DNA of 64,000 nucleotides from Aquimarina brevivitae. Its GTDB lineage: Bacteria > Bacteroidota > Bacteroidia > Flavobacteriales > Flavobacteriaceae. How positions within the stretch are numbered: the first letter of the stretch is position 1; each line of letters opens with the position of its first letter. Below the pieces are notes generated by a model. It saw nothing but the letters and a program-made list of their open reading frames with translations. It did no database searches and had not been told where the DNA came from. Positions 1 through 64,000 of this stretch are shown here, piece by piece. Made by a program: the position numbers and the translations under genes. The stretch covers positions 25,031 to 89,030 of the forward strand of contig NZ_SGXE01000004.1 of the NCBI RefSeq assembly GCF_004216895.1, in the 5' to 3' direction.

Positions 1-211
1 CAACAAAAGAAACTCTCGGACTACTCAACATAAAAATGTAAACGCCATTAAACTCTTATGGTGAATGTTACCTCGGATTAACAGGGTTGATCCTCACAAA
101 GCTCCGCTTTGAATATCAACAAAAGAAACTCTCGGACTACTCAACATAAAAATGTAAACGCCATTAAACTCTTATGGTGAATGTTACCTCGGATTAACAG
201 GGTTGATCCTC
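1..211. repeat. 95-bp direct repeat, two copies
   Basis: A 95-bp sequence occurs at 1-95 and again, without a mismatch that I can see, at 117-211. The copies are separated by 21 bp that hold a small hairpin (CAAAGC 97-102, GCTTTG 106-111). The first copy starts at the first base of the window, so the array may continue to the left. No coding frame or RNA family is apparent. The whole stretch 1-349 has no gene. Confidence 0.9.
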
Positions 212-241
212 GCTAGCTCGCTTCTGCAAATACAAAACCCT

Positions 242-264
242 CAAAGCTATCGCTTTGCTTTTTT
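242..264 (+). terminator. terminator-like hairpin after the repeats
   Basis: CAAAGC (242-247), loop TATC, GCTTTG (252-257), followed by a T-rich run. It would end rightward transcripts coming through the repeats. The hairpin between the two repeat copies has the same arms, so this may instead be a repeat-associated element. Confidence 0.4.
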
Positions 265-311
265 GTTATTTTCCAAAGATGCAAATCTATGTTTTGATCT
301 TTTCCAAATAA

Positions 312-340
312 CAAAACCTGCAATAAAATTACAGGTTTTG
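312..340 (-). terminator. terminator downstream of tRNA-Arg
   Basis: A 9-bp perfect inverted repeat (CAAAACCTG 312-320 and CAGGTTTTG 332-340) with an 11-nt loop lies just downstream of the minus-strand tRNA and is followed on that strand by T-rich sequence. It probably ends the tRNA transcript. Confidence 0.6.
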
Positions 341-349
341 TGCTTGATG

Positions 350-423
350 TGACCCAGGGAGGATTCGAACCCCCAACCCTCAGAGCCGAAATCTGATATT
401 CTATCCAGTTGAACTACTGGGCC
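350..423 (-). tRNA. tRNA-Arg (anticodon TCG)
   Basis: The minus strand folds as a complete 74-nt cloverleaf. The acceptor stem is GGCCCAG/CTGGGTC with discriminator A. The anticodon stem TCAGA/TCTGA encloses the loop TTTCGGC, giving anticodon TCG (reads CGA, Arg). The T arm is GGGGG-TTCGAAT-CCTCC. CCA is not encoded. Confidence 0.95.
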
Positions 424-434
424 AAGTTTTTATC

Positions 435-884
435 TTAAGAAAGTTTTGCTTTTACAATAGTAGAAATGGTTTTACCATCTGCTTTACCGGTCAATTCTTT
501 ATTAGCCATACCCATAACCTTACCCATATCTTTCATCCCTTCTGCGCCGGTTTTAGCGATGATGTCAACAACCACTTTTTCTATCTCTTCTTCACTAAGC
601 TGTGCTGGTAAAAATTCTTCTATAAACGCTGCCTGATCTAACTCAGGTTGTGCTAAGTCATCTCTACCTTGCTCTGCAAATATTGCGGCGCTATCCTTAC
701 GTTGTTTCACAAGTTTTTGCAATAACTTTAGTTCCTGCTCTTCCGTCAACTCCTCCTTTGCTCCATTCTCTGTTTGCGCTAATAATATAGCAGATTTTAT
801 AGCTCTCAAAGAAGTAAGCGCGTTAGTGTCTTTGGACTTCATCGCGTCTTTCATTGCGGTCATTACCTTAGCTTGTAAACTCAT
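435..884 (-). CDS. yqeY: GatB/YqeY domain protein
   Basis: The 149-residue protein has the size and charged helical character of YqeY family proteins, which resemble the tail domain of the GatB amidotransferase subunit. It starts with an ATG, and the N-terminal MSLQAKVMTAMKDAMKSKD followed by LRAIKSAIL is typical of the family. The C-terminal half carries the EEFLPAQLSEEE and GMKDMGKVMG patterns. The exact role is unknown; a link to tRNA-dependent amidation is inferred from homology only. It lies downstream of ftsZ on the same strand but beyond a terminator-like hairpin, so it is expressed by readthrough or from its own promoter. Confidence 0.9.
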   Translation of the reverse strand: MSLQAKVMTAMKDAMKSKDTNALTSLRAIKSAILLAQTENGAKEELTEEQELKLLQKLVKQRKDSAAIFAEQGRDDLAQPELDQAAFIEEFLPAQLSEEEIEKVVVDIIAKTGAEGMKDMGKVMGMANKELTGKADGKTISTIVKAKLS

Positions 885-926
885 TATGTATTGCTTTTGC
901 TATTTAAGGACTGCGAAGATAAAATA

Positions 927-956
927 AAACCGATAATCTTCACAGTTTATCGGTTT
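927..956 (-). terminator. terminator after ftsZ
   Basis: A 10-bp perfect stem (AAACCGATAA 927-936 with TTATCGGTTT 947-956) has a 10-nt loop and is followed on the minus strand by TATTTTATC. It sits 45 bp after the ftsZ stop and probably marks the end of the dcw operon. Confidence 0.7.
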
Positions 957-1000
957 AGAAATTATAAGAAAAATACTCTTTTTGAATTTAGAGCTATTTA

Positions 1001-2974
1001 TTAATCTACATTATCGTGTAAAAATGAGTTATTTTTTCTCAATTGAATATCATCATTGCTATCAGTACCTACCGAAGTTCGAGATAACCCAGAGTCGTTT
1101 GGTTTAGAATCTACATCTAGGCCTGCTCTTTTATATGCAGGCTCCTTTTCGATTTCATCGATATTAGAACTATTTCTGAACTTATAATTGAACTCTTTCA
1201 TTTTTGCTCTGCGCTCAGCGGCTCTTGCTTTAAGGGTTTCAGAAATAGGTTGATTCACCGGATCAACATCCTTAGGCGCTTCATCTGCTTCATCTGTTTT
1301 AGCAATCGTTTTCTTTTGAAACTGCACTTCTTCATCTTCTTCAACATCTTCAGCCTTGGCTTCCGTAAGACGTTTTTCTTCTTCCATATAGTCCTCTAAG
1401 CTATAACGCTTAATTCCGTCTTTGTTCTCTGAAGCTTTTTCTACTGCAGGCACAACTTCTATTGGATCATTAACTTCTAAATCCAAAATATCATCAGAAA
1501 GATCAAACACAATTGGCTTTTCTTCTTCTACCTCAGTATGTACAGAAGTCTTAGTGTGTTGTTGTGGTTCTTCCTTCTGTTGAGAAGGCATATCAAAACT
1601 GAGTGTAAACTGATCTTGCTCTTCCCTGCTATTATCCTCTGTTACCTCTTTAGCATCATTTACCTCTATTTCCTTTAGAATATCCTGTGCATTAATGATC
1701 ACAAAATCACTTTGATCCTGAATACCGCTAACTTCCTCATAATTTACATCCAGATTTTTCAAAAATTCTGTTGTAGGTATCAATGGATTATCCTCATCTT
1801 CTTCAGGAGTTAACTCGTGCTTTATGACTTGAGGAGTTTCTTTTTGCGTAGGCGTAAAAGAAGGACCGCTAAAAGAAGGGGTTGAAGTTCCTGTTGACTT
1901 AGGTGTTAAATCCTGTATGGCAGCTCGTTGCTCATCTTCTAACGTATGAATAATTTTCTTCGCTTCGGTATTTACAATTTCATCTTGTTGCTCGGTATTG
2001 AAACCTGTAGCAATAACGGTTACCGAAATAGCATCTTCCAAGGCTTCATCTTCACCTACCCCCATGATGATATTAGCTCCATGACCCGCTTCTTGCTGAA
2101 TATGGTCATTGATTTCTCCTATTTCATCAATTGTAATTTCCTCTTTACCAGAAACGATAAGCAACAGTACATTCTTTGCTCCCGTAATTTTATTATCATT
2201 TAATAAAGGAGAGTCCAACGCTTTTACGATAGCATCGTTAGCACGCTTGGCACCAGAGGCATTAGCAGAGCCCATAATTGCCGTACCACTATTACTTAGT
2301 ACCGTTTTTGCATCTCTAAGGTCAATGTTTTGCGTATAGTGATGCGTTATTACTTCTGCTATACCGCGTGAAGCCGTGGCTAAAACCTCATCAGCCTTGG
2401 AGAAACCAGCTTTAAATCCAAGATTACCATAAACCTCTCTCAGTTTATTGTTATTGATGACGATAAGAGAATCCACGTGAGCTCGTAATTTTTCTACTCC
2501 GATATGGGCCTGCTCATTACGCATTCTACCCTCAAATTGAAATGGGATAGTTACAATACCTACGGTAAGCACATCCAATTCTTTAGCCATTTTTGCAATT
2601 ATTGGTGCTGCTCCGGTTCCGGTTCCACCTCCCATACCTGCGGTAATAAAAATCATCTTGGTATTGGTATCCAACATTCGTCTGATTTCTTCATAGCTCT
2701 CAATAGCAGCTTTTTCTCCAACTTCGGGATTGGCTCCGGCGCCAAGTCCTTCGGTCAAAGAAACTCCTAATTGAATTTTATTTGGTATTGGGCTATTTTC
2801 TAAAGCTTGTGCATCCGTATTGCAAATCACAAAATCAACCCCCTTTATTCCTTGCTGAAACATGTGGTTGATGGCATTACTACCGCCTCCTCCTACTCCA
2901 ATAACTTTAATTACATTTGACTGATTTTTAGGCAGATCAAACGAAATATTATCAAACTCCTCGTTATTCATCAT
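1001..2974 (-). CDS. ftsZ: Cell division GTPase FtsZ with very long C-terminal linker
   Basis: Tubulin-like GTPase that forms the Z ring at midcell. GVGGGGSNA lies at about 27-34, the tubulin signature GGGTGTG at 115-121, and the T7-loop NIDLRD at 216-221, so the GTPase is intact. The globular core ends near residue 335. The remaining roughly 320 residues are acidic, low-complexity linker, ending in a conserved-looking tail (LRKNNSFLHDNVD) that probably binds FtsA. At 657 residues it is far longer than the roughly 380 of E. coli FtsZ; long linkers are usual in Flavobacteriia. It is the last gene of the dcw cluster, about 110 bp after ftsA, and is followed by a terminator. Confidence 0.98.
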   Translation of the reverse strand: MMNNEEFDNISFDLPKNQSNVIKVIGVGGGGSNAINHMFQQGIKGVDFVICNTDAQALENSPIPNKIQLGVSLTEGLGAGANPEVGEKAAIESYEEIRRMLDTNTKMIFITAGMGGGTGTGAAPIIAKMAKELDVLTVGIVTIPFQFEGRMRNEQAHIGVEKLRAHVDSLIVINNNKLREVYGNLGFKAGFSKADEVLATASRGIAEVITHHYTQNIDLRDAKTVLSNSGTAIMGSANASGAKRANDAIVKALDSPLLNDNKITGAKNVLLLIVSGKEEITIDEIGEINDHIQQEAGHGANIIMGVGEDEALEDAISVTVIATGFNTEQQDEIVNTEAKKIIHTLEDEQRAAIQDLTPKSTGTSTPSFSGPSFTPTQKETPQVIKHELTPEEDEDNPLIPTTEFLKNLDVNYEEVSGIQDQSDFVIINAQDILKEIEVNDAKEVTEDNSREEQDQFTLSFDMPSQQKEEPQQHTKTSVHTEVEEEKPIVFDLSDDILDLEVNDPIEVVPAVEKASENKDGIKRYSLEDYMEEEKRLTEAKAEDVEEDEEVQFQKKTIAKTDEADEAPKDVDPVNQPISETLKARAAERRAKMKEFNYKFRNSSNIDEIEKEPAYKRAGLDVDSKPNDSGLSRTSVGTDSNDDIQLRKNNSFLHDNVD

Positions 2975-3087
2975 AATTGCTAATTTTCTGGTCTCTTACT
3001 TTACTTTTATATTTTTATGCTACACCTCTTTCCCTGAGGTTACATTATCAATTGTCTTTTTATTTAAAAAAAATAGTATCCCAAATG

Positions 3088-4443
3088 CTATTCTGCATTA
3101 TCCAAAAACTCTTTAAACTTTTCGGTCCATTTTTCAAGAATATTTTTTCTTGGCATGCTAGGCGTTGAAATCGTATGATCTTCCTCTACTGTAGATTCAT
3201 CCGATGCTTGTGTTTGTTCCACTTCTTCTTGTTGAACTTCCTGTTCTTTTTTAGATGCTATATTTTTCTTCTTTTTTAAGTGCGAAAGCCCATCCATTAC
3301 GAGTCCGACCGCTGTTGCGTACATAGGACTTGTAGTTTCTGGGTCGCTATCCCCAGCTAAATGTTCATTTGGATAGCCTACTCGGGTATCCATACCCGTT
3401 ATATACTCTACCAACTGTTTAAGATGATTTAGCTGCGAGCCTCCTCCCGTTAGTACAATACCCGCGATTAATTTCTTTTTAGGGGACTCGTGTCCATAAT
3501 TTTTAATCTCCAAGAATACTTGCTCTACGATTTCAACCACTCTAGCGTGAATTATTTTAGACAAGTTCTTTAGCGTAATTTCCTTAGGCTCTCTTCCACG
3601 TAATCCAGGAATGGAAACAATCTCATTATCTCTATTTTCTCCCGGCCAAGCAGATCCAAACTTTATCTTCAATAATTCAGCTTGCTTCTCTATAATCGAA
3701 CAGCCTTCTTTTATATCTTCAGTAATTACATTACCTCCAAAAGGAATAACTGCGGTATGACGGATGATTCCATCTTTAAATATGGCTAAGTCTGTAGTAC
3801 CACCTCCTATATCAATCAATGCCACTCCTGCTTCTTTTTCCTCTTGACTTAACACTGCATTTGCAGATGCTAAAGGCTCCAAGGTCACATCAGAAAGCTC
3901 TAGCCCGGCACTTTTTACACATCTTCCAATATTTCTTATCGAGGTAACCTGACCCACAACTACATGAAAATTAGCTTCGAGTCGACCTCCGTACATACCT
4001 ACAGGCTCTTTAATCTCTGCTTGTCCATCCACTTTATATTCCTGTGGCAACACGTGCAAAATTTCTTCTCCAGGAAGCATGACCAATTTATGTACTTGGT
4101 TACATAGCTTTTCAATATCACTATCATCAATCACTTCATCAGCATCAGACCTGGTAATATAATCGCTATGTTGTAGGCTGCGAATGTGTTGACCAGCAAT
4201 ACCTACGGTAACATCTTGTATTTTAATCCCAGATACACTCTCGGCTTCCATAATTGCCTGTTGGATGGATTGAATGGTCTGGGTAATGTTATTGACAACT
4301 CCTCTGTGTACTCCAAGACTTTTGGACTTGCCAACCCCCATTACTTCAAGCTTGCCATAATCATTATACCTGCCAACCATAGCAACAATCTTTGTTGTTC
4401 CTATGTCTAACCCTACAGCTATTTCGTTAAATTCTTTTTCCAT
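3088..4443 (-). CDS. ftsA: Cell division protein FtsA
   Basis: Actin-like ATPase that tethers FtsZ filaments to the membrane. The phosphate-1 motif GLDIGTTKIVAMVG is near residue 12, the SHS2 (1C) domain follows, and the phosphate-2 motif ALIDIGGGTTDLAIF and the adenosine motif IVLTGGGSQL are clear. After residue 385 there is a Lys/Glu/Gln-rich linker and a C-terminal segment (NILEKWTEKFKEFLDN) that can form an amphipathic membrane helix. The 451-residue length is slightly above E. coli FtsA because of the linker. It begins 7 bp after the ftsQ stop and precedes ftsZ, the standard order. Confidence 0.97.
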   Translation of the reverse strand: MEKEFNEIAVGLDIGTTKIVAMVGRYNDYGKLEVMGVGKSKSLGVHRGVVNNITQTIQSIQQAIMEAESVSGIKIQDVTVGIAGQHIRSLQHSDYITRSDADEVIDDSDIEKLCNQVHKLVMLPGEEILHVLPQEYKVDGQAEIKEPVGMYGGRLEANFHVVVGQVTSIRNIGRCVKSAGLELSDVTLEPLASANAVLSQEEKEAGVALIDIGGGTTDLAIFKDGIIRHTAVIPFGGNVITEDIKEGCSIIEKQAELLKIKFGSAWPGENRDNEIVSIPGLRGREPKEITLKNLSKIIHARVVEIVEQVFLEIKNYGHESPKKKLIAGIVLTGGGSQLNHLKQLVEYITGMDTRVGYPNEHLAGDSDPETTSPMYATAVGLVMDGLSHLKKKKNIASKKEQEVQQEEVEQTQASDESTVEEDHTISTPSMPRKNILEKWTEKFKEFLDNAE

Positions 4444-4450
4444 ACTGGCA

Positions 4451-5170
4451 TTATTTTATTGTGCAAACCACTTGGTTCTTGTACTGCAGATTTATCTTAC
4501 TGTATCGCGTCATTGAATTATCTTTGAGAGCTTTTTGATAAAAAGCCTTAAAGTTTCTGAATTTGGAATTCAGGTTCTGAATTTTACCTAGTACTAAGGT
4601 AAAATCGTAAACTCTTAAGTCTAATTCATATTCTCCTTTGGCATTTCTTATGATCCCAACTATATGTTTTTTCAAAAAAGTATCTTCTCTAATAATTTTG
4701 AGTAATGGAAATATTTCCTTTACCTCATTTTCTGCCACATTGTAAATTAATGGTACGTGTGCAGCATAATTATCAGACAAGGGCATCACAGCTCCTTTCG
4801 AATCCACATAAAAAGGGGTCATCGCATTTACCCTTGCAATAGGGGTGCGTTGTTTTATTCTTGCCCTAAGTTCTCCACTTACAGTAACATAAACATCCGA
4901 TTCCTCAACCATCAGGTGAGTATCCAATTCCTTTTCCACCGTATTCAAAACTAAAATTTCTTTACCTACGCTCGTCACTTGCTCTGGATTTTGTATCAAC
5001 AATTTATTAACCGTTTTTTCATTGATGTACGGATTCTGTTCTTCAATAAATTCTACACTAACCTGATGTATTTTTCGCTTTTTATTTCTATTGCTCGTAA
5101 ACGCAAAAAGAAACACCATCAAAGCAAGCAGGCCAAAAAATTTTAAATATGTAACCCATTGTTTTTTCAT
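4451..5170 (-). CDS. ftsQ: Cell division protein FtsQ/DivIB
   Basis: Bitopic divisome scaffold. A short cytoplasmic N-terminus is followed by one membrane segment (about residues 8-24, FFGLLALMVFLFAF), then a POTRA-like and beta domain in the periplasm. FtsQ sequences diverge strongly, so the call rests on this topology, the 239-residue length and the position between murC and ftsA. The start codon overlaps the murC stop by 4 bp (ATGA), suggesting translational coupling. Confidence 0.88.
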   Translation of the reverse strand: MKKQWVTYLKFFGLLALMVFLFAFTSNRNKKRKIHQVSVEFIEEQNPYINEKTVNKLLIQNPEQVTSVGKEILVLNTVEKELDTHLMVEESDVYVTVSGELRARIKQRTPIARVNAMTPFYVDSKGAVMPLSDNYAAHVPLIYNVAENEVKEIFPLLKIIREDTFLKKHIVGIIRNAKGEYELDLRVYDFTLVLGKIQNLNSKFRNFKAFYQKALKDNSMTRYSKINLQYKNQVVCTIK

Positions 5171-6513
5171 AAGACCAACGCTTCTTTTATTCGACTTACT
5201 TCTGCCCCAATATCACCAGCACCAATAGTAACCAGTACTTCGGGTGCGGACTGTTTAATCTTTTTTATGAGCTCGTTTTTAGCGACCAATTCTTTATGTT
5301 CATTGTCAATTTTATGCAACAACCAAGAAGAAGTGATATCAGGAATCGGCAATTCTCTTGCCGGATAAATATCTAATAGTAAAATTTTATCAAACCCCTC
5401 GAGACTTTTGGCAAACTCTTGTCCAAAATCTCTTGTTCTACTATATAAATGCGGTTGAAACACTGCTACAATTCGTTTACCAGGATGCATTTCTCGTATC
5501 GCTTCATATAAATATTGAATCTCAGTAGGATGATGAGCATAATCATCAATAAATACTAAGTCATCTGTTTTTATAATGTAACTAAACCGTCTTTCCACTC
5601 CAGTAAATGTTGATAAAGCCTTTGCTAAGGACTCGGTTGGGGAGCCATATAGCAAAGCCATAGCAAAGGCTGTTATAGCATTTAACAGATTATGTTTACC
5701 TGGCAGGTTTAAATGCAGGTCTTTAATTGTTTTACTTGGAGTTCTTAAATCAAAAATATAAGAACCATTTTCAATTCGAACATTGATTGCACAGTACTGA
5801 GCATCATCCTCAACACCAAATGTGATTCCCTTTAACGGCAACCCATTTTTAACCAATAAATGATCCGATGCCTTAGCAGAAAATTCCTCGAATGATTTGG
5901 TTAGTTCTTCGGCTTCACCATAAATATCCAGGTGATCTGCATCCATTGATGTAATCGCAACAATATTAGGCGATAAGCGAAGAAAGGATCGATCAAATTC
6001 ATCTGCCTCTACAACTGCCACCTCGTTACCTTGCAATATTAAATTTGTTCCATAATTTTCACTTATACCCCCTAGAAATGCGGTCACAGGAGCTCCACTT
6101 TCTTTTAACAAATGTGCCAAAATCGTGGTAGTGGTCGTTTTACCGTGGGTTCCTGCTACGGCAAGGGTATAAATCGAATTCGTTATATCGCCCAATAACT
6201 CAGCTCGTTTTCGAATATCAAAACCCTTTGTTATGAAGTAATTTAGTTGACTATGTTCTTTGGGAATGGCCGGAGTAAAGACTACTAAGGTGTTCTTAAT
6301 GCCCAAAAATTGATCCTCAATACGTGTCAAATCATCAACAAAACAAATAGGAATACCTTCAGCAACTAGACTATCTGTTAATTTTGAAGGTGTTTTATCA
6401 TAACCAGCTACGTTTTTTCCTAAAAACTTAAAATAGCGTGCCAAGGCACTCATACCGATACCACCTATACCAATAAAAAATACATTTTGTATGTCTTCTA
6501 AGTTTTGTTTCAT
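5167..6513 (-). CDS. murC: UDP-N-acetylmuramate--L-alanine ligase
   Basis: Cytoplasmic ATP-dependent ligase that adds L-Ala to UDP-MurNAc, the first amino acid of the peptidoglycan stem. The N-terminal Rossmann motif GIGGIGMSALA is at 15-25, the ATP-binding loop GTHGKTTTT at 121-129, and the C-terminal domain contains DDYAHHPTEI and FQPHLYSRT, which identify MurC within the Mur ligases. At 448 residues it has the normal size. It lies 21 bp after murG and overlaps ftsQ by 4 bp. Confidence 0.97.
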   Translation of the reverse strand: MKQNLEDIQNVFFIGIGGIGMSALARYFKFLGKNVAGYDKTPSKLTDSLVAEGIPICFVDDLTRIEDQFLGIKNTLVVFTPAIPKEHSQLNYFITKGFDIRKRAELLGDITNSIYTLAVAGTHGKTTTTTILAHLLKESGAPVTAFLGGISENYGTNLILQGNEVAVVEADEFDRSFLRLSPNIVAITSMDADHLDIYGEAEELTKSFEEFSAKASDHLLVKNGLPLKGITFGVEDDAQYCAINVRIENGSYIFDLRTPSKTIKDLHLNLPGKHNLLNAITAFAMALLYGSPTESLAKALSTFTGVERRFSYIIKTDDLVFIDDYAHHPTEIQYLYEAIREMHPGKRIVAVFQPHLYSRTRDFGQEFAKSLEGFDKILLLDIYPARELPIPDITSSWLLHKIDNEHKELVAKNELIKKIKQSAPEVLVTIGAGDIGAEVSRIKEALVL

Positions 6514-6534
6514 TCTTTCAACTCCTGCTATGAT

Positions 6535-7626
6535 CTATTTTATAATTTTTTCAATTTCATCTACTATTGCTGATGTTGCATTAGGCAACGCCAACTCTTT
6601 TATATTGGTAGAAAGCTTTTCTTGCAGTGCATCGGATTCGATTACTTTTTTAAATTCCTGCTGAAAGCGATCTAATTCTTGTTCTCTTAGCATTAAGGCT
6701 CCTCCTTTACTCACCACTGCCTTTGCGTTTTTAGTTTGGTGATCTTCAGCAACATTAGGCGACGGAATAAACAAAACCGGCTTACCCACAATACATAATT
6801 CAGATACCGATCCAGCCCCTGCTCTTGAAATAATAATATCTGCTGCTGCATAGGCTAAATCCATTGTATCGATAAACTCCAATACCTTTACACCATTGTG
6901 ATCAGCATACTTTTTATAATCTTCAAAATAAAGCTTACCACATTGCCAAATGATTTGAAGGTTTTGATCTATCAAAAAATCAAGCTCATTTTCGATTAAT
7001 TGATTTATCCGTCGGGCTCCTAAACTTCCTCCAAGGACAAGCAGTGTTTGCTTTTCTTTAGATAGTCCAAACTTCAACAATGCCGCTTCTCGCTTGGAAG
7101 CTATCTCAATTAAATCCTGTCGCACAGGATTTCCTGTTTTTACAATTTTTTGAGCGGGAAAAAACCGGTCTAGATTATCATAGGCTACACAAATACGGTC
7201 TGCATTTTTAGCCAGCCACTTATTGGTTATTCCAGGAAAAGAATTTTGCTCCTGAATAAGTGTTGGGATATTTGCAGCGCTCGCCATTCTAAGTAAAGGA
7301 CCACTGGCAAAACCTCCTGTACCAATGACTACATCAGGCTTTGTTTTTCTTAAAATTTTTCGAGATTTCAGCAGACTAGACAATAGCTTAAATGGAAACA
7401 TTAAATTACTCAGCGTTAACTTTCGTTGTATTCCGCTGATCCAAAGTCCAATTATTTCATAACCTACCTGAGGGACTTTTTGCATTTCCATTCGGTCACT
7501 AGCGCCAACAAAAAGTATTTTACAGCCAGAAAAGCGTTTCTCTAACTCTTTGGCAATAGCAATTGCAGGATAAATATGTCCTCCTGTACCGCCTCCTGAT
7601 AATATGAATGTTAACTTTTTACTCAT
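6535..7626 (-). CDS. murG: Undecaprenyldiphospho-muramoylpentapeptide beta-N-acetylglucosaminyltransferase
   Basis: Peripheral membrane GT28 glycosyltransferase that converts lipid I to lipid II by adding GlcNAc from UDP-GlcNAc. The first glycine loop [11 protein letters not shown] is at 11-21, the second G-loop is [10 protein letters not shown], and the UDP-GlcNAc site motif [12 protein letters not shown] is present. At 363 residues it is a full-length family member. Its start overlaps the ftsW stop by 4 bp, which couples the two genes. Confidence 0.97.
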
Positions 7627-8837
7627 ATAGCTTCTCGTAAAACATCTAATGGATTTTCATTAGTTGTTGTGTCTTCTTCTTGATTAATGGATTTTTGAGC
7701 TTCAATACTATTTTTTCTACTTACACTTAACACAATCCCAATAGCCATACACGTCATCCAGATCGAGGTTCCCCCACTACTGATTAAAGGTAATGTCTGC
7801 CCGGTCACCGGAAAAAGTTCCACAGCAACCGCCATATTGATTAATGCCTGAAAGACAATCGGCAACCCAACTCCTATGACTAGTAGCTTACCAAAAACAT
7901 CGCTGTTTTTATGCGCAATGACCACTAAACGAAATAATAATAATAAGTATAGCAACATCAGGAAAACCCCACCTACAAGTCCCCACTCTTCAATAATAAT
8001 GGCAAAAATAAAATCCGAAGATGATTGAGGTAAAAAATTACGTTGGACGCTTTTTCCTGGTCCTTTTCCAACAACACCTCCTCTTGCAATAGCTATCTTA
8101 GCACGTTCAATTTGATAACCTTCTTCTACATCCTCATCATTCACAAAGGTTTCAACCCTACTTACCCAAGTATCTACCCTATTGGGAAAGACACCCGGGA
8201 ACGCTTTAGCGAAAAGAATAAAAAAAGTTAACGCCAAGAGTCCTGAAAATAAAATGGTGAGTATGTATTTAAATGGGTAACCCCCTAAAAACACAAGCAT
8301 CATTACCATTGAAAAAATAATAGCCGTTGTAGAAAAGTTTGCGGGCAAAATCAATACTAATATTAGGAATACTGGAGTCCATAACGGCAAAAGCGTTTCT
8401 TTAAACGTTACCTTCCTATCTTTTATCTTAGATAAATATCTAGCCACATAAGCCATCAAAACTACCGAAGCCAAAGTGGATGTTTGAAATGTTAATCCTA
8501 CAAAAGGTATTCTTATCCACCTACTGGCATTAGCTCCGCCTATAGTAGTGTTTTGAGCCATGGTCACTAATAGCAACACTATTATCACAGGAATCATAAT
8601 AATGGACAACCCTTTAAAATAATGATAGGGTATTTTATGCACCCCATACATTATTAAAAAGCCAAGCACTAGATGTGCAAAGTGTTTAATTAAAAAACTA
8701 AAGGTGTCTCCATCCCCATATAAATACGCCAGATTACTACTAGCACTATACACCGGCAAGAATGAAAACAATGCCAACAATGCAGCGATTGCCCATATCA
8801 CTCGATCTCCTTTTATATTTGCTAGAATTTTATTCAT
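7623..8837 (-). CDS. ftsW: Septal peptidoglycan polymerase FtsW (SEDS family)
   Basis: Polytopic inner-membrane SEDS protein that polymerises lipid II together with the class B PBP FtsI at the septum. About ten hydrophobic segments can be counted. The signature around residues 355-375 ([19 protein letters not shown]) and the [10 protein letters not shown] region match the family. FtsW and RodA are hard to separate by motif; position inside the dcw cluster, between murD and murG, decides for FtsW. Confidence 0.94.
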
Positions 8838-8852
8838 TGGTTTACTAGGATA

Positions 8853-10187
8853 TTATAGTTCGCGCACAGCTTCTTTAAACTGTCGACCTCGCTCCTCGTA
8901 ATTTTTAAACAAGTCAAAACTTGCACAAGCTGGCGATAACAAGACATTATCATTGCGCTCAGCAATTTTATATGCATAATTCACCGCATCTTTCATAGAT
9001 TGTGTCTCTACAATATCATCTACACAATTTCCAAAGGCATTCACGATTTTTGAGTTGTCCACTCCAAGGCAAATTATTGCCTTAACTTTTTCATTGACCA
9101 GTGCAAATAACTCAGCATAATTATTTCCTTTATCCACTCCGCCGACAATCCAAATGGTTGGTGCTTTCATGGCGTCAAGTGCATAATACGTAGCATTAAC
9201 ATTAGTAGCTTTAGAGTCATTAATATATTGAACATTATTAATTTTCAACACACTTTCCAGGCGATGCTCCACACCATGAAAGTTTTCTAAGCACTCTCTT
9301 ATGGTTGCTTTTCTGATTTTTAATAATTGCGCTACTGTAGCTGCAGCCATGGCGTTTTTAACGTTATGGTTTCCTTTAAGTGCTAATGCGGATGCTGACA
9401 TAATTAACTTGTCGTTATTAATTGTTATTGTTATCGTATCGTTATCTAAATAAGCTCCCTCATCTACTTTTTCGTGTAACGAAAACGGCAGCTGAGTTGA
9501 CTCTATTTTATTATTTTTTAAATAGTCGGTGATCACTTTATCATCTTTATCATAAATAAAATAATCGTCCTTGGTTTGATTTTCTACAATTCTAAATTTT
9601 GCTTTAATATAATTTTCAAACTTATAGTCATATCGGTCTAAATGATCAGGAGTGATATTGGTTAACACAGCAATATGAGGCTTGAAGCTCGTAATTCCAT
9701 CTAACTGAAAACTACTAACTTCTAACACATAGCCCTCTTTATCCTGTAGGGCAACACTTTTAGCAAAGCTGTCCCCTATATTACCGGCACAACCCACATT
9801 TAATCCTGCTTGATCCAGAATGTAATGGGTCAAAGCCGTAGTGGTCGTTTTTCCGTTACTACCGGTTATACCCACTAATGAAGCCGTGGTATATCTTGAA
9901 GCAAATTCAATCTCTGAGATTACTTCAATTCCCTTTGCGTTAAGCTCCTTGATCAAAGTAATTTGATCTGGGATGCCCGGGCTTTTTACCACTGTATTGG
10001 CTTCAAAAATCCTAGATGTACTATGTTCGCCTTCTTCCCATTCAATTTCATATTTTGTAAGAACGTCTTTATAGCTACTTGCTATTTGTCCTTTATCTGA
10101 TACAAATACATCATACCCTTGTTGTTGCGCCAAAATAGCTGCTCCAACTCCACTTTCTCCTGCACCTAAGACAACAACTTTTTCCAC
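8853..10187 (-). CDS. murD: UDP-N-acetylmuramoylalanine--D-glutamate ligase
   Basis: Cytoplasmic Mur ligase that adds D-Glu to UDP-MurNAc-L-Ala. The N-terminal dinucleotide-like loop LGAGESGVGAA is at 7-17 and the ATP loop GITGSNGKTTTT starts near 106. NDSKATNVNAT and LSPACASFDLFKNYEERG are the C-terminal signatures of MurD. The 444-residue length is normal. The start codon is GTG, one base after the mraY stop, so the two genes are probably translated together. Confidence 0.97.
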   Translation of the reverse strand: MEKVVVLGAGESGVGAAILAQQQGYDVFVSDKGQIASSYKDVLTKYEIEWEEGEHSTSRIFEANTVVKSPGIPDQITLIKELNAKGIEVISEIEFASRYTTASLVGITGSNGKTTTTALTHYILDQAGLNVGCAGNIGDSFAKSVALQDKEGYVLEVSSFQLDGITSFKPHIAVLTNITPDHLDRYDYKFENYIKAKFRIVENQTKDDYFIYDKDDKVITDYLKNNKIESTQLPFSLHEKVDEGAYLDNDTITITINNDKLIMSASALALKGNHNVKNAMAAATVAQLLKIRKATIRECLENFHGVEHRLESVLKINNVQYINDSKATNVNATYYALDAMKAPTIWIVGGVDKGNNYAELFALVNEKVKAIICLGVDNSKIVNAFGNCVDDIVETQSMKDAVNYAYKIAERNDNVLLSPACASFDLFKNYEERGRQFKEAVREL

Positions 10188-10188
10188 G

Positions 10189-11421
10189 CTACCTTACTTT
10201 AAGTGTTACGATAGCAATGATTGCTAAAAAAATACCAACGATCCAAAATCGGGTTACAATCTTACTTTCGTGAATTCCTTTCTTCTGATAGTGATGATGC
10301 AATGGCGACATTAAAAATACACGCCTACCTTCACCAAACTTCTTTTTGGTATACTTAAACCAACTTACCTGAATCATAACCGATAAGGTTTCGATAAAAA
10401 ATATTCCACACAGTATTGGGATCAAAAACTCCTTGCGTATAGCTATAGCGATAACTGCAATAATGCCGCCAATGGTTAAACTGCCCGTGTCTCCCATAAA
10501 AACCTGAGCGGGAAATGTGTTGTACCATAAAAAGCCAACCAAAGCACCGGTAAAAGCTGCAATAAATATGGTAATCTCACCTGTATTAGGGATATACATC
10601 ACATTGAGGTAATCAGAAAAAATAATGTTACCAGAAACCCAGGCAAATAAGGCTAAGGTTAATGCTATAATGGCAGAAGATCCTGCTGCTAAACCATCTA
10701 TACCATCGGTTAGGTTAGCTCCATTTGACACCGCGGTTACAATAAATATGACAATAGGAATAAAAATTATCCACGCATAAGGAACTAAGTCTTCACTTAT
10801 CCAAGAAATTAAATTCGCATAATCAAATTCATTATTTTTAAAAAATGGAATCGTAGTTTTGGTAGACTTCATTGCTGGTTTAAAATCTGACCTATCTTCT
10901 GCAGGGATCTCTATGGCTACTGCCTCATCAATGGCACGCTCCTGTCTTACAATTACATCATCATGAAAATACATCGTACAACCCACAATTACGCCTAATC
11001 CAATCTGTCCAAAAACCTTGAATTTACCTGCTAACCCGTCTTTATTCTTTTTCTTAATTTTAAGATAATCATCGGTAAAACCAATAACACCCATCCACAC
11101 TGTGGTAACGATTAACAATATGACATATATATTATCTAATCGAGTAAACAGCAGTACCGGAATTATCGTGGCTAAAATTATTATGATACCTCCCATAGTA
11201 GGAGTTCCTGCTTTTTCGGCTTGACCTTCAAGTCCTAACTCTCGGATACGTTCTCCCATTTGGTTACGTTGCAGCAACACTATAATTCGCTTACCATAAA
11301 TTGTTGAAATTAGTAGTGAACATATGATTGCCAATGCAGCTCTAAACGTTATGAACCGAAATAACGAAGCTCCTGGCAATTGATATTCATTTTCTAAATA
11401 TTCAAAAAGATAGTATAGCAT
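10189..11421 (-). CDS. mraY: Phospho-N-acetylmuramoyl-pentapeptide-transferase
   Basis: Integral membrane enzyme that transfers phospho-MurNAc-pentapeptide to undecaprenyl phosphate to make lipid I. The motifs GTPTMGG, the DDYLK Mg-binding site, [10 protein letters not shown] and the histidine motif [11 protein letters not shown] are all present. It is 410 residues, about 50 longer than E. coli MraY. The excess is a hydrophilic loop at about residues 165-205 (charged, between membrane segments). Similar insertions are known from Bacteroidota. Confidence 0.97.
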
Positions 11422-11455
11422 AATGATAGCTACCTCCGATTCATTACGAAGGAAT

Positions 11456-12919
11456 TTATTTATTCATTTTTATTAATTCTTCTTTTACAATTTCAAAGTC
11501 ATTAAAATCACTCTTCACTCCTTGTATTTCCTGATAGGTCTCGTGTCCCTTCCCCGCTATAAGTACGATGTCATTTTTTTCTGCCATTTGACAAGCCGTT
11601 TTAATGGCTTGCTTTCGATCTGTTATCGAAATTGTTTTTTTATAGTCCTGAGGTTCCACCCCTTTTTCTATATCCTGGATTATACTATCCGGATCTTCTG
11701 TCCTTGGATTGTCACTAGTAAATATCACCTTATCACTCAACTTGGCTGCGATATTACCCATTACGGGCCTTTTCATTTTATCGCGATCTCCTCCGCACCC
11801 AACAATAGTTATTAAAGTTTCATTCTTCGTACGGATGTCATTGATCGTTTGTAGTACGTTTTTAAGGGCATCAGGCGTATGTGCATAATCGACAATTGCA
11901 GTGATTTTTTGATCAGAAACCAGATATTGAAATCGTCCACTTACACTTTTGAGGTTGCTGAGTAATTGTAATATCTCAAGCTTCTCCAAACCTAAAAGGT
12001 CTGCCGCACCATAAATCGCCAAAAGATTATAGGCATTAAAACTACCTATTAGTTTAGCCCACACTTCTTGTTCATTGATCTTCAATAAAAGCCCTTCTAA
12101 GCTATTTTCTAAGATCTGACCTTGGTAATCTGCAAAGGATTTAAGTGCATAGGTATAGTGTTTAGCTTTTGTATTCTGAAGCATAAACATCCCGTTCTTA
12201 TCGTCCTTATTGGTTAAAGCAAAAGCATCTTTACCCAAACCATCAAAGAATTCCTTTTTAACATTACGGTATTCCTCAAAGGTCTTATGATAATCTAAAT
12301 GATCATGAGACAAATTGGTGAAAATACCTCCGGTAAAATGAAGCCCTTCTGTCCTTTTTTGGTGGATGCCGTGAGAACTTACTTCCATAAAGCAAAACTC
12401 TACACCACTCTCATTCATCAAGGCTAAATATTTATTGATACTCAACGGATCCGGAGTGGTATGCGTTGCTGAATATTCTTCGTTGTCCACTAATACCTTA
12501 ACCGTAGATAACAATCCTACTTTATATCCTGCTGCTTTAAAAAGCTTGTACAATAAGGTAGAAACCGTGGTCTTACCATTAGTACCTGTAATTCCAATCA
12601 GCTTCAAGTTTTTTGAAGGAGAATTGTAATAATTTGAAGCCATTATGGCCAACGCCGCGTGTGCATTTTCAACTTCAATATAAGTGATATCCGGTTTAGG
12701 GTCTGCAGGTGTTTGCTCACATACAATTGCTTTTGCTCCGTTATCAATTGCTTTTGATATATAATCATGACCATCAACCACACTTCCTCTAATGGCTATA
12801 AATACATCTCCATCTGAAATTTTACGCGAATCAAAAGCCAGGGTATTGACCTGTAATGAGGTATCACCAATAACCGCATTCAACTTTACTTTATACAATA
12901 TGTCCTTTAATGCTTTCAC
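11456..12919 (-). CDS. murE: UDP-N-acetylmuramoylalanyl-D-glutamate--2,6-diaminopimelate ligase
   Basis: Adds the third stem-peptide residue. The ATP loop GTNGKTT is at 112-118, and the carbamylated-lysine region and the [11 protein letters not shown] motif follow. The DNPR motif at 403-406 is the signature of enzymes that use meso-diaminopimelate rather than lysine, so the cell wall is predicted to be meso-DAP type. At 487 residues it has the usual size. The GTG start overlaps the ftsI stop by 4 bp (GTGA). Confidence 0.96.
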
Positions 12920-14910
12920 GATAATTCCAATACAATTGTTTGATTAACTTTTACTTTAGTCCCAGGTTGGATGGACTGTTTTATGACTTTACCTGCTCCT
13001 TTGATCTCCACTTGTAATCCCATATTTTCTAAAAGTGAAATTACATCCATGGCTGGCATACCTTGTACATTAGGCATTATGGTTTTGTACTTCTGAGCTT
13101 TTCGATAATAATCCTGATAACTATTTTTCACCGTACTTCCTTCTACCACTTCTGGCTGCACCGTAACTTCTACTGGTATATCATTATATATTTTCAAAGC
13201 AATTTGCTTAAAAACCGGAGCAGCTACTACGCTTCCGTAGTAACCCTTTTCCTTATTGGGTTTATGGATCACCACAATCATAGAATATTTTGGGTTCTCC
13301 GCAGGAAAATATCCTGCAAAAGAAGAAATATACTCGCGCTCCTTATCTTTACCATAATTACCCCAACATGTCCCCGTTTTACCTGCTATTTGGAAAGCAC
13401 TGGTTTGTATATTATCTGCTGTACCTCTCTTCACTACATTTTTCATCATGTCTTGCACGATCCTGGCAGTCTCTTTAGAACATACAGCTGGATTTAGTAT
13501 CTCTTTACCATAGCGTTCTTCTGTCTTATCCCAAACTCTTACCTCCTTTATAAAACGAGGTTTAACCATCTGACCGTCATTGGCAATTGCGTTATAAAAT
13601 GCTAAGGTTTGTAATGGGGTAAGTGACACACCATAGCCGTGTGCCATCCACGGCAATGTAGTACCGTACCAATCCGAATCTCCTGGATACGGCAATTTAG
13701 GTACCCCTTCACCTTTAATGGGTAAGCCCAAACGTTCTGCCAGCCCCATATTGATAAGACGATCTACAAATCGTTTTGGGTTATTCTTATAATTATCATT
13801 AATTATTTTAGCAAACGCTGTATTTGATGATACCTCAAATGCTTTTGCTGCAGAAATCACCCCATAACCACCCCATCGAGAATCTTTTACTGTTCTGTCA
13901 TAAAAAGTCACCCGCCCATCTTCGGTATCAACTACATAACTGGAATCTATAACCCTATCTTCTAAGGCAGCTACCATAGTCATTAGCTTAAATGTCGATC
14001 CAGGCTCGTGGGATTCCCCAACTGCATAATTTAATTTTTCATAGTACTTACCATTTGTGGTACGGCCAAGATTAGCTATTGCTTTTACCTCGCCTGTTTT
14101 GGTTTCCATAACCACAGCGGTTCCGTGCTCGGCTTCAAACCTTTCGAGTTGTGCTAGTAAAGCGTGATGAGTAATATCCTGAATATTAACATCGATTGTA
14201 GATACTACATCGTATCCGTCTTCAGGTTCCACTTCATTAGCATCACCAATAGGTTTCCATTGGTTTTTAGCGATTTTTTGTTTTTTACGTTTACCTTCTT
14301 TCCCTCTTAGAAAAGTTCCGAATGCGCCTTCTAACCCAACGCGCGTATAATAGCCTTGCGCATCTTTTCGCTCGTATCCAACTGTACGCTCTGCTATTTT
14401 TCCGATTGGATGTTCTCTCACAGTTCGTTGTTCCACAATAAAACCTCCCTTATTGGCACCAAGACGAAACATTGGGAAATCCTTGACTCTCATGTATTGT
14501 GCGTACCCCAGGTTTTTGCAGATTAATAAATATCTGTTTTTGTTGGCACGCGCTCTTCTGATCATGCGATCATAATAAGTAGCAGATTTGCCTAGCTCTT
14601 TAGATAGGGCTACACAAAGTCCTTTAATATTATCTCTAAAATTTTTATCGGATACCGTAACCGCATCGAATCGGATATCATACTTGGGAACAGAAGTAGC
14701 AAGCAAATTACCTTTACTATCGTATAAATTTCCGCGATTTGCAGGAATATCAAAGGTCTTAAAAACTCGCTCCTGTCCCTTTTTACGGTATTCATCCCCG
14801 TCAACAAATTGAATATTGACAAGTTTTATACCTACAGCGATAGCAAATAGGAACATACATCCTGCTACAAAATACAAGCGGTTTAATATGTTTTTTTCTT
14901 TTACTGCCAT
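12916..14910 (-). CDS. ftsI: Class B penicillin-binding protein FtsI/PBP3 with PASTA domain
   Basis: Septal DD-transpeptidase. One membrane anchor (about 12-30) is followed by the PBP dimerisation domain (about 52-220) and the transpeptidase domain with the three catalytic motifs in place: STFK 305-308, SSN 361-363 and KTG 511-513. The last about 53 residues (612-664, from MPNVQG) form a single PASTA domain, absent from E. coli FtsI but common in Bacteroidota. It overlaps murE by 4 bp and follows ftsL by 6 bp. Confidence 0.97.
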   Translation of the reverse strand: MAVKEKNILNRLYFVAGCMFLFAIAVGIKLVNIQFVDGDEYRKKGQERVFKTFDIPANRGNLYDSKGNLLATSVPKYDIRFDAVTVSDKNFRDNIKGLCVALSKELGKSATYYDRMIRRARANKNRYLLICKNLGYAQYMRVKDFPMFRLGANKGGFIVEQRTVREHPIGKIAERTVGYERKDAQGYYTRVGLEGAFGTFLRGKEGKRKKQKIAKNQWKPIGDANEVEPEDGYDVVSTIDVNIQDITHHALLAQLERFEAEHGTAVVMETKTGEVKAIANLGRTTNGKYYEKLNYAVGESHEPGSTFKLMTMVAALEDRVIDSSYVVDTEDGRVTFYDRTVKDSRWGGYGVISAAKAFEVSSNTAFAKIINDNYKNNPKRFVDRLINMGLAERLGLPIKGEGVPKLPYPGDSDWYGTTLPWMAHGYGVSLTPLQTLAFYNAIANDGQMVKPRFIKEVRVWDKTEERYGKEILNPAVCSKETARIVQDMMKNVVKRGTADNIQTSAFQIAGKTGTCWGNYGKDKEREYISSFAGYFPAENPKYSMIVVIHKPNKEKGYYGSVVAAPVFKQIALKIYNDIPVEVTVQPEVVEGSTVKNSYQDYYRKAQKYKTIMPNVQGMPAMDVISLLENMGLQVEIKGAGKVIKQSIQPGTKVKVNQTIVLELS

Positions 14911-14916
14911 GGGTTA

Positions 14917-15228
14917 TCAATTCTTGACAATTATTTTTTTTGGTGGAGTAGTTGGCTGTTTTATACCATTTCTTTGCATTTTATCAATAATGGAAGACTC
15001 CATTTTCAGTTGCATCAGTTCTGTTCTACCATCCACAAATTGACTTCTTAATTCTCTTACCTCGTCATTGAGGCGTGCTATTTCGTGTACTTTACTTTCT
15101 GCATTATGGGAACTTGCAATCATAATGATAGCCAGTAACGAAAGAAACAATAGCATACGCCAATTCTTCATCGCATCATCTGAGATCAAGAATTTCCCTT
15201 TTACTATATCGTATATGGTTTGTTTCAT
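14917..15228 (-). CDS. ftsL: FtsL-like cell division protein
   Basis: Small bitopic protein of 103 residues. A cytoplasmic N-terminus of about 24 residues is followed by one membrane segment (LLFLSLLAIIMIASS, about 26-40) and a periplasmic coiled coil (about 45-85). It is recognised by size, topology and its place between rsmH and ftsI, since FtsL sequences are barely conserved. Its ATG overlaps the rsmH stop by one base. Confidence 0.85.
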   Translation of the reverse strand: MKQTIYDIVKGKFLISDDAMKNWRMLLFLSLLAIIMIASSHNAESKVHEIARLNDEVRELRSQFVDGRTELMQLKMESSIIDKMQRNGIKQPTTPPKKIIVKN

Positions 15229-16124
15229 TATAACTTTTCTGCTATACGTAATTTTGCACTTCTCGCCCGATTATTATGTTCTATTTCTTCAGCACTTGGC
15301 ACGATTAGTTTTCCTACTTTCTTAAAAGGAACAGAGACATTACCATACATGTCTTTTTCAGGTTCACCTTCAAATAGTCCACTTCGCATATAGCGTTTCA
15401 CCAATCTATCTTCCAAGGAATGGTACGAAATCAAACTTAATCGTCCTTCTTCTTTTAAAAGCTCCGGAGTTTGTTCCAAAAACTCCTTTAAGGCTTCAAT
15501 CTCCTGATTAACTTCTATTCGTATCGCCTGGTAGATTTGCGCTAACACCTTATGCTCTCTATGCCTTGGTAAAAAGGGAGTCAACACCTCTTTAAGATCT
15601 TGACTTGTTTTAATTTCTTTTTCCTTTCTCTTTGATACAATTGCACGTGCTATTTTAGGTGCATTCTTTAATTCTCCGTATTGATAAAACATTTTTCGAA
15701 GATCTGATTCTTCGTATTCGTTAATGACTTGAAACGCTGACAAGTTTTTAGTTTGATCCATCCGCATATCCAAGTCGCTATCAAAGCGTGTTGAAAAACC
15801 ACGCTCAGGAACATCAAATTGATGCGAAGACACGCCAAAATCGCCTAAAATACCATCAACTTTCTTCACCCCATGAAATCGTAAAAAACGTTTTATAAAA
15901 CGAAAATTCTCTCGAATCAATGTAAACCGCTCATCATCTGGAACATTCGATAGCGCATCCTCATCCTGATCAAACGCCAACAACCTACCCTTAGGACCAA
16001 GCCGTTTCAATATTTCTTTGGAATGTCCTCCTCCTCCGAAGGTAACGTCTACATATACACCATCGGGTTTAATTGCTAAACCGTCTACTGTTTCGTTTAA
16101 TAATACTGTATTATGATACTCCAT
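15228..16124 (-). CDS. rsmH: 16S rRNA m4C1402 methyltransferase RsmH (MraW)
   Basis: SAM-dependent N4-methyltransferase acting on C1402 of 16S rRNA. The N-terminus HNTVLLNETVDGL, the SAM-binding VDVTFGGGGHS, the GDFGVSSHQFD motif and the C-terminal NNRARSAKLR are family signatures. I chose the ATG at 16124, which gives a typical MEYHNTVLL start; a TTG at 16139 and an ATG at 16133 lie upstream in frame. It overlaps the end of mraZ by 14 bp. Confidence 0.95.
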   Translation of the reverse strand: MEYHNTVLLNETVDGLAIKPDGVYVDVTFGGGGHSKEILKRLGPKGRLLAFDQDEDALSNVPDDERFTLIRENFRFIKRFLRFHGVKKVDGILGDFGVSSHQFDVPERGFSTRFDSDLDMRMDQTKNLSAFQVINEYEESDLRKMFYQYGELKNAPKIARAIVSKRKEKEIKTSQDLKEVLTPFLPRHREHKVLAQIYQAIRIEVNQEIEALKEFLEQTPELLKEEGRLSLISYHSLEDRLVKRYMRSGLFEGEPEKDMYGNVSVPFKKVGKLIVPSAEEIEHNNRARSAKLRIAEKL

Positions 16125-16581
16125 CACTATCATCTTCAAAACCCATTACTTCTTCAGCTAAATCTGCAAAATCGACAGCAGTGTCCTCTATGGTCTGTTC
16201 GTATTTTTCTTTATCCCAGATTTCAATAATATTAACTGCAGAGGATAACACAACTTCTTTTTTGACCTCTGCAAAAGCCATTAAGTCTTTAGGAATTAAC
16301 AATCTGCCAGTAGCGTCAATTTCTACTAATTTTACACCGGCAGTAAACCTTCTGATAAAATCATTGTTCTTTTTCTTAAACCTATTCAGTTTATTCATCT
16401 TTTGCATTAAAAGATTCCACTCCTCCATCGGATACAACTCCAAACAAGGCTGAAACACCGCTCTTTTTAAGACAAAACCATCCTGTAATATTGGGGATAG
16501 CTGCTTTTTAAAAGCAGCAGGCATCATTAACCGACCTTTTGCGTCAGCTTTACATTCGTATGTACCGATTAGATTTACCAC
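16111..16581 (-). CDS. mraZ: Transcriptional regulator MraZ
   Basis: DNA-binding protein with two SpoVT/AbrB-type domains; it binds direct repeats in front of its own operon. Both domains show the DxxGRL signature (AKGRLMMP near the N-terminus, DATGRLLIP in the second half). The frame stays open to 16641, but the family consensus begins at VNLIGTYECKADAKGRL. I therefore start at the GTG at 16581 (156 residues), which has an AGAAGGGG ribosome-binding-like sequence 6 nt upstream. The upstream candidate GTG at 16641 lies inside the operator repeats. Confidence 0.93.
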   Translation of the reverse strand: MVNLIGTYECKADAKGRLMMPAAFKKQLSPILQDGFVLKRAVFQPCLELYPMEEWNLLMQKMNKLNRFKKKNNDFIRRFTAGVKLVEIDATGRLLIPKDLMAFAEVKKEVVLSSAVNIIEIWDKEKYEQTIEDTAVDFADLAEEVMGFEDDSDGVS

Positions 16582-16622
16582 TTTAGTCCCCTTCTGGTTT
16601 AATAATTCAAATATATTGAAAA

Positions 16623-16652
16623 TTTTACCACTTTTTACCACATTTTACCACA
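16623..16652 (-). promoter_or_regulatory. MraZ operator: three tandem decamers
   Basis: On the plus strand three near-identical 10-mers follow one another: TTTTACCACT, TTTTACCACA, TTTTACCACA (minus strand GTGGTAAAA, period 10). A related GTGGTAAA occurs at the mraZ start codon (16574-16581). MraZ is known to bind short direct repeats of this kind (TGGGN-type in E. coli, AAAGTG-type in mycoplasmas), spaced one helical turn. The position just upstream of mraZ supports autoregulation of the dcw cluster. Confidence 0.8.
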
Positions 16653-16849
16653 TTGTTAATAAGTTCCGCCTCAAATGAAGTCCCCTCGTATAGCTTTGAT
16701 ATTAAAAAATTGAAGTTCATTACTATAAGTTTTGTCTTATATTACTGGCACTCAGACTGATTTTATGCAATTTTGTTATTTCGTTTACACAAATCACAGA
16801 CGGATGATCTACTATTGACAAAAAAACGTGAAACTAATTCTGAAAATGC

Positions 16850-16857
16850 TATATTTG
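16850..16857 (+). promoter_or_regulatory. -7 promoter element (TATATTTG)
   Basis: Exact match to the Bacteroidota -7 consensus TAnnTTTG, 25 bp before the ATG of the hydrolase gene. No TTG/TTTG -33 element is visible at the usual spacing. Confidence 0.5.
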
Positions 16858-16882
16858 CTTTTCATTGAGGTAACAAACATTA

Positions 16883-17653
16883 ATGAAGCACGAACTAATA
16901 CAAGACGGAAAATTCAACTATCTCGATATTGGAGAAGGAAAACCAATAATTATATTGCACGGGCTAATGGGTGGGCTGAGTAATTTTGATGGCGTTGGTA
17001 GTTATTTTCCTGAACGTGGATATAGGGTACTCATTCCTGAACTTCCGCTATACACCATGTCCTTACTAAAAACCAGTGTAGGAAATTTCGCGAAATATTT
17101 AAAAGAGTTCATAGATCACTTGAATTTTAAGGAGAGAGAAGTCATTCTTTTAGGAAATTCTCTTGGTGGACATATTGCCTTATTATGCACTAAAATGTTT
17201 CCGGAAAAAGTAAAAGCCCTTGTAATCACAGGTAGTTCTGGGTTGTATGAAAGTGCCATGGGTGAAAGCTACCCTAAGCGAGGCGATTATGAATATATCA
17301 AAGCAAAGGCAGAAAATGTATTCTACGATCCTGCGATTGCCACCAAAGAGATAGTTGACGAAGTATATGCTACAGTAAACGACCGAAATAAATTAATACG
17401 CACCTTAGCTATTGCTAAAAGCGCCATTAGACACAATATGGCAAAGGATTTACCCAATATGAAAACACCAACCTGTATTATTTGGGGTAAGGATGACACG
17501 GTAACTCCACCAGAGGTAGCCGATGATTTCAATCGTTTATTACCAGACTCTGATTTGTACTGGATTGAAAAATGTGGCCACGCTGCTATGATGGAACATC
17601 CAGATGAGTTTAACAAGATCTTTCACCACTGGCTAGAAAAGCGAAATTTTTAA
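16883..17653 (+). CDS. Alpha/beta hydrolase
   Basis: Soluble alpha/beta-hydrolase fold protein of 256 residues. The oxyanion-hole motif HGLMGG is near residue 25, the nucleophile elbow GNSLGG (Ser about 92) and the acid Asp in WGKDDTVTPPE, and the catalytic His in CGHAAMMEHP, so the triad is complete. No signal peptide is seen. The substrate cannot be told from sequence. It is followed 15 bp later by engB on the same strand, a pairing that suggests co-transcription but not a shared function. Confidence 0.88.
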   Translation: MKHELIQDGKFNYLDIGEGKPIIILHGLMGGLSNFDGVGSYFPERGYRVLIPELPLYTMSLLKTSVGNFAKYLKEFIDHLNFKEREVILLGNSLGGHIALLCTKMFPEKVKALVITGSSGLYESAMGESYPKRGDYEYIKAKAENVFYDPAIATKEIVDEVYATVNDRNKLIRTLAIAKSAIRHNMAKDLPNMKTPTCIIWGKDDTVTPPEVADDFNRLLPDSDLYWIEKCGHAAMMEHPDEFNKIFHHWLEKRNF

Positions 17654-17668
17654 AAAACGAAATTCAAC

Positions 17669-18274
17669 ATGAAGATTAACAGCGCTGAGTTTGTCATAAG
17701 TAACAGCGATGTTGCCAAATGTCCTAATGACAAATTACCTGAGTATGCATTTATAGGACGCTCTAATGTCGGTAAGTCCTCATTGATCAATATGCTTACC
17801 CAAAGAAAAAGCTTAGCTAAGACTTCAGGAAAACCGGGGAAAACCCAACTCATTAACCATTTTTTAATTAATAAAAACTGGTTTCTTGTTGATTTACCCG
17901 GATATGGATATGCCAGAGTATCGAAATCTACTAAAAAAGTCTTTCAGAAGTTTATAACCGCCTATTTTGCCAAACGAAAACAATTGGTTTGTGCTTTTGT
18001 CTTGGTGGATTCGCGCCACGACCCCCAGAAAATAGATTTAGAGTTTATGCAATGGCTGGGAGAACATCAAATTCCTTTTTGTATTATTTTTACCAAAGCA
18101 GATAAATTATCTAAAACGAAGCTTCCGGTACAGATCAATAATTACATCCATGAAATGATGAATTATTGGGAACAAATGCCTCCTTACTTTATTACCTCCT
18201 CCTCTTCTGGTTTGGGTAAAGAGGAAGTTTTGGCATACATCGATCAAATAAATCAAGAAATAAGCACTTCTTGA
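17669..18274 (+). CDS. engB: Ribosome biogenesis GTP-binding protein EngB/YsxC
   Basis: Small TRAFAC-class GTPase needed for assembly of the large ribosomal subunit. G1 is GRSNVGKSS, the switch region contains SGKPGKTQ, G3 is DLPGYGYA and G4 is TKADK. At 201 residues it is a normal full-length member. It follows the hydrolase gene and converges with gldC. Confidence 0.96.
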   Translation: MKINSAEFVISNSDVAKCPNDKLPEYAFIGRSNVGKSSLINMLTQRKSLAKTSGKPGKTQLINHFLINKNWFLVDLPGYGYARVSKSTKKVFQKFITAYFAKRKQLVCAFVLVDSRHDPQKIDLEFMQWLGEHQIPFCIIFTKADKLSKTKLPVQINNYIHEMMNYWEQMPPYFITSSSSGLGKEEVLAYIDQINQEISTS

Positions 18275-18289
18275 TACAAAATGTCTACT

Positions 18290-18317
18290 ATAGCTATAAA
18301 TCAGCTATTGTTTTTTT
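18290..18317 (+). terminator. terminator after engB
   Basis: ATAGCT (18290-18295) and AGCTAT (18303-18308) form a short stem followed by TG and a run of seven T. It overlaps the 3' end of the convergent gldC gene. Confidence 0.5.
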
Positions 18318-18643
18318 AACTCCAGTTTTTCTGCAAAATAATCACAAAAGTCCTTCATAGTAGCGGTCATTTTCTCATCTTGTGTCGCTCTATAATAGGT
18401 ATCACTCATCGACATTAAGGTTTGATGAAAAAATATCTTCATTTCATCAACTGGCATATCTTTGGTCCAAAGATCTATGCGCAGACTTTCCTTATTTTTC
18501 GTATCCCAAACCGATAAAAACATGGCTTTGGTCTCTTCATTTTCAACCCCCCCATCTTTTGCAGTCCAATTTAGTTTTTCGGGCACTCGATTCTCATCAA
18601 GTTCTATATCTACTTTTATTTCTGATTTATGTATAGTTGCCAT
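18305..18643 (-). CDS. gldC: Gliding motility protein GldC
   Basis: A 112-residue soluble protein starting MATIHKSEIKVDIELDENRVPEKL, with the WDTKNKESLRIDLWTKDMPVDEMK segment typical of GldC. In Flavobacterium it assists gliding, but its biochemical role is not known. It sits directly after gldB, sharing one base with the gldB stop, the conserved flavobacterial arrangement. Confidence 0.93.
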   Translation of the reverse strand: MATIHKSEIKVDIELDENRVPEKLNWTAKDGGVENEETKAMFLSVWDTKNKESLRIDLWTKDMPVDEMKIFFHQTLMSMSDTYYRATQDEKMTATMKDFCDYFAEKLELKKQ

Positions 18644-19617
18644 TATCTTGCAGGTTTATATTTTGAATTTTTGAAAATTGTTTCCGCATCATTTTTTAGA
18701 AGCTGTTGCAAAGATACGTTGTTATTTTGCATATATGAATCTACAATTCGCCAACCTATATATTGACCTACACGATCTGAAGATTCTTTATCGATCTGCT
18801 CCAGATAAAATTTAGAAAAAGGTGCGGGGTACAAAAATCTTGATGCCAAATTAGCATCCGTACTATAAAGCAATTGTTTGTCTATAAAATAGCGCCATAT
18901 TTCCTCTTCATTAGCAACCACCCAATTCCATTGCGCTTCTGTATATCCCATTTTAGCAGCATTTGAAACGTTAGGTAAAAACAAATCTGTTAAATACAAC
19001 TCCTTACCATAATACACCATATTAGATAGTAGTGTTCTGTCTTTAGGCAGACCTTGTAATTGCTTAGCGTACACCTTGGCCATATCGGGTAAAATTTGAC
19101 TTGGGATAAGATCTTCGGTAATATACTGCTGCAAATCCTTATAAAAGAAATGTTTTTCACCGAGATAGGTATCCAGTGAAATTAATAGTAAATCGTTAGA
19201 CAATATAACCTTATTCCGATAATCAACATCTGAGGTCACTGTAATCACCCTAGGATCTGTGACCTGCGGAAAATAATATTTAACTCGTTTTAAAAACTGA
19301 ATAATATCCAATTCCAATTCGGATAAATCCGTAAATTTTTTGAATACTTCTTCATTTAACTGCTGCTGTAGAGTATCCTGTGATTTGGCGATCCAAATAC
19401 TATCTGAATATATTTGCGGAAACAGAAAAGGATATTGAGCCTTAAGTTTGGGCAGTTGCTGTGGAGTGAGCTCTGCAAATTTTTTGTCAAAACGTTCAAT
19501 TTTTATATTTACTGGGATTTTTTCTATTTCTTTCTCTATTTTAGATGAGGAATCACAGGCATAGAAAATGCAAAATAATAGCTGTAATAGTAACAATAAT
19601 TTAAATCTACTCTTCAT
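18643..19617 (-). CDS. gldB: Gliding motility lipoprotein GldB
   Basis: Lipoprotein required for gliding and for assembly of the T9SS/gliding apparatus in Flavobacterium. The start at 19617 (MKSRFKLLLLLQLLF) gives a classic signal peptide ending in a lipobox (FYAC), with Cys about 21. An ATG at 19632 is also possible. The 324-residue mature sequence contains the IERFDKKFAEL and PRVITVTSDVDYRNKVILSNDLLLISLDTYLG segments characteristic of the family. It overlaps gldC and is divergent from nadE. Confidence 0.93.
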   Translation of the reverse strand: MKSRFKLLLLLQLLFCIFYACDSSSKIEKEIEKIPVNIKIERFDKKFAELTPQQLPKLKAQYPFLFPQIYSDSIWIAKSQDTLQQQLNEEVFKKFTDLSELELDIIQFLKRVKYYFPQVTDPRVITVTSDVDYRNKVILSNDLLLISLDTYLGEKHFFYKDLQQYITEDLIPSQILPDMAKVYAKQLQGLPKDRTLLSNMVYYGKELYLTDLFLPNVSNAAKMGYTEAQWNWVVANEEEIWRYFIDKQLLYSTDANLASRFLYPAPFSKFYLEQIDKESSDRVGQYIGWRIVDSYMQNNNVSLQQLLKNDAETIFKNSKYKPAR

Positions 19618-19685
19618 CTTTAGGGATCTCATCAAATATAAATTCAATTGTAGCAAGGCGATCTTTTTTTATTAATTTTATCTTG

Positions 19686-19693
19686 CAAAGATA
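19686..19693 (-). promoter_or_regulatory. -7 promoter element for gldBC (TATCTTTG)
   Basis: Exact TAnnTTTG followed by C on the minus strand, about 70 bp before the gldB start. No clear -33 TTG is found. Confidence 0.5.
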
Positions 19694-19754
19694 AATAGCT
19701 CTTTTTACATTTTGCTTTGACTCACTAAGAAATATAACAGATAAAACACATCAC

Positions 19755-20543
19755 ATGCAAACAGAAAAAGTAATCGATCATATTGTAAACTGGTTAAAGG
19801 ATTATGCGACAAAAGCTAACATGGAAGGATTTGTTGTTGGGGTAAGCGGTGGTATCGACAGTGCAGTAACTTCCTCATTATGTGCCAAAACAGGTTTACG
19901 CACCTTATGTGTAGAAATGCCTATACACCAAGCACCAGATCAGGTTACCAGGGCTAGAAAACATATAGAACAGCTTAGAAAACGTTTTGCTAATGTTACC
20001 GATATTGAAGTAAATCTCACTCGAGTTTTTGAAGAATTCAAATCCTCTGTACCTGTTGTAAAGGCTAGTCCTCAATTGGATCTTTCCCTAGCCAATACAA
20101 GAGCTAGATTGCGCATGAGTACACTTTACTATTTTGCAGGTTTGCATCGTTATTTAGTAGCTGGTACAGGTAATAAGGTTGAAGATTTTGGCGTAGGATT
20201 TTATACTAAATATGGAGATGGCGGTGTTGATCTAAGCCCAATAGCAGATCTTTTAAAAAGTCAAGTATACGAGTTAGGAAAAGCTTTACAAGTACCACAA
20301 TCTATTATCGATGCACCACCAACAGACGGTTTGTTTGGTGATAGCCGTAGCGACGAAGATCAGCTAGGAGCCAGTTATGATGAGTTAGAATGGGCAATGC
20401 GCATGAAAGATGAAGGTAAAACTCCTGAAGATTTTACAGGCAGAGAAAAAGAGGCATTTAGCATATTTTTGCGATTTAATACCGTAAATCAACATAAAAT
20501 GTTACCAATACCGGTATGTAATATTCCCGTTGGTCTATTATAA
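19755..20543 (+). CDS. nadE: NH3-dependent NAD+ synthetase
   Basis: Converts nicotinic acid adenine dinucleotide to NAD+ using ATP and ammonia. The PP-loop SGGIDS is at 31-36, and GTGNKVEDFGVGFYTKYGDGGVDL is the NAD-binding signature. At 262 residues it lacks the N-terminal nitrilase-type glutaminase domain, so free ammonia is the predicted nitrogen donor. It lies between gldBC and a response regulator gene. Confidence 0.96.
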   Translation: MQTEKVIDHIVNWLKDYATKANMEGFVVGVSGGIDSAVTSSLCAKTGLRTLCVEMPIHQAPDQVTRARKHIEQLRKRFANVTDIEVNLTRVFEEFKSSVPVVKASPQLDLSLANTRARLRMSTLYYFAGLHRYLVAGTGNKVEDFGVGFYTKYGDGGVDLSPIADLLKSQVYELGKALQVPQSIIDAPPTDGLFGDSRSDEDQLGASYDELEWAMRMKDEGKTPEDFTGREKEAFSIFLRFNTVNQHKMLPIPVCNIPVGLL

Positions 20544-20597
20544 TACACATTTTATCGATAAAGTGATAAAAAAAAGTTTACGACACTAAGTTCTTAC

Positions 20598-20605
20598 TAA
20601 TTTTG
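20598..20605 (+). promoter_or_regulatory. -7 promoter element (TAATTTTG)
   Basis: Exact TAnnTTTG, with TTTA 17 bp upstream at the -33 position, 85 bp before the response regulator start. Confidence 0.5.
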
Positions 20606-20690
20606 TGTTAAGCAATTCATTACCCCACTTTGTAGAATGTTTAACGTTACACATCAAGATTTAATAAAAACCAACAATCAGTAAACAAGA

Positions 20691-21323
20691 ATGACAACTG
20701 TATTAATCGCTGATCATCACCCTATCACCAGGAAAGGGATTGTATCTTTATTACGTAGTGGTGAAGATTATGATATCATTGGCAAGGTAAGCAATGGGAA
20801 TGAAATGTATGATGTGCTCAAAGACAATACACCAGATGTATTGATTATGGAGCTAGATCTGCCACAAATTAATGGTATAACTGCCCTAAGAACTATTAAA
20901 AAAGAGTTTTCGGGTATAAAGGTTATTATCTTTAGTTCGCATCCTGAAGAAATGTATGCGCTAAGTGCTATCAAAGCGGGAGCATCTGCTTATCTCTCTA
21001 AAACTGTAGCTACCAAAACGCTTAAAAAAGCTATTGACCGCGTAGCAAGAGGAGGAATTTACTTAAATGATAACTTAACCCAACAATTGGCTAGTGGCAA
21101 TGCTAGTGAAAACAATATGGTGGTGAAGTATAAAAAGCTATCCTCTAGAGAGATTGAAGTATTGAATCTACTTTCTTCTGGCAAAAGAAATAAAGATATT
21201 GCAGCGACGCTATCCATCAATGAAAAAACGGTCAGCACCTACAAAACCAGATTGCTGAAGAAATTGAAGGTGGATAATCTAGCAGACTTGATCCATCAAT
21301 CCAGACTGTTACATATTACTTAA
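20691..21323 (+). CDS. LuxR/NarL-family response regulator with Glu at the phospho-acceptor site
   Basis: A 210-residue receiver plus LuxR-type helix-turn-helix regulator. Receiver: ADHHP at 7-11, where NarL has DDHP, so the second acidic residue is His9. The phospho-acceptor position in DVLIMELDLP is Glu54 instead of Asp. The Thr/Ser (FSS) and Lys (LSK) switch residues are kept. The C-terminal domain (about 147-207, KLSSREIEVLNLLSSGK...NEKTVSTYK) is intact. It may therefore be active without phosphorylation. No histidine kinase is adjacent. The 3' end overlaps the end of dnaG by 4 bp, tail to tail. Confidence 0.9.
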   Translation: MTTVLIADHHPITRKGIVSLLRSGEDYDIIGKVSNGNEMYDVLKDNTPDVLIMELDLPQINGITALRTIKKEFSGIKVIIFSSHPEEMYALSAIKAGASAYLSKTVATKTLKKAIDRVARGGIYLNDNLTQQLASGNASENNMVVKYKKLSSREIEVLNLLSSGKRNKDIAATLSINEKTVSTYKTRLLKKLKVDNLADLIHQSRLLHIT

Positions 21324-23287
21324 ACCACTCTGTTCAATTTATCGGATAGTACTTTACGAAGTGATAGGTAATCCATGATATCCTGCATAGTAACCTCATT
21401 GTCTATATCCTCTGGGGACGCTACCAATTGAGAGAGTTCCTTTACTTTTTTATTGATTAGAAATCGACGTAAGTTCAAAATAATATCGTTTACATAGCGC
21501 GAAACGGTTATTTCTTTTTGTTTTACGTGTATTTCCTGATCGTGCCATCTATGTAAGGTGTATTTCTCTTCGTTCATCATGATTTCTGTGATCTCAGCAG
21601 CAACCTCTGGACTGACATTGTTTATGAAATTTTCAATTTTAAAATCCGAGTTTTGATTTAACTCTTCGATAAGTATTGAATATACGTTTTTGAATTCCTC
21701 GTGCGTAAATTCAATTTCATCCTCTTGAAGGTCAAGGTAGATTTTCTGAAATACCTTAGCCGTATACCGTTCGGGTTCTAAAACCAATTCTCCCTCTTCG
21801 TTTTCTTTGAGCACTAAATCTTCAAACTCTTCTTCAAACTGCCCGTATAACAATAAGATTTCGATAATCTTTTTTTCTAAAACATACTGCTGGTTAACTT
21901 GTGGCGCCTTATCTTTTTTAGATTTGACTACTTCCATAGCCCCGTCAGCCTTGTCTTGGCGTTCTCGTTTTCGGTGATCCTTTAATTCCTTATTTCGTAA
22001 CTGTGCAAGCGTCGTAAAGAGCACTTCTTCTGAAACCTTCATTATGGCCGCACACTCTTTTACGTAGATTTCTCGTTTAATGGCATCAGGTATTTTGCTA
22101 ATAGACAACACCATATTACGCACTAATTCCGCTTTTTTAATAGGGTCATTTTTGGCCTCCTCTTGCAGTAACGAAGCTTTAAATCGTATAAAATCCTGCG
22201 CATTTTCTTCTAAATATGAAGTTAACTCTTCTAAGGTATTTTGTTTTGCAAAACTATCCGGATCTTCTCCATCCGGAAAACCGCATACCTTAACATTCAT
22301 GCCTTGTTCTAAGATCAGATCAACTCCTCTAAGCGACGCTCTAATACCCGCTGCATCCCCATCAAATAACACGGTGATATTGTTGGTCAGTCTATTGATT
22401 AGACGAATCTGTTCCACTGTTAAGGCAGTACCTGAAGAAGCTACCACATTTTTTACTCCGGTTTGATAAAACTGAATAACATCCGTATACCCTTCTACCA
22501 AATAACAATTATCCTCTTTAGCAATGGCTTGCTTAGCAGCATAGATACCATAAAGCACTTTACTTTTATGATAAATTTCACTTTCAGGAGAATTTAAATA
22601 TTTAGCTACCTTTTTATCATTTTTAAGTGTCCTACCTCCAAATCCCAAAACTCTACCAGACATGGACTGGATAGGGAACATAACTCTACCCTTAAACCTA
22701 TCGAACTGCTTTTCTTCTTTAACAATAGTAAGCCCAGTCTTTTCTAAAAACTCTAACTTATAGCCTTTGCGAATTGCTTCAGCGGTAAACGCCTCCCAAG
22801 CATCTGGCGAATAGCCTAGTTCGAATTTCTTTATGGTTTCTTCCGTAAATCCTCGCTCCTTGAAATAACTCAGCCCAATGGCTTTCCCTTCTTGAGTATT
22901 GTGTAAGGCATTTTTGAAAAAGGTATTGGCAAATTCACTAACCAGGTACATGCTTTCTCTTTCACTTGCTTGTTCCTTTTGTTCATCGGTTTGCTCCGTT
23001 TCTATATACTCTATATTATACTTTTCTGCTAAGTATTTTATAGCCTCGGGATAGGTAAAATGCTCATGCTCCATAAGAAACGCTACAACATTACCACCTT
23101 TACCACTGGAAAAATCCTTCCAAATCTGTTTAACTGGAGACACCATAAAAGATGGTGTACGTTCATCACTAAAAGGACTCAGCCCCTTAAAATTACTACC
23201 TGATTTTTTTAATTGTACAAAATCACCGATCACCTCCTCTACCCTGGCGGTTTCAAAAACAGCGTCAATCGTTGACTTTTCAATCAT
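21320..23287 (-). CDS. dnaG: DNA primase DnaG
   Basis: Makes RNA primers for replication. The 655-residue protein has the N-terminal zinc-binding-type domain (about 30-95), the RNA polymerase/TOPRIM core (EGYTDVIQFYQTG and FDGDAAGIRAS), and a C-terminal helicase-interacting region. The four zinc ligands of E. coli DnaG (C40, H43, C61, C64) are replaced by S37, S40, D58 and S61. The fold is otherwise recognisable (ERTPSF, KQIWKDFSSGKGGN). The domain thus cannot bind zinc in the usual way. Gene order gldBC-nadE-regulator-dnaG appears compact and ancestral. Confidence 0.96.
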   Translation of the reverse strand: MIEKSTIDAVFETARVEEVIGDFVQLKKSGSNFKGLSPFSDERTPSFMVSPVKQIWKDFSSGKGGNVVAFLMEHEHFTYPEAIKYLAEKYNIEYIETEQTDEQKEQASERESMYLVSEFANTFFKNALHNTQEGKAIGLSYFKERGFTEETIKKFELGYSPDAWEAFTAEAIRKGYKLEFLEKTGLTIVKEEKQFDRFKGRVMFPIQSMSGRVLGFGGRTLKNDKKVAKYLNSPESEIYHKSKVLYGIYAAKQAIAKEDNCYLVEGYTDVIQFYQTGVKNVVASSGTALTVEQIRLINRLTNNITVLFDGDAAGIRASLRGVDLILEQGMNVKVCGFPDGEDPDSFAKQNTLEELTSYLEENAQDFIRFKASLLQEEAKNDPIKKAELVRNMVLSISKIPDAIKREIYVKECAAIMKVSEEVLFTTLAQLRNKELKDHRKRERQDKADGAMEVVKSKKDKAPQVNQQYVLEKKIIEILLLYGQFEEEFEDLVLKENEEGELVLEPERYTAKVFQKIYLDLQEDEIEFTHEEFKNVYSILIEELNQNSDFKIENFINNVSPEVAAEITEIMMNEEKYTLHRWHDQEIHVKQKEITVSRYVNDIILNLRRFLINKKVKELSQLVASPEDIDNEVTMQDIMDYLSLRKVLSDKLNRVV

Positions 23288-23390
23288 AAATTAGAAATTA
23301 TAAGTATCTTTTCTTTTGGCAATAAATCGATTTTCCAAATTTAATTTATCCCTGGCAAAAATAATACAATTCCTACAACTGATATAAAAG

Positions 23391-23421
23391 AAAAGGTTGA
23401 CCTTACTAAGGCCAACCTTTT
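23391..23421 (-). terminator. terminator after the large T9SS protein gene
   Basis: AAAGGTTG and CAACCTTT arms enclose a loop that itself contains CCTTA/TAAGG. T-rich sequence follows on the minus strand, about 20 bp past the stop codon at 23442. Confidence 0.65.
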
Positions 23422-23441
23422 ATCATAATAATATCAACCTG

Positions 23442-26400
23442 TTATTCTTTTACAAAACTTCTTGTTACAATAACTTCCTCTGCCGTAAACCTAACAAAAT
23501 AGGTTCCGGTAGGAAGATCACTGATATCAATTTGAGAATTTTGTCCCTGATTACCTGATTTTTTAACTAGCTGTCCATACATGGAAAAGATCTCTAACTG
23601 ATCGATAGGTAGATCACCAAGAGTTACATTCAAAATATTTTTAGCAGGATTGGGATACAACTTGAATAATTCCGTCTCATCAAGGTCACTTAGCTCATAG
23701 GTCTCAAGTCTAGCTGAATCTGCTGTTACACAAAAACTGGTCGCTTCGGAACTACCGAACTCTCCCCCTGTCACAATGGTTCCATTAGCACTGGATAAAG
23801 TATATGAACCTATACCATATCGACAACAAATTCCATCACCATACGAATCAAAAATAGTAAAAGTGTAGTCGCCAGAGGATAAACCGTCAATAGTTTCTAT
23901 TATCGTAGATCCATCAGGATTAGCAGTTGAATAGCCTTCTGAAGCTACAATGTTACCAGCACTGTTGGTAATATTCCAAGAGGTTTCTTGAGGATAGTTG
24001 TCTAAAGTTATAGTAAGTGTTAGATCGGATGAAGCACAGTCATCTCCGGGGTCTGAACCTGTAGTTAGTGCAATTTTATCTATAGCCGCATCAGCCCTCC
24101 AAGTTCCACCGGTAATTCTTACAAAACGCAATTGCACACCGGTACCTAAATATGCAGACAAGTCTATTGAAGCTGTTTGCCAGAAATTACCTTGGTTTCC
24201 ACTTCGTTGCCAAATACTAGTCCAGCTAGCGCCTTCGTCATTACTAGCTTCAACTGCTAGGGATCCAAAATTACTAGCACCGAACATATGGTAACTGAAT
24301 GAAAAAGTAGCTGCAGCAGCGCCTCCCAAATCAAAGCAAGGTGAATTTATAATAGCCGTTTTATTGGGGTATCCTACCCCATTACCCGAAGCTTCAACAT
24401 AAAGATAAAAATTACCATCATCCGCGCTTGAAGGACCAGTGCTTCTGGATGGTGTACCATTTGCATCCCTGGTCCAATCTAAATCATCCTCGGCACTTTG
24501 GGTCCAAAGACCGATAGAACTTTCGAAACTTTCATTATAAGGCGCCAAAACACCATTTAAACATCCTGAAGCTTCAAGGGTGGTAACACTTACCACATTA
24601 CTTGCCGGTGAAATATTTCCTGCTGCATCGACAGCTACTACTGTGAAACTATAGGTTGTTTCAGGAGCCAAATCGGTTATGGTCACTGCAGTACTTGCCG
24701 TAGTATTAACCACAATACCATCTTGCAAAATTCGGTACTCACTGACTCCTATATTATCGGTAGCGGCATCCCAGGTTAAATCTGTGGTATTAGCTGTGGT
24801 ATTAGATGCAGATAAGTTAGTGGGTGCTGAAGGTGCCTGGGTATCCGGAGCATCAGTAGTTATCGTTATGGTATTACTAGCTGCAGATTCATTACCAGCA
24901 GCATCCGTAGCAATTACAAAATAATCATACGATGTATCCGGCGTTAAACCATTAACATCAAGCGAGGTGTTTGTTACCGTTGCAATAACGGTTCCATCTT
25001 GATAAACATCGTAACCGGTAACTCCTATATTATCCGACGCTGCATCCCAACTCAAAGAAGTTGAAACATCCGTGGTATTTGAAGCAGATAAATTGGTCGG
25101 AGGTGTTGGCGCCTCGGTATCTGGAGTATCTGGAGCTATCTTAAAAGCTACCACATGATTTCTTCTAGATCCCCCAGTAAAATACTCAGCGGTATGCCAA
25201 AACGTTGCATCATCAGTTGGATCTATGGTCATCTGTCCATAATCACCATACCGCGTAGAAGGATCACTTTGCGTTCCGTTAACCCCTAATTGCTCCGCAA
25301 GTGTCATGGTACCTAACGGATCACTTGCTAACCGTCCTGTATACCTGATCGATGGTACGGTAGTATTACTCACCACGGTATAAGCCATACCTATATTTCC
25401 CTGAGCATCCATCGCCATACTACCACAGAATGCGCTTAGTCCATCGGGCTGAACATAAGTTCCTTCTTGAAAAATTGTCCAGGGTTGTCCATCACTGGTT
25501 TGTCGTAGCTCATACCAACGAATACCTGCCAGGTTATCATTTCCATTTAAATCTACTACAAAATTTAAAATAATAGAGTTATGGGTTCCAAAACGACGAT
25601 AATTGGTCATATACATCATCGTGGCTTGTAGCGCGTCTATATCTCCACCACTCGGTTGTGGTAAATTAGAGAATGAACCTCCATCAAACACACTGTCGAA
25701 GGGTGATGTAATAATTTCTTGAGGTTGAGATATGGTAGAATTAGCAGGGTTGGTCCAATCTACATCTGTAGTCCAAACTTTGATATGGTCTTGTGAAACA
25801 CCTGACCAGCTATCATCTTGTAAATATAAAAATGCGTGTCCTGTTCCTACAGGCGGTAATGTAGGTCCTGTACTATGTGATCCTCCTGGGCTATAAAAAC
25901 CGCTAGTCCTTGCTCCTGGTAATGGGAAACCCACAAACTGTGCATTCGCATCGCCGACTAACATTTTATCGCGTTCCACAGCAAAAACTACATCATTTCC
26001 ACTAGGATTATTTTGATCTTTATTTGCTGTGATATAATAACCATCACTCCAAATAGATAACTTTTCATAGTCGGGAAATGATCCAGTGTTGAATCTATAG
26101 GTAAACCACCCATCATTGACCGGATCGGGTCCCTGACCCACAGCAATTAAAAACCCATTTGGTGTATTACTAAACTGCATGATTATAAATCGGTCTGCAT
26201 AATTATCATAGACTACAATGGGGTCTCCTAAATCCTCTCCAGGAAATATTGTAGCCAATGATGCTTCGGGCACAATGACATTTCCACTTTTATCTCGAAT
26301 TCCAAATCCTGTGTTAAACGCATACACATAATGATTAGGCCCTACCGCTCCGGTTGGATCAGTAGGTGTACTAAAGCCCGAATGCGATTGAAAATTTGCA

Positions 26401-26702
26401 ACTTCAGTAGAAATCGCAGCTCGTTGAGATTTTTGTTGTTTTTGCATTAATGGATCTTGTTGACCAGCTGCCGGTAAACCTTTACCCGGAACAAAAGTAT
26501 TTCGTCCCCTCTTTTTTTCCTGACCGTCTTTCATCATACCCTTAGCAGATATAATGTTATCCATTTTAGAAATTGCAGGAATTACGCGTACATACTCGGC
26601 CTTACCCACAGAGCTTGCTTTCATTCCTTGTTTTTGGGCATAGGAGCCCAATGAGCAGCATAGCATAGCTATACACGCTACATAGAAAAATGTAGTTTTC
26701 AT
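23442..26702 (-). CDS. T9SS-secreted multidomain protein with two fibronectin type III domains
   Basis: A 1086-residue extracellular protein. The signal peptide is about 1-22. Residues about 90-525 form a propeller-like domain that I cannot name. Two fibronectin type III repeats follow (about 530-615 and 625-705; both begin with PTNLSASNTT). Next come a MAM/discoidin-like beta domain (about 715-880) and a second beta domain with YGDGICCRYG. Residues about 1015-1086 (LYPNPAKN...GTYFVRF) are a type A T9SS sorting domain. It is probably secreted and anchored or released at the cell surface; no catalytic motif was recognised. Confidence 0.9.
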   Translation of the reverse strand: MKTTFFYVACIAMLCCSLGSYAQKQGMKASSVGKAEYVRVIPAISKMDNIISAKGMMKDGQEKKRGRNTFVPGKGLPAAGQQDPLMQKQQKSQRAAISTEVANFQSHSGFSTPTDPTGAVGPNHYVYAFNTGFGIRDKSGNVIVPEASLATIFPGEDLGDPIVVYDNYADRFIIMQFSNTPNGFLIAVGQGPDPVNDGWFTYRFNTGSFPDYEKLSIWSDGYYITANKDQNNPSGNDVVFAVERDKMLVGDANAQFVGFPLPGARTSGFYSPGGSHSTGPTLPPVGTGHAFLYLQDDSWSGVSQDHIKVWTTDVDWTNPANSTISQPQEIITSPFDSVFDGGSFSNLPQPSGGDIDALQATMMYMTNYRRFGTHNSIILNFVVDLNGNDNLAGIRWYELRQTSDGQPWTIFQEGTYVQPDGLSAFCGSMAMDAQGNIGMAYTVVSNTTVPSIRYTGRLASDPLGTMTLAEQLGVNGTQSDPSTRYGDYGQMTIDPTDDATFWHTAEYFTGGSRRNHVVAFKIAPDTPDTEAPTPPTNLSASNTTDVSTSLSWDAASDNIGVTGYDVYQDGTVIATVTNTSLDVNGLTPDTSYDYFVIATDAAGNESAASNTITITTDAPDTQAPSAPTNLSASNTTANTTDLTWDAATDNIGVSEYRILQDGIVVNTTASTAVTITDLAPETTYSFTVVAVDAAGNISPASNVVSVTTLEASGCLNGVLAPYNESFESSIGLWTQSAEDDLDWTRDANGTPSRSTGPSSADDGNFYLYVEASGNGVGYPNKTAIINSPCFDLGGAAAATFSFSYHMFGASNFGSLAVEASNDEGASWTSIWQRSGNQGNFWQTASIDLSAYLGTGVQLRFVRITGGTWRADAAIDKIALTTGSDPGDDCASSDLTLTITLDNYPQETSWNITNSAGNIVASEGYSTANPDGSTIIETIDGLSSGDYTFTIFDSYGDGICCRYGIGSYTLSSANGTIVTGGEFGSSEATSFCVTADSARLETYELSDLDETELFKLYPNPAKNILNVTLGDLPIDQLEIFSMYGQLVKKSGNQGQNSQIDISDLPTGTYFVRFTAEEVIVTRSFVKE

Positions 26703-27165
26703 TTTTTTGGTTTTAAGAGTTAAGTTGATTTTTAATTGTGTTAAATACTTGGTAGTCTTTATGGCAAAAGCGGTAAAAGACTTCTGTATCCTTCATTACT
26801 AATGCCTGGAAAGATAAAGTGGTGCTCTAATCCTTTTCAATGATTTGTTCATACGTATTATATTAAATTAATCCTATACTATATTAGGCATAGCTGTTTA
26901 GGACTCTCTTAAGGAAAAAGAGACTTTAGGTAGGTAGTTTTGATTAGAGGTTGGTTCGGTTGTCTTAAATGTAAATGTTTTAGAAATAAAATGAAAAGAA
27001 ATACTTTACTAAAACTCTGAATATCATTTTTTTACGGTTAATCCGTATGTAACAATGGTAAATTCACTTGTACTTTACCACAAAATGAACAACCCCTAAC
27101 CACATCATATTCATCTTTTCAAGCTATAAATAGTTATAGAACTCTTCTTGAATAAAACTAAACAA
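26703..27165. other. Long intergenic region
   Basis: About 460 bp of AT-rich sequence upstream of the large T9SS gene. No coding frame of note, no RNA family and no clear TAnnTTTG promoter was found. A weak TCTCTT/AAGAGA inverted repeat near 26910 is the only structure seen. Confidence 0.6.
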
Positions 27166-27194
27166 AAAGCCGATTTGCATAGCAAATCGGCTTT
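27166..27194 (-). terminator. strong terminator after the coiled-coil/barrel gene
   Basis: A 13-bp perfect stem (AAAGCCGATTTGC 27166-27178 with GCAAATCGGCTTT 27182-27194), 3-nt loop, followed on the minus strand by a T run. It lies 40 bp after the stop at 27234. Confidence 0.85.
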
Positions 27195-27233
27195 AACTTA
27201 TTGGCTGAATCAAACTATAGCATAGCTCCTATA

Positions 27234-28304
27234 CTAAAGATCAAAGCGTAAACCTAGTGACACATTATTTTGTTCTATATTAGGACTTCTGAAAATTGGA
27301 TTTAGATCATACTTTAAATAAACTGTCATATCTCCAAACCCTGCATATCCGGATAAACCGTAGATCAGATCATTAGTATTGTAATCTCTTTTTATTTTAT
27401 CCTTAACCTCTCCTCCATTTTCTTCAAACTTTAATTTTTGTCGTGTACTTAAATTTGCACCCACATATCCTCCTACTCCTAGTCGGAACTGTTTATGGGT
27501 GGAATACCTGATTTTTTCTTCGGTTTTTCTCACTTTTGAAGGTCCAATTTCAAAATGAATTGGTACAACCAGGTTATCCATCCTAAACTTTGATTTATCT
27601 AGATTAATCGGAAAATCCTGTAATTCGGTAATATTTCCGTTTTCAACGAAATAACGATTATCCGTCGGTTTAAGGCCATTGAACTGAAACGAGAATCCGT
27701 ATTTAATTCTTAAAAAATTACTGTTATTAAAAACTCTAGTGTTCCAGGCATATCCTATTTCAAAAAATCTACTTCCTGCTATTTTATATGGTGAATCGTT
27801 TAGGGACTGATCCTCAAAAAGAGCATTATTTAGACCAAAAGCAATCACCAGGTCACTATAGGTCCTGCGATCATATTTTACCTCTTTTTTTATTGATTCC
27901 CCATCCTTTATATTTATACCGAAGATAACATTTTCACCATCTTCATCGATCGCACCAATGCCCACTATGAGTTGGGAGTTAGTCTCCGTTATATCCTGAC
28001 CTTTATTTCTTTCTAACAGCGCAATTTTATTATCAATTATTGCCGAAGCGTTTTCGATATTGAGTGCATGTTTCTTTGCAGCTTCTTCCTTAAGTTTAGT
28101 GGCTTCCTCCAGGCTTATCTCCTCTTTTATTAATCGTTCGTTGATCTCTTCAACCTCTTTGCGAAGGGCTTCTTTTTCTATGTTGATCAATTCAGTTCGT
28201 TGCTTTTCTAACTGTCCTACTTTGTCTTGAACGGTTGAATCCTGTGCAAAAATTTGCAACGAGCATACCAGGGCCGCAAATGCAGCTAACATTATTTTTT
28301 TCAT
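27234..28304 (-). CDS. Predicted outer-membrane protein with N-terminal coiled coil
   Basis: Not recognised as a named family. The 356-residue product has a signal peptide (1-21, ending IFAQ), a charged helical coiled-coil segment rich in Glu and Lys (about 23-100), and a C-terminal half of alternating beta strands that ends in Phe-Asp-Leu, as outer-membrane beta barrels often do. It is the third gene after an ECF sigma factor and an anti-sigma-like gene, so it may be a target of, or envelope sensor for, that pair. Confidence 0.75.
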   Translation of the reverse strand: MKKIMLAAFAALVCSLQIFAQDSTVQDKVGQLEKQRTELINIEKEALRKEVEEINERLIKEEISLEEATKLKEEAAKKHALNIENASAIIDNKIALLERNKGQDITETNSQLIVGIGAIDEDGENVIFGINIKDGESIKKEVKYDRRTYSDLVIAFGLNNALFEDQSLNDSPYKIAGSRFFEIGYAWNTRVFNNSNFLRIKYGFSFQFNGLKPTDNRYFVENGNITELQDFPINLDKSKFRMDNLVVPIHFEIGPSKVRKTEEKIRYSTHKQFRLGVGGYVGANLSTRQKLKFEENGGEVKDKIKRDYNTNDLIYGLSGYAGFGDMTVYLKYDLNPIFRSPNIEQNNVSLGLRFDL

Positions 28305-28338
28305 TTGTTTAATGGATTTATTTCCCTTCGCTCAATTT

Positions 28339-28379
28339 ATAAAGACTATGTGCACACTACATTTCCTAGTAGTCTTTAT
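28339..28379. repeat. inverted repeat between anti-sigma-like and barrel genes
   Basis: ATAAAGACTA (28339-28348) and TAGTCTTTAT (28370-28379) are perfect 10-bp arms around a 21-nt loop. No T run follows, so a terminator is unlikely; a protein-binding site or RNA-processing hairpin is possible. Confidence 0.6.
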
Positions 28380-28412
28380 GAAACATCTGCTCTGGGTTTG
28401 ATTGATGAATTA

Positions 28413-29222
28413 TTAATTATTTCGTTCAGCTACTGCTGATTTAACTTTTTGATATCCTGTTTTTAAGGCCTCAAATACTTTTTCTTTAAAGGATTCTTCC
28501 ATCTCCGTTTCCACCTCATCCAATAAGGCCATTGCATCTACGGAATGGTTTTCCATCATTTTTTGAGTGGTAATCTCTTGCTGCGCTTTTCGAAGCAACT
28601 CTTCTATTTCTTGATCGGTTACCTGAGTTTTTGATTGTTCAAGCTGTTGAACCTCCTCAAAAACCGCGGCTACCTTTTCTTCTACTAAGCTTTCTACGTT
28701 GTCATTGTCCATCTCTCCACTCGTCTTATCAGCAAGCACGATAGCTGATCTTTTATCCGAACTTCGGTTTACATTAGCCGTTTCGTGGAATTTAGTATTC
28801 CTGGCGTTTGTATTTGATAGTATTTCATTTTTTTCCTTCTTGGTATCTATAGCTACCTCATCCACTGCTAGGTTTGTATTCGATTTTAACTGATCTACAA
28901 TCCTATCCTCAGTAGTAGCATCGGTATTATTTGGTACGAGCTTACGAGGTGTTTCCTTATTAGTATTTACTAGCTGTGTGGGAGTAGTCGTAGTGATATT
29001 ATTATTGGTTAATACCACCGAAGTAATAATTACAATACCTATTATACTTGCTGCAATAAGATACCATATCGTATAATTAGTCTTTCCTGCTTTCTCTTGT
29101 TGGTGATCATCTAGCTGTTTGGCTAAGGTATCCCAGCTATCTGCTGAGGGATTAATCTCCCTATTATCCAGCTTTTCTTTTACGTTATCTTCAAATTTTA
29201 ATGGCGCCATTGGTTCTTTCAT
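28413..29222 (-). CDS. Anti-sigma factor-like membrane protein
   Basis: A 269-residue protein with a cytoplasmic N-terminal helix region, one membrane segment (about 50-70, IWYLIAASIIGIVIITSVVL), and a long polar, Glu-rich periplasmic part. The N-terminal pattern FEDNVKEKLDNREINPSADSWDTLAKQLD resembles the short cytoplasmic domains of flavobacterial anti-sigma-like proteins. It overlaps the end of the sigma factor gene by 32 bp (13 to 20 if the internal Met at about 29210 is used). The anti-sigma role is inferred from topology and neighbourhood. Confidence 0.72.
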   Translation of the reverse strand: MKEPMAPLKFEDNVKEKLDNREINPSADSWDTLAKQLDDHQQEKAGKTNYTIWYLIAASIIGIVIITSVVLTNNNITTTTPTQLVNTNKETPRKLVPNNTDATTEDRIVDQLKSNTNLAVDEVAIDTKKEKNEILSNTNARNTKFHETANVNRSSDKRSAIVLADKTSGEMDNDNVESLVEEKVAAVFEEVQQLEQSKTQVTDQEIEELLRKAQQEITTQKMMENHSVDAMALLDEVETEMEESFKEKVFEALKTGYQKVKSAVAERNN

Positions 29223-29760
29223 TTAATTTTGTTAGTTGCTGTTGCAGCATCTTTCTGGCTTTAAACAATTGGGATTTAGAAGTGTTTTCTGAAATTTTTA
29301 GCATTTTGGCAATTTCGTTATGCTTATACCCTTCAACTGCATAGAGCACAAAAACCATCTTATATCCCGGTGGCAAATCATCTATTAATGATTGAATATC
29401 TTCTACTTCAAGAGCAGAATAGATATTGTTCCAAGTTTCATCTTTATAAATAGTTACATCTTCTGTAAACACTGTTTCTTTTTGGCTTCTTAGAAAAGAA
29501 ATGGATTCATTAACCATTATTCTTCTAATCCAACCTTCGAAACTGCCTTCGGCTTTGAATTTTTGCAAATTGATAAATACTTTCAAAAATCCGGATAGCA
29601 TCACCTCCTCAGCGTGCTGAATATCTTTAACATATTGTCTGCAAACGCTTAGCATCTTAGGGGCATATTTAGTGTAAATTGCCTGCTGAGCCTCTCTGTC
29701 GTTTTTACGAGCTTTTTTAATGAGTTGCGATTCGCTTTTGTAAAACTGAATTACTTTCAA
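29191..29760 (-). CDS. ECF-type RNA polymerase sigma factor
   Basis: A 189-residue sigma-70 family protein with region 2 (AQQAIYTKYAPKMLSVCRQYVKD...GWIRRIMVNESISFLR) and region 4 (IDDLPPGYKMVFVLYAVEGYKHNEIAKMLKISENTSKSQLFKARK). There is no region 1.1 or 3. The start codon is TTG at 29760; the family consensus MKVIQ at this position supports it and there is no better ATG. It heads a unit with the anti-sigma-like and barrel genes. Confidence 0.92.
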   Translation of the reverse strand: MKVIQFYKSESQLIKKARKNDREAQQAIYTKYAPKMLSVCRQYVKDIQHAEEVMLSGFLKVFINLQKFKAEGSFEGWIRRIMVNESISFLRSQKETVFTEDVTIYKDETWNNIYSALEVEDIQSLIDDLPPGYKMVFVLYAVEGYKHNEIAKMLKISENTSKSQLFKARKMLQQQLTKLNERTNGAIKI

Positions 29761-29887
29761 TTTTAAAATATTAAATTAATCAAGATGTTCTATTACTATA
29801 GACGTGGTAAAGCACAAAATGGTTGTCTGGGGTATTGATTATTTTTAAAATTAATTATAATCGACTTATAATCAATATGTTAATTTT

Positions 29888-30865
29888 CTACTTTTTCCTG
29901 TCGATAACGTAATTTACCATTAACTCTAGGGAAGATTTATACTGGGACTCCGGAAAAGTATTTAAAATAGCCAGTGCATCGGATTTAAACTGATGCATAA
30001 TTTCAATAGCATAATCAAGCCCGCCGTTTTCTTTTACAAATGCTATAACCTCTTTGACCCTTTGCTTATTCTTATTATGATTTTTGACGCTATTTATCAA
30101 CCACTTCTTTTTATCCTCCGTACAATTATTAAGGGTATGAATTAGTGGCAGGGTCATTTTTTGTTCTTTAATATCTATGCCAGTAGGTTTACCTATAGCC
30201 GTATCGCCATAGTCGAACAAATCATCTTTAATTTGAAAAGCCATACCGATAAGTTCGCCAAATTTCCTCATCTTTTCTACCTCCTCACTTTTAGGAGCAA
30301 CAGAACAAGCACCTAAGCTACAGCATGCAGCTATTAAGGTTGCTGTTTTTTGCCTTATGATTTCGTAGTATACCTCCTCCGTGATATCTAAATTTCTTGC
30401 TTTTTCAATTTGTAACAGTTCTCCCTCACTCATTTCTCTAACAGCTACAGAAATTATTTTAAGCAAATCAAAATCTTCGTGATCAATAGAGAGCAGAAGT
30501 CCTTTGGATAACAAATAATCTCCTACCAACACTGCTATTTTATTTTTCCATAAGGCATTTATAGAAAAGAAACCTCTTCTGCGGTTGGAGTCATCTACCA
30601 CATCATCGTGAACTAATGTAGCCGTATGTATTAACTCAATGACCGAAGCACCTCTGTAGGTTCGTTCGTTTACATCGCCACCGGATACCATTTTAGCTAC
30701 CAAGAAAACAAACATTGGTCGCATTTGCTTTCCTTTTCTGTTGACAATATAATGTGTTATACGATTTAATAGCGCCACTTTGGAAGACATAGAGGCGGAG
30801 AACTTTTTTTCGAAAAGTTCCATTTCGTCTACTATAGGAAGTTTTATTTGTTCTACTACTTTCAA
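29888..30865 (-). CDS. Polyprenyl (octaprenyl-type) diphosphate synthase
   Basis: Trans-prenyl chain elongase of 325 residues. Both aspartate-rich motifs are present: DDVVDD in LVHDDVVDDSNRRRG and DDLFDYGD. GKQMRP and a C-terminal YVIDRKK complete the family pattern. In Bacteroidota this enzyme probably supplies the side chain of menaquinone; chain length cannot be read from the sequence. It is on the same strand as rlmN, about 100 bp downstream of it. Confidence 0.93.
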   Translation of the reverse strand: MKVVEQIKLPIVDEMELFEKKFSASMSSKVALLNRITHYIVNRKGKQMRPMFVFLVAKMVSGGDVNERTYRGASVIELIHTATLVHDDVVDDSNRRRGFFSINALWKNKIAVLVGDYLLSKGLLLSIDHEDFDLLKIISVAVREMSEGELLQIEKARNLDITEEVYYEIIRQKTATLIAACCSLGACSVAPKSEEVEKMRKFGELIGMAFQIKDDLFDYGDTAIGKPTGIDIKEQKMTLPLIHTLNNCTEDKKKWLINSVKNHNKNKQRVKEVIAFVKENGGLDYAIEIMHQFKSDALAILNTFPESQYKSSLELMVNYVIDRKK

Positions 30866-30967
30866 CCTAAAATTGAGATTACTATTCCTTTGACTCTTGC
30901 GAAGATAGTGTAAAATGTTATTATGGGTCTAAGATACATCGAAGATCTTACTAGGAAGCTAGAACTG

Positions 30968-32008
30968 TTATTGCTTATTTGCTAATTGACCACAAGCTGC
31001 GTCAATGTCCTTTCCTCTACTTCGCCTAACATTTACAACGAACCCCCTTGACTCTAATGCATTGATATAGTTATCTATGGCTATGTTTGATGCTTGTTGA
31101 AACTGCCCATCATCAATTGGGTTATACTCTATCAAATTAATTTTGCACGGTACATAGGTGCAAAACTTCAGTAAGGCATCGATATCCTCTTTTCTATCAT
31201 TAATCCCTTTCCATACCACATATTCATAGGTAATTCTGCTTTTGGTTTTGGCGTACCAATATTCTAAAGCTTCTTTTAAGTCTTGGAGAGGAAATGTACT
31301 GTTAAAAGGCATAATAGAAGTACGAACTTCATCGATTGCAGAATGGAGTGAAACAGCTAATTTAAACTTCACCTCATCATCTGCCATTTTTTTGATCATT
31401 TTAGGCACACCAGAGGTAGATACGGTAATTCGTTTAGGAGACATCCCCAACCCTTCTTTGGAAGTAATTTTATCGATGGCTTTTAAAACATTATTGTAAT
31501 TCATTAGCGGTTCTCCCATACCCATAAATACAATGTTAGACAAAGGACGATCGTAGTAATGTCTACTTTCGTTATCTATAGCTACGACCTGATCATATAT
31601 TTCATCGGGATTAAGGTTTCGCATTCTTTTGAGTCGTGCGGTAGCACAAAATTTACAGTCTAAGCTACATCCCACCTGAGAAGACACACAGGCTGTAGTT
31701 CTCTTGGGTGTAGGTATAAGTACAGACTCAACTATTAAATCATCGTGAAGACGAACCGCATTTTTAATGGTACCATCACTACTACGCTGCATTTGATCCA
31801 CCTTAATGTGGTTGATCACAAAATTATCTTCGAGCATTTGACGAGTTACCTTTGAGATATTCGTCATATCCTCAAATTTATGCGCGCCTTTACTCCATAA
31901 CCACTCATAAACCTGATTACCCCTAAACGCTTTATCGCCCTGGGATTCAAAGAAATTTCTAAGTTGTTCCTTGGTTAACGCTCTGATATCCTTTTTCTTC
32001 TCTTGCAT
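30968..32008 (-). CDS. rlmN: 23S rRNA (A2503-C2) / tRNA (A37-C2) methyltransferase RlmN
   Basis: Radical-SAM methyltransferase. The CxxxCxxC cluster is CSLDCKFC, in the context SSQVGCSLDCKFCATA. GMGEPLMNY and the catalytic Cys near the C-terminus (AACGQL) are in place. I start at the ATG at 32008 (346 residues); a TTG 9 bp upstream is less likely. Gene order polyprenyl synthase - rlmN is common in this family. Full-length for RlmN. Confidence 0.95.
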   Translation of the reverse strand: MQEKKKDIRALTKEQLRNFFESQGDKAFRGNQVYEWLWSKGAHKFEDMTNISKVTRQMLEDNFVINHIKVDQMQRSSDGTIKNAVRLHDDLIVESVLIPTPKRTTACVSSQVGCSLDCKFCATARLKRMRNLNPDEIYDQVVAIDNESRHYYDRPLSNIVFMGMGEPLMNYNNVLKAIDKITSKEGLGMSPKRITVSTSGVPKMIKKMADDEVKFKLAVSLHSAIDEVRTSIMPFNSTFPLQDLKEALEYWYAKTKSRITYEYVVWKGINDRKEDIDALLKFCTYVPCKINLIEYNPIDDGQFQQASNIAIDNYINALESRGFVVNVRRSRGKDIDAACGQLANKQ

Positions 32009-32051
32009 ACTGTGCAAAAATACTAAGAATAAAATTCTACTTTACACAAAA

Positions 32052-32083
32052 CGAGCTCTTTTCTAGCAACAGAAAAGAGCTCG
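32052..32083 (-). terminator. terminator between the DUF2147 fusion gene and rlmN
   Basis: A 13-bp perfect stem (CGAGCTCTTTTCT 32052-32064 with AGAAAAGAGCTCG 32071-32083), 6-nt loop, followed on the minus strand by TTTTGTG. It lies 23 bp after the upstream gene's stop. Confidence 0.8.
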
Positions 32084-32105
32084 CCTTATGATGTCAATAT
32101 TTTAC

Positions 32106-33074
32106 TTAAAACTTAGTTGTATAAACTTCTTTTTTGGGTTCTTTAATTCTTTTCCATTCGTGTACACCACCACCACCACGATAGCGTACTTTTAAAATAT
32201 CCGGCTGATCCTCATCAACCCATATTTGGCAAGGCGATACTTCTCCATCATTTATATTAGTAAAAGTACCGTCTGCAAACTTAGCCTCATCTTTTTTCTT
32301 AAGATTTTTAATGATAACTAGTCCTTCAACCTTTTGATTTTTATCAGCTCCTTGACATTTATAGCATACTGCATCTCGCTCTGATTGTCTTAGCATTTGT
32401 TGTATGGATCCAAATACCTTTTTATCGATCATATACAATTGTACAATACTTATCCCTACTCCAGTATCTTTATCATATGTCTTCCATTTTCCAAGAACAG
32501 GATTCGGTTTATAGGCTTTTAAGAGCTCTTCTTTCAATGTTTGGTCTATAGGATTATCCCCTAGCCATATTTTAAATAAGGCTTTTTTAAATTCAAGATC
32601 CTTTAAGGTTCCTATTTGCTTATTGTTCCTAAACACAAAAATTCCTTCATTCTTTTTGTACAGAATATCAAATATGTCGTATCTATTTATGTCTGAAGGG
32701 AAGATTGCTAAAAAGTCACGTATCTCTTTCTCTAACAAGTAACTATTACCATCGGTAGCTCTTTCCAATCCTAGCCGAAGCATTTCTCTTAGTTCCGTAC
32801 AACCGATGGTTCCATCGGTAACTTTTATGGTTATAGCCATATCCGAATTTTTTTCGGCAACCATCACACCATCCTGCGGACCATTAATTTCTAAATCTAA
32901 ATTTAGGTATAAACCAACTGCGTATAAATTATCTCTCTTTCCAGCGCCATTGAGCACTAACTCCTTATCATCAAAAGTGTCAATGTCATTGAAATATAAC
33001 TCACCAACCTTGGTTTGAGCTATACCTGAATAATAAATAAAGGACGCTAAAAACAGAAAAAGTATCTTCTTCAT
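32106..33074 (-). CDS. Secreted chalcone-isomerase-like / DUF2147 two-domain protein
   Basis: A 322-residue exported protein. Signal peptide about 1-20 (ending SGIAQ). Residues about 20-190 match the bacterial chalcone isomerase-like fold (FNDIDTFDDKELVLNGAGKRDNLYAVGLYL is its usual N-terminal pattern). Residues about 195-312 match DUF2147 (GKWKTYDKDTGVGISIVQLY, CYKCQGADKNQ, KVRYRGGGGVHEW). Neither domain has a proven enzymatic role in bacteria. The join of the two in one polypeptide is directly visible; its purpose is unknown. Confidence 0.82.
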   Translation of the reverse strand: MKKILFLFLASFIYYSGIAQTKVGELYFNDIDTFDDKELVLNGAGKRDNLYAVGLYLNLDLEINGPQDGVMVAEKNSDMAITIKVTDGTIGCTELREMLRLGLERATDGNSYLLEKEIRDFLAIFPSDINRYDIFDILYKKNEGIFVFRNNKQIGTLKDLEFKKALFKIWLGDNPIDQTLKEELLKAYKPNPVLGKWKTYDKDTGVGISIVQLYMIDKKVFGSIQQMLRQSERDAVCYKCQGADKNQKVEGLVIIKNLKKKDEAKFADGTFTNINDGEVSPCQIWVDEDQPDILKVRYRGGGGVHEWKRIKEPKKEVYTTKF

Positions 33075-33219
33075 GGGTCAAAATAGGTTTTAATTAGGGG
33101 CTTTTTTAGAAAAAAATCTTTTCTAACTAGCTAAATTTATTTTGTCAATTACAAACAAACTTATGCTCTTCTTTTTGGTCGGAAACACCTTTATTATGGC
33201 AAAACCGTAAAAAGAGTAG

Positions 33220-33242
33220 CGAAAATACAATTTTTTTACGAA
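33220..33242 (-). promoter_or_regulatory. candidate promoter for the DUF2147 fusion gene
   Basis: On the minus strand TTG is followed 19 nt later by TATTTTCG (33220-33227), a one-mismatch -7 element. It would give a 5' UTR of about 140 nt. This is a weak call. The remainder of 33075-33282 shows nothing else. Confidence 0.3.
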
Positions 33243-33282
33243 TCCACAATATAACATCTTAATTTTAAATTATCTACAAAAA

Positions 33283-33314
33283 AATAATCCACTTTTCATA
33301 AAAAGTGGATTATT
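33283..33314 (-). terminator. terminator after queA
   Basis: A 14-bp perfect stem (AATAATCCACTTTT 33283-33296 with AAAAGTGGATTATT 33301-33314), loop CATA, and a T run on the minus strand. It ends the rsgA-to-queA gene set. Confidence 0.85.
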
Positions 33315-33336
33315 TAATTATTCTTAACAATCTTTT

Positions 33337-34386
33337 TTAGATAATCAGCATTGCGTCTCCATAAGAGTAGAACTTATACTTTTCCTTTACTGCTTCGGCA
33401 TAAGCTTCTTTTACAAAATCGTGACCTGCAAAAGCAGATACCATCATTAATAATGTAGATTTTGGTGTATGGAAGTTTGTTATCATACTATTTGCAATAC
33501 TAAACTCATAGGGAGGAAAAATAAACTTATTCGTCCAACCTCTAAATTCATTTAAGGTATGATCTGAAGAAACAGAGCTTTCTAAGGCTCTCATAACAGT
33601 AGTACCAACAGCACATATTCTTCTTTTTTCTTCAATACCCTTATTAATAACTTCAGTAGCTTGTTTTGTTATAAATGCCTCTTCGCTATCCATTTTATGT
33701 TTAGACAAGTCCTCAACTTCAACCGGGCTAAAGGTACCCAACCCAACGTGTAACGTTATTTCTGCAAAGTCAATGCCCTTAATTTCTAGTCGCTTTAATA
33801 AATGTTTAGAAAAATGTAGCCCTGCGGTTGGTGCAGCTACTGCTCCTTCATTTTTAGCATAGATGGTTTGGTATCGTTGTTCATCCTCAGGCTCCGTATC
33901 CCTTTTGATATATTTTGGTAATGGTGTCTCTCCTAATTCGTTTAATTTTTCTCTAAACTCATCATACGATCCGTCATATAAAAAACGAAGCGTTCTTCCA
34001 CGAGAGGTCGTATTATCAATTACCTCTGCTACCAGACTTTCATCATCACCAAAGTACAATTTATTACCTATCCTTATCTTTCTTGCTGGATCTACTAATA
34101 CATCCCATAATCGCGTTTCAGAATTCAACTCTCTTAATAAAAACACTTCAATTCTTGCCCCGGTTTTTTCTTTATTACCATATAATCTAGCCGGAAATAC
34201 CTTGGTGTTATTAAGCACCATTACATCTTGTGGTTCAAAATAATCAATCAAATCTTTAAACATTTTATGTTCTATAGTTTGATCTTTTCTATTCAAAACC
34301 ATAAGACGCGCTTCGTCTCTGTTTTCTGCAGGGTATTCTGCAAGTAAATCCTGTGGTAGATTAAAATTGAAATGTGATAGCTTCAT
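33337..34386 (-). CDS. queA: S-adenosylmethionine:tRNA ribosyltransferase-isomerase QueA
   Basis: Makes epoxyqueuosine in tRNA by transferring the ribosyl part of SAM to preQ1-modified tRNA. The N-terminus [40 protein letters not shown] and [27 protein letters not shown] are QueA signatures. At 349 residues it is full length. It has its own promoter upstream (34411-34442), about 70 bp after aroA. Confidence 0.97.
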
Positions 34387-34410
34387 TTTTATTATTATTT
34401 TTAGAAGCTA

Positions 34411-34442
34411 CAAATATACAACCTCAAAATAGGGGTTGTCAA
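34411..34442 (-). promoter_or_regulatory. queA promoter (TTG-N21-TATATTTG)
   Basis: On the minus strand TTG (34440-34442) and TATATTTG (34411-34418) are separated by 21 bp, matching the flavobacterial -33/-7 arrangement. The -7 element lies 24 bp before the queA ATG. Confidence 0.7.
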
Positions 34443-34460
34443 GTAAAACCGTGGATATAT

Positions 34461-35690
34461 TTAAAACTCTGAAATTTTTATCCCTAAATTCTTAAGGTCA
34501 CTCCAAAAATCAGGATAGGATTTAGACACCACCTCGGCTTCGTTTATTTGTAAGCCGGTTTTGAGCGCTAAAGGAGCGAAGGCCATAGCCATTCTATGAT
34601 CCTGATAGGTATCTATCGCAATTCCATCTAGGATATGATCCGTAGGCTGAAGATGTAGAGCCTCTGTAGTAATATCAACTATAGCCCCTAATTTTTCCAG
34701 TTCGATCTTAAGAGCTGCCAGCCTATCTGTTTCTTTTATCTTTAAGGTATGTAGACCGGTAAGATGACATTCTACGCCTAACCCAAAACAGGTTACTGCA
34801 ATTGTTTGGGCAATATCTGGACTATCGGATAAGTCGAGCTCAATTGGAGGCTTAACCAAGTGTTTAGATTCTTTTTTTAAGGTTATGCTTTCGTTCGTAA
34901 AAGTGGTTTGCACACCAAATGCAGTATATATTTTTGCTAATACGGCATCCCCTTGATAGCTATCTTTTTTATAACTACTTAATGTAATCGAAGTATTATC
35001 TTTTGACAAGGCTACAATACTATAAAAATAGGAAGCGGAACTCCAATCTGATTCGACTACCAAACGCTTAGGAGTTACTACTTGCTTTGGTTGAATCGTA
35101 ATTGTATTATCAATAAAATTAGCAGTTATCCCAATATCCTTCAAAAGATGAAGTGTCATTTGGATATAAGGCACCGAGGTTAACTTCCCTTCTAAATGTA
35201 TAGTCAATCCTTTGGGTAAGCTAGAACCAATTAGCATCAAAGCGGAAATGTATTGACTACTGACACCAGCATCAATATGTACTTTAGACTTTAAGTTTTG
35301 TTCTCCTTTGATCAAAATTGGAGGGTACCCAATTTCCTTTTGATAGGTAATATATGCTCCAATACGTTGTAACGCATCTACCAATATTTTAATAGGTCGC
35401 TCCTGCATCCTTTTGCTCCCGGTGAGCAATACCTCACGTTGATTTTGTATCGCAAAATACGCCGTCAAAAAACGCATCGCTGTACCTGCGTGATGGATAT
35501 CGATCTCTTTTTTATGACTCGACAAGGCTTGTTTCATAACAATGGAGTCATCACTATTAGAAACATTTGCTATTTCGATTTCCGGATAAAGTGCTTGCAG
35601 CAGTAAAAGCCGATTGGTTTCACTTTTAGAGCCCGTAATTTCAATTGCTGCATTTGTTAACTGATCAGTTTGATGGAGCTTAATTGTCAT
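34461..35690 (-). CDS. aroA: 3-phosphoshikimate 1-carboxyvinyltransferase (EPSP synthase)
   Basis: Shikimate-pathway enzyme that joins shikimate-3-phosphate and PEP. ITGSKSETNRLLLLQAL (S3P binding), HHAGTAMRFLTAY, the ESDWSSASYFYSI region and DTYQDHRMAMAFAPLA are visible. At 409 residues it is slightly short but complete. The motif that reads NAGTAMRPL in E. coli is HAGTAMRFL here: the Asn is His and the Pro equivalent to P101 is Phe. It lies 10 bp after a small membrane protein gene. Confidence 0.95.
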   Translation of the reverse strand: MTIKLHQTDQLTNAAIEITGSKSETNRLLLLQALYPEIEIANVSNSDDSIVMKQALSSHKKEIDIHHAGTAMRFLTAYFAIQNQREVLLTGSKRMQERPIKILVDALQRIGAYITYQKEIGYPPILIKGEQNLKSKVHIDAGVSSQYISALMLIGSSLPKGLTIHLEGKLTSVPYIQMTLHLLKDIGITANFIDNTITIQPKQVVTPKRLVVESDWSSASYFYSIVALSKDNTSITLSSYKKDSYQGDAVLAKIYTAFGVQTTFTNESITLKKESKHLVKPPIELDLSDSPDIAQTIAVTCFGLGVECHLTGLHTLKIKETDRLAALKIELEKLGAIVDITTEALHLQPTDHILDGIAIDTYQDHRMAMAFAPLALKTGLQINEAEVVSKSYPDFWSDLKNLGIKISEF

Positions 35691-35700
35691 TTTCTAGACG

Positions 35701-35946
35701 TTATTTTCTTTTTCTGATTTCAAAATAATAGGCCATTACGATTCCATACAAACCTCCTCCAACAATTCTTGACAATAGGTATCGTTTCCATTGACCATAT
35801 CTAATTCTACTCTCCAGAAACGCTTCAAAATCTATACCACCATACTCCATAAAATGTTCTAAAAGACTAAAGATGATGATAAAACCAAGGGCTAATAATA
35901 AAACCCGAATCCAATAATGCTTAGATGTTATAATCTCTTTGAACAT
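35701..35946 (-). CDS. Small two-helix membrane protein
   Basis: Unrecognised 81-residue protein with two hydrophobic segments (about 13-28 and 60-75) separated by a charged, arginine-rich loop. Its start shares a base with the stop of the MazG-like gene (ATG overlap at 35946), and aroA follows 10 bp later, so it is very likely translated as part of this operon. No function is suggested. Confidence 0.75.
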   Translation of the reverse strand: MFKEIITSKHYWIRVLLLALGFIIIFSLLEHFMEYGGIDFEAFLESRIRYGQWKRYLLSRIVGGGLYGIVMAYYFEIRKRK

Positions 35947-36272
35947 TATTTTAGTTTTTCGTTGTTGTGGTGGCGATCATGGTCTCTTTTGGTCTTCAAA
36001 TCTAATTTCTTGTCAAATGCATTTTGAAGATCCACACCAGTTTGGTTTGCTAAGCATAAAACTACAAAAAGAACATCAGCCAATTCTTCTCCAAGGTCTT
36101 TATTTTTATCACTTTCTTTTTCGCTTTGCTCACCATATCTACGTGCAATTATCCTGGCAACCTCTCCGACCTCTTCGGTAAGTTGCGCCATATTGGTTAA
36201 TTCATTAAAATAACGTACGCCGTGGTTTTTAATCCATTCGTCCACGGCTTGTTGCGCATTTGCAATATTCAT
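35946..36272 (-). CDS. MazG-like nucleotide pyrophosphohydrolase
   Basis: A 108-residue all-alpha NTP pyrophosphohydrolase. The metal-binding pattern LTEEVGEVARIIARRYGE ... LGEELADVLFVVLCLANQ gives the expected ExxE and ExxD pairs. It probably removes non-canonical nucleotides; the exact substrate is unknown. It follows a DUF3857 gene by 3 bp and overlaps the next gene by one base. Confidence 0.88.
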   Translation of the reverse strand: MNIANAQQAVDEWIKNHGVRYFNELTNMAQLTEEVGEVARIIARRYGEQSEKESDKNKDLGEELADVLFVVLCLANQTGVDLQNAFDKKLDLKTKRDHDRHHNNEKLK

Positions 36273-36275
36273 ATC

Positions 36276-38303
36276 TTAAACTTTTTTAAGCACTACCTGT
36301 TCCCCTTCTTTTTGAACAATTTGGTTATAGAACTCTTTTAGTGCCAGATAATAGTTTGAAGTAATTACTGGAGTAGCAATAGTCTCATTAACCACCACCT
36401 GAATGGTTCCATTAACGAAATTAGTTCTATATGTAAAGCTACCCAAATTATTTGGTAATTTAAATGCGCCAGATTTTGGCAATTCTACCACTTCATATCC
36501 TTCAGGTATCTTAATGTTAATCATGTAGGAGTCTGAAAAACCGTAACCAAAATCCACTGGATATTGTCTATCTTCGGCTTTGAAAATATTTTCATTTTCT
36601 TTGAGAAAAAGTAATGGTGAAAAATACATTTCATCCTCAATTACCTCCACTTCATTAGTTGTTTTGAAGGATAAGGTTTCAACCACTCCTTTACCTACTT
36701 GGTTGAGGCCTTCTAGTTCTATCTCTGCAGCCTCCGAAAGGTTGTATTTTTCAATAATGTCTTTTTGACTATCAGCTTTGGATTTTGAAATATTATAAGA
36801 TCTATAAGAATGCGCATATTGAGTAGCATACCTGTTACTTAGCTTGCCTTCAACAACCCCTTGCTCGCTTATTTGACACTGCACTGCTGTTCTAAGTACT
36901 GTTGGTTTTGAAGGTCTAAGATTCACCATTTTTGAGTTTCCATCTTCCGTAATTACTCTTCCGACTCCACGAATGATTCTTGATGGTAATACGTTAGGGT
37001 AACCAATCTTATCGGTTGCATCTAATAACATAGACCCTCCTTCTTTGAATTTTACCAGGGTTAACACATAATTGAAGCCATCAATACTAGGAAAAAGTGA
37101 AACAGGCTTACTACTAGAACTTGCTATTACCGGGTAGGCATTGATCCCAGCCGTTCTTAGCATAGAGGTTAACATAAGATTTATTTCGGCTACATTACCC
37201 GTTCCTTCTTTAAAGCATTTCTTAACCCCTTCAGAGCTAAAAACCCCATATTTACCATTCCAAGTTACCTTGTTTTTAACAAAATTGTAAATCAACGCTG
37301 TTTTATCCACTGGGTTTGAAACGCCGCTGATCACATTTGCCAACTCCTCTTTATAATAATTCGATTTATCAATTTCTCCACCAAAGCTACTACTAGAATA
37401 TATACGTTTAGATACATCCTCCCAAGTAGTAGAATAATACTCTATGGGTTCTTGTGGGAAATTAACAAAAGACAATTCGTATAAAATTGAGGAGATAAAA
37501 TTATCAATATTACCCGCATAAGGCTCTTCCTTAAAGGCAGGTACATTTTCTAGACTAATACTTTCTTTATTCACTACAAAATTCACTTCATCCCTCGACC
37601 AGTCTGTTCTTGTGGTATTCCCATTGAAGCCCACTCCTCTTCTGTTTTTAGTAGTTAAGATTACCTTATCATTATATTGAGAAGTCTTTAAGTCTATGGG
37701 TAAATAACCTGTGGTAAATTTTTTGTAGACAAAATATTCTGGCGATTTTACGTTCACCTCCAATTTTTTAATTGGAATTTCATATTGTAAATAAATTCGA
37801 TCCATACTAAACAAAAATGGAGAAACTACTTTATACTTATACTCTACTACTGAACCCTCATCTATTGCAGGCATAGTAAATTTAACCTCATCATAATATT
37901 CTGAAAATTCATTTTTGAATATTCCATCTTTTTTAAGTTTAGTCTCTTCAATTTTATCACCAGAAAGGTTATAGGTTACGGCTTTTAGACCAGTAAGTAT
38001 CTCATCATCTCCTCCCTTTTTATAGAGATATCGTTTATCAGATGCATATTCAAAACCTTCTTTATCGTAAATCTTTACTCTTTTGAACACATCGGTTATT
38101 AAACGAAAACCCTCTGATTGTGTATATTCTATATATACCTCTTGATTTTCATAAAGTACTGCAGCAGAAGCAGTGCTATCTAAGGGATGCGATTTTTCTA
38201 ATAATTCCTCTTTCGAAACTTTACCAAATTTATACTCTTGAGCTTGGGTTACCCCAATTGTAAATACTAGCAGTATACTGCAAATTGCGATACAATTTTT
38301 CAT
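36276..38303 (-). CDS. DUF3857/transglutaminase-like protein lacking the catalytic Cys and His
   Basis: A 675-residue exported protein. Signal peptide about 1-21. DUF3857 domain about 40-220 and a transglutaminase-like core about 330-430. Where the paralogue next door has GDCKALTNY, this one has GNVAEINLM: the nucleophile Cys is Val371. The His position is Asn411 (FNYVL); Asp428 is kept (LLDAT). The protein is therefore predicted to be catalytically inactive as a thiol enzyme. The C-terminal about 130 residues are beta-rich. It follows the related 638-residue gene by 13 bp. Confidence 0.85.
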   Translation of the reverse strand: MKNCIAICSILLVFTIGVTQAQEYKFGKVSKEELLEKSHPLDSTASAAVLYENQEVYIEYTQSEGFRLITDVFKRVKIYDKEGFEYASDKRYLYKKGGDDEILTGLKAVTYNLSGDKIEETKLKKDGIFKNEFSEYYDEVKFTMPAIDEGSVVEYKYKVVSPFLFSMDRIYLQYEIPIKKLEVNVKSPEYFVYKKFTTGYLPIDLKTSQYNDKVILTTKNRRGVGFNGNTTRTDWSRDEVNFVVNKESISLENVPAFKEEPYAGNIDNFISSILYELSFVNFPQEPIEYYSTTWEDVSKRIYSSSSFGGEIDKSNYYKEELANVISGVSNPVDKTALIYNFVKNKVTWNGKYGVFSSEGVKKCFKEGTGNVAEINLMLTSMLRTAGINAYPVIASSSSKPVSLFPSIDGFNYVLTLVKFKEGGSMLLDATDKIGYPNVLPSRIIRGVGRVITEDGNSKMVNLRPSKPTVLRTAVQCQISEQGVVEGKLSNRYATQYAHSYRSYNISKSKADSQKDIIEKYNLSEAAEIELEGLNQVGKGVVETLSFKTTNEVEVIEDEMYFSPLLFLKENENIFKAEDRQYPVDFGYGFSDSYMINIKIPEGYEVVELPKSGAFKLPNNLGSFTYRTNFVNGTIQVVVNETIATPVITSNYYLALKEFYNQIVQKEGEQVVLKKV

Positions 38304-38316
38304 GTTACTTGTTTGA

Positions 38317-40233
38317 TTATTGTTTTTTCAACACGATTTTTGTGTCATCGATATTTTTGATTTTTTCAAAAAACAGTCTAAACTCCTTATATGCCTCTTT
38401 AGGATAAAGACCGTCTTTAAGGATCAACTTTCGGTAGCATTCAAGTTGATTATTACTTAGTTTTCGTATTCTATATGTATACAAGCCGAATTGAGTTCGT
38501 ATTGTTTGTGCCCTTGGCAAATTATCAATACCATATCCATCGGGCATCGTAATAACATAGGTATCTTCGTTAGTATACCCTCTAGAAATATCCAATGGCG
38601 AAATTCTATCCTTATACTTAGGCAATGAATTTGTAAAGCGCGAAAATACATTGGGTGTAAACAATATTCTACTACCCGCTTTTTTGCAGTAAGCGGTAGT
38701 ATTAATTTTTAGTTTTTCTGTAAACTGAATGGAATCTTTATCATTTTTAAGATCGATCTCTGTAACTTGCAAGTCATTGATATAATTCCATAACTTTTGA
38801 TAATGTAATTTTTGATCTTTTTGATCTTGAAAAATAATATTGTGATTCCAGTCGTATTCTAATCCAGATGCTTTTCGCGTTACTGAGGCCCTCATGGATT
38901 TATCCGCAAAAATTTCGATCTCTGCCTGGGTAATAAGTATATTCTCTTCTGTAGTATACTTTTTTGTAGTCTTTATCTTCCCGCCGGTTGGAGTTATTAA
39001 CACAACCTTTCTGTCATCTGTGAAATCTCCTAAAAAATTATACGGCATGGTTTGGCTGGTACATTCTAACCAAATATCATCTTCACCGTCGGGCACATTA
39101 AGTATGACGTGATTTCCGTCAAAAGCCGCAAAAGTAGTATCTATATCTTGTTTTTCCTGATCTGCATATACAATACTATAGTACGATTCTATCCCCTGAC
39201 TACTTAACAATGCCTTGGTGTAATTCGTCAATGCTTTACAATCACCATACCCCAATCGATCTACATCCGAGGCTAAAAACGGCATCCACCCACCTATCCC
39301 TAGTTGTATACTTACATAACGAGTCTTATCCTGTACATACTTATAGATACTTTTAACTTTTTCCTTTTTTGTCGTTAGTGTATCTACCATCTTAGTTACA
39401 TGGTCCAAGGTTTCTTGTGGCAGTTCTGACCTCCCTTTGAGCAGCTTATCATACATCCATTTACCCAGGTTATCCCAATCTGAAGCTGTTCCTTCTACCT
39501 CTGCTAAAGTAAATTGATCCATAGCGACTCTTACGTATGGAAAAACATATCTAGAGGCCAAACTATAGACCTCAGGAGCATAGGCTTTAGACTTTTGGAT
39601 ACTATACGCTACCTTATTGTCTTCTGCTTTTTTAATGACCCCAAATTTATCTAGATTCTTTTCATTAAATCGCCAATCACTATCCGAAAGATTATAAATT
39701 GTATAGCTACTTTTATTTACGCTCAATTTATTATCTGCAATAGGGATCCACGGAGTAATAAAAGCAGTGTTAGTCAGCTCTACCTCACTAGTATATGAAA
39801 CGGTGTAAGGATATTCAACAGGAGTATATTCCAGATATTTAACTCGGTTATCTGATGCTAAAGAAAAACCGTCAAACGCACTAACATCTATAAAATCCTT
39901 TTTTCTGATTTTTTTAATTTCCTCTCCTACCGAATTATGAATAGTAGCTTCAATTCGTTTAATCTTAGTAGAATTATCATAGGACTCATAGGCTTGTATA
40001 AGATCATTACCATATCTGTTTAGAACCGTTACGGTTCTTGATGTAGTAATAACAACCGAATTTTTAGATTTTATAGTAACGACTATTTCCTCGTTTCTGA
40101 CCACTGCATTAGCATCTTGAATCAAAACACTATCCAGTACTATTGATTGTAGATCAGAGAATTCCTGGGCGTAACTACTGGAGATATATAAAAAAAGGCA
40201 TACTGCACATTGCAGTAGTACTTTATAATTCAT
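38317..40233 (-). CDS. DUF3857/transglutaminase-like secreted protein
   Basis: A 638-residue exported protein with a signal peptide (about 1-22), DUF3857 (about 45-220) and a transglutaminase-like core. The core contains LGYGDCKALTNYTKALL (Cys332), GNHVILNV (His375) and WLECTSQ, where Glu390 stands at the usual Asp position. The enzyme is therefore possibly active. Function unknown. It starts 23 bp after dtd and is followed by a degenerate paralogue. Confidence 0.87.
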   Translation of the reverse strand: MNYKVLLQCAVCLFLYISSSYAQEFSDLQSIVLDSVLIQDANAVVRNEEIVVTIKSKNSVVITTSRTVTVLNRYGNDLIQAYESYDNSTKIKRIEATIHNSVGEEIKKIRKKDFIDVSAFDGFSLASDNRVKYLEYTPVEYPYTVSYTSEVELTNTAFITPWIPIADNKLSVNKSSYTIYNLSDSDWRFNEKNLDKFGVIKKAEDNKVAYSIQKSKAYAPEVYSLASRYVFPYVRVAMDQFTLAEVEGTASDWDNLGKWMYDKLLKGRSELPQETLDHVTKMVDTLTTKKEKVKSIYKYVQDKTRYVSIQLGIGGWMPFLASDVDRLGYGDCKALTNYTKALLSSQGIESYYSIVYADQEKQDIDTTFAAFDGNHVILNVPDGEDDIWLECTSQTMPYNFLGDFTDDRKVVLITPTGGKIKTTKKYTTEENILITQAEIEIFADKSMRASVTRKASGLEYDWNHNIIFQDQKDQKLHYQKLWNYINDLQVTEIDLKNDKDSIQFTEKLKINTTAYCKKAGSRILFTPNVFSRFTNSLPKYKDRISPLDISRGYTNEDTYVITMPDGYGIDNLPRAQTIRTQFGLYTYRIRKLSNNQLECYRKLILKDGLYPKEAYKEFRLFFEKIKNIDDTKIVLKKQ

Positions 40234-40256
40234 AGGATTAATTTTGGGGCTTAATA

Positions 40257-40709
40257 CTATTCTTTATTTTTGGTATCGATGCTAATCGTTACAGGTCCAT
40301 CATTTTGTATAAAAACCTGCATATCGGCCCCAAATATACCAGTACTTATCGTTTTTTGTAAGATATTTTCCATTTTTTTTATAAAAGACTCATATAATGG
40401 AATTGCTATATCCGGTTTTGATGCCTTGATATAACTGGGACGATTACCCTTTTTGGTACTGGCGTGTAGGGTAAATTGACTAACGACTAACGCTTCTCCA
40501 TTAATGTCTAATAAGCTTAAATTCATTACTCCCTCGACATCGTTAAATATTCTTAACTGACAGATTTTTTTGCATAACCAATCTATATCCTCTTGAGTAT
40601 CTGAATCTTCAACCCCCAAAAGAATTAAAACCCCGATTCCAATTTTAGCTTCTTCCTTGCCGTCAATTTGAACTGATGATGCTTTAACGCGCTGTATAAT
40701 AGCTCTCAT
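40257..40709 (-). CDS. dtd: D-aminoacyl-tRNA deacylase
   Basis: Proofreading enzyme that frees tRNA mischarged with D-amino acids. The two active-site motifs are intact: SQFTLHAST and the cross-subunit NDGPVT with the cis Gly-Pro. The 150-residue length and MRAIIQRVKASSVQIDG start are typical. It lies between rsgA and the DUF3857 genes. Confidence 0.97.
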   Translation of the reverse strand: MRAIIQRVKASSVQIDGKEEAKIGIGVLILLGVEDSDTQEDIDWLCKKICQLRIFNDVEGVMNLSLLDINGEALVVSQFTLHASTKKGNRPSYIKASKPDIAIPLYESFIKKMENILQKTISTGIFGADMQVFIQNDGPVTISIDTKNKE

Positions 40710-40774
40710 ATTAAATTATGCTTTCTATACTGTGTCCATAACAGGAAAAATGTTACCCTATTATTTTAAAATAT

Positions 40775-41728
40775 TTATTCCGAGTCGTATACGTTTTTCC
40801 TATAACCTTCATCCTCGCCTTCTAAAATCTGCAAGTAACTTTTATATCTGGACCAAGCTATTTCTTCGTTTTCTAAAGCCTCTTTAACTGCGCATTGTGG
40901 TTCATTAATATGTAAACAATTATTGAATTTACATTCGGATTTTAACTCAAAAAACTCTGGGAAATAATCTCCAAGTTCTTCTTTCGCTATATCAACCACT
41001 CCAAATCCTTTTATACCGGGGGTATCAATAATTTTTGCATCAAAACTAAGATCGTACATTTCTGCAAAGGTTGTCGTATGTTGTCCTTGCTGATGCTGCT
41101 CACTAGTTTCGGCTGTTTTCAGGTTCAATGTTGGTTCGATAGCATTTACTAAGGTAGACTTACCCACTCCACTATGCCCAGAAAACATGCTAACATTGCC
41201 TGTCATCAATGCTTTAACCTTTTCCACGTTTTTACCAGTTTTAGCTGAAATCCCAAGGCACTCGTAACCAATATCTCTGTATAGTGAAGCTAAATACTTA
41301 GCTTCCATAAATTCTTCCTCTGATTGGTTGTCTGTTTTATTGAAAAGTAAAACCACTCTAATATCGTAGGCTTCCGCCGTAACTAAGAAACGATCTATAA
41401 AAGTTGTAAAAGTAGTTGGGTTATTTATTGTAATCAATAAAAAAACAACGTCAATATTGGCCGCAATGATATGAGTTTGTTTAGACAGGTTTACAGACTT
41501 TCTTATGATATAATTTTTTCTTTCGTGGATACTTTCAATGACGCCGGTAACCTCATCTGATTTTGTTTCTAAAGAAAAATCAACTACATCACCAACAGCT
41601 ATTGGATTCGTACTTTTTATTCCTTGAATCCTAAACTTTCCTTTTATTCTACATTGATATATGTTACCGTTCTCTGCTTTAACGGTATACCAACTCCCCG
41701 TAGATTTATATACAATTCCTGTCATCAT
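40775..41728 (-). CDS. rsgA: Small ribosomal subunit biogenesis GTPase RsgA
   Basis: Circularly permuted GTPase that matures the 30S subunit. An N-terminal OB fold is followed by G4 (NKTD), G1 (GHSGVGKSTL), switch HQQGQHTTT, G3 (DTPGIKGFG) and the C-terminal zinc knuckle with CKFNNCLH and a downstream Cys. At 317 residues it is complete. Either of two consecutive ATGs could start it. First gene of the presumed rsgA-dtd-...-aroA operon; the rightward neighbour is divergent. Confidence 0.96.
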   Translation of the reverse strand: MMTGIVYKSTGSWYTVKAENGNIYQCRIKGKFRIQGIKSTNPIAVGDVVDFSLETKSDEVTGVIESIHERKNYIIRKSVNLSKQTHIIAANIDVVFLLITINNPTTFTTFIDRFLVTAEAYDIRVVLLFNKTDNQSEEEFMEAKYLASLYRDIGYECLGISAKTGKNVEKVKALMTGNVSMFSGHSGVGKSTLVNAIEPTLNLKTAETSEQHQQGQHTTTFAEMYDLSFDAKIIDTPGIKGFGVVDIAKEELGDYFPEFFELKSECKFNNCLHINEPQCAVKEALENEEIAWSRYKSYLQILEGEDEGYRKNVYDSE

Positions 41729-41837
41729 TGCAAAGATGCAAATAAAAAGATAAAATTTAACAAAATATGTATACTTTAGCCTGCTGCACGGACTGATGGT
41801 GTGGCAAGAAAAATCAATTTTTTAAAACCATTAGAAT

Positions 41838-42293
41838 ATGAAAAAATCGTTATTATTGGTAGCAATAGCTATGCTTAGCTTTACCGGATCATTTGCTCAG
41901 CAAACGTACGAGTATCAAATTGTAACTGTAATTGAATCTATTGTACCAAATGGGGTTGGTAGATCACGGATGATTACCGCTAATGAATCCAGAGATTACA
42001 AGGAGTTTACTTCAACAAGGTCTGAAGAAGACAACTCTCGTAATAAATCGGATCGAGGTGATATCCGTGTCAAAGGGTTCGATGAAACAAAACTGTTAAA
42101 CTTTTTCAACCTTGGTGGCATCAGATTTCAAAATATTGCTGCAAACGACGCCATTGTAATGTCAAAAATGAACACTATGGCCGGTGAGGGATGGGAACTT
42201 GCCTTTGTTAATAGTGGTGTTGAAAGTTTCTCTGGAAAAGGAGATAGTAATGGAATTTTTGTTACTCGGTATATTTTTAAAAGAAAAATGTAA
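41838..42293 (+). CDS. Small secreted protein, DUF4177-like
   Basis: A 151-residue exported protein with a signal peptide (1-20, ending GSFAQ). The C-terminal half contains MNTMAGEGWELAFVNSG, the pattern typical of DUF4177-type small beta domains. No catalytic residues or partners are evident. It is a single gene between rsgA and the aromatic operon and ends at a shared bidirectional terminator. Confidence 0.75.
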   Translation: MKKSLLLVAIAMLSFTGSFAQQTYEYQIVTVIESIVPNGVGRSRMITANESRDYKEFTSTRSEEDNSRNKSDRGDIRVKGFDETKLLNFFNLGGIRFQNIAANDAIVMSKMNTMAGEGWELAFVNSGVESFSGKGDSNGIFVTRYIFKRKM

Positions 42294-42312
42294 TTCAATT
42301 CTTATATAAACT

Positions 42313-42342
42313 AAAAAAGGCTCCCAAAAGGGAGCCTTTTTT
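42313..42342. terminator. bidirectional terminator
   Basis: A 13-bp perfect stem (AAAAAAGGCTCCC 42313-42325 with GGGAGCCTTTTTT 42330-42342), loop AAAA, with T runs on both strands. It serves the small secreted gene and the end of the aromatic operon, overlapping the stop of the DAHP synthase gene. Confidence 0.9.
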
Positions 42343-43423
42343 ATGATCGTGCTACTTTTTTCTGATGGTTAATAGATTCTTGGTGTATCGCTTTAAAAAT
42401 TCTCAAAATAAACTCTTCGCTCAACCCGTGTTCTTCTCCTTCGAGTATCATCTTACCCAAAATTTCATTCCAGCGTTTAGATTGAAGTATAGCAACATTT
42501 TGTTTTGCTTTTACCTTACCAATTTCATCCGAAATCTTCATACGATTAGACAATACATCAATCAACTTGTGGTCAATAACATCAATCTGAGCACGTAACT
42601 CACTTAATGCCTTTTCGTATGCTTCATTGTCTCCAACCTCTTTTCTGATTTTTAAATCTTTCATATACTGAATTAAGGTTTTAGGCTCGATTTGTTGTTT
42701 GGCATCACTCCATGCATTATCCGGATCATAATGGGTTTCGACAATTAATCCATCAAAATTTAAATCTAATGCGGTTTGAGAAAGATCAAAAATTAAATCT
42801 CTTCTACCAGCGATGTGCGAAGGGTCTAGAATTAATGGTAGATCCGGAAATCTATTTTGCAAATCGATAGGTATTTGCCATTCTGGGATATTTCGATACT
42901 TTGTTTTTTGATAAGTAGAAAAACCTCTATGAATAACCCCTAAGTTTTTTACATCTGCAGTATAGAAACGTTCTACAGCTCCCAACCATAGAGATAAATC
43001 TGGATTTATTGGATTTTTAATCAATACTGGATTATCAATTCCTTTGCACGCATCCGCAATATCCTGAACTATAAAAGGAGACACTGTACTTCTAGCTCCT
43101 ATCCAAAGCACATCCACTCCGTGATTCAGCGCTAATTCCACATGGTGGGGATTAGCGACTTCGGTGGCAATTTTCATCCCAGTCTCTTCTTTGGCACGTT
43201 GCAACCATTTTAACCCTAAAGCGCCAACTCCTTCAAAATTACCAGGTCGTGTTCTTGGTTTCCAAATTCCAGCTCTAAGTACAGTAGCATCGGAGTTTTT
43301 GAGCTGATGCGCTATGGTTAGTACTTGGTCTTCTGTTTCTGCGCTGCAAGGACCTGCAATTACTAAAGGATGATCCAAATTATAGTTATCTAACCATCCT
43401 CTTAATTCTTTTTTATTTTCCAT
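42341..43423 (-). CDS. Bifunctional DAHP synthase / chorismate mutase
   Basis: First enzyme of the shikimate pathway fused to chorismate mutase. Residues about 1-262 are a KDO8P-synthase-like DAHP synthase (VIAGPCSAE, LRAGIWKPRTRPGNFEG, DPSHIAGRR). Residues about 265-355 are an AroQ-type chorismate mutase (LRAQIDVIDHKLIDVLSNRMKISDEIG). C-terminal fusions of this type are known in Bacteroidota. It is the last gene of the Phe/Tyr operon, 25 bp after tyrA. The mutase domain often confers feedback inhibition by prephenate or chorismate. Confidence 0.95.
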   Translation of the reverse strand: MENKKELRGWLDNYNLDHPLVIAGPCSAETEDQVLTIAHQLKNSDATVLRAGIWKPRTRPGNFEGVGALGLKWLQRAKEETGMKIATEVANPHHVELALNHGVDVLWIGARSTVSPFIVQDIADACKGIDNPVLIKNPINPDLSLWLGAVERFYTADVKNLGVIHRGFSTYQKTKYRNIPEWQIPIDLQNRFPDLPLILDPSHIAGRRDLIFDLSQTALDLNFDGLIVETHYDPDNAWSDAKQQIEPKTLIQYMKDLKIRKEVGDNEAYEKALSELRAQIDVIDHKLIDVLSNRMKISDEIGKVKAKQNVAILQSKRWNEILGKMILEGEEHGLSEEFILRIFKAIHQESINHQKKVARS

Positions 43424-43448
43424 ATTTTTTTCTTCAAAAATGTTTTTA

Positions 43449-44297
43449 TTAAGCGATACCTTTTAAGATTGATTTTATGTAATTTGTTTCTTTCATTTCT
43501 TGAAATATTTTAGAGAAGTCATTATGCTCCATCAACTCTTTAAATTGGGTTAAGTTTGCTATGTACTCTTCTAAGGATTCAATTACATTTTCTTTGTTCT
43601 GTTCAAATATTGGGGCCCACATAGCTGGTGAGCTTTTGGCTAATCGTACGGTAGAAGCAAAACCACTGCCTGCCATATCAAAAATATCACGTTCATTCTT
43701 TTCCTTCTCAATTACTGTTTTACCTAACATAAAGGAACTGATATGGGACAAATGTGAAACGTATGCAATATGCTTATCATGAGATTCTGGATCCATATAC
43801 CGAATACGCATACCTAATCGATTAAATATATTCATGGCCTTTTCCTGTAACTTGAAAGCAGTCTTTTCTACTTCGCAAATAATATTAGTTTTATCCCTAA
43901 ACAGATTTGCGATAGCAGCTTCAGGTCCAGAGAATTCGGTTCCGGCGATTGGATGTGTTGCTAAATAGTTTCTTCTATTTTTATGCTTGCTCACAACTTT
44001 ACATAATTGTTCTTTTGTAGAACTAACATCAAACACTAAACAGTGCTCATTAACCTCATCTAACACCTTGGGTAATTCAGCAACCGTAACATCAACAGGT
44101 ATGGCAATAATTACCACATCAGCTTCAGACAGCGAGGAATATGTAGATTTTTCATCTATAACACCTAAAGAAAGCGATTTGTCTAAATGTTCTTCATTTT
44201 TATCTATACCGTACACCTTTGCCTCGTTAAAAGCAGCTTTGATATCTATCGCCATAGACCCCCCAATATGCCCTATTCCTATTACAAATACGTTCAT
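43449..44297 (-). CDS. tyrA: Prephenate dehydrogenase
   Basis: NAD(P)-dependent oxidative decarboxylase that makes 4-hydroxyphenylpyruvate for tyrosine. N-terminal Rossmann loop GIGHIGGSMAIDIK, then VFDVSSTKEQL and HPIAGTEFSGPEAA, the classical TyrA signatures. At 282 residues there is no fused ACT or mutase domain. It overlaps the aminotransferase stop by 4 bp. Confidence 0.95.
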   Translation of the reverse strand: MNVFVIGIGHIGGSMAIDIKAAFNEAKVYGIDKNEEHLDKSLSLGVIDEKSTYSSLSEADVVIIAIPVDVTVAELPKVLDEVNEHCLVFDVSSTKEQLCKVVSKHKNRRNYLATHPIAGTEFSGPEAAIANLFRDKTNIICEVEKTAFKLQEKAMNIFNRLGMRIRYMDPESHDKHIAYVSHLSHISSFMLGKTVIEKEKNERDIFDMAGSGFASTVRLAKSSPAMWAPIFEQNKENVIESLEEYIANLTQFKELMEHNDFSKIFQEMKETNYIKSILKGIA

Positions 44298-45451
44298 ACA
44301 CTTACTTTTAGTCGATTCATAGCTTGCTGAATTTCAACTTCTGTTACACAAAGTGAAAATCGGATATAACCTTTGCCATTGGCTCCAAATATATCTCCAG
44401 GAGCTATAAAAATATGATGCTCCTTAAGTAAACCATCGATATATGCTATGGAATCCTCACCATCGGGTAATTTAGCCCACACAAACATTCCTTTTGCGTT
44501 TTTATCAAAAGAACATCCTAATGAGGTTGCTATTTCCCAAATTAAATCTCTTCTTTTATTATAAATTGTATTAATCTCGTTGAACCAACTCTTATCCATT
44601 TTTAAGGCCGCTATAGCTCCTTTTTGAATGCCTAGAAACATACCACTATCCATATTACTCTTTACTTTGAGAATGGCATTAATCATTTTACTTCCTCCAC
44701 TAACCATACCAACTCTCCAACCCGCCATGTTAAATGTTTTACTTAGTGAATTTAATTCTAAAGCTACTTCCTTAGCGCCTGGGACTGCTAAAATGCTTGC
44801 AGGAGATTCATTAAGAATAAAGCTATAGGGGTTATCTTTAACTAACAAAATATTATGTTTCTTGGCAAAATTGACCAGTTTAGTAAACAATTGATTATTT
44901 CCTGCTGCTCCTGTGGGCATGTGTGGGTAATTGACCCACATTATTTTGACTCTGGATAAGTCTCGTTTTTCTAATTCAGTAAAATCAGGCTCCCAATTAA
45001 GTGCTGGTTTTAAATCATAATATACCGGATGAGCACCTACTAGTTTCGTAACCGAAGTATAAGTAGGATAACCAGGATCAGGAACCAATACTTCATCTCC
45101 GGGATTTAAATACGCTAAAGAAATATGCATGATTCCTTCTTTAGAACCCATCAAAGGAAGTATTTCTGTTTCTGGGTTGAGCTGCACATTATAATATTTG
45201 GTATAAAAATTAGCAATTGCCTTTCTTAACTCAGGCACACCTTGGTAACTCTGGTACTTGTGTACACCCTTATCACCGATTACATCTTTCATTGCCTCCA
45301 ATACCTCGGCGGGTGGTTCCAGATCAGGACTACCAATCGCCATATTAATAACCGGTTTCCCTGCGGCAATAAGAGCTCTTACTTCTCTAAGCTTAGTAGA
45401 AAAGTAATATTCTTCAACCGTTTCTAATCGCTTTGCAGTTGTAATTGTCAT
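44294..45451 (-). CDS. Class I/II aminotransferase, probably aromatic
   Basis: A 385-residue PLP-dependent fold-type I aminotransferase. The sequence contains NMAIGSPDLEPP, VPDPGYPTYTS, the catalytic-lysine region ELNSLSKTFNMAGWRVG and FIAPGDIFGANGKGYIRFSLC. Related enzymes include LL-diaminopimelate and aspartate aminotransferases, but the position between pheA and tyrA, overlapping both by 4 bp, argues for transamination of phenylpyruvate and hydroxyphenylpyruvate. Substrate is inference. Confidence 0.9.
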   Translation of the reverse strand: MTITTAKRLETVEEYYFSTKLREVRALIAAGKPVINMAIGSPDLEPPAEVLEAMKDVIGDKGVHKYQSYQGVPELRKAIANFYTKYYNVQLNPETEILPLMGSKEGIMHISLAYLNPGDEVLVPDPGYPTYTSVTKLVGAHPVYYDLKPALNWEPDFTELEKRDLSRVKIMWVNYPHMPTGAAGNNQLFTKLVNFAKKHNILLVKDNPYSFILNESPASILAVPGAKEVALELNSLSKTFNMAGWRVGMVSGGSKMINAILKVKSNMDSGMFLGIQKGAIAALKMDKSWFNEINTIYNKRRDLIWEIATSLGCSFDKNAKGMFVWAKLPDGEDSIAYIDGLLKEHHIFIAPGDIFGANGKGYIRFSLCVTEVEIQQAMNRLKVSV

Positions 45452-46332
45452 GGATTCATGTTTTTATATTCGCCAAGAACTTTTAGTTCCAACGCCATAA
45501 TTTCTAAAATCGATAGTGCTTTACCAAAATCCTGATAGCTATCGAAAGTAACATCAACAAAGAAGGCATACTTCCAGGGCTTATCAATAACTGGTAAGGA
45601 CTGAATTTTGGTTAGATTCAATTTACAATCACTCATTACATTTAAAACTGTCGCCAAACTACCCCTTTTATGATCCGTTAAAAACTTTAAAGAAGCCTTA
45701 TTTATAGTGTCGGTATGATGGTTTAACTTATGTTTACTTAACATAAAAAAGCGCGTGGTATTTGAGGTAATTGTCTGTATATCTGAAGCGATGATATCCA
45801 AACCATAAATAGCTGCAGCTGGTTTACCAGCTATAGCAGCAATACCCTTCAGTTTTTGCTGCTGTATTTGTTTTGCTACCGCTGCTGTATCCGAGGTTTC
45901 TACTAATTTAATATGTGGATATTTTCTTAAAAACTCTTTGCATTGTAGCAACGCCATCGGATGAGACCATACCTCTTGTATGGTTTCTAAGGTTTCGCCT
46001 GGGGACACCATCAAACAATGATGAATCGGCAAAAAGAACTCTCCATTGATCACCAGATTATGTTCGTCGATATAAGCATAATTAGGTATGATGGAACCTG
46101 CTATTGAATTTTCAATTGCCATTACGCCATCCGTACTTTTCCCAGTTTCTAAACTAAGCACCAAATCTCTAAAAGACAAGCATTCATCGACCTTAACATC
46201 CTTACCAAAAAAGGACTGCGCTACACAATGATGATATGAACCTTTGATTCCTTGTATCGCAACGATCAACTCCCTATTTGTCGATGTGTATTCTGATTGC
46301 TCTAAACGATGTATTTGATTTTCTTGTTTCAC
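45448..46332 (-). CDS. pheA: Prephenate dehydratase
   Basis: Converts prephenate to phenylpyruvate. The catalytic TRF motif is T193-R194-F195, in SNTTRFF. The C-terminal ACT domain runs from about 212. The usual Phe-binding ESRP motif is QSLP at 244-247, and the first Phe-site motif GALV is GSLA at 224. Allosteric inhibition by phenylalanine may be altered. The start is GTG at 46332; an in-frame stop lies just upstream and there is no ATG. First gene of the operon, about 50 nt after an attenuator terminator. Confidence 0.95.
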   Translation of the reverse strand: MKQENQIHRLEQSEYTSTNRELIVAIQGIKGSYHHCVAQSFFGKDVKVDECLSFRDLVLSLETGKSTDGVMAIENSIAGSIIPNYAYIDEHNLVINGEFFLPIHHCLMVSPGETLETIQEVWSHPMALLQCKEFLRKYPHIKLVETSDTAAVAKQIQQQKLKGIAAIAGKPAAAIYGLDIIASDIQTITSNTTRFFMLSKHKLNHHTDTINKASLKFLTDHKRGSLATVLNVMSDCKLNLTKIQSLPVIDKPWKYAFFVDVTFDSYQDFGKALSILEIMALELKVLGEYKNMNP

Positions 46333-46383
46333 TTGTGCGTTGTCTATACTTTATTCTACTAAACTCTTTTTATAAAAAAAGTC

Positions 46384-46412
46384 AAAAAAAAATCCCGATT
46401 TGCATCGGGATT
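46384..46412 (-). terminator. attenuator terminator before pheA
   Basis: On the minus strand AATCCCGAT (46404-46412), loop GCAA, ATCGGGATT (46391-46399), followed by seven T at 46384-46390. The 9-bp perfect stem and U run are a textbook intrinsic terminator 50 bp before the pheA start. Its 5' arm can also pair with an upstream antiterminator segment. Confidence 0.92.
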
Positions 46413-46439
46413 CAACTATTTATATCTTAAAATATGTAT

Positions 46440-46517
46440 TTACATAGCAATCCCGATCCTACTTTTATAATAAAAGAAGATAAAATAAAATCGGTTCCAA
46501 GTAAATACGTTATTCAT
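46440..46517 (-). CDS. Phe/Tyr leader peptide (25 aa)
   Basis: ATG at 46517, stop TAA at 46440. The peptide reads MNNVFTWNRFYFIFFYYK followed by SRIGIAM. Of 25 residues, nine are aromatic (F5, W7, F10, Y11, F12, F14, F15, Y16, Y17), nearly all in one block that precedes and overlaps RNA segment 1. An in-frame stop lies upstream. A short ORF with Phe and Tyr codon runs, immediately before an antiterminator/terminator and a Phe/Tyr operon, is the defining feature of a leader peptide. It has no known function beyond the act of translation. Confidence 0.9.
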   Translation of the reverse strand: MNNVFTWNRFYFIFFYYKSRIGIAM

Positions 46518-46765
46518 GTCGTTACTATTAATATGGCTAAGTTAGACAAAAGCGGTGATTTTAAAAATCTTTTTATAGCTTTTTCAATATTTCTTTAAAT
46601 AATAATGATTTTGCCAAAAAAAATGAAGATTTAATGGTTTATCATAATTAAAAACACCGTTTAACTAGTAAGTCTTTATTATTTCAAACACTAACAAACG
46701 TTTGTATAAGATAGTAAATGAAGAGGTTACACTAAAAAAGAGTGAGAATACAAGGCTTAAAAAGC

Positions 46766-46791
46766 AAATCCCACGCTATGAAGTGGGATTT
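46766..46791 (-). terminator. terminator after kbl
   Basis: AAATCCCAC (46766-46774) and GTGGGATTT (46783-46791), 8-nt loop, followed on the minus strand by GCTTTTT. It separates the tdh-kbl operon from the aromatic leader region. Apart from the leader elements, 46518-46765 shows nothing recognisable. Confidence 0.75.
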
Positions 46792-46816
46792 AGTATTACT
46801 TATATTTTAGTAATGT

Positions 46817-48007
46817 CTATTTAATTACATTGAGCTCCTTACCTATCTTTGTAAATGCAGCAACTGCTTTTTCAAGATGTGCTCTATCATGTGCAGCGGA
46901 TAATTGCACTCTGATCCTTGCTTTTCCTTTAGGCACCACTGGATAGAAAAATCCGATAACATAAATACCTTCTTCAAGTAATTTAGTAGCAAATTCCTGA
47001 GCTAGTTTTGCGTCATAAAGCATAACCGGTACAATAGGATGATCTCCCGGTAAAATATCAAAACCTGCCTTAGTCATTTCTGAACGGAAGTATTTGGTGT
47101 TTTCTTCTAATTTGTCTCGCAATGCTGTAGAGGAACTTAATAGATTCAAAACTTTTATTGATGCCCCTACAATAGAAGGCGCAAGCGTATTAGAGAAAAG
47201 ATATGGTCTGGAACGTTGTCTCAACATATCCACGATCTCTTTTCTGGCTGCAGTAAAACCGCCGGAGGCTCCACCAAGTGCTTTACCGTAAGTTCCGGTA
47301 ATGATATCCACTCTACCCATTACATTTTTATACTCGTGCGTTCCTCTTCCTGTTTTTCCTAAAAACCCTGTAGAATGGCATTCATCAATCATCACCATAG
47401 CTTCATACTTATCTGCCAGATCACATATTTTATCCAATTGGGCGATGGTTCCATCCATAGAAAAGGAGCCATCCGTAACTATAAGTATTCTTCTGCTACC
47501 TTTAGCCTCTTTTAATTTCTCTTCTAGATCTGCCATATTATTATGGTCATACCTAAATCGCTTGGCTTTACATAATCGAATTCCGTCAATAATAGAGGCG
47601 TGATTTAAAGCATCAGAAATAATAGCATCTTCTGGGCCAAGTATCGGTTCAAATAATCCACCATTAGCATCAAACGCAGCAGCATACAAGATACAATCTT
47701 CCATACCCAAGAATTCTGCTGTTTTTCGTTCTAACTCTTTATGTATATCCTGCGTACCACATATAAACCGTACGGATGACATTCCATAGCCGTGGCTATC
47801 TATAGCTTCTTTACCCGCTTCAATGACATCGGGATGAGAGGATAAACCTAAGTAATTATTAGCACAAAAGTTTAATACATCTTTAGTAGCTGTGGTATCA
47901 ATTTCTGCACCTTGAGGTGTGGTTATAATTCGCTCTGATTTATATAAGCCGGCTTCTCTAATCTCATCTAATTCTTGTTGAATATCTGCTTTAATGTTAG
48001 AAAACAT
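46817..48007 (-). CDS. kbl: Glycine C-acetyltransferase (2-amino-3-ketobutyrate CoA ligase)
   Basis: PLP enzyme of the alpha-oxoamine synthase family that cleaves 2-amino-3-ketobutyrate with CoA to glycine and acetyl-CoA. [55 protein letters not shown] and the lysine motif [15 protein letters not shown] are all typical. At 396 residues it is full length. It follows tdh by about 50 bp, so the pair runs the threonine-to-glycine route. Confidence 0.96.
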
Positions 48008-48056
48008 ATTTCTTTATTTAGTTTTATTAAAAATGTGTGTTTTAATTTACGGAATT

Positions 48057-49031
48057 CTACAACAATAGCATTTTGCTATCATCAGATTTTTTCTGGTATT
48101 GTTTTTTCAATTCGCTAACCATTACTGAAGTTATCCTTTTAAGGTCATACTTAGGTTTCCAACCCCAATCTATTCTTGCATTAGAATCATCAACCTTTTT
48201 AGGCCATTTTTCTGCAATATGCTGCCTAAAGTCTGGTGCGTATGATACTTCAAATTTTGGATACAATTTTTGAATTTCTTCGACCATATCCTGAGGCGCA
48301 AAACTTGCTCCGGCCAAATTATATGAGGTTCGTACAGTTATATTTTCTTTGGGAGCTTCCATAAGTTCAATAGTAGCTCTTATAGCATCCTCCATAAATA
48401 TCATGGGCAACGCTGCATCGGGTTTTAAAAAACATTCAAAAGCTTCGCCATTTACAGCTTTATGATAAATGTCAACTGCATAATCGGTAGTACCTCCACC
48501 AGGTAGCGATTGATAACCAATAACTCCAGGATATCGAATAGATCGTACATCTAATCCATATTTTAAGAAGTAATATTGTCCCCAATTTTCTCCCGCCGCT
48601 TTGCTTATTCCATAAACAGTAGCAGGATTAAGGTACGCTTCATCGGTAGTACAATTAAGATCTGCTCTATCACCAAACACAGCAATAGAACTGGGGTAAA
48701 ATACTTTTTGCACATTATTCAAACGAGATACTTCTAAAACATTAAAAAATGTTTTCATATTAATATCCCAAGTTTGTAGCGGATTCTGTTCCCCTTTCGC
48801 AGATAGAATAGCTGCTAAATGATAAATCTGGTTAACCTTATGTGCTTTAACTACATCGTCTATTTTGTTTTGATCCGTAGCGTCAATGACTTCAAATAAT
48901 CCAGTGGATTGTTTCGGTTTTTGTAAATCAGAGGCTATAACATTTGCTTCTCCATATTTCTTTCGTAGCTCTGGTATTAATACCGAACCTAATTGACCAT
49001 TAGCGCCAATAACCAAAATTTTCGTGTCCAT
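48057..49031 (-). CDS. tdh: L-threonine 3-dehydrogenase, short-chain (SDR) type
   Basis: Extended-SDR (epimerase-like) enzyme that oxidises threonine to 2-amino-3-ketobutyrate. The NAD-binding GANGQLG is near residue 8, the catalytic Tyr-Lys pair is YGISK, and YPGVIGYQSLPGGGTTDYAVDIYHKA is characteristic of SDR-type TDH rather than other epimerases. The adjacent kbl supports the call. A TAATTTTG promoter element lies upstream, and an Lrp-type regulator is divergent. Confidence 0.93.
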   Translation of the reverse strand: MDTKILVIGANGQLGSVLIPELRKKYGEANVIASDLQKPKQSTGLFEVIDATDQNKIDDVVKAHKVNQIYHLAAILSAKGEQNPLQTWDINMKTFFNVLEVSRLNNVQKVFYPSSIAVFGDRADLNCTTDEAYLNPATVYGISKAAGENWGQYYFLKYGLDVRSIRYPGVIGYQSLPGGGTTDYAVDIYHKAVNGEAFECFLKPDAALPMIFMEDAIRATIELMEAPKENITVRTSYNLAGASFAPQDMVEEIQKLYPKFEVSYAPDFRQHIAEKWPKKVDDSNARIDWGWKPKYDLKRITSVMVSELKKQYQKKSDDSKMLLL

Positions 49032-49067
49032 ATTCCGATTTTAATTACACTTCGTGTTTATTACGGG

Positions 49068-49075
49068 CAAAATTA
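49068..49075 (-). promoter_or_regulatory. -7 promoter element for tdh-kbl (TAATTTTG)
   Basis: Exact TAnnTTTG followed by C on the minus strand, 36 bp before the tdh ATG and in the divergent region shared with the Lrp-type regulator. Confidence 0.55.
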
Positions 49076-49203
49076 CGGTTTTATTATGCTAAAAAATGTT
49101 AAACACGATTACTGCAGTAAATATTATTGAATAAAGAGAATATATCCATTATTTTTACGGCATACATTTAACCCATTTCAATTTTGAAGTAATTCTTTTT
49201 CTT

Positions 49204-49665
49204 ATGGAGCAATTAGACCAAATCGACAGAACTATTTTAAGAATTTTACAAAAAGATTCTAAAAAGACGGCCAAGGAAATCGCTAAGATTCTTAACCTAA
49301 CAATTTCTCCAGTTTATGATCGCATTCGTAGATTAGAAAAGCAAGGGGTCATACAAAAATATGTGGCTATCTTGGATAAAAAATTAATTGACCGTTCAGT
49401 AACCACTATATGCCAAGTATCCATGCGCTATCATAATGAAGCTTTTATCGAAAAATTTGAAGAACAAATTCAAGCACTTGATGAAGTACAGGAATGTTAT
49501 CATATGGCCGGCCAGGTAGATTTTATTTTAAAAATTCATACGAAAAGTTTAGAAGGGTATCACGAATTTGTAAAAACGAAACTGTCTAAAATCGAAAATA
49601 TAGGTGTTTTGAATAGTGCCTTTGTCTTAAAAGAAATTAAACACACCTCAGCTTTTTATATATAA
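49204..49665 (+). CDS. Lrp/AsnC-family transcriptional regulator
   Basis: A 153-residue protein with an N-terminal winged helix-turn-helix (DQIDRTILRILQKDSKKTAKEIAKILNLTISPVYDRIRRLEKQGVI) and a C-terminal RAM/ACT-like domain (residues about 65-145) that binds amino acids. It is divergent from tdh-kbl with about 170 bp between start codons, so it is the obvious candidate regulator of threonine degradation. That regulatory link is inferred. Confidence 0.92.
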   Translation: MEQLDQIDRTILRILQKDSKKTAKEIAKILNLTISPVYDRIRRLEKQGVIQKYVAILDKKLIDRSVTTICQVSMRYHNEAFIEKFEEQIQALDEVQECYHMAGQVDFILKIHTKSLEGYHEFVKTKLSKIENIGVLNSAFVLKEIKHTSAFYI

Positions 49666-49715
49666 CCTACAATAATTACTAATCGTTTATGTTTAGGTAA
49701 CTAAGGGTATTTCCT

Positions 49716-49723
49716 TATTTTTG
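49716..49723 (+). promoter_or_regulatory. -7 promoter element for gldA (TATTTTTG)
   Basis: Exact TAnnTTTG 12 bp before the chosen gldA ATG, with TTTA at -33 spacing (20 bp). The transcript would have a very short leader. Confidence 0.5.
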
Positions 49724-49735
49724 AAAAAAATTTTT

Positions 49736-50632
49736 ATGTCCATTAAAGTTTCCAGCATTATTAAAAGCTATAAGGATCAAAAAGCATTGGATGGTATTTC
49801 ATTTGCCATTGAAAGAGGTGAGATTGTAGGTTTTCTGGGGCCCAACGGAGCAGGAAAATCAACGTTAATGAAAATATTGACCACCTACCTTAAGCCTACT
49901 GAAGGAAACGCTAATGTTGCGGGGTACAACGTCACTACCGAACCCATAGAAGTTCAGCGCCGTATCGGTTATCTGCCAGAACATAATCCATTATACGTAG
50001 AGATGTACGTGCGAGAGTACCTTGCATTTTGTGGAAGTGTATTTGCAGTTACTAAAGAACGCATTGAAGAGGTAATCGAGCTAACCAAGTTGACACCTGA
50101 AGCGAATAAAAAGATTGATCAACTATCTAAAGGGTATCGACAACGGGTTGGTTTAGCCGCAGCCTTATTGCACGATCCTGAGGTATTAATTTTAGACGAA
50201 CCTACTACAGGTTTAGATCCAAAGCAAATTTTAGAAATTAGAGATTTAATTACACAAGTAGGAAAAACCAAAACTGTCTTTTTATCTACCCATATCTTGC
50301 AAGAAGTAGAAGCAATTTGCGAGCGAGTAATCGTTATAAATAAAGGAAATATTGTTGCTGATAAAAACCTAAAAGATCTAATGGAAAACACAGCTCAAAT
50401 CATAGAGGTGGAGTTTGATTATCGGGTGGAAGAAGCATTTTTGTTGCGCTTAAAGAATGCCAAGGAGGTTGTTAATGTAAGTGGATTTGTTTACCATATT
50501 ACCTTTGACACAAATACAGATATGCGACCTTTAGTATTTGATTTTGCTCATGACAACCAATTGAAAATATTACAGCTCAGCCGAAAGAATAAGAATCTGG
50601 AAAGTCTTTTTATGGAATTGACTAATTCATAG
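49736..50632 (+). CDS. gldA: Gliding motility ABC transporter ATPase GldA
   Basis: ABC-type ATPase of the GldAFG transporter. Walker A GPNGAGKST, signature LSKGYRQRVG, Walker B LILDEPTTGLDP and the H-loop STHILQEVE are intact, and the C-terminal extension (residues about 215-298) is typical of GldA. I start at the ATG at 49736 (298 residues), since an upstream TTG at 49721 lies within the promoter element. gldF and gldG are not in the window. Confidence 0.9.
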   Translation: MSIKVSSIIKSYKDQKALDGISFAIERGEIVGFLGPNGAGKSTLMKILTTYLKPTEGNANVAGYNVTTEPIEVQRRIGYLPEHNPLYVEMYVREYLAFCGSVFAVTKERIEEVIELTKLTPEANKKIDQLSKGYRQRVGLAAALLHDPEVLILDEPTTGLDPKQILEIRDLITQVGKTKTVFLSTHILQEVEAICERVIVINKGNIVADKNLKDLMENTAQIIEVEFDYRVEEAFLLRLKNAKEVVNVSGFVYHITFDTNTDMRPLVFDFAHDNQLKILQLSRKNKNLESLFMELTNS

Positions 50633-50636
50633 CCTT

Positions 50637-51383
50637 TTACTCAAACCGAAGCCTACCCGTAAAAAATTCTTCAACTTCTATAACTTCAGGGCGATTAACT
50701 GCTATAACATCTCCTGTACTTCGGATTTCTCCTCTGATAGCTTGTAAAGGGTTTACAATGATTTTGTTGCTCCCTCGATGAAAAACCCTGACCTCTTGCG
50801 CGCTTAGTTCAGCTCCTTCAAAACGACCCGTACCTGAAAAAAAGCCAACAGATAATTCATCAACATTTCCTCTTATGAAAAAGGAGGCAATGTTATTGCC
50901 AACTACATTTATCTTTTGACAATTTACGTATAGATTAAACGTACCAGTGGTATACCCAGCATCTTCATTAAAATCTTCGGAAGCCAAATTTAAATTGGAA
51001 TAAGACAAAACCCCGTCTGATGATATATCAAATTGTGTAGCACTTCGAATTGCTGTAATATTAGGTGCGGTAACAAAAATTGTAGTCTGATTAAAATCTC
51101 TTACCAAATTACAGTCATTTGTATTTTCTAAGATCAATCGTCCGTCCACTACAGTTGCTATTACTTCATCAATTAAATTTGCGCCACTTTCAATAATTAC
51201 AGAGGTTTCATCTGCTTGTTTTAAAACCATTTCTACATTTGGTTTTACCAAAATCCTGGTAAAATTTGGTACAGAAACTTCTCGTCGCACTACATCACCT
51301 GTACGCTGAAAACAATCCGGAGCATTTTCATTATCACAACTTAAAAACATAAGTACAATTAATACATAACTTAGCTTTCTCAT
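50637..51383 (-). CDS. DUF2807 (head GIN domain) lipoprotein
   Basis: A 248-residue exported lipoprotein: the N-terminus MRKLSYVLIVLMFLSCDNE has a lipobox with Cys16. The body is a DUF2807-type beta-helix (repeats such as TIFVTAPNITAIRSATQFDISSDG). Function is not known for the family. It shares 4 bp with the PagL-like gene upstream and converges with gldA, 4 bp apart. Confidence 0.85.
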   Translation of the reverse strand: MRKLSYVLIVLMFLSCDNENAPDCFQRTGDVVRREVSVPNFTRILVKPNVEMVLKQADETSVIIESGANLIDEVIATVVDGRLILENTNDCNLVRDFNQTTIFVTAPNITAIRSATQFDISSDGVLSYSNLNLASEDFNEDAGYTTGTFNLYVNCQKINVVGNNIASFFIRGNVDELSVGFFSGTGRFEGAELSAQEVRVFHRGSNKIIVNPLQAIRGEIRSTGDVIAVNRPEVIEVEEFFTGRLRFE

Positions 51384-52477
51384 AATCGATATCCTATTGA
51401 AAATTCTACGGCTTCAGCCTTTGCGGCATGTGATCTAACAGATACTCCTCCTATCAGATTTTTTGAAATATAATATTGCAAACCCATTCGGTTATACACA
51501 TTCCCTTCAAAATCGTAGGGATAGTAAAAATAATACCCTAACTGAGTGAGTATAGAAAGTTTATTAATTCTAAGTTCGTGACCGATAAATGCACCGGCAC
51601 GTTTTGCGTCCTCATCGCCTGTAGTTCCATCATTAAATCTCCCTGTAGCACGGAAATCAATATAGCGCTCCAAAGCTTTTGAAAAGAAAAGTTCAGCACC
51701 AATCTGAATAGCACTTTTTTTATTCAAGCGTTTATCAGCAAAAGCTGTTAACGTCAAAAAAGGTAATTGACCAGAGCCTACCACATCACTTTCATTAATA
51801 CCGCTTCGAACTAAAAATCCAAAACCCATAGGCTCTGCCCCTTTGACTAACCCCGTTTCTTTAGCTATATAATTCTGATCCGACTGCGCTTCTAAACTAT
51901 AGGTAATACCAGCATTAAAAATAAATGTGTTGGTGCTTTTATTAGGTGCTTTAAAATTTGCATTAGAATAATGAACCACACCCAATCCTGCCTGTAGTCC
52001 GAAACGATCAATCAGATTACTTCTTTTATAATTTAACAAGAAATAAGTACTACTAAGCAAATGAGATCCGTGAGCTATATTTCTAAAATTATCATCAATA
52101 TGGTAAGGTGTAGCTGTATACGCTATACCCTGCCCCACTCTAAACAATAAGTTCCGGTTAAAAAAATAAAAATTATAATGTAGATAAAGTCCTGCAGCAC
52201 TACCTAAAAACTCATTATCTAAATCATTATAAATAAAAGAAGCTCCATAATCTGGGTAGTTATATAAGCGTTGCCATTCTTTTTCACCATAGGTTTTTCG
52301 TTGAGCGGCTACAATTAAACCAGAGGGATGCCCTGTTATTAAATGTGTAATATCTGGATTATGCTTTAGTATGGTTCCGTAGAAATTATGTACGTCTAAT
52401 GTTAAAGCAGACTTCGGTTCTTGCGCAAACAAAAACCCGGAGCAAATCATTAAAAAGAACAGTACTCTCTTTATCAT
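51380..52477 (-). CDS. PagL-like acyloxyacyl hydrolase / lipid A deacylase-type barrel
   Basis: A 365-residue outer-membrane barrel with a signal peptide (1-18, ending FLFAQ). The HYSN motif (H169, S171) followed by ANFKAPN resembles the active-site region of PagL lipid A 3-O-deacylase (HFSNAGIKKPN-like). The protein is about twice the length of Pseudomonas PagL, with extra strands after residue 200. An enzymatic role in lipid A modification is plausible but unproven. It overlaps a lipoprotein gene by 4 bp. Confidence 0.8.
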   Translation of the reverse strand: MIKRVLFFLMICSGFLFAQEPKSALTLDVHNFYGTILKHNPDITHLITGHPSGLIVAAQRKTYGEKEWQRLYNYPDYGASFIYNDLDNEFLGSAAGLYLHYNFYFFNRNLLFRVGQGIAYTATPYHIDDNFRNIAHGSHLLSSTYFLLNYKRSNLIDRFGLQAGLGVVHYSNANFKAPNKSTNTFIFNAGITYSLEAQSDQNYIAKETGLVKGAEPMGFGFLVRSGINESDVVGSGQLPFLTLTAFADKRLNKKSAIQIGAELFFSKALERYIDFRATGRFNDGTTGDEDAKRAGAFIGHELRINKLSILTQLGYYFYYPYDFEGNVYNRMGLQYYISKNLIGGVSVRSHAAKAEAVEFSIGYRL

Positions 52478-52570
52478 CGGGCAAAAGTAACAATAGATTT
52501 AAAACATCATATAGAAAAGCAAAAAGAATTATCCTAGGGTAACTGTGTACAAACTGAAGTTGACACTTAA

Positions 52571-52603
52571 TTTGCAAGGTTTTATTTTTTTATACTATCT
52601 TTG
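52571..52603 (+). promoter_or_regulatory. promoter of the CTD-only gene (TTTG-N21-TATCTTTG)
   Basis: TTTG at 52571-52574 and TATCTTTG at 52596-52603 are 21 bp apart, both exact matches to flavobacterial -33 and -7 elements. It predicts a 5' UTR of about 150 nt. Confidence 0.75.
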
Positions 52604-52642
52604 AATACTTAAAGGGAAAAATCAATTTATTAATTATAAGGT

Positions 52643-52676
52643 GTCTCAATTCCACTTATGAGACCAATTCCTTTTT
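52643..52676 (+). other. 5' UTR hairpin followed by T run
   Basis: GTCTCA (52643-52648) pairs with TGAGAC (52659-52664) with a 10-nt loop, and AATTCC plus a run of six T follow, inside the leader of the CTD-only gene. It looks like a weak terminator or attenuator; no leader peptide was found. Confidence 0.4.
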
Positions 52677-52758
52677 TATTTCCGCTATACCCAAAAAGCA
52701 ACGCTGAAGAGCGCTGTTAAATCAATTAGTTTTTTTATTAACCCAAATCGTAAGAATA

Positions 52759-53178
52759 ATGACTTACAAAAAACTATTCCCTATCCTAGGGCTATTGATG
52801 GTATTGAGTGTACAAGCCAAAGAAAAAGAAAAATCATCCAAAACACCAACCCAAAAAACTGTACTAGTCGCAGATCACGTCGTTACTGTGAACACTAACG
52901 TAACAGGTTGCTTATTATCCGTTGACACTCCTACCGGTATTGAGGGATTTAGAGTTTGGCCTAACCCTCTAGAAAACAAACAAGGTATCATTCAATTTCC
53001 AGCCAATTTTGATAAAGTTGAAGTATCTGTAGTAAGTTTAACAGGTAAAGTTGTACAGCAACAAACCGTTTACAAAAACAATCCCTCACTTAGTTTAACC
53101 AAGTTAAGTATAGGAATGTATTTAGTAAAATTTAAACACGAAAAGAACACGGCTGTTTATAAACTTATTATTGACTAA
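52759..53178 (+). CDS. CTD-only small secreted protein (T9SS sorting domain)
   Basis: A 139-residue protein consisting of a signal peptide (about 1-20), a 43-residue spacer, and from 64 to 139 a type A T9SS sorting domain (GFRVWPNPLEN, VSLTGKVVQQQ, LSIGMYLVKFK). No passenger domain remains. It starts a likely two-gene unit with the CEMIP-like gene 17 bp downstream, which has no sorting domain of its own. Its role is unknown. Confidence 0.85.
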   Translation: MTYKKLFPILGLLMVLSVQAKEKEKSSKTPTQKTVLVADHVVTVNTNVTGCLLSVDTPTGIEGFRVWPNPLENKQGIIQFPANFDKVEVSVVSLTGKVVQQQTVYKNNPSLSLTKLSIGMYLVKFKHEKNTAVYKLIID

Positions 53179-53195
53179 CCAAACCTACTTTACTT

Positions 53196-56153
53196 ATGAA
53201 ACCTTTACAATCTTGCTTATATATGGGGCTTATACTTTTTAGCACCTATATCACCGCTCAACAAAACATTACTGCAGGCACTAATGAAACCATTGAATTA
53301 AGAGCTAGTCAATTAGAAAGCAATCAAGACATACAATGGCAGACTTCTACCAATAATCAAGAATGGAGCGACTTAGCACAGGGAGATGCCATGAATATTA
53401 CGGTTACCCTAAACAATTTGCCCGTTTACTTTAGAGCTAAAATTACAGATACCGAGTGTTCAGAAGCTATCTTTTCTGAACTGATAACGGTGGAATCTCC
53501 AAGCTCAGATAAACTATATTGGTCAGACCCTAATACCTGGGGGACAGATGGAAAACCTCAAGCCGGAGATGTTGTGGTTATCCCTGAAGATAAGTTCATC
53601 TATCTCGATGAAGACACCCCAGATTTAGCTTCATTAACTATACGTGGAGGACTTAAATTTGAAGATCAAGATGTAACACTAACTAGTGGTTATGTATTTA
53701 TAAACGGCGGAAGTCTTATCGTTGGAACCGAAAGTGAGCCTTTTGCAAATAAAGCGATTATAACTTTAAATGACACCAATACTGATACCAATATCATGCA
53801 GCACATGGGTACTCGCGGCATCATTGTCGCTAATGGAGGGGTATTGAACTTACATGGCCAATCACCAACAGTAACTTGGACCAAGTTAAATGCCCACGCT
53901 ACTGATGGTGCAACTCAACTAACCTTGGCAGAGAACGTAGATTGGAGTGTAGGGGACGAAATTGTAATTGGACCAACAGATTATTATGAAGCAGATGATG
54001 GAAATTCAATAACACAGCGTTTTTCTATCGCCGCTGTCAATGGTAATCAAATAAGCTTGAATAGTCCCTTGCAAAGTTTTCATTGGGGTATGCTGCAGTA
54101 CGCCACTGCCGATGGAATCAGTTTATCCCCAGGACACTCTATGCCAGCCCAAACGGGGGATTTTCTTTATGGGTTACAACCTACCAACCCAACCGTACTA
54201 GATGAACGAGCTCCTATTGGAAATTTAACCCGAAATATCGTCATACAATCACCTGATGATGCGCTATGGCAAAATGAAAGGTTTGGAGCGCATATTATGG
54301 TGGGTCACGATGCAAGTGCCTATATAGAAGGTATTGAAATCAAAAGAGCAGGACAGCGTGGTAGACTTCGTAGGTATCCTGTACATTGGCACATGCTGAG
54401 CTATAGCGGTTCTCAAACCCTTGAGGATGCTACCGGACAATACTTAAAAAATTCTACGATAAACACCTCTGCCAATCGAGGCGTAGTTGTTCATGGTACC
54501 AATGGATTGCTTATTAAGAATAATATAGTTTTCGATGTCAAAGGTCACGCGATATTCACCGAAGATGCAGCCGAGAGAAGAACCGTTTTTGATGGCAATC
54601 TTGTATTAAAAGTGAGAAATCCTTTGCCTGAGTTTGCATTGAAAAATCATGAATTAAGAGGACACGCTCGAGGCTCCTCTGGTTTTTGGATAAGTAACCC
54701 TGATAACACTACTATCAACAATCATATTGCTGACATTGAAGGTGCTGGGTACTGGTTAGCATTTCCTGCACATCCATTTGGCAGTTCCTCACAGGCGCAA
54801 TATGAAGATGGATTAATTATGAATCCCCGAAGAATGCCTTTTGGAGTTTTTGAAAACAACACAGTACATACCGTTAATGGTCACGGTTTTCATAATGACA
54901 ATCCAGAAATTGACGAAGATGGTAATACTGGGGATAGCGGATTTAAAGATTATATCTCTGATGCTACAGGAAGAAACAATGTATGGCCAAGAACCACCTG
55001 GCAACGTTTTGATATCAAAGGCTTAAAAATATGGAAAACTCGTGGGATATGGGAGCGAGCGAGCTATCTCAATGCCATAGAAATCACTGCAGCAGACAAT
55101 TACAATAAGTTTTTTTCAGGATCTGGTGAAAATGGTTTAATCATAGGCGGCTTGATAATAGGACGAAGTGAAAATCACGGAATGAATGCCTCTAATCATA
55201 ACAACAAGCCCACACCTGCAGCTTTTGCCAGTTATCATCATACCTTTAGTTTACAAGGCAACCAAATCATAAATTTTCCTGCTACACTTGGTGAGGAATC
55301 TGGAAGCTTTTCTACCTTCGATTACTACTTAAGACCTGTTGAAAAAGGGCATTGGCTCACTAATGGAAATCGCTTGATTAATAGTCATCCTGGTTTGAAG
55401 CTTTCGGCAGCAGAAGGCTGGGGTTTAAACAGAGTTGACCCAGATCAACCTCATTTTAATCTTGCCGGTGCTTTATGGGATCCCAAGGGTTTCTGGGGAC
55501 CAGAAAATAATTACTTGGTCTTTGACAGGCCTTTTTATACCTATGGTCATCAAACCTATACGCAAAACAATAATCCAGAAGGATATCAAGGTGTTAGTGT
55601 AGCTGGTCCATTCTACGGATTTGATGATACGATAATTAATGCTATAAATGGAACAACCGACAATCGAACTACCATGGTATTTACCCGATATGATGATAAC
55701 CTTAATCAAATAGATCAATTTACACTTTACCAAAACCAAAGTGATTTACTTCAGCATATGAAAGATTTTGCAGCCCAAAAAGGAGGTATTTATGAAGTAA
55801 ATTATCCTGATCTGGATGAACCTTTTTATATTAAAATAGGAAGTGTAACCAACTTCCTATCTGAAGAAGATGAAGTTGTAATTGCTGTAGAATATACAGG
55901 AGATAAAGATGCCGAAGTCGTCGCTTCTCGCCAACATGTTGACAATGACATTATACACGAATACCAACAGGTATCTAGTTTTAGCGAAGTAGTTAACTCC
56001 AATACCGAAGCCTTTTGGCAAGACAAACCTAATGATAAGGTTTGGTTAAAAGTAAAGGGAGGTCGTGTAAATGCAGTACTTACAGATATGGACTTTTGGG
56101 AAGACTCGGTTTATCAGCAATTTTCAATTCAAATAAGAGAAAACACCAACTAA
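53196..56153 (+). CDS. CEMIP/TMEM2-like G8-domain protein
   Basis: A 985-residue exported protein (signal peptide about 1-22). Residues about 22-100 are Ig-like and 108-235 a G8 domain (LYWSDPNTWGTDGKPQAGDVVVI). A parallel beta-helix follows. RRYPVHWHMLS and VHGTNGLLIKNN...GHAIFTEDAAE correspond closely to the animal hyaluronidase-related proteins CEMIP and TMEM2 (GRYPIHFHL, VHGSNGLLIKD...FFTEDG). A polysaccharide-binding or cleaving role is therefore inferred. No T9SS or other sorting domain is visible at the C-terminus. Confidence 0.85.
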   Translation: MKPLQSCLYMGLILFSTYITAQQNITAGTNETIELRASQLESNQDIQWQTSTNNQEWSDLAQGDAMNITVTLNNLPVYFRAKITDTECSEAIFSELITVESPSSDKLYWSDPNTWGTDGKPQAGDVVVIPEDKFIYLDEDTPDLASLTIRGGLKFEDQDVTLTSGYVFINGGSLIVGTESEPFANKAIITLNDTNTDTNIMQHMGTRGIIVANGGVLNLHGQSPTVTWTKLNAHATDGATQLTLAENVDWSVGDEIVIGPTDYYEADDGNSITQRFSIAAVNGNQISLNSPLQSFHWGMLQYATADGISLSPGHSMPAQTGDFLYGLQPTNPTVLDERAPIGNLTRNIVIQSPDDALWQNERFGAHIMVGHDASAYIEGIEIKRAGQRGRLRRYPVHWHMLSYSGSQTLEDATGQYLKNSTINTSANRGVVVHGTNGLLIKNNIVFDVKGHAIFTEDAAERRTVFDGNLVLKVRNPLPEFALKNHELRGHARGSSGFWISNPDNTTINNHIADIEGAGYWLAFPAHPFGSSSQAQYEDGLIMNPRRMPFGVFENNTVHTVNGHGFHNDNPEIDEDGNTGDSGFKDYISDATGRNNVWPRTTWQRFDIKGLKIWKTRGIWERASYLNAIEITAADNYNKFFSGSGENGLIIGGLIIGRSENHGMNASNHNNKPTPAAFASYHHTFSLQGNQIINFPATLGEESGSFSTFDYYLRPVEKGHWLTNGNRLINSHPGLKLSAAEGWGLNRVDPDQPHFNLAGALWDPKGFWGPENNYLVFDRPFYTYGHQTYTQNNNPEGYQGVSVAGPFYGFDDTIINAINGTTDNRTTMVFTRYDDNLNQIDQFTLYQNQSDLLQHMKDFAAQKGGIYEVNYPDLDEPFYIKIGSVTNFLSEEDEVVIAVEYTGDKDAEVVASRQHVDNDIIHEYQQVSSFSEVVNSNTEAFWQDKPNDKVWLKVKGGRVNAVLTDMDFWEDSVYQQFSIQIRENTN

Positions 56154-56174
56154 TTTATACTTAACTTCTTAAGA

Positions 56175-56207
56175 GCACGATCCTAACTAGGTCGTGCGTT
56201 TTTTTGC
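56175..56207 (+). terminator. terminator after the G8 gene
   Basis: GCACGA (56175-56180) with TCGTGC (56192-56197) and an inner CCT/AGG pair, followed by a run of T. It lies 20 bp after the stop at 56153. Confidence 0.75.
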
Positions 56208-56211
56208 TTTA

Positions 56212-57165
56212 TCAAAAGATAGCGGCTGCTATCTTTTTAATATTATCGGATTTACCCATAGAATAATAGTGTAGAACCGGAGCTCCAAATTCCATCAATT
56301 CTTTTGACTGTTGAATCGCGAACTCGATACCTACTTGACGGACTTCTTTGTTGTTTTTACAACTCTCAACCGCCTTTACCAATTCATCTGGTATATCTAA
56401 TTTAAATACCTGAGGCAACAATTGTAAATGACGCTTAATTGCGATGGGCTTAATACCAGGAATAATCGGTACAGTGATTCCTGCCTTTTTTGCTCTGGTA
56501 ACAAAGTCAAAATATTTTTTGTTATCAAAAAACATTTGAGTAACCACATAATCAGCTCCTGCTGCCACTTTTTCTTTTAATCTACGAATATCCGAATCCA
56601 TAGAAGGAGCCTCCATATGTTTCTCTGGATATCCAGCAACTCCAATACAAAAATCAGACTTGTTATCAGTCTCAATTACTTCATGTAGAAATTGGCCTTT
56701 ATTCATATTGGTAATCTGTTGTACCAATTCATTAGCGTAGGCGTGCCCACCTTTAGTTGGTGTAAAGTATTTTTCCTCTTTCATAGCGTCTCCGCGAAGT
56801 GCCATCACATTTTGGATTCCTAAATAGTGGCAATCTACCAACAAGTATTCCGTTTCTTCTTTGGTAAAACCACCACATAATACGTGAGGTATGGTATCTA
56901 CCTCATATTTATGTTTTATGGAAGCGCAAATCCCAACGGTACCCGGCCGCATACGAGTTAATTTTTTATCTAACAAGCCATCCCGATCGATATAGATATA
57001 TTCTTCTCTAGAGGTGGTGACATCAATAAAAGGCGGTTTAAATTCCATTAAAGGATCTATATTATCGTATAACTCCTTTATGCTTCGGCCTTTTTGAGGA
57101 GGAATTAATTCAAATGAAAAAAGTGTTTTGCCTTTAGCTTGCTCAATATGATCGGTTACTTTCAT
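56212..57165 (-). CDS. metF: Methylenetetrahydrofolate reductase
   Basis: FAD enzyme that reduces 5,10-methylene-THF to 5-methyl-THF, the methyl donor used by MetH. A 317-residue TIM barrel with FSFELIPPQKGRS, DVTTSREE, LRGD and GADYVVTQMFFDN. It follows metH by 38 bp and is the last gene of the SAM-riboswitch transcript. Confidence 0.95.
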   Translation of the reverse strand: MKVTDHIEQAKGKTLFSFELIPPQKGRSIKELYDNIDPLMEFKPPFIDVTTSREEYIYIDRDGLLDKKLTRMRPGTVGICASIKHKYEVDTIPHVLCGGFTKEETEYLLVDCHYLGIQNVMALRGDAMKEEKYFTPTKGGHAYANELVQQITNMNKGQFLHEVIETDNKSDFCIGVAGYPEKHMEAPSMDSDIRRLKEKVAAGADYVVTQMFFDNKKYFDFVTRAKKAGITVPIIPGIKPIAIKRHLQLLPQVFKLDIPDELVKAVESCKNNKEVRQVGIEFAIQQSKELMEFGAPVLHYYSMGKSDNIKKIAAAIF

Positions 57166-57202
57166 GCAATTGGTTTAATATGTTTAATGTCTTTTTTCGT
57201 GA

Positions 57203-59896
57203 TTAATGGTCTGCTATATTCGGTCTCAACCATTTTGAAGCATACTCATAAGTGATTCCTTTACGTTTCGCAAAATCCTTTACCTGATCTTCTTTAATTT
57301 TACCCAACCCAAAATATCTAGCCTCAGGATTAGCAAAATAATAGCCTGATACGGAAGCGGCTGGCCACATCGCCAAACTTTCGGTCAAGGTTACGCCAAT
57401 ATTATCCTCCACTTGGAGCAGATCCCAAAGGGTTACTTTTTCGAGATGATCCGGACAAGCTGGATACCCAGGAGCCGGACGAATGCCTTTGTATTCTTCT
57501 TTGATCAATTGTTCGTTGGTAAGCGTCTCTTTTGATGCATAGCCCCAATCTTTTGTACGCACCTTTTGATGCAAAAACTCAGCAAAAGCTTCAGCTAATC
57601 GGTCTGCTAGAGCCTTGATCATAATCGCATTATAATCATCGTTAGCAGCTTCAAATTGATTCGCAAGCGCTTTTGTTCCAAAACCAGCCGTAACACAGAA
57701 GCATCCGATATAATCCTTTATCTTTTTCTCTTTGGGAGCAATAAAATCAGCTAAAGCAATATTCGGCTTTCCTTGATATTTTTTTAATTGCTGCCGAAGT
57801 GTCCTAAAAACCGTTTGATCACCTTCATACCTTACTTCTATATCATCATCATTAATGGTATTCGCCTCAAATAAACCATACACTGCTTTGGCTGTTAGCA
57901 ATTTTTCTTGGATCACCCTTTTCAATAAAATCTGGGCATCCCTAAATAATTCAGAAGCCTGTTCTCCTACTACACTATCGTGTAAAATTTCAGGATATTT
58001 ACCGTGTAAGTCCCAAGACCTGAAAAAAGGAGTCCAGTCGATATAAGCGAGTAAATCTTCCAGGTTTTGCTCTTCTATAACCTGAATACCCAAGGTAGTG
58101 GGTTTATGGATTTCTGCTTTAGACCAATCAATTGTAAATTTATTGGCTCTAGCTTCCTCAATCGATAAGTATTCTTTTTTCTTAGTTCTTTTTAAGAATC
58201 CATCTCTGAATTTATCATATTCTTGTTTTAGATCGCTACTATATTTTTGACTATTTGCTTTATTCAAAAGGTCTCCAACAACTGTCACTGCCCTTGATGC
58301 ATCGTTAACGTGGACCACAGCATTTTTATACTCTGGATCAATTTTTACTGCAGTATGTGCTTTGGATGTAGTGGCGCCACCAATAAGTAATGGAATTTTT
58401 AAGTTTTTTCGCTCCATTTCCTTTGCTAAAAACACCATTTCATCCAAAGAAGGCGTAATCAATCCACTAAGACCTATTATATCTACTTGTTCTTTTATCG
58501 CTGTTTCTATAATTTTTTCAGGCGGTACCATTACACCCAGGTCGATTATTTCATAATTGTTGCAAGCTAGGACAACGGAGACTATATTTTTACCAATATC
58601 GTGTACATCCCCTTTAACAGTAGCAATTAGAACTTTGCCTGCAGTACCATTCCCTTGGTCTGATTGCGGCATCTTCTTTTTGTGTTCTTCAATAAAAGGC
58701 AGCAAATAGGCTACTGCCTTTTTCATCACCCTAGCCGATTTTACTACTTGTGGCAAAAACATTTTACCAGAACCAAATAAGTCTCCTACTACATTCATTC
58801 CTGTCATTAAATGACCTTCTATAACCTCAATGGGTTTCGATACGCTTTTTCGTGCTTCTTCAATATCCTCAAGAATATACTGATCGATTCCTTTAACTAA
58901 AGCTCTGGTGATACGCTCTTGCAGACTGTCCTCTCTCCAAGAAAGATCTACTACTTTTTCCTTAGCTGTACCTTTTACAGTTTCTGCGAAATCCAATAAT
59001 CGCTCAGTTGCATCGGGTCTTCTATCTAAAACCACATCTTCAACATGTGCTAATAAGTCTTTAGGGATATCATCATACACCTCGAGCATGGTTGGGTTTA
59101 CAATCCCAATATTCATTCCCGCTTTTATGGCGTGATACAGAAAAACAGAGTGCATTGCCTCTCTAACTACATTATTTCCCCTGAAGGAGAATGATACGTT
59201 ACTCACTCCGCCACTAACACTACAATAAGGCAAGTTTTGTCGTACCCATCGGGTCGCTTCAATAAAATCTACTGCATTTCTTCTATGCTCTTCCATCCCA
59301 GTAGCCACTGGGAATATATTCAAATCAAATATGATATCCTCTGGAGGAAAATGAACCCGGTTAACTAAAATATCATATGATCTTTTTGCAATTTCAATCC
59401 TTCTATCATAATTATCTGCTTGTCCGATTTCATCAAAAGCCATAACTATGACAGCTGCTCCGTATCGTTTAATCGCTTTAGCTTGATTCACAAAGGTTTC
59501 TTCACCCTCCTTCAAACTAATAGAATTTACGACACATTTTCCCTGTACCACCTGTAATCCTGCTTCAATAATTTCCCATTTGGAACTATCGATCATTATT
59601 GGTACTCTGGCAATATCAGGTTCTGAAACCACCAAATTCAAGAATTTAACCATAGCCTCTTTACCATCGATGAGTCCATCATCCATATTTATATCAATGA
59701 TCTGAGCACCTCCTTCTACCTGCTCTCTTGCTATGGAAAGGGCTTCTTCATATTTATCTTCTTTAATTAATCGAAGAAATCTACGTGACCCCGCCACATT
59801 AGTACGTTCACCAACATTTACAAAATTAGACTCTGGTGTAATGACCAGTGGTTCCAGTCCTGAAAGTTTCATATATCTAGCTTCTGTAGTGCTCAT
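57203..59896 (-). CDS. metH: Methionine synthase, pterin/cobalamin/activation domains (MetH C-terminal part)
   Basis: An 897-residue protein that contains the MetH domains after the homocysteine domain. The methyl-THF (pterin) domain ([20 protein letters not shown]...) comes first, then the cobalamin cap and B12-binding domain with the lower-ligand motif GDVHDIGKN (His ligand), and the C-terminal SAM-binding activation domain ([15 protein letters not shown]). It overlaps the upstream homocysteine-domain gene by 4 bp. Together they make one complete MetH. Confidence 0.96.
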
Positions 59897-60906
59897 ATAA
59901 TTACTTCTTTTGAAGTAGTTCTAGGTTTATAGTCCTTTACCATATCTGCTATAGCCCTAATATGCTCTGGAGTAGTTCCACAACAGCCTCCAACAATATT
60001 GATCAACTTTTTATCGAGATATTCTTTGATTTGAGATGTCATTTGATCTGGAGTTTGATCATATTCCCCAAAAGCATTGGGCAAGCCTGCATTAGGGTGT
60101 GCAGATATTGCAAAATTTGATTTGCGTGCCAAAACGTGCAGATAAGGCGTTAATTGGCTTGCTCCTAAGGCACAGTTTAACCCTACGGATAGTAAAGGTA
60201 CGTGAGAAATAGAAATTAAAAAGGCTTCAGCAGTTTGACCCGATAAGGTTCTGCCACTTGCATCCGTAATCGTTCCGCTAACCATAACCGGTACAGCCAC
60301 ATTCCGTTCTTCCTTGACTTCTTCGATAGCAAATAAAGCTGCTTTTGCATTTAAAGTATCAAATACAGTTTCGACTAACAAGATATCTACTCCTCCATCT
60401 AAAAGCGCTTCTACTTGCTGCTTATACGCAACTTTAAGTGCTTCAAAGCTTATAGCTCGATATCCAGGATCATTAACGTCTGGAGACATACTGGCCGTCT
60501 TATTAGTAGGGCCGATTGAACCCGCGACAAATCGAGGTTTTTTTGGTTCGTTAGCAGTAAATTCATCAGCTACTTCTTTAGCTATCTTTGCAGATTGATA
60601 GTTGAGCTCATACACCAAATCTTCCATTTGATAATCCGCCATGGCAATGGTTGTTCCAGAAAATGTATTGGTTTCTATGATATCTGCACCCGCTTCAAGA
60701 TATTTACGATGTATCTCTTTAATTGCTTTAGGCTGCGTTAAGCTTAACAAGTCATTATTTCCTTGAAGCGGAACAGGCCAATCCTTAAATCGTTCACCCC
60801 TAAAATCGTCTTCAGTAAAGTTATACTGTTGTAGCATAGTACCCATGGCACCATCCAAGATTAAGATTCTATGTTTTAAGATATGTTGTAAATCATCTTT
60901 CTTCAT
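59893..60906 (-). CDS. metH: Methionine synthase, homocysteine-binding domain (MetH N-terminal part)
   Basis: A 337-residue protein corresponding to the first MetH domain only. [12 protein letters not shown] is the typical N-terminus, and the zinc thiolates are Cys in VGLNCALG and the CC in [11 protein letters not shown]. The gene ends where the second polypeptide starts (4-bp overlap). Split MetH is frequent in Bacteroidota. Its start follows a SAM-I riboswitch. Confidence 0.95.
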
Positions 60907-60923
60907 TGCTGTATATACATATT

Positions 60924-60953
60924 AGCTTTGGGTATGTACCCATATTAAAAGCT
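60924..60953 (-). other. hairpin before the metH start
   Basis: On the minus strand AGCTT...TGGGT-ACAT-ACCCA...AAGCT makes a two-part hairpin that ends about 18 nt before the metH ATG. No T run follows, so control at the level of translation is more likely than termination. It may be the expression platform of the riboswitch. Confidence 0.5.
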
Positions 60954-60995
60954 ATCAAGAAAGAATATAAGGAAAGTGCGAGACTTCAGTTTATA

Positions 60996-61117
60996 TTATC
61001 TGTTCTCTATGGTTAGAGATAGAATGTAGCACCTTCTTAAAAAACTAAGTATTGAAACCGTTTCATTAAGGGTTGCTAAGGCTTCTAAGGGTCTAGTCCC
61101 TCCACCTTTCTTGATAA
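60996..61117 (-). promoter_or_regulatory. SAM-I (S-box) riboswitch
   Basis: On the minus strand the conserved S-box core is readable in order: P1 TTATC (61113-61117) and GATAA (60996-61000), AAGAAAGGTGGAGGGAC, CCTTAGAAGCCTTAGCAACC, then AAGGTGCTAC, and P4 CTCTA/TAGAG. A TGAAAC/GTTTCA hairpin caps P3. It lies 90 nt upstream of metH, in the position expected for feedback control of methionine synthesis. The remainder of 61118-61327 has no clear promoter. Confidence 0.93.
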
Positions 61118-61327
61118 CACATTTTTTTATAAGAACTTAGTAAATAACATTTACTAATATTACACAAAGAAATGACATAGACTAGTGTTATGCAAAAAAA
61201 TAGTAAAAAACTTAAAGTAATCTTACGTGTTTTCTCGTGTTAAGTCGTCATATAGCTAAATAATATAATAATTTTAGTTGTATCGCTTTAATTACTTAAT
61301 TGAATTTACATCAACCTTAATATTTTA

Positions 61328-62014
61328 ATGATGATTTTAAAAAAGATAGCCCTTTTAATTGTTTTAATGCTTACTATAAATAGTAACATAGCACAAGAAA
61401 AAGAAGTCCCCAATGTGTCTAATAATTACTTAACATTTGACCTTCTACAACCTACTTTTAGTTATGCTCCAAGGTGGACCATTGGTTATTATAGAAGATT
61501 TTCAGAAAAAATAGTGCTTGGATTGGATTTTGGTATGGGAGATAAGGCAACAAGTATAGGACTAGCTACAGAAGGACCTAGTATAGAGGATAATTATTTT
61601 AGCATAGAAATATCCCCGGAAATACAATATTTCCTAAAAAGCAACAGAAAAGCTAAATATTTCATCGGTCTTGATTTATCCTACATATACCATAAGGATA
61701 CCTTTACAAACAGCTATTTTGGTGAAGATCCAAATAATGTAACACGTTTTGACAGCGCTGATTATGAACGAATAAAGTACGCAATGACCTTTAATTATGG
61801 TGTCATATTTCCTATTTCGGATCATCTTGGTTTCGTAACTAAAGTAGGGGCTGGGATTAGAAACAGTGAGGTTTCTTTTACCAACATTCAAAACCCAAGA
61901 AGTGACGTCGTAGAAGAATCTCTTTTGAGTTTTATTTCCGATTATAGAAGAGCGGCTGGAAATGATTTAGGGATAGCCCTTAGTCTGGATCTCAAATTCG
62001 TTTACCGATGGTAG
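61328..62014 (+). CDS. Outer-membrane beta-barrel protein
   Basis: A 228-residue exported protein with a signal peptide (about 1-22) and amphipathic beta strands (FSEKIVLGLDFGMGD, YFIGLDLSYIYHK, FNYGVIFPISDHLGFVTKVGAGI), ending in LDLKFVYRW. This C-terminal aromatic pattern is typical of barrel proteins. No family name or ligand can be given. It stands alone, divergent from metH. Confidence 0.75.
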   Translation: MMILKKIALLIVLMLTINSNIAQEKEVPNVSNNYLTFDLLQPTFSYAPRWTIGYYRRFSEKIVLGLDFGMGDKATSIGLATEGPSIEDNYFSIEISPEIQYFLKSNRKAKYFIGLDLSYIYHKDTFTNSYFGEDPNNVTRFDSADYERIKYAMTFNYGVIFPISDHLGFVTKVGAGIRNSEVSFTNIQNPRSDVVEESLLSFISDYRRAAGNDLGIALSLDLKFVYRW

Positions 62015-62015
62015 T

Positions 62016-62336
62016 TTAAGACTCTGGAGCTAATTCAACTTCAAGTCCATCTAATTCTTCTGTAATAGGAATTTGACAGCCTAATCGGCTGTTATCCTCT
62101 ACATAAAAAGCTTCGGCTAACATTAAATCTTCATCATCGCTCATTTCTGGTAATTGATGATCAGAAATAATGTAGCACTGACAAGATGCACACATAGCCA
62201 TACCTCCGCACGTACCTTCAACAGGGAGTTCATACGCCTTACAAACTTCCATAAGATTCATATTCATATCAGTAGGGGCTTGTACCTCGTGGACCACTCC
62301 TTCTCTATCTTTAATTTTTATAGTTACATCGGACAT
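62016..62336 (-). CDS. 2Fe-2S ferredoxin (adrenodoxin type)
   Basis: A 106-residue ferredoxin with C-x5-C-x2-C in GTCGGMAMCASCQC and a fourth Cys in LGCQI, the pattern of adrenodoxin-type 2Fe-2S proteins. I start at the ATG at 62336; a TTG at 62366 lies inside a promoter element. It lies near a flavoprotein that could reduce it and may donate electrons to the sulfite or siroheme-dependent enzymes suggested by the neighbouring gene. Confidence 0.93.
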   Translation of the reverse strand: MSDVTIKIKDREGVVHEVQAPTDMNMNLMEVCKAYELPVEGTCGGMAMCASCQCYIISDHQLPEMSDDEDLMLAEAFYVEDNSRLGCQIPITEELDGLEVELAPES

Positions 62337-62352
62337 GCGTGCTTCTTTTATA

Positions 62353-62397
62353 AAAAATCCCCGCAAATATACCTAAAGTTTGGTACGTATTGCGGGG
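62353..62397 (-). terminator. terminator after the flavoprotein gene, overlapping the ferredoxin promoter
   Basis: CCCCGCAA (62359-62366) and TTGCGGGG (62390-62397) form a long stem, extended by imperfect inner pairs, followed on the minus strand by ATTTTTT. The 3' arm overlaps TATATTTG (62364-62371). Confidence 0.8.
62364..62371 (-). promoter_or_regulatory. -7 promoter element for the ferredoxin gene (TATATTTG)
   Basis: Exact TAnnTTTG followed by C on the minus strand, 27 bp before the ATG at 62336, and located inside the 3' half of the preceding terminator stem. No clear TTG -33 was seen. Confidence 0.5.
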
Positions 62398-62417
62398 TAT
62401 ATATAAACTTTATCGTT

Positions 62418-63473
62418 CTAGTTAATAGCCTTAACCACTTCTTTTTTGGCTTCCTTCTTTGTTCCATCAAAACCTTGAACACCACCTACTGTGGTATACT
62501 TCATTACATATTTCTTATCCGGAAATATACGTTGATAAGCACTTTGGCACATAATGGCCGCTTCGTGAAAACCTGAAAGAATCAACTTTAACTTACCGGG
62601 ATAGGTATTCACATCACCTATAGCGTAAATACCTGGTATATTGGTTTGGTAGTCGTAAGCGTTATTAACTTTGATCGCATTTTTTTCAATCTCTAATCCC
62701 CAATTCGCTATAGGTCCTAATTTTGGAGACAATCCAAAAAGTGGAATAAAATGATCCGTAGCTAAATGCATTTCACCTTTGGTCTTATGATGTATCCCTA
62801 CGCCTGTTACATGATCTTCTCCCTTTAGCTCTTTAACCTCCGCCTCAGTAATTAAGTTTACTTTACCAAGTTTGGATAATTCCGCAACTCTTTCAACGGA
62901 ATCTAAAGCACCTCTAAACTCATTTCTTCGGTGTACCAATGTCACCTCGCTTGCCACTTCGGCTAAAAAAATCGTCCAATCCAGCGCTGAATCTCCGCCT
63001 CCTGCAATAACCACTTTTTTATCGCGATACACTTCAGGATCTCGGATAATGTAGGCGACTCCTTTATCTTCAAAATCCTGGATGTTAGGAATAGGAGGTT
63101 TCCGGGGCTCAAAAGATCCTAATCCTCCGGCTATAGCAACTACAGGAGCATTGTGCTTAGTTCCTTTGTTTGTGGTTACTAAAAAGGTGTCATCTTCAAG
63201 CTTTTCAATAGTTTCAGCACGTTCGCCAAGGGTGAACCCTGGGCTAAACGGTTTGATTTGTTCCATTAAATTGTCCACTAACTGGCCTGCCATAATCTCA
63301 GGAAAACCAGGAATATCATATATAGGTTTTTTAGGATAAATTTCTGCACACTGCCCTCCGGGCTGTGGCAATGCATCTATTAAATGTGTTTTAAGTTTTA
63401 ATAATCCTGCCTCAAAAACAGTGAATAAACCTGTTGGTCCAGCTCCGATAATTAAAATATCCGTCTTAATCAT
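62418..63473 (-). CDS. Ferredoxin--NADP+ reductase-type flavoprotein
   Basis: A 351-residue thioredoxin-reductase-like FAD/NAD(P) protein without the CxxC redox disulphide. FAD loop IIGAGPTGLFTVFEAG, NAD(P) loop VVIAGGGDSALDWTIFLA, and the FAD motif GIYAIGDVNTYPGKLKLI. This architecture is that of YumC-type ferredoxin reductases. It overlaps the siroheme synthase gene by 8 bp and is followed by a ferredoxin gene, its likely partner. Confidence 0.9.
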   Translation of the reverse strand: MIKTDILIIGAGPTGLFTVFEAGLLKLKTHLIDALPQPGGQCAEIYPKKPIYDIPGFPEIMAGQLVDNLMEQIKPFSPGFTLGERAETIEKLEDDTFLVTTNKGTKHNAPVVAIAGGLGSFEPRKPPIPNIQDFEDKGVAYIIRDPEVYRDKKVVIAGGGDSALDWTIFLAEVASEVTLVHRRNEFRGALDSVERVAELSKLGKVNLITEAEVKELKGEDHVTGVGIHHKTKGEMHLATDHFIPLFGLSPKLGPIANWGLEIEKNAIKVNNAYDYQTNIPGIYAIGDVNTYPGKLKLILSGFHEAAIMCQSAYQRIFPDKKYVMKYTTVGGVQGFDGTKKEAKKEVVKAIN

Positions 63474-64000
63474 GTTCCACTTCTTTTTTCTCTATTAATC
63501 CTTTGGTGAATTCATTAAGCGTCTCCACTTTTTGTTCAAAATCACCTTTTATTGTCTTTCTATATTCATTTAAGTTTTTGACCAGATCATCAATATTATC
63601 TGGAATAACTTCTTCAAAAAACTGTCTTAGTCTTTTCGCTGTTGTAGGAGATTTACCATTAGTCGAAATGGCCACCTTAACATTACCCTTAGTCACAATA
63701 CCACCCATGTAAAAATCGCAATACGGAGGATTATCAGCTACATTGACTAAGATACTTCTTTTCCTACAATCGTGATAAACTTTTTCGTTTACCACGGGTT
63801 GATCTGTTGTAGCAATAACAATATGCTTCTTTTTCAAATAACGCCTATGATACTTTTTCGTTACCATGGTAATCCCGAATTTTTTTGCCAATGCTACTGT
63901 ATTCGGTCGGTACATTGGAGCTACCATGGTCACATTAGCATCTGGACTCGACTTTAGCAAAAAAGTTAATTTCTCCTCTGCTACATTACCACCACCAACT
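63466..64000 (-). CDS. Siroheme synthase N-terminal-type NAD-binding protein (partial)
   Basis: Precorrin-2 dehydrogenase/sirohydrochlorin ferrochelatase-like protein, continuing beyond the window: the frame stays open to 64000 and reads VGGGNVAEEKLTFLLK, the expected NAD loop, upstream. Visible motifs include IATTDQPVVNEKV, SILVNVADNPPYCDFYMGGIV and ISTNGKSPTTAKRLRQFFEE. It makes siroheme for sulfite or nitrite reductase. The downstream flavoprotein overlaps it by 8 bp. Confidence 0.93.
   Translation of the reverse strand, partial: VGGGNVAEEKLTFLLKSSPDANVTMVAPMYRPNTVALAKKFGITMVTKKYHRRYLKKKHIVIATTDQPVVNEKVYHDCRKRSILVNVADNPPYCDFYMGGIVTKGNVKVAISTNGKSPTTAKRLRQFFEEVIPDNIDDLVKNLNEYRKTIKGDFEQKVETLNEFTKGLIEKKEVEHD

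Follow-up and report, generated by a model that had tools for sequence, protein, structure and literature searches.

A short aromatic open reading frame (ORF) and a switchable terminator precede pheA on the minus strand of the window (the whole stretch of DNA analyzed here, 64,000 nucleotides from Aquimarina brevivitae), and the preliminary description of this stretch was exact in its observation of both parts. We read this leader as a ribosome-mediated transcription attenuator that would sense charged tRNA-Phe and tRNA-Tyr and thereby control the pheA-aminotransferase-tyrA-DAHP synthase/chorismate mutase operon; judged from sequence comparison, we put the probability of this reading at about 90%. 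The same interpretation had been offered in the preliminary description, and it is supported by our analysis.

Anatomy of the leader and its operon

The leader ORF has the 25 codons and the nine aromatic residues (5 Phe, 3 Tyr, and 1 Trp, with Phe/Tyr in 8/25 codons) that had been described, and it lies within the interval described (Table 1). Between this ORF and the first gene of the operon lies an intrinsic terminator (46384-46412) that is composed of two complementary 9-nt arms, a GCAA loop, and seven T. As ATCGGGATT is present both in segment 4 and at the end of the ORF, segment 3 can pair with either of them. Segments 2, 3, and 4 and the run of seven U stand as previously given, but the CCGAT motif that had been taken for the whole of segment 1 is only the start of a longer arm with 13 instead of five pairs: in the predicted 1:2 hairpin, the Lys-Ser-Arg-Ile codons are matched by CCGA plus the first Phe/Tyr codons, and segment 1 is consequently larger than had been written. 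Folding of the 161-nt region yields -36 kcal/mol, compared with -24.2 +/- 3.6 kcal/mol in dinucleotide shuffles (z -3.27; 1/200 as good). The exact terminator stem has a single copy in the 3.88-Mb genome, and two more places resemble it at 2 mismatches.

Table 1. Coordinates of the leader elements and of the downstream genes in the window.
Feature	Position	Strand	Basis or remark
-7-like promoter element, TAACTTAG	46537..46544	-	variant of the Bacteroidetes TAnnTTTG box
Leader peptide ORF, MNNVFTWNRFYFIFFYYKSRIGIAM, with stop codon	46440..46517 (46517 = start)	-	reading frame and homologous leaders
Control region, codons 10-17 (FYFIFFYY)	46467..46490	-	Phe/Tyr kept in 40 Aquimarina-type leaders
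Segment 1, 5' arm of the 1:2 hairpin	46482..46494	-	predicted fold
3' arm of the 1:2 hairpin, overlaps segment 2	46453..46465	-	predicted fold
Segment 2, ATCGGGATT, within the ORF right before the stop codon	46449..46457	-	
Segment 3, AATCCCGAT, partner of 2 (antiterminator) or 4 (terminator)	46404..46412	-	
GCAA loop between segments 3 and 4	46400-46403	-	
Segment 4, ATCGGGATT, terminator 3' arm	46391..46399	-	
U tract (seven T) of the intrinsic terminator	46384..46390	-	
pheA, prephenate dehydratase, GTG start as listed	45448..46332	-	NCBIfam prephenate dehydratase, 190.9 bits; cut-off 219 not reached
Aminotransferase	44294..45451	-	best NCBIfam model, 417.8 bits; cut-off 507 not reached
tyrA, prephenate dehydrogenase	43449..44297	-	NF006307, 382.6 bits; above cut-off 295
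DAHP synthase/chorismate mutase	42341..43423	-	NF009239, 199.3 bits; cut-off 279 not reached

The four operon genes are located on the same strand as the leader and are nearly contiguous. All four had been named in the preliminary description and were found again by profile searches, in which only the prephenate dehydrogenase passes its curated NCBIfam cut-off and the other three match clearly, though below theirs. Most relatives align with the pheA product only from about residue 19-24 onward when the GTG at 46332 on the minus strand is taken as its start, and the true start of pheA may therefore be positioned further in. Elsewhere in the window, an ordinary SAM riboswitch is present at 60993-61120 on the minus strand (76.1 bits against a gathering score of 44.4).

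The ORF, its arms, and their conservation, covariation, and spacing lend themselves to a regulatory model of stalling, termination, and response to starvation. With an ample supply of both Phe and Tyr, the ribosome would reach the stop codon and cover segment 2, the 3:4 terminator would form, and RNA polymerase would stop. When either Phe or Tyr runs short, the ribosome would stall in codons 10-17, break the 1:2 hairpin, and leave segment 2 free; the 2:3 helix would then form before segment 4 has been made, and transcription would continue. Were no ribosome present, 1:2 and 3:4 should both form, and transcription would stop as well.

Phylogenetic distribution and chance controls

A pheA scan of close relatives yielded 66 loci, mostly from Aquimarina, together with some from Polaribacter, Formosa, and Leeuwenhoekiella. 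The leader ORF and the terminator were each found in 65/66 of them, and a later caller recovered both parts together in 65/66; the exception, L007, possesses this leader too, starting from GTG. Among 40 Aquimarina-type leaders that are 25 codons long, positions with Phe/Tyr hold their residue with some exchange between TTT and TTC and between TAT and TAC, a constancy that is only modest evidence because most of the other codons are invariant too.

The family was sampled with 149 genomes, one per genus, 130 of which carry pheA. In the 70 upstream regions examined for ORF and terminator among these 130, both parts were present in 67 and the ORF in 68; in the two regions where no ORF had been seen (L116 and L135), the leader is located 524 and 907 nt upstream of pheA. 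In locus L241 (genome G128), an ORF of ~200 codons (MKTIPFEPSKYYHFFNRGNNKENIF...), which may resemble REP-associated transposases, lies between leader and pheA, which are 907 nt apart. The preliminary description had held that homologous upstream regions devoid of both ORF and arms would speak against its reading. We built a covariance model (R1) from 50 leaders and ran it over the 149 family genomes; in 127/130 of the pheA-bearing genomes it gave a match on the strand of pheA and no more than 1 kb ahead of this gene, with a median gap of 21 nt. The condition named as a refutation was not borne out. Among the three misses, G092 has a leader on inspection; none was seen on inspection upstream of pheA in G023 and G035, the latter with an upstream contig of 376 nt only. 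Nineteen family genomes have no pheA match, and seven of these contain an R1 match at E 0.01 or better, which is strong in three of them (G033, G042, and G116). The leader of G116 is found at the end of a contig, and its pheA may thus simply be off that contig.

Outside the family, the order-level set comprised 23 regions, a 24th (L161) being truncated and left out. A strict caller detected ORF plus terminator in 11/23 of these regions, leaving 12/23 without the pair: L148 has the ORF alone, and neither part was found in leader-like form in five f5 regions, in L191 (f5, with a pheA near 30% identical), in four f16 genomes, and in L154. The f16 genomes (L151, L152, L153, and L156; about 0.6 Mb each) have kept pheA with no leader plus terminator. 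Among the class-level regions outside the order, 14/23 possess both parts and 9/23 are without the full leader, including the partial cases L184 and L185 (ORF only) and L182 (terminator only). Pfam PF00800 and our pheA search agree in placing pheA in the same 26/99 class genomes, and most of the sampled class members are consequently without this gene. In L166, three aromatic ORF-terminator units follow each other in a row, between about 460 and 50 nt ahead of pheA; the picked ORF is that of the farthest unit, and the two nearer ones contain Phe and no Tyr.

How often such an arrangement arises by chance was gauged with a caller that looks for an aromatic short ORF and a nearby terminator. It fires in 96/119 pheA upstream regions, compared with 3/119 of their reverse complements and 0/119 of their mononucleotide shuffles, and in just 3/411 other, random windows of the same loci. 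L142 (a duplicate), L161 (truncated), and L191 (no leader) had been dropped before the 119 regions were counted. When all 189 upstream stretches are considered, with duplicates such as L001/L070 and L103/L142 among them, both parts are present in 163. Within the A. brevivitae genome, R1 scores the true leader at 79.4 bits and the next match begins at 35.3 bits; each of the first two matches after the true leader (L245 and L246) is a terminator that no aromatic ORF accompanies.

Competing helices, ribosome geometry, and rival explanations

The arms of the leader covary as both the 2:3 and the 3:4 pairing require, in keeping with the attenuator anatomy of mutually competing helices proposed in the preliminary description. 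The mean best-helix score between the 3' part of the ORF and its own arm 3 is 17.6 (97 leaders, one of them a duplicate), compared with 13.2 when the arms of 30 other leaders are used and 10.7 with mononucleotide-shuffled sequence. This ranking of own arms over other arms over shuffled sequence, together with a covarying GC/AT position, indicates that the competing antiterminator 2:3 is kept by compensatory change. At that arm position, the 96 leaders show GC in 49, AT in 41, GT in 5, and TT in 1 for the 2:3 pairing, and CG in 49, TA in 27, and TG in 20 for the 3:4 pairing; 26 distinct arm cores exist among these 96 leaders. A comparison of pairing in 2:3, 81% with own and 66.6% with permuted partners, is biased because each helix had been picked as the best one for its own sequence; the helix-score test is the fairer one, since every comparison in it is free to choose its helix. 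RNAalifold, applied to 50 leaders, recovers the terminator with nine consensus pairs and double changes in 7/9 of them. In the MAFFT alignment, segment 2 is shifted by one column between clades. The reading frame across segment 2 varies by clade (I-G-I, N-E-T-L, and T-G-L-L), which is to be expected if the RNA pairing, and not the end of the peptide, is what has been kept.

The predicted folds can be arranged according to the position of the ribosome. In its ribosome-free state, the ORF region stands out by its stability (mean z -2.8; z < -2 in 71/96, with 20 shuffles each), and in 91/96 leaders half or more of the bases of segment 2 are paired upstream. With a ribosome placed at the stop codon, the 3:4 helix forms in 96/96, but the presence of a terminator was an entry requirement for this set. 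When the ribosome is stalled in the middle of the control run and segment 4 has not yet been made, 2:3 is formed in 93/96, a weak test to which we attach little weight since shuffled upstream sequence already gives 57%. Once segment 4 is included in the stalled state, the minimum-energy fold contains 3:4 in 64/96 and 2:3 in 32/96 leaders; antitermination would hence have to be kinetic, with 2:3 forming first.

The spacing of the parts agrees with such a switch. Segment 2 starts at a median of 13 nt before the stop codon. Under an assumed ribosome footprint, at least 70% of the Phe/Tyr codons lie at least 13 nt upstream of segment 2 in 95/96 leaders, and in 82/96 a ribosome halted at the stop codon would cover half or more of segment 2, so that segment 2 is predicted to be free when the ribosome stalls at the control codons and covered when it has reached the stop codon. 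An SD-like 4-mer ahead of the leader start was seen in 1/96 leaders, which confirms for the leaders the SD-poor initiation that had been raised as a possibility. A -7-like TANNTTAG is located no more than 45 nt upstream of the leader start in 53/96, compared with 3.6 expected by shuffling; the TAnnTTTG consensus of the Bacteroidetes -7 box is given in PMC9723704.

Three other explanations deserve consideration. The same arms could be switched by an arrest peptide: the ribosome would be stalled by the growing aromatic peptide itself, a free aromatic amino acid perhaps serving as its ligand as in TnaC. Such a mechanism could account for the near invariance of the Aquimarina-type leader peptide and for the strong retention of its aromatic runs; across genera, however, the order, number, and flanks of the Phe, Tyr, and Trp residues vary widely while the richness in cognate residues stays, and codon content varies with the part of the pathway that survives (see below). 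We consider an arrest peptide improbable. It is more doubtful still that the element is a small RNA or a terminator that acts constitutively, whose hairpin merely ends a short transcript and whose ORF is incidental. The aromatic ORF with its matching segment 2 accompanies the hairpin upstream of pheA throughout the family, and the rarity of ORF-terminator pairs in random windows likewise argues against such a view, even if the hairpin and U tract resemble an ordinary intrinsic terminator, similar stems exist elsewhere in the genome, and 20 of the R1 matches listed are not beside pheA, several of them being terminators without an aromatic ORF.

Least probable of the three, in our judgment, is sensing that is independent of translation, through direct binding of tRNA or of a protein, or Rho-dependent attenuation on the same leader. 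The leader RNA is indeed structured without translation, as such sensing would have it, but neither the T-box nor any other Rfam family attains its threshold there, what has been conserved is an ORF that carries cognate codons, and the terminator belongs to the intrinsic and not to the Rho type.

Control codons, the surviving pathway, and known leaders

The preliminary description had the leader respond to both Phe and Tyr, and among the diverse picked ORFs both residues are present in 96/96 and Trp in 62; Phe and Tyr account for 35% of all residues. Three family genomes without a pheA or tyrA match depart from this pattern. In G033 (L230 2669-3896), a lone gene for DAHP synthase/chorismate mutase follows an R1 match, and the leader, MTNNNTWWSNSKFYLKR, carries tandem Trp and is followed by a terminator; its 2:3 pairing is weak and equalled by 23/200 shuffles. 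The leader of G042, MKNLNNTYYYYPILTRRIGQ, has four Tyr and no Phe, precedes a gene for a 244-aa biopterin-dependent aromatic amino acid hydroxylase, and shows good 2:3 pairing, with 2/200 shuffles reaching its score. Enzymes of this kind make Tyr from Phe. In the 82%-complete genome G089, the leader MKTNRIYTIYMYTFYHRWRAR stands ahead of a partly covered hydroxylase gene of the short type; 1/200 shuffles pairs 2:3 as well, and R1 does not match this leader. The codon content thus appears to differ with the surviving pathway in G033, G042, and G089, three cases that were noticed after the fact.

The Tyr-rich leaders before short hydroxylases in G042 and G089, two genomes without pheA or tyrA matches, have terminators and lie in L231 (2591-3478) and upstream of the hydroxylase gene in L251. 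The other genomes with a short-type hydroxylase (G004, G064, and G143), all of which carry pheA, have no such leader, and an aromatic ORF with a terminator was found in none of the 25 long-type hydroxylase loci that were fetched, one of which (L274) could not be framed. Among the amino acid loci of A. brevivitae itself, our inspection covered the stretches ahead of hisG, of two trpE-like genes, and of ilvD. Upstream of hisG (L218, contig C2), a His-rich leader-like ORF, MNTFFVHHHHSYSNAQAR, is followed by a strong terminator; as an attenuator this candidate was rejected, its 2:3 pairing being no better than chance (31/200 shuffles reach the score). The regions upstream of the two trpE-like genes and of ilvD contained nothing convincing.

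Collectively, we lean toward the view that the leader is an old, SD-less aromatic attenuator that exists class-wide where pheA has been kept, and whose control codons may have been re-aimed as the pathway erodes: toward Phe and Tyr normally, toward tandem Trp where only the DAHP synthase remains, and toward Tyr before an aromatic hydroxylase. Ribosome-mediated attenuation requires a ribosome close behind RNA polymerase. If our view holds, RNA polymerase and the leading ribosome would move in step in these bacteria, and a leader that works as its anatomy suggests would provide broad comparative evidence for such coordination where leaders nearly lack Shine-Dalgarno motifs. G033, G042, and G089 offer themselves as natural tests of the mechanism and lead to new predictions, for instance an aromatic amino acid hydroxylase under the control of tyrosine.

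Leader-peptide attenuation is a textbook class of mechanism. Phe_leader (RF01859), the pheL/pheA attenuator, combines a Phe-rich peptide with the logic of 1:2, 2:3, and 3:4 pairing and a terminator ahead of pheA, as does the leader in the window. The preliminary description had suggested a search against known leader families; when Rfam covariance models were run on the leader, no family reached its threshold, and the leader is thus an RNA element that can be modelled and that stands apart from the Rfam families at their thresholds. Phe_leader scores 17.1 bits in this case, its gathering score being 55, and the leader in the window differs from it by its added Tyr codons and by an operon that includes tyrA and the DAHP synthase gene. 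The best-scoring leader family on the minus strand, Trp_leader (RF00513), has the same general layout and remains far below its gathering score (21.6 bits against 41); the leader in the window has one Trp codon only. Bacteroid-trp is a trp leader, and the Rfam search reported no match to it (RF01692) in the window. Attenuators of some Bacteroidetes were reportedly covered in a comparative study by Vitreschak and colleagues in 2004. In the literature as far as consulted, RF01692 figures as a candidate cis-regulatory RNA of Bacteroidetes (PMC2864571), his attenuators are described for Firmicutes (PMC9413887), and long 5' UTRs with short ORFs are described for Bacteroides thetaiotaomicron, where the named example precedes a gene for a hypothetical protein and not an amino acid operon (PMC7366714).

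The closest counterpart comes from Flavobacterium psychrophilum, for which clues to leader-peptide attenuation before amino acid operons were published in 2021, together with a structured 5' element upstream of pheA that is conserved in other genera and has no Rfam match (PMC9723704). This element shares its gene and its bacterial family with the leader studied here, and the remark of the preliminary description that it knew of little on such attenuators in Flavobacteriia needs amending, as clues to them were already on record. The main account of the F. psychrophilum element gives no arms, codons, covariation, or wider distribution, some of which its supplement may hold. Our analysis adds to it a model at the level of the arms, a near-universal presence in the family and a spread through the class, covariation of the antiterminator, an SD-less context, and codon differences that appear to follow the pathway.
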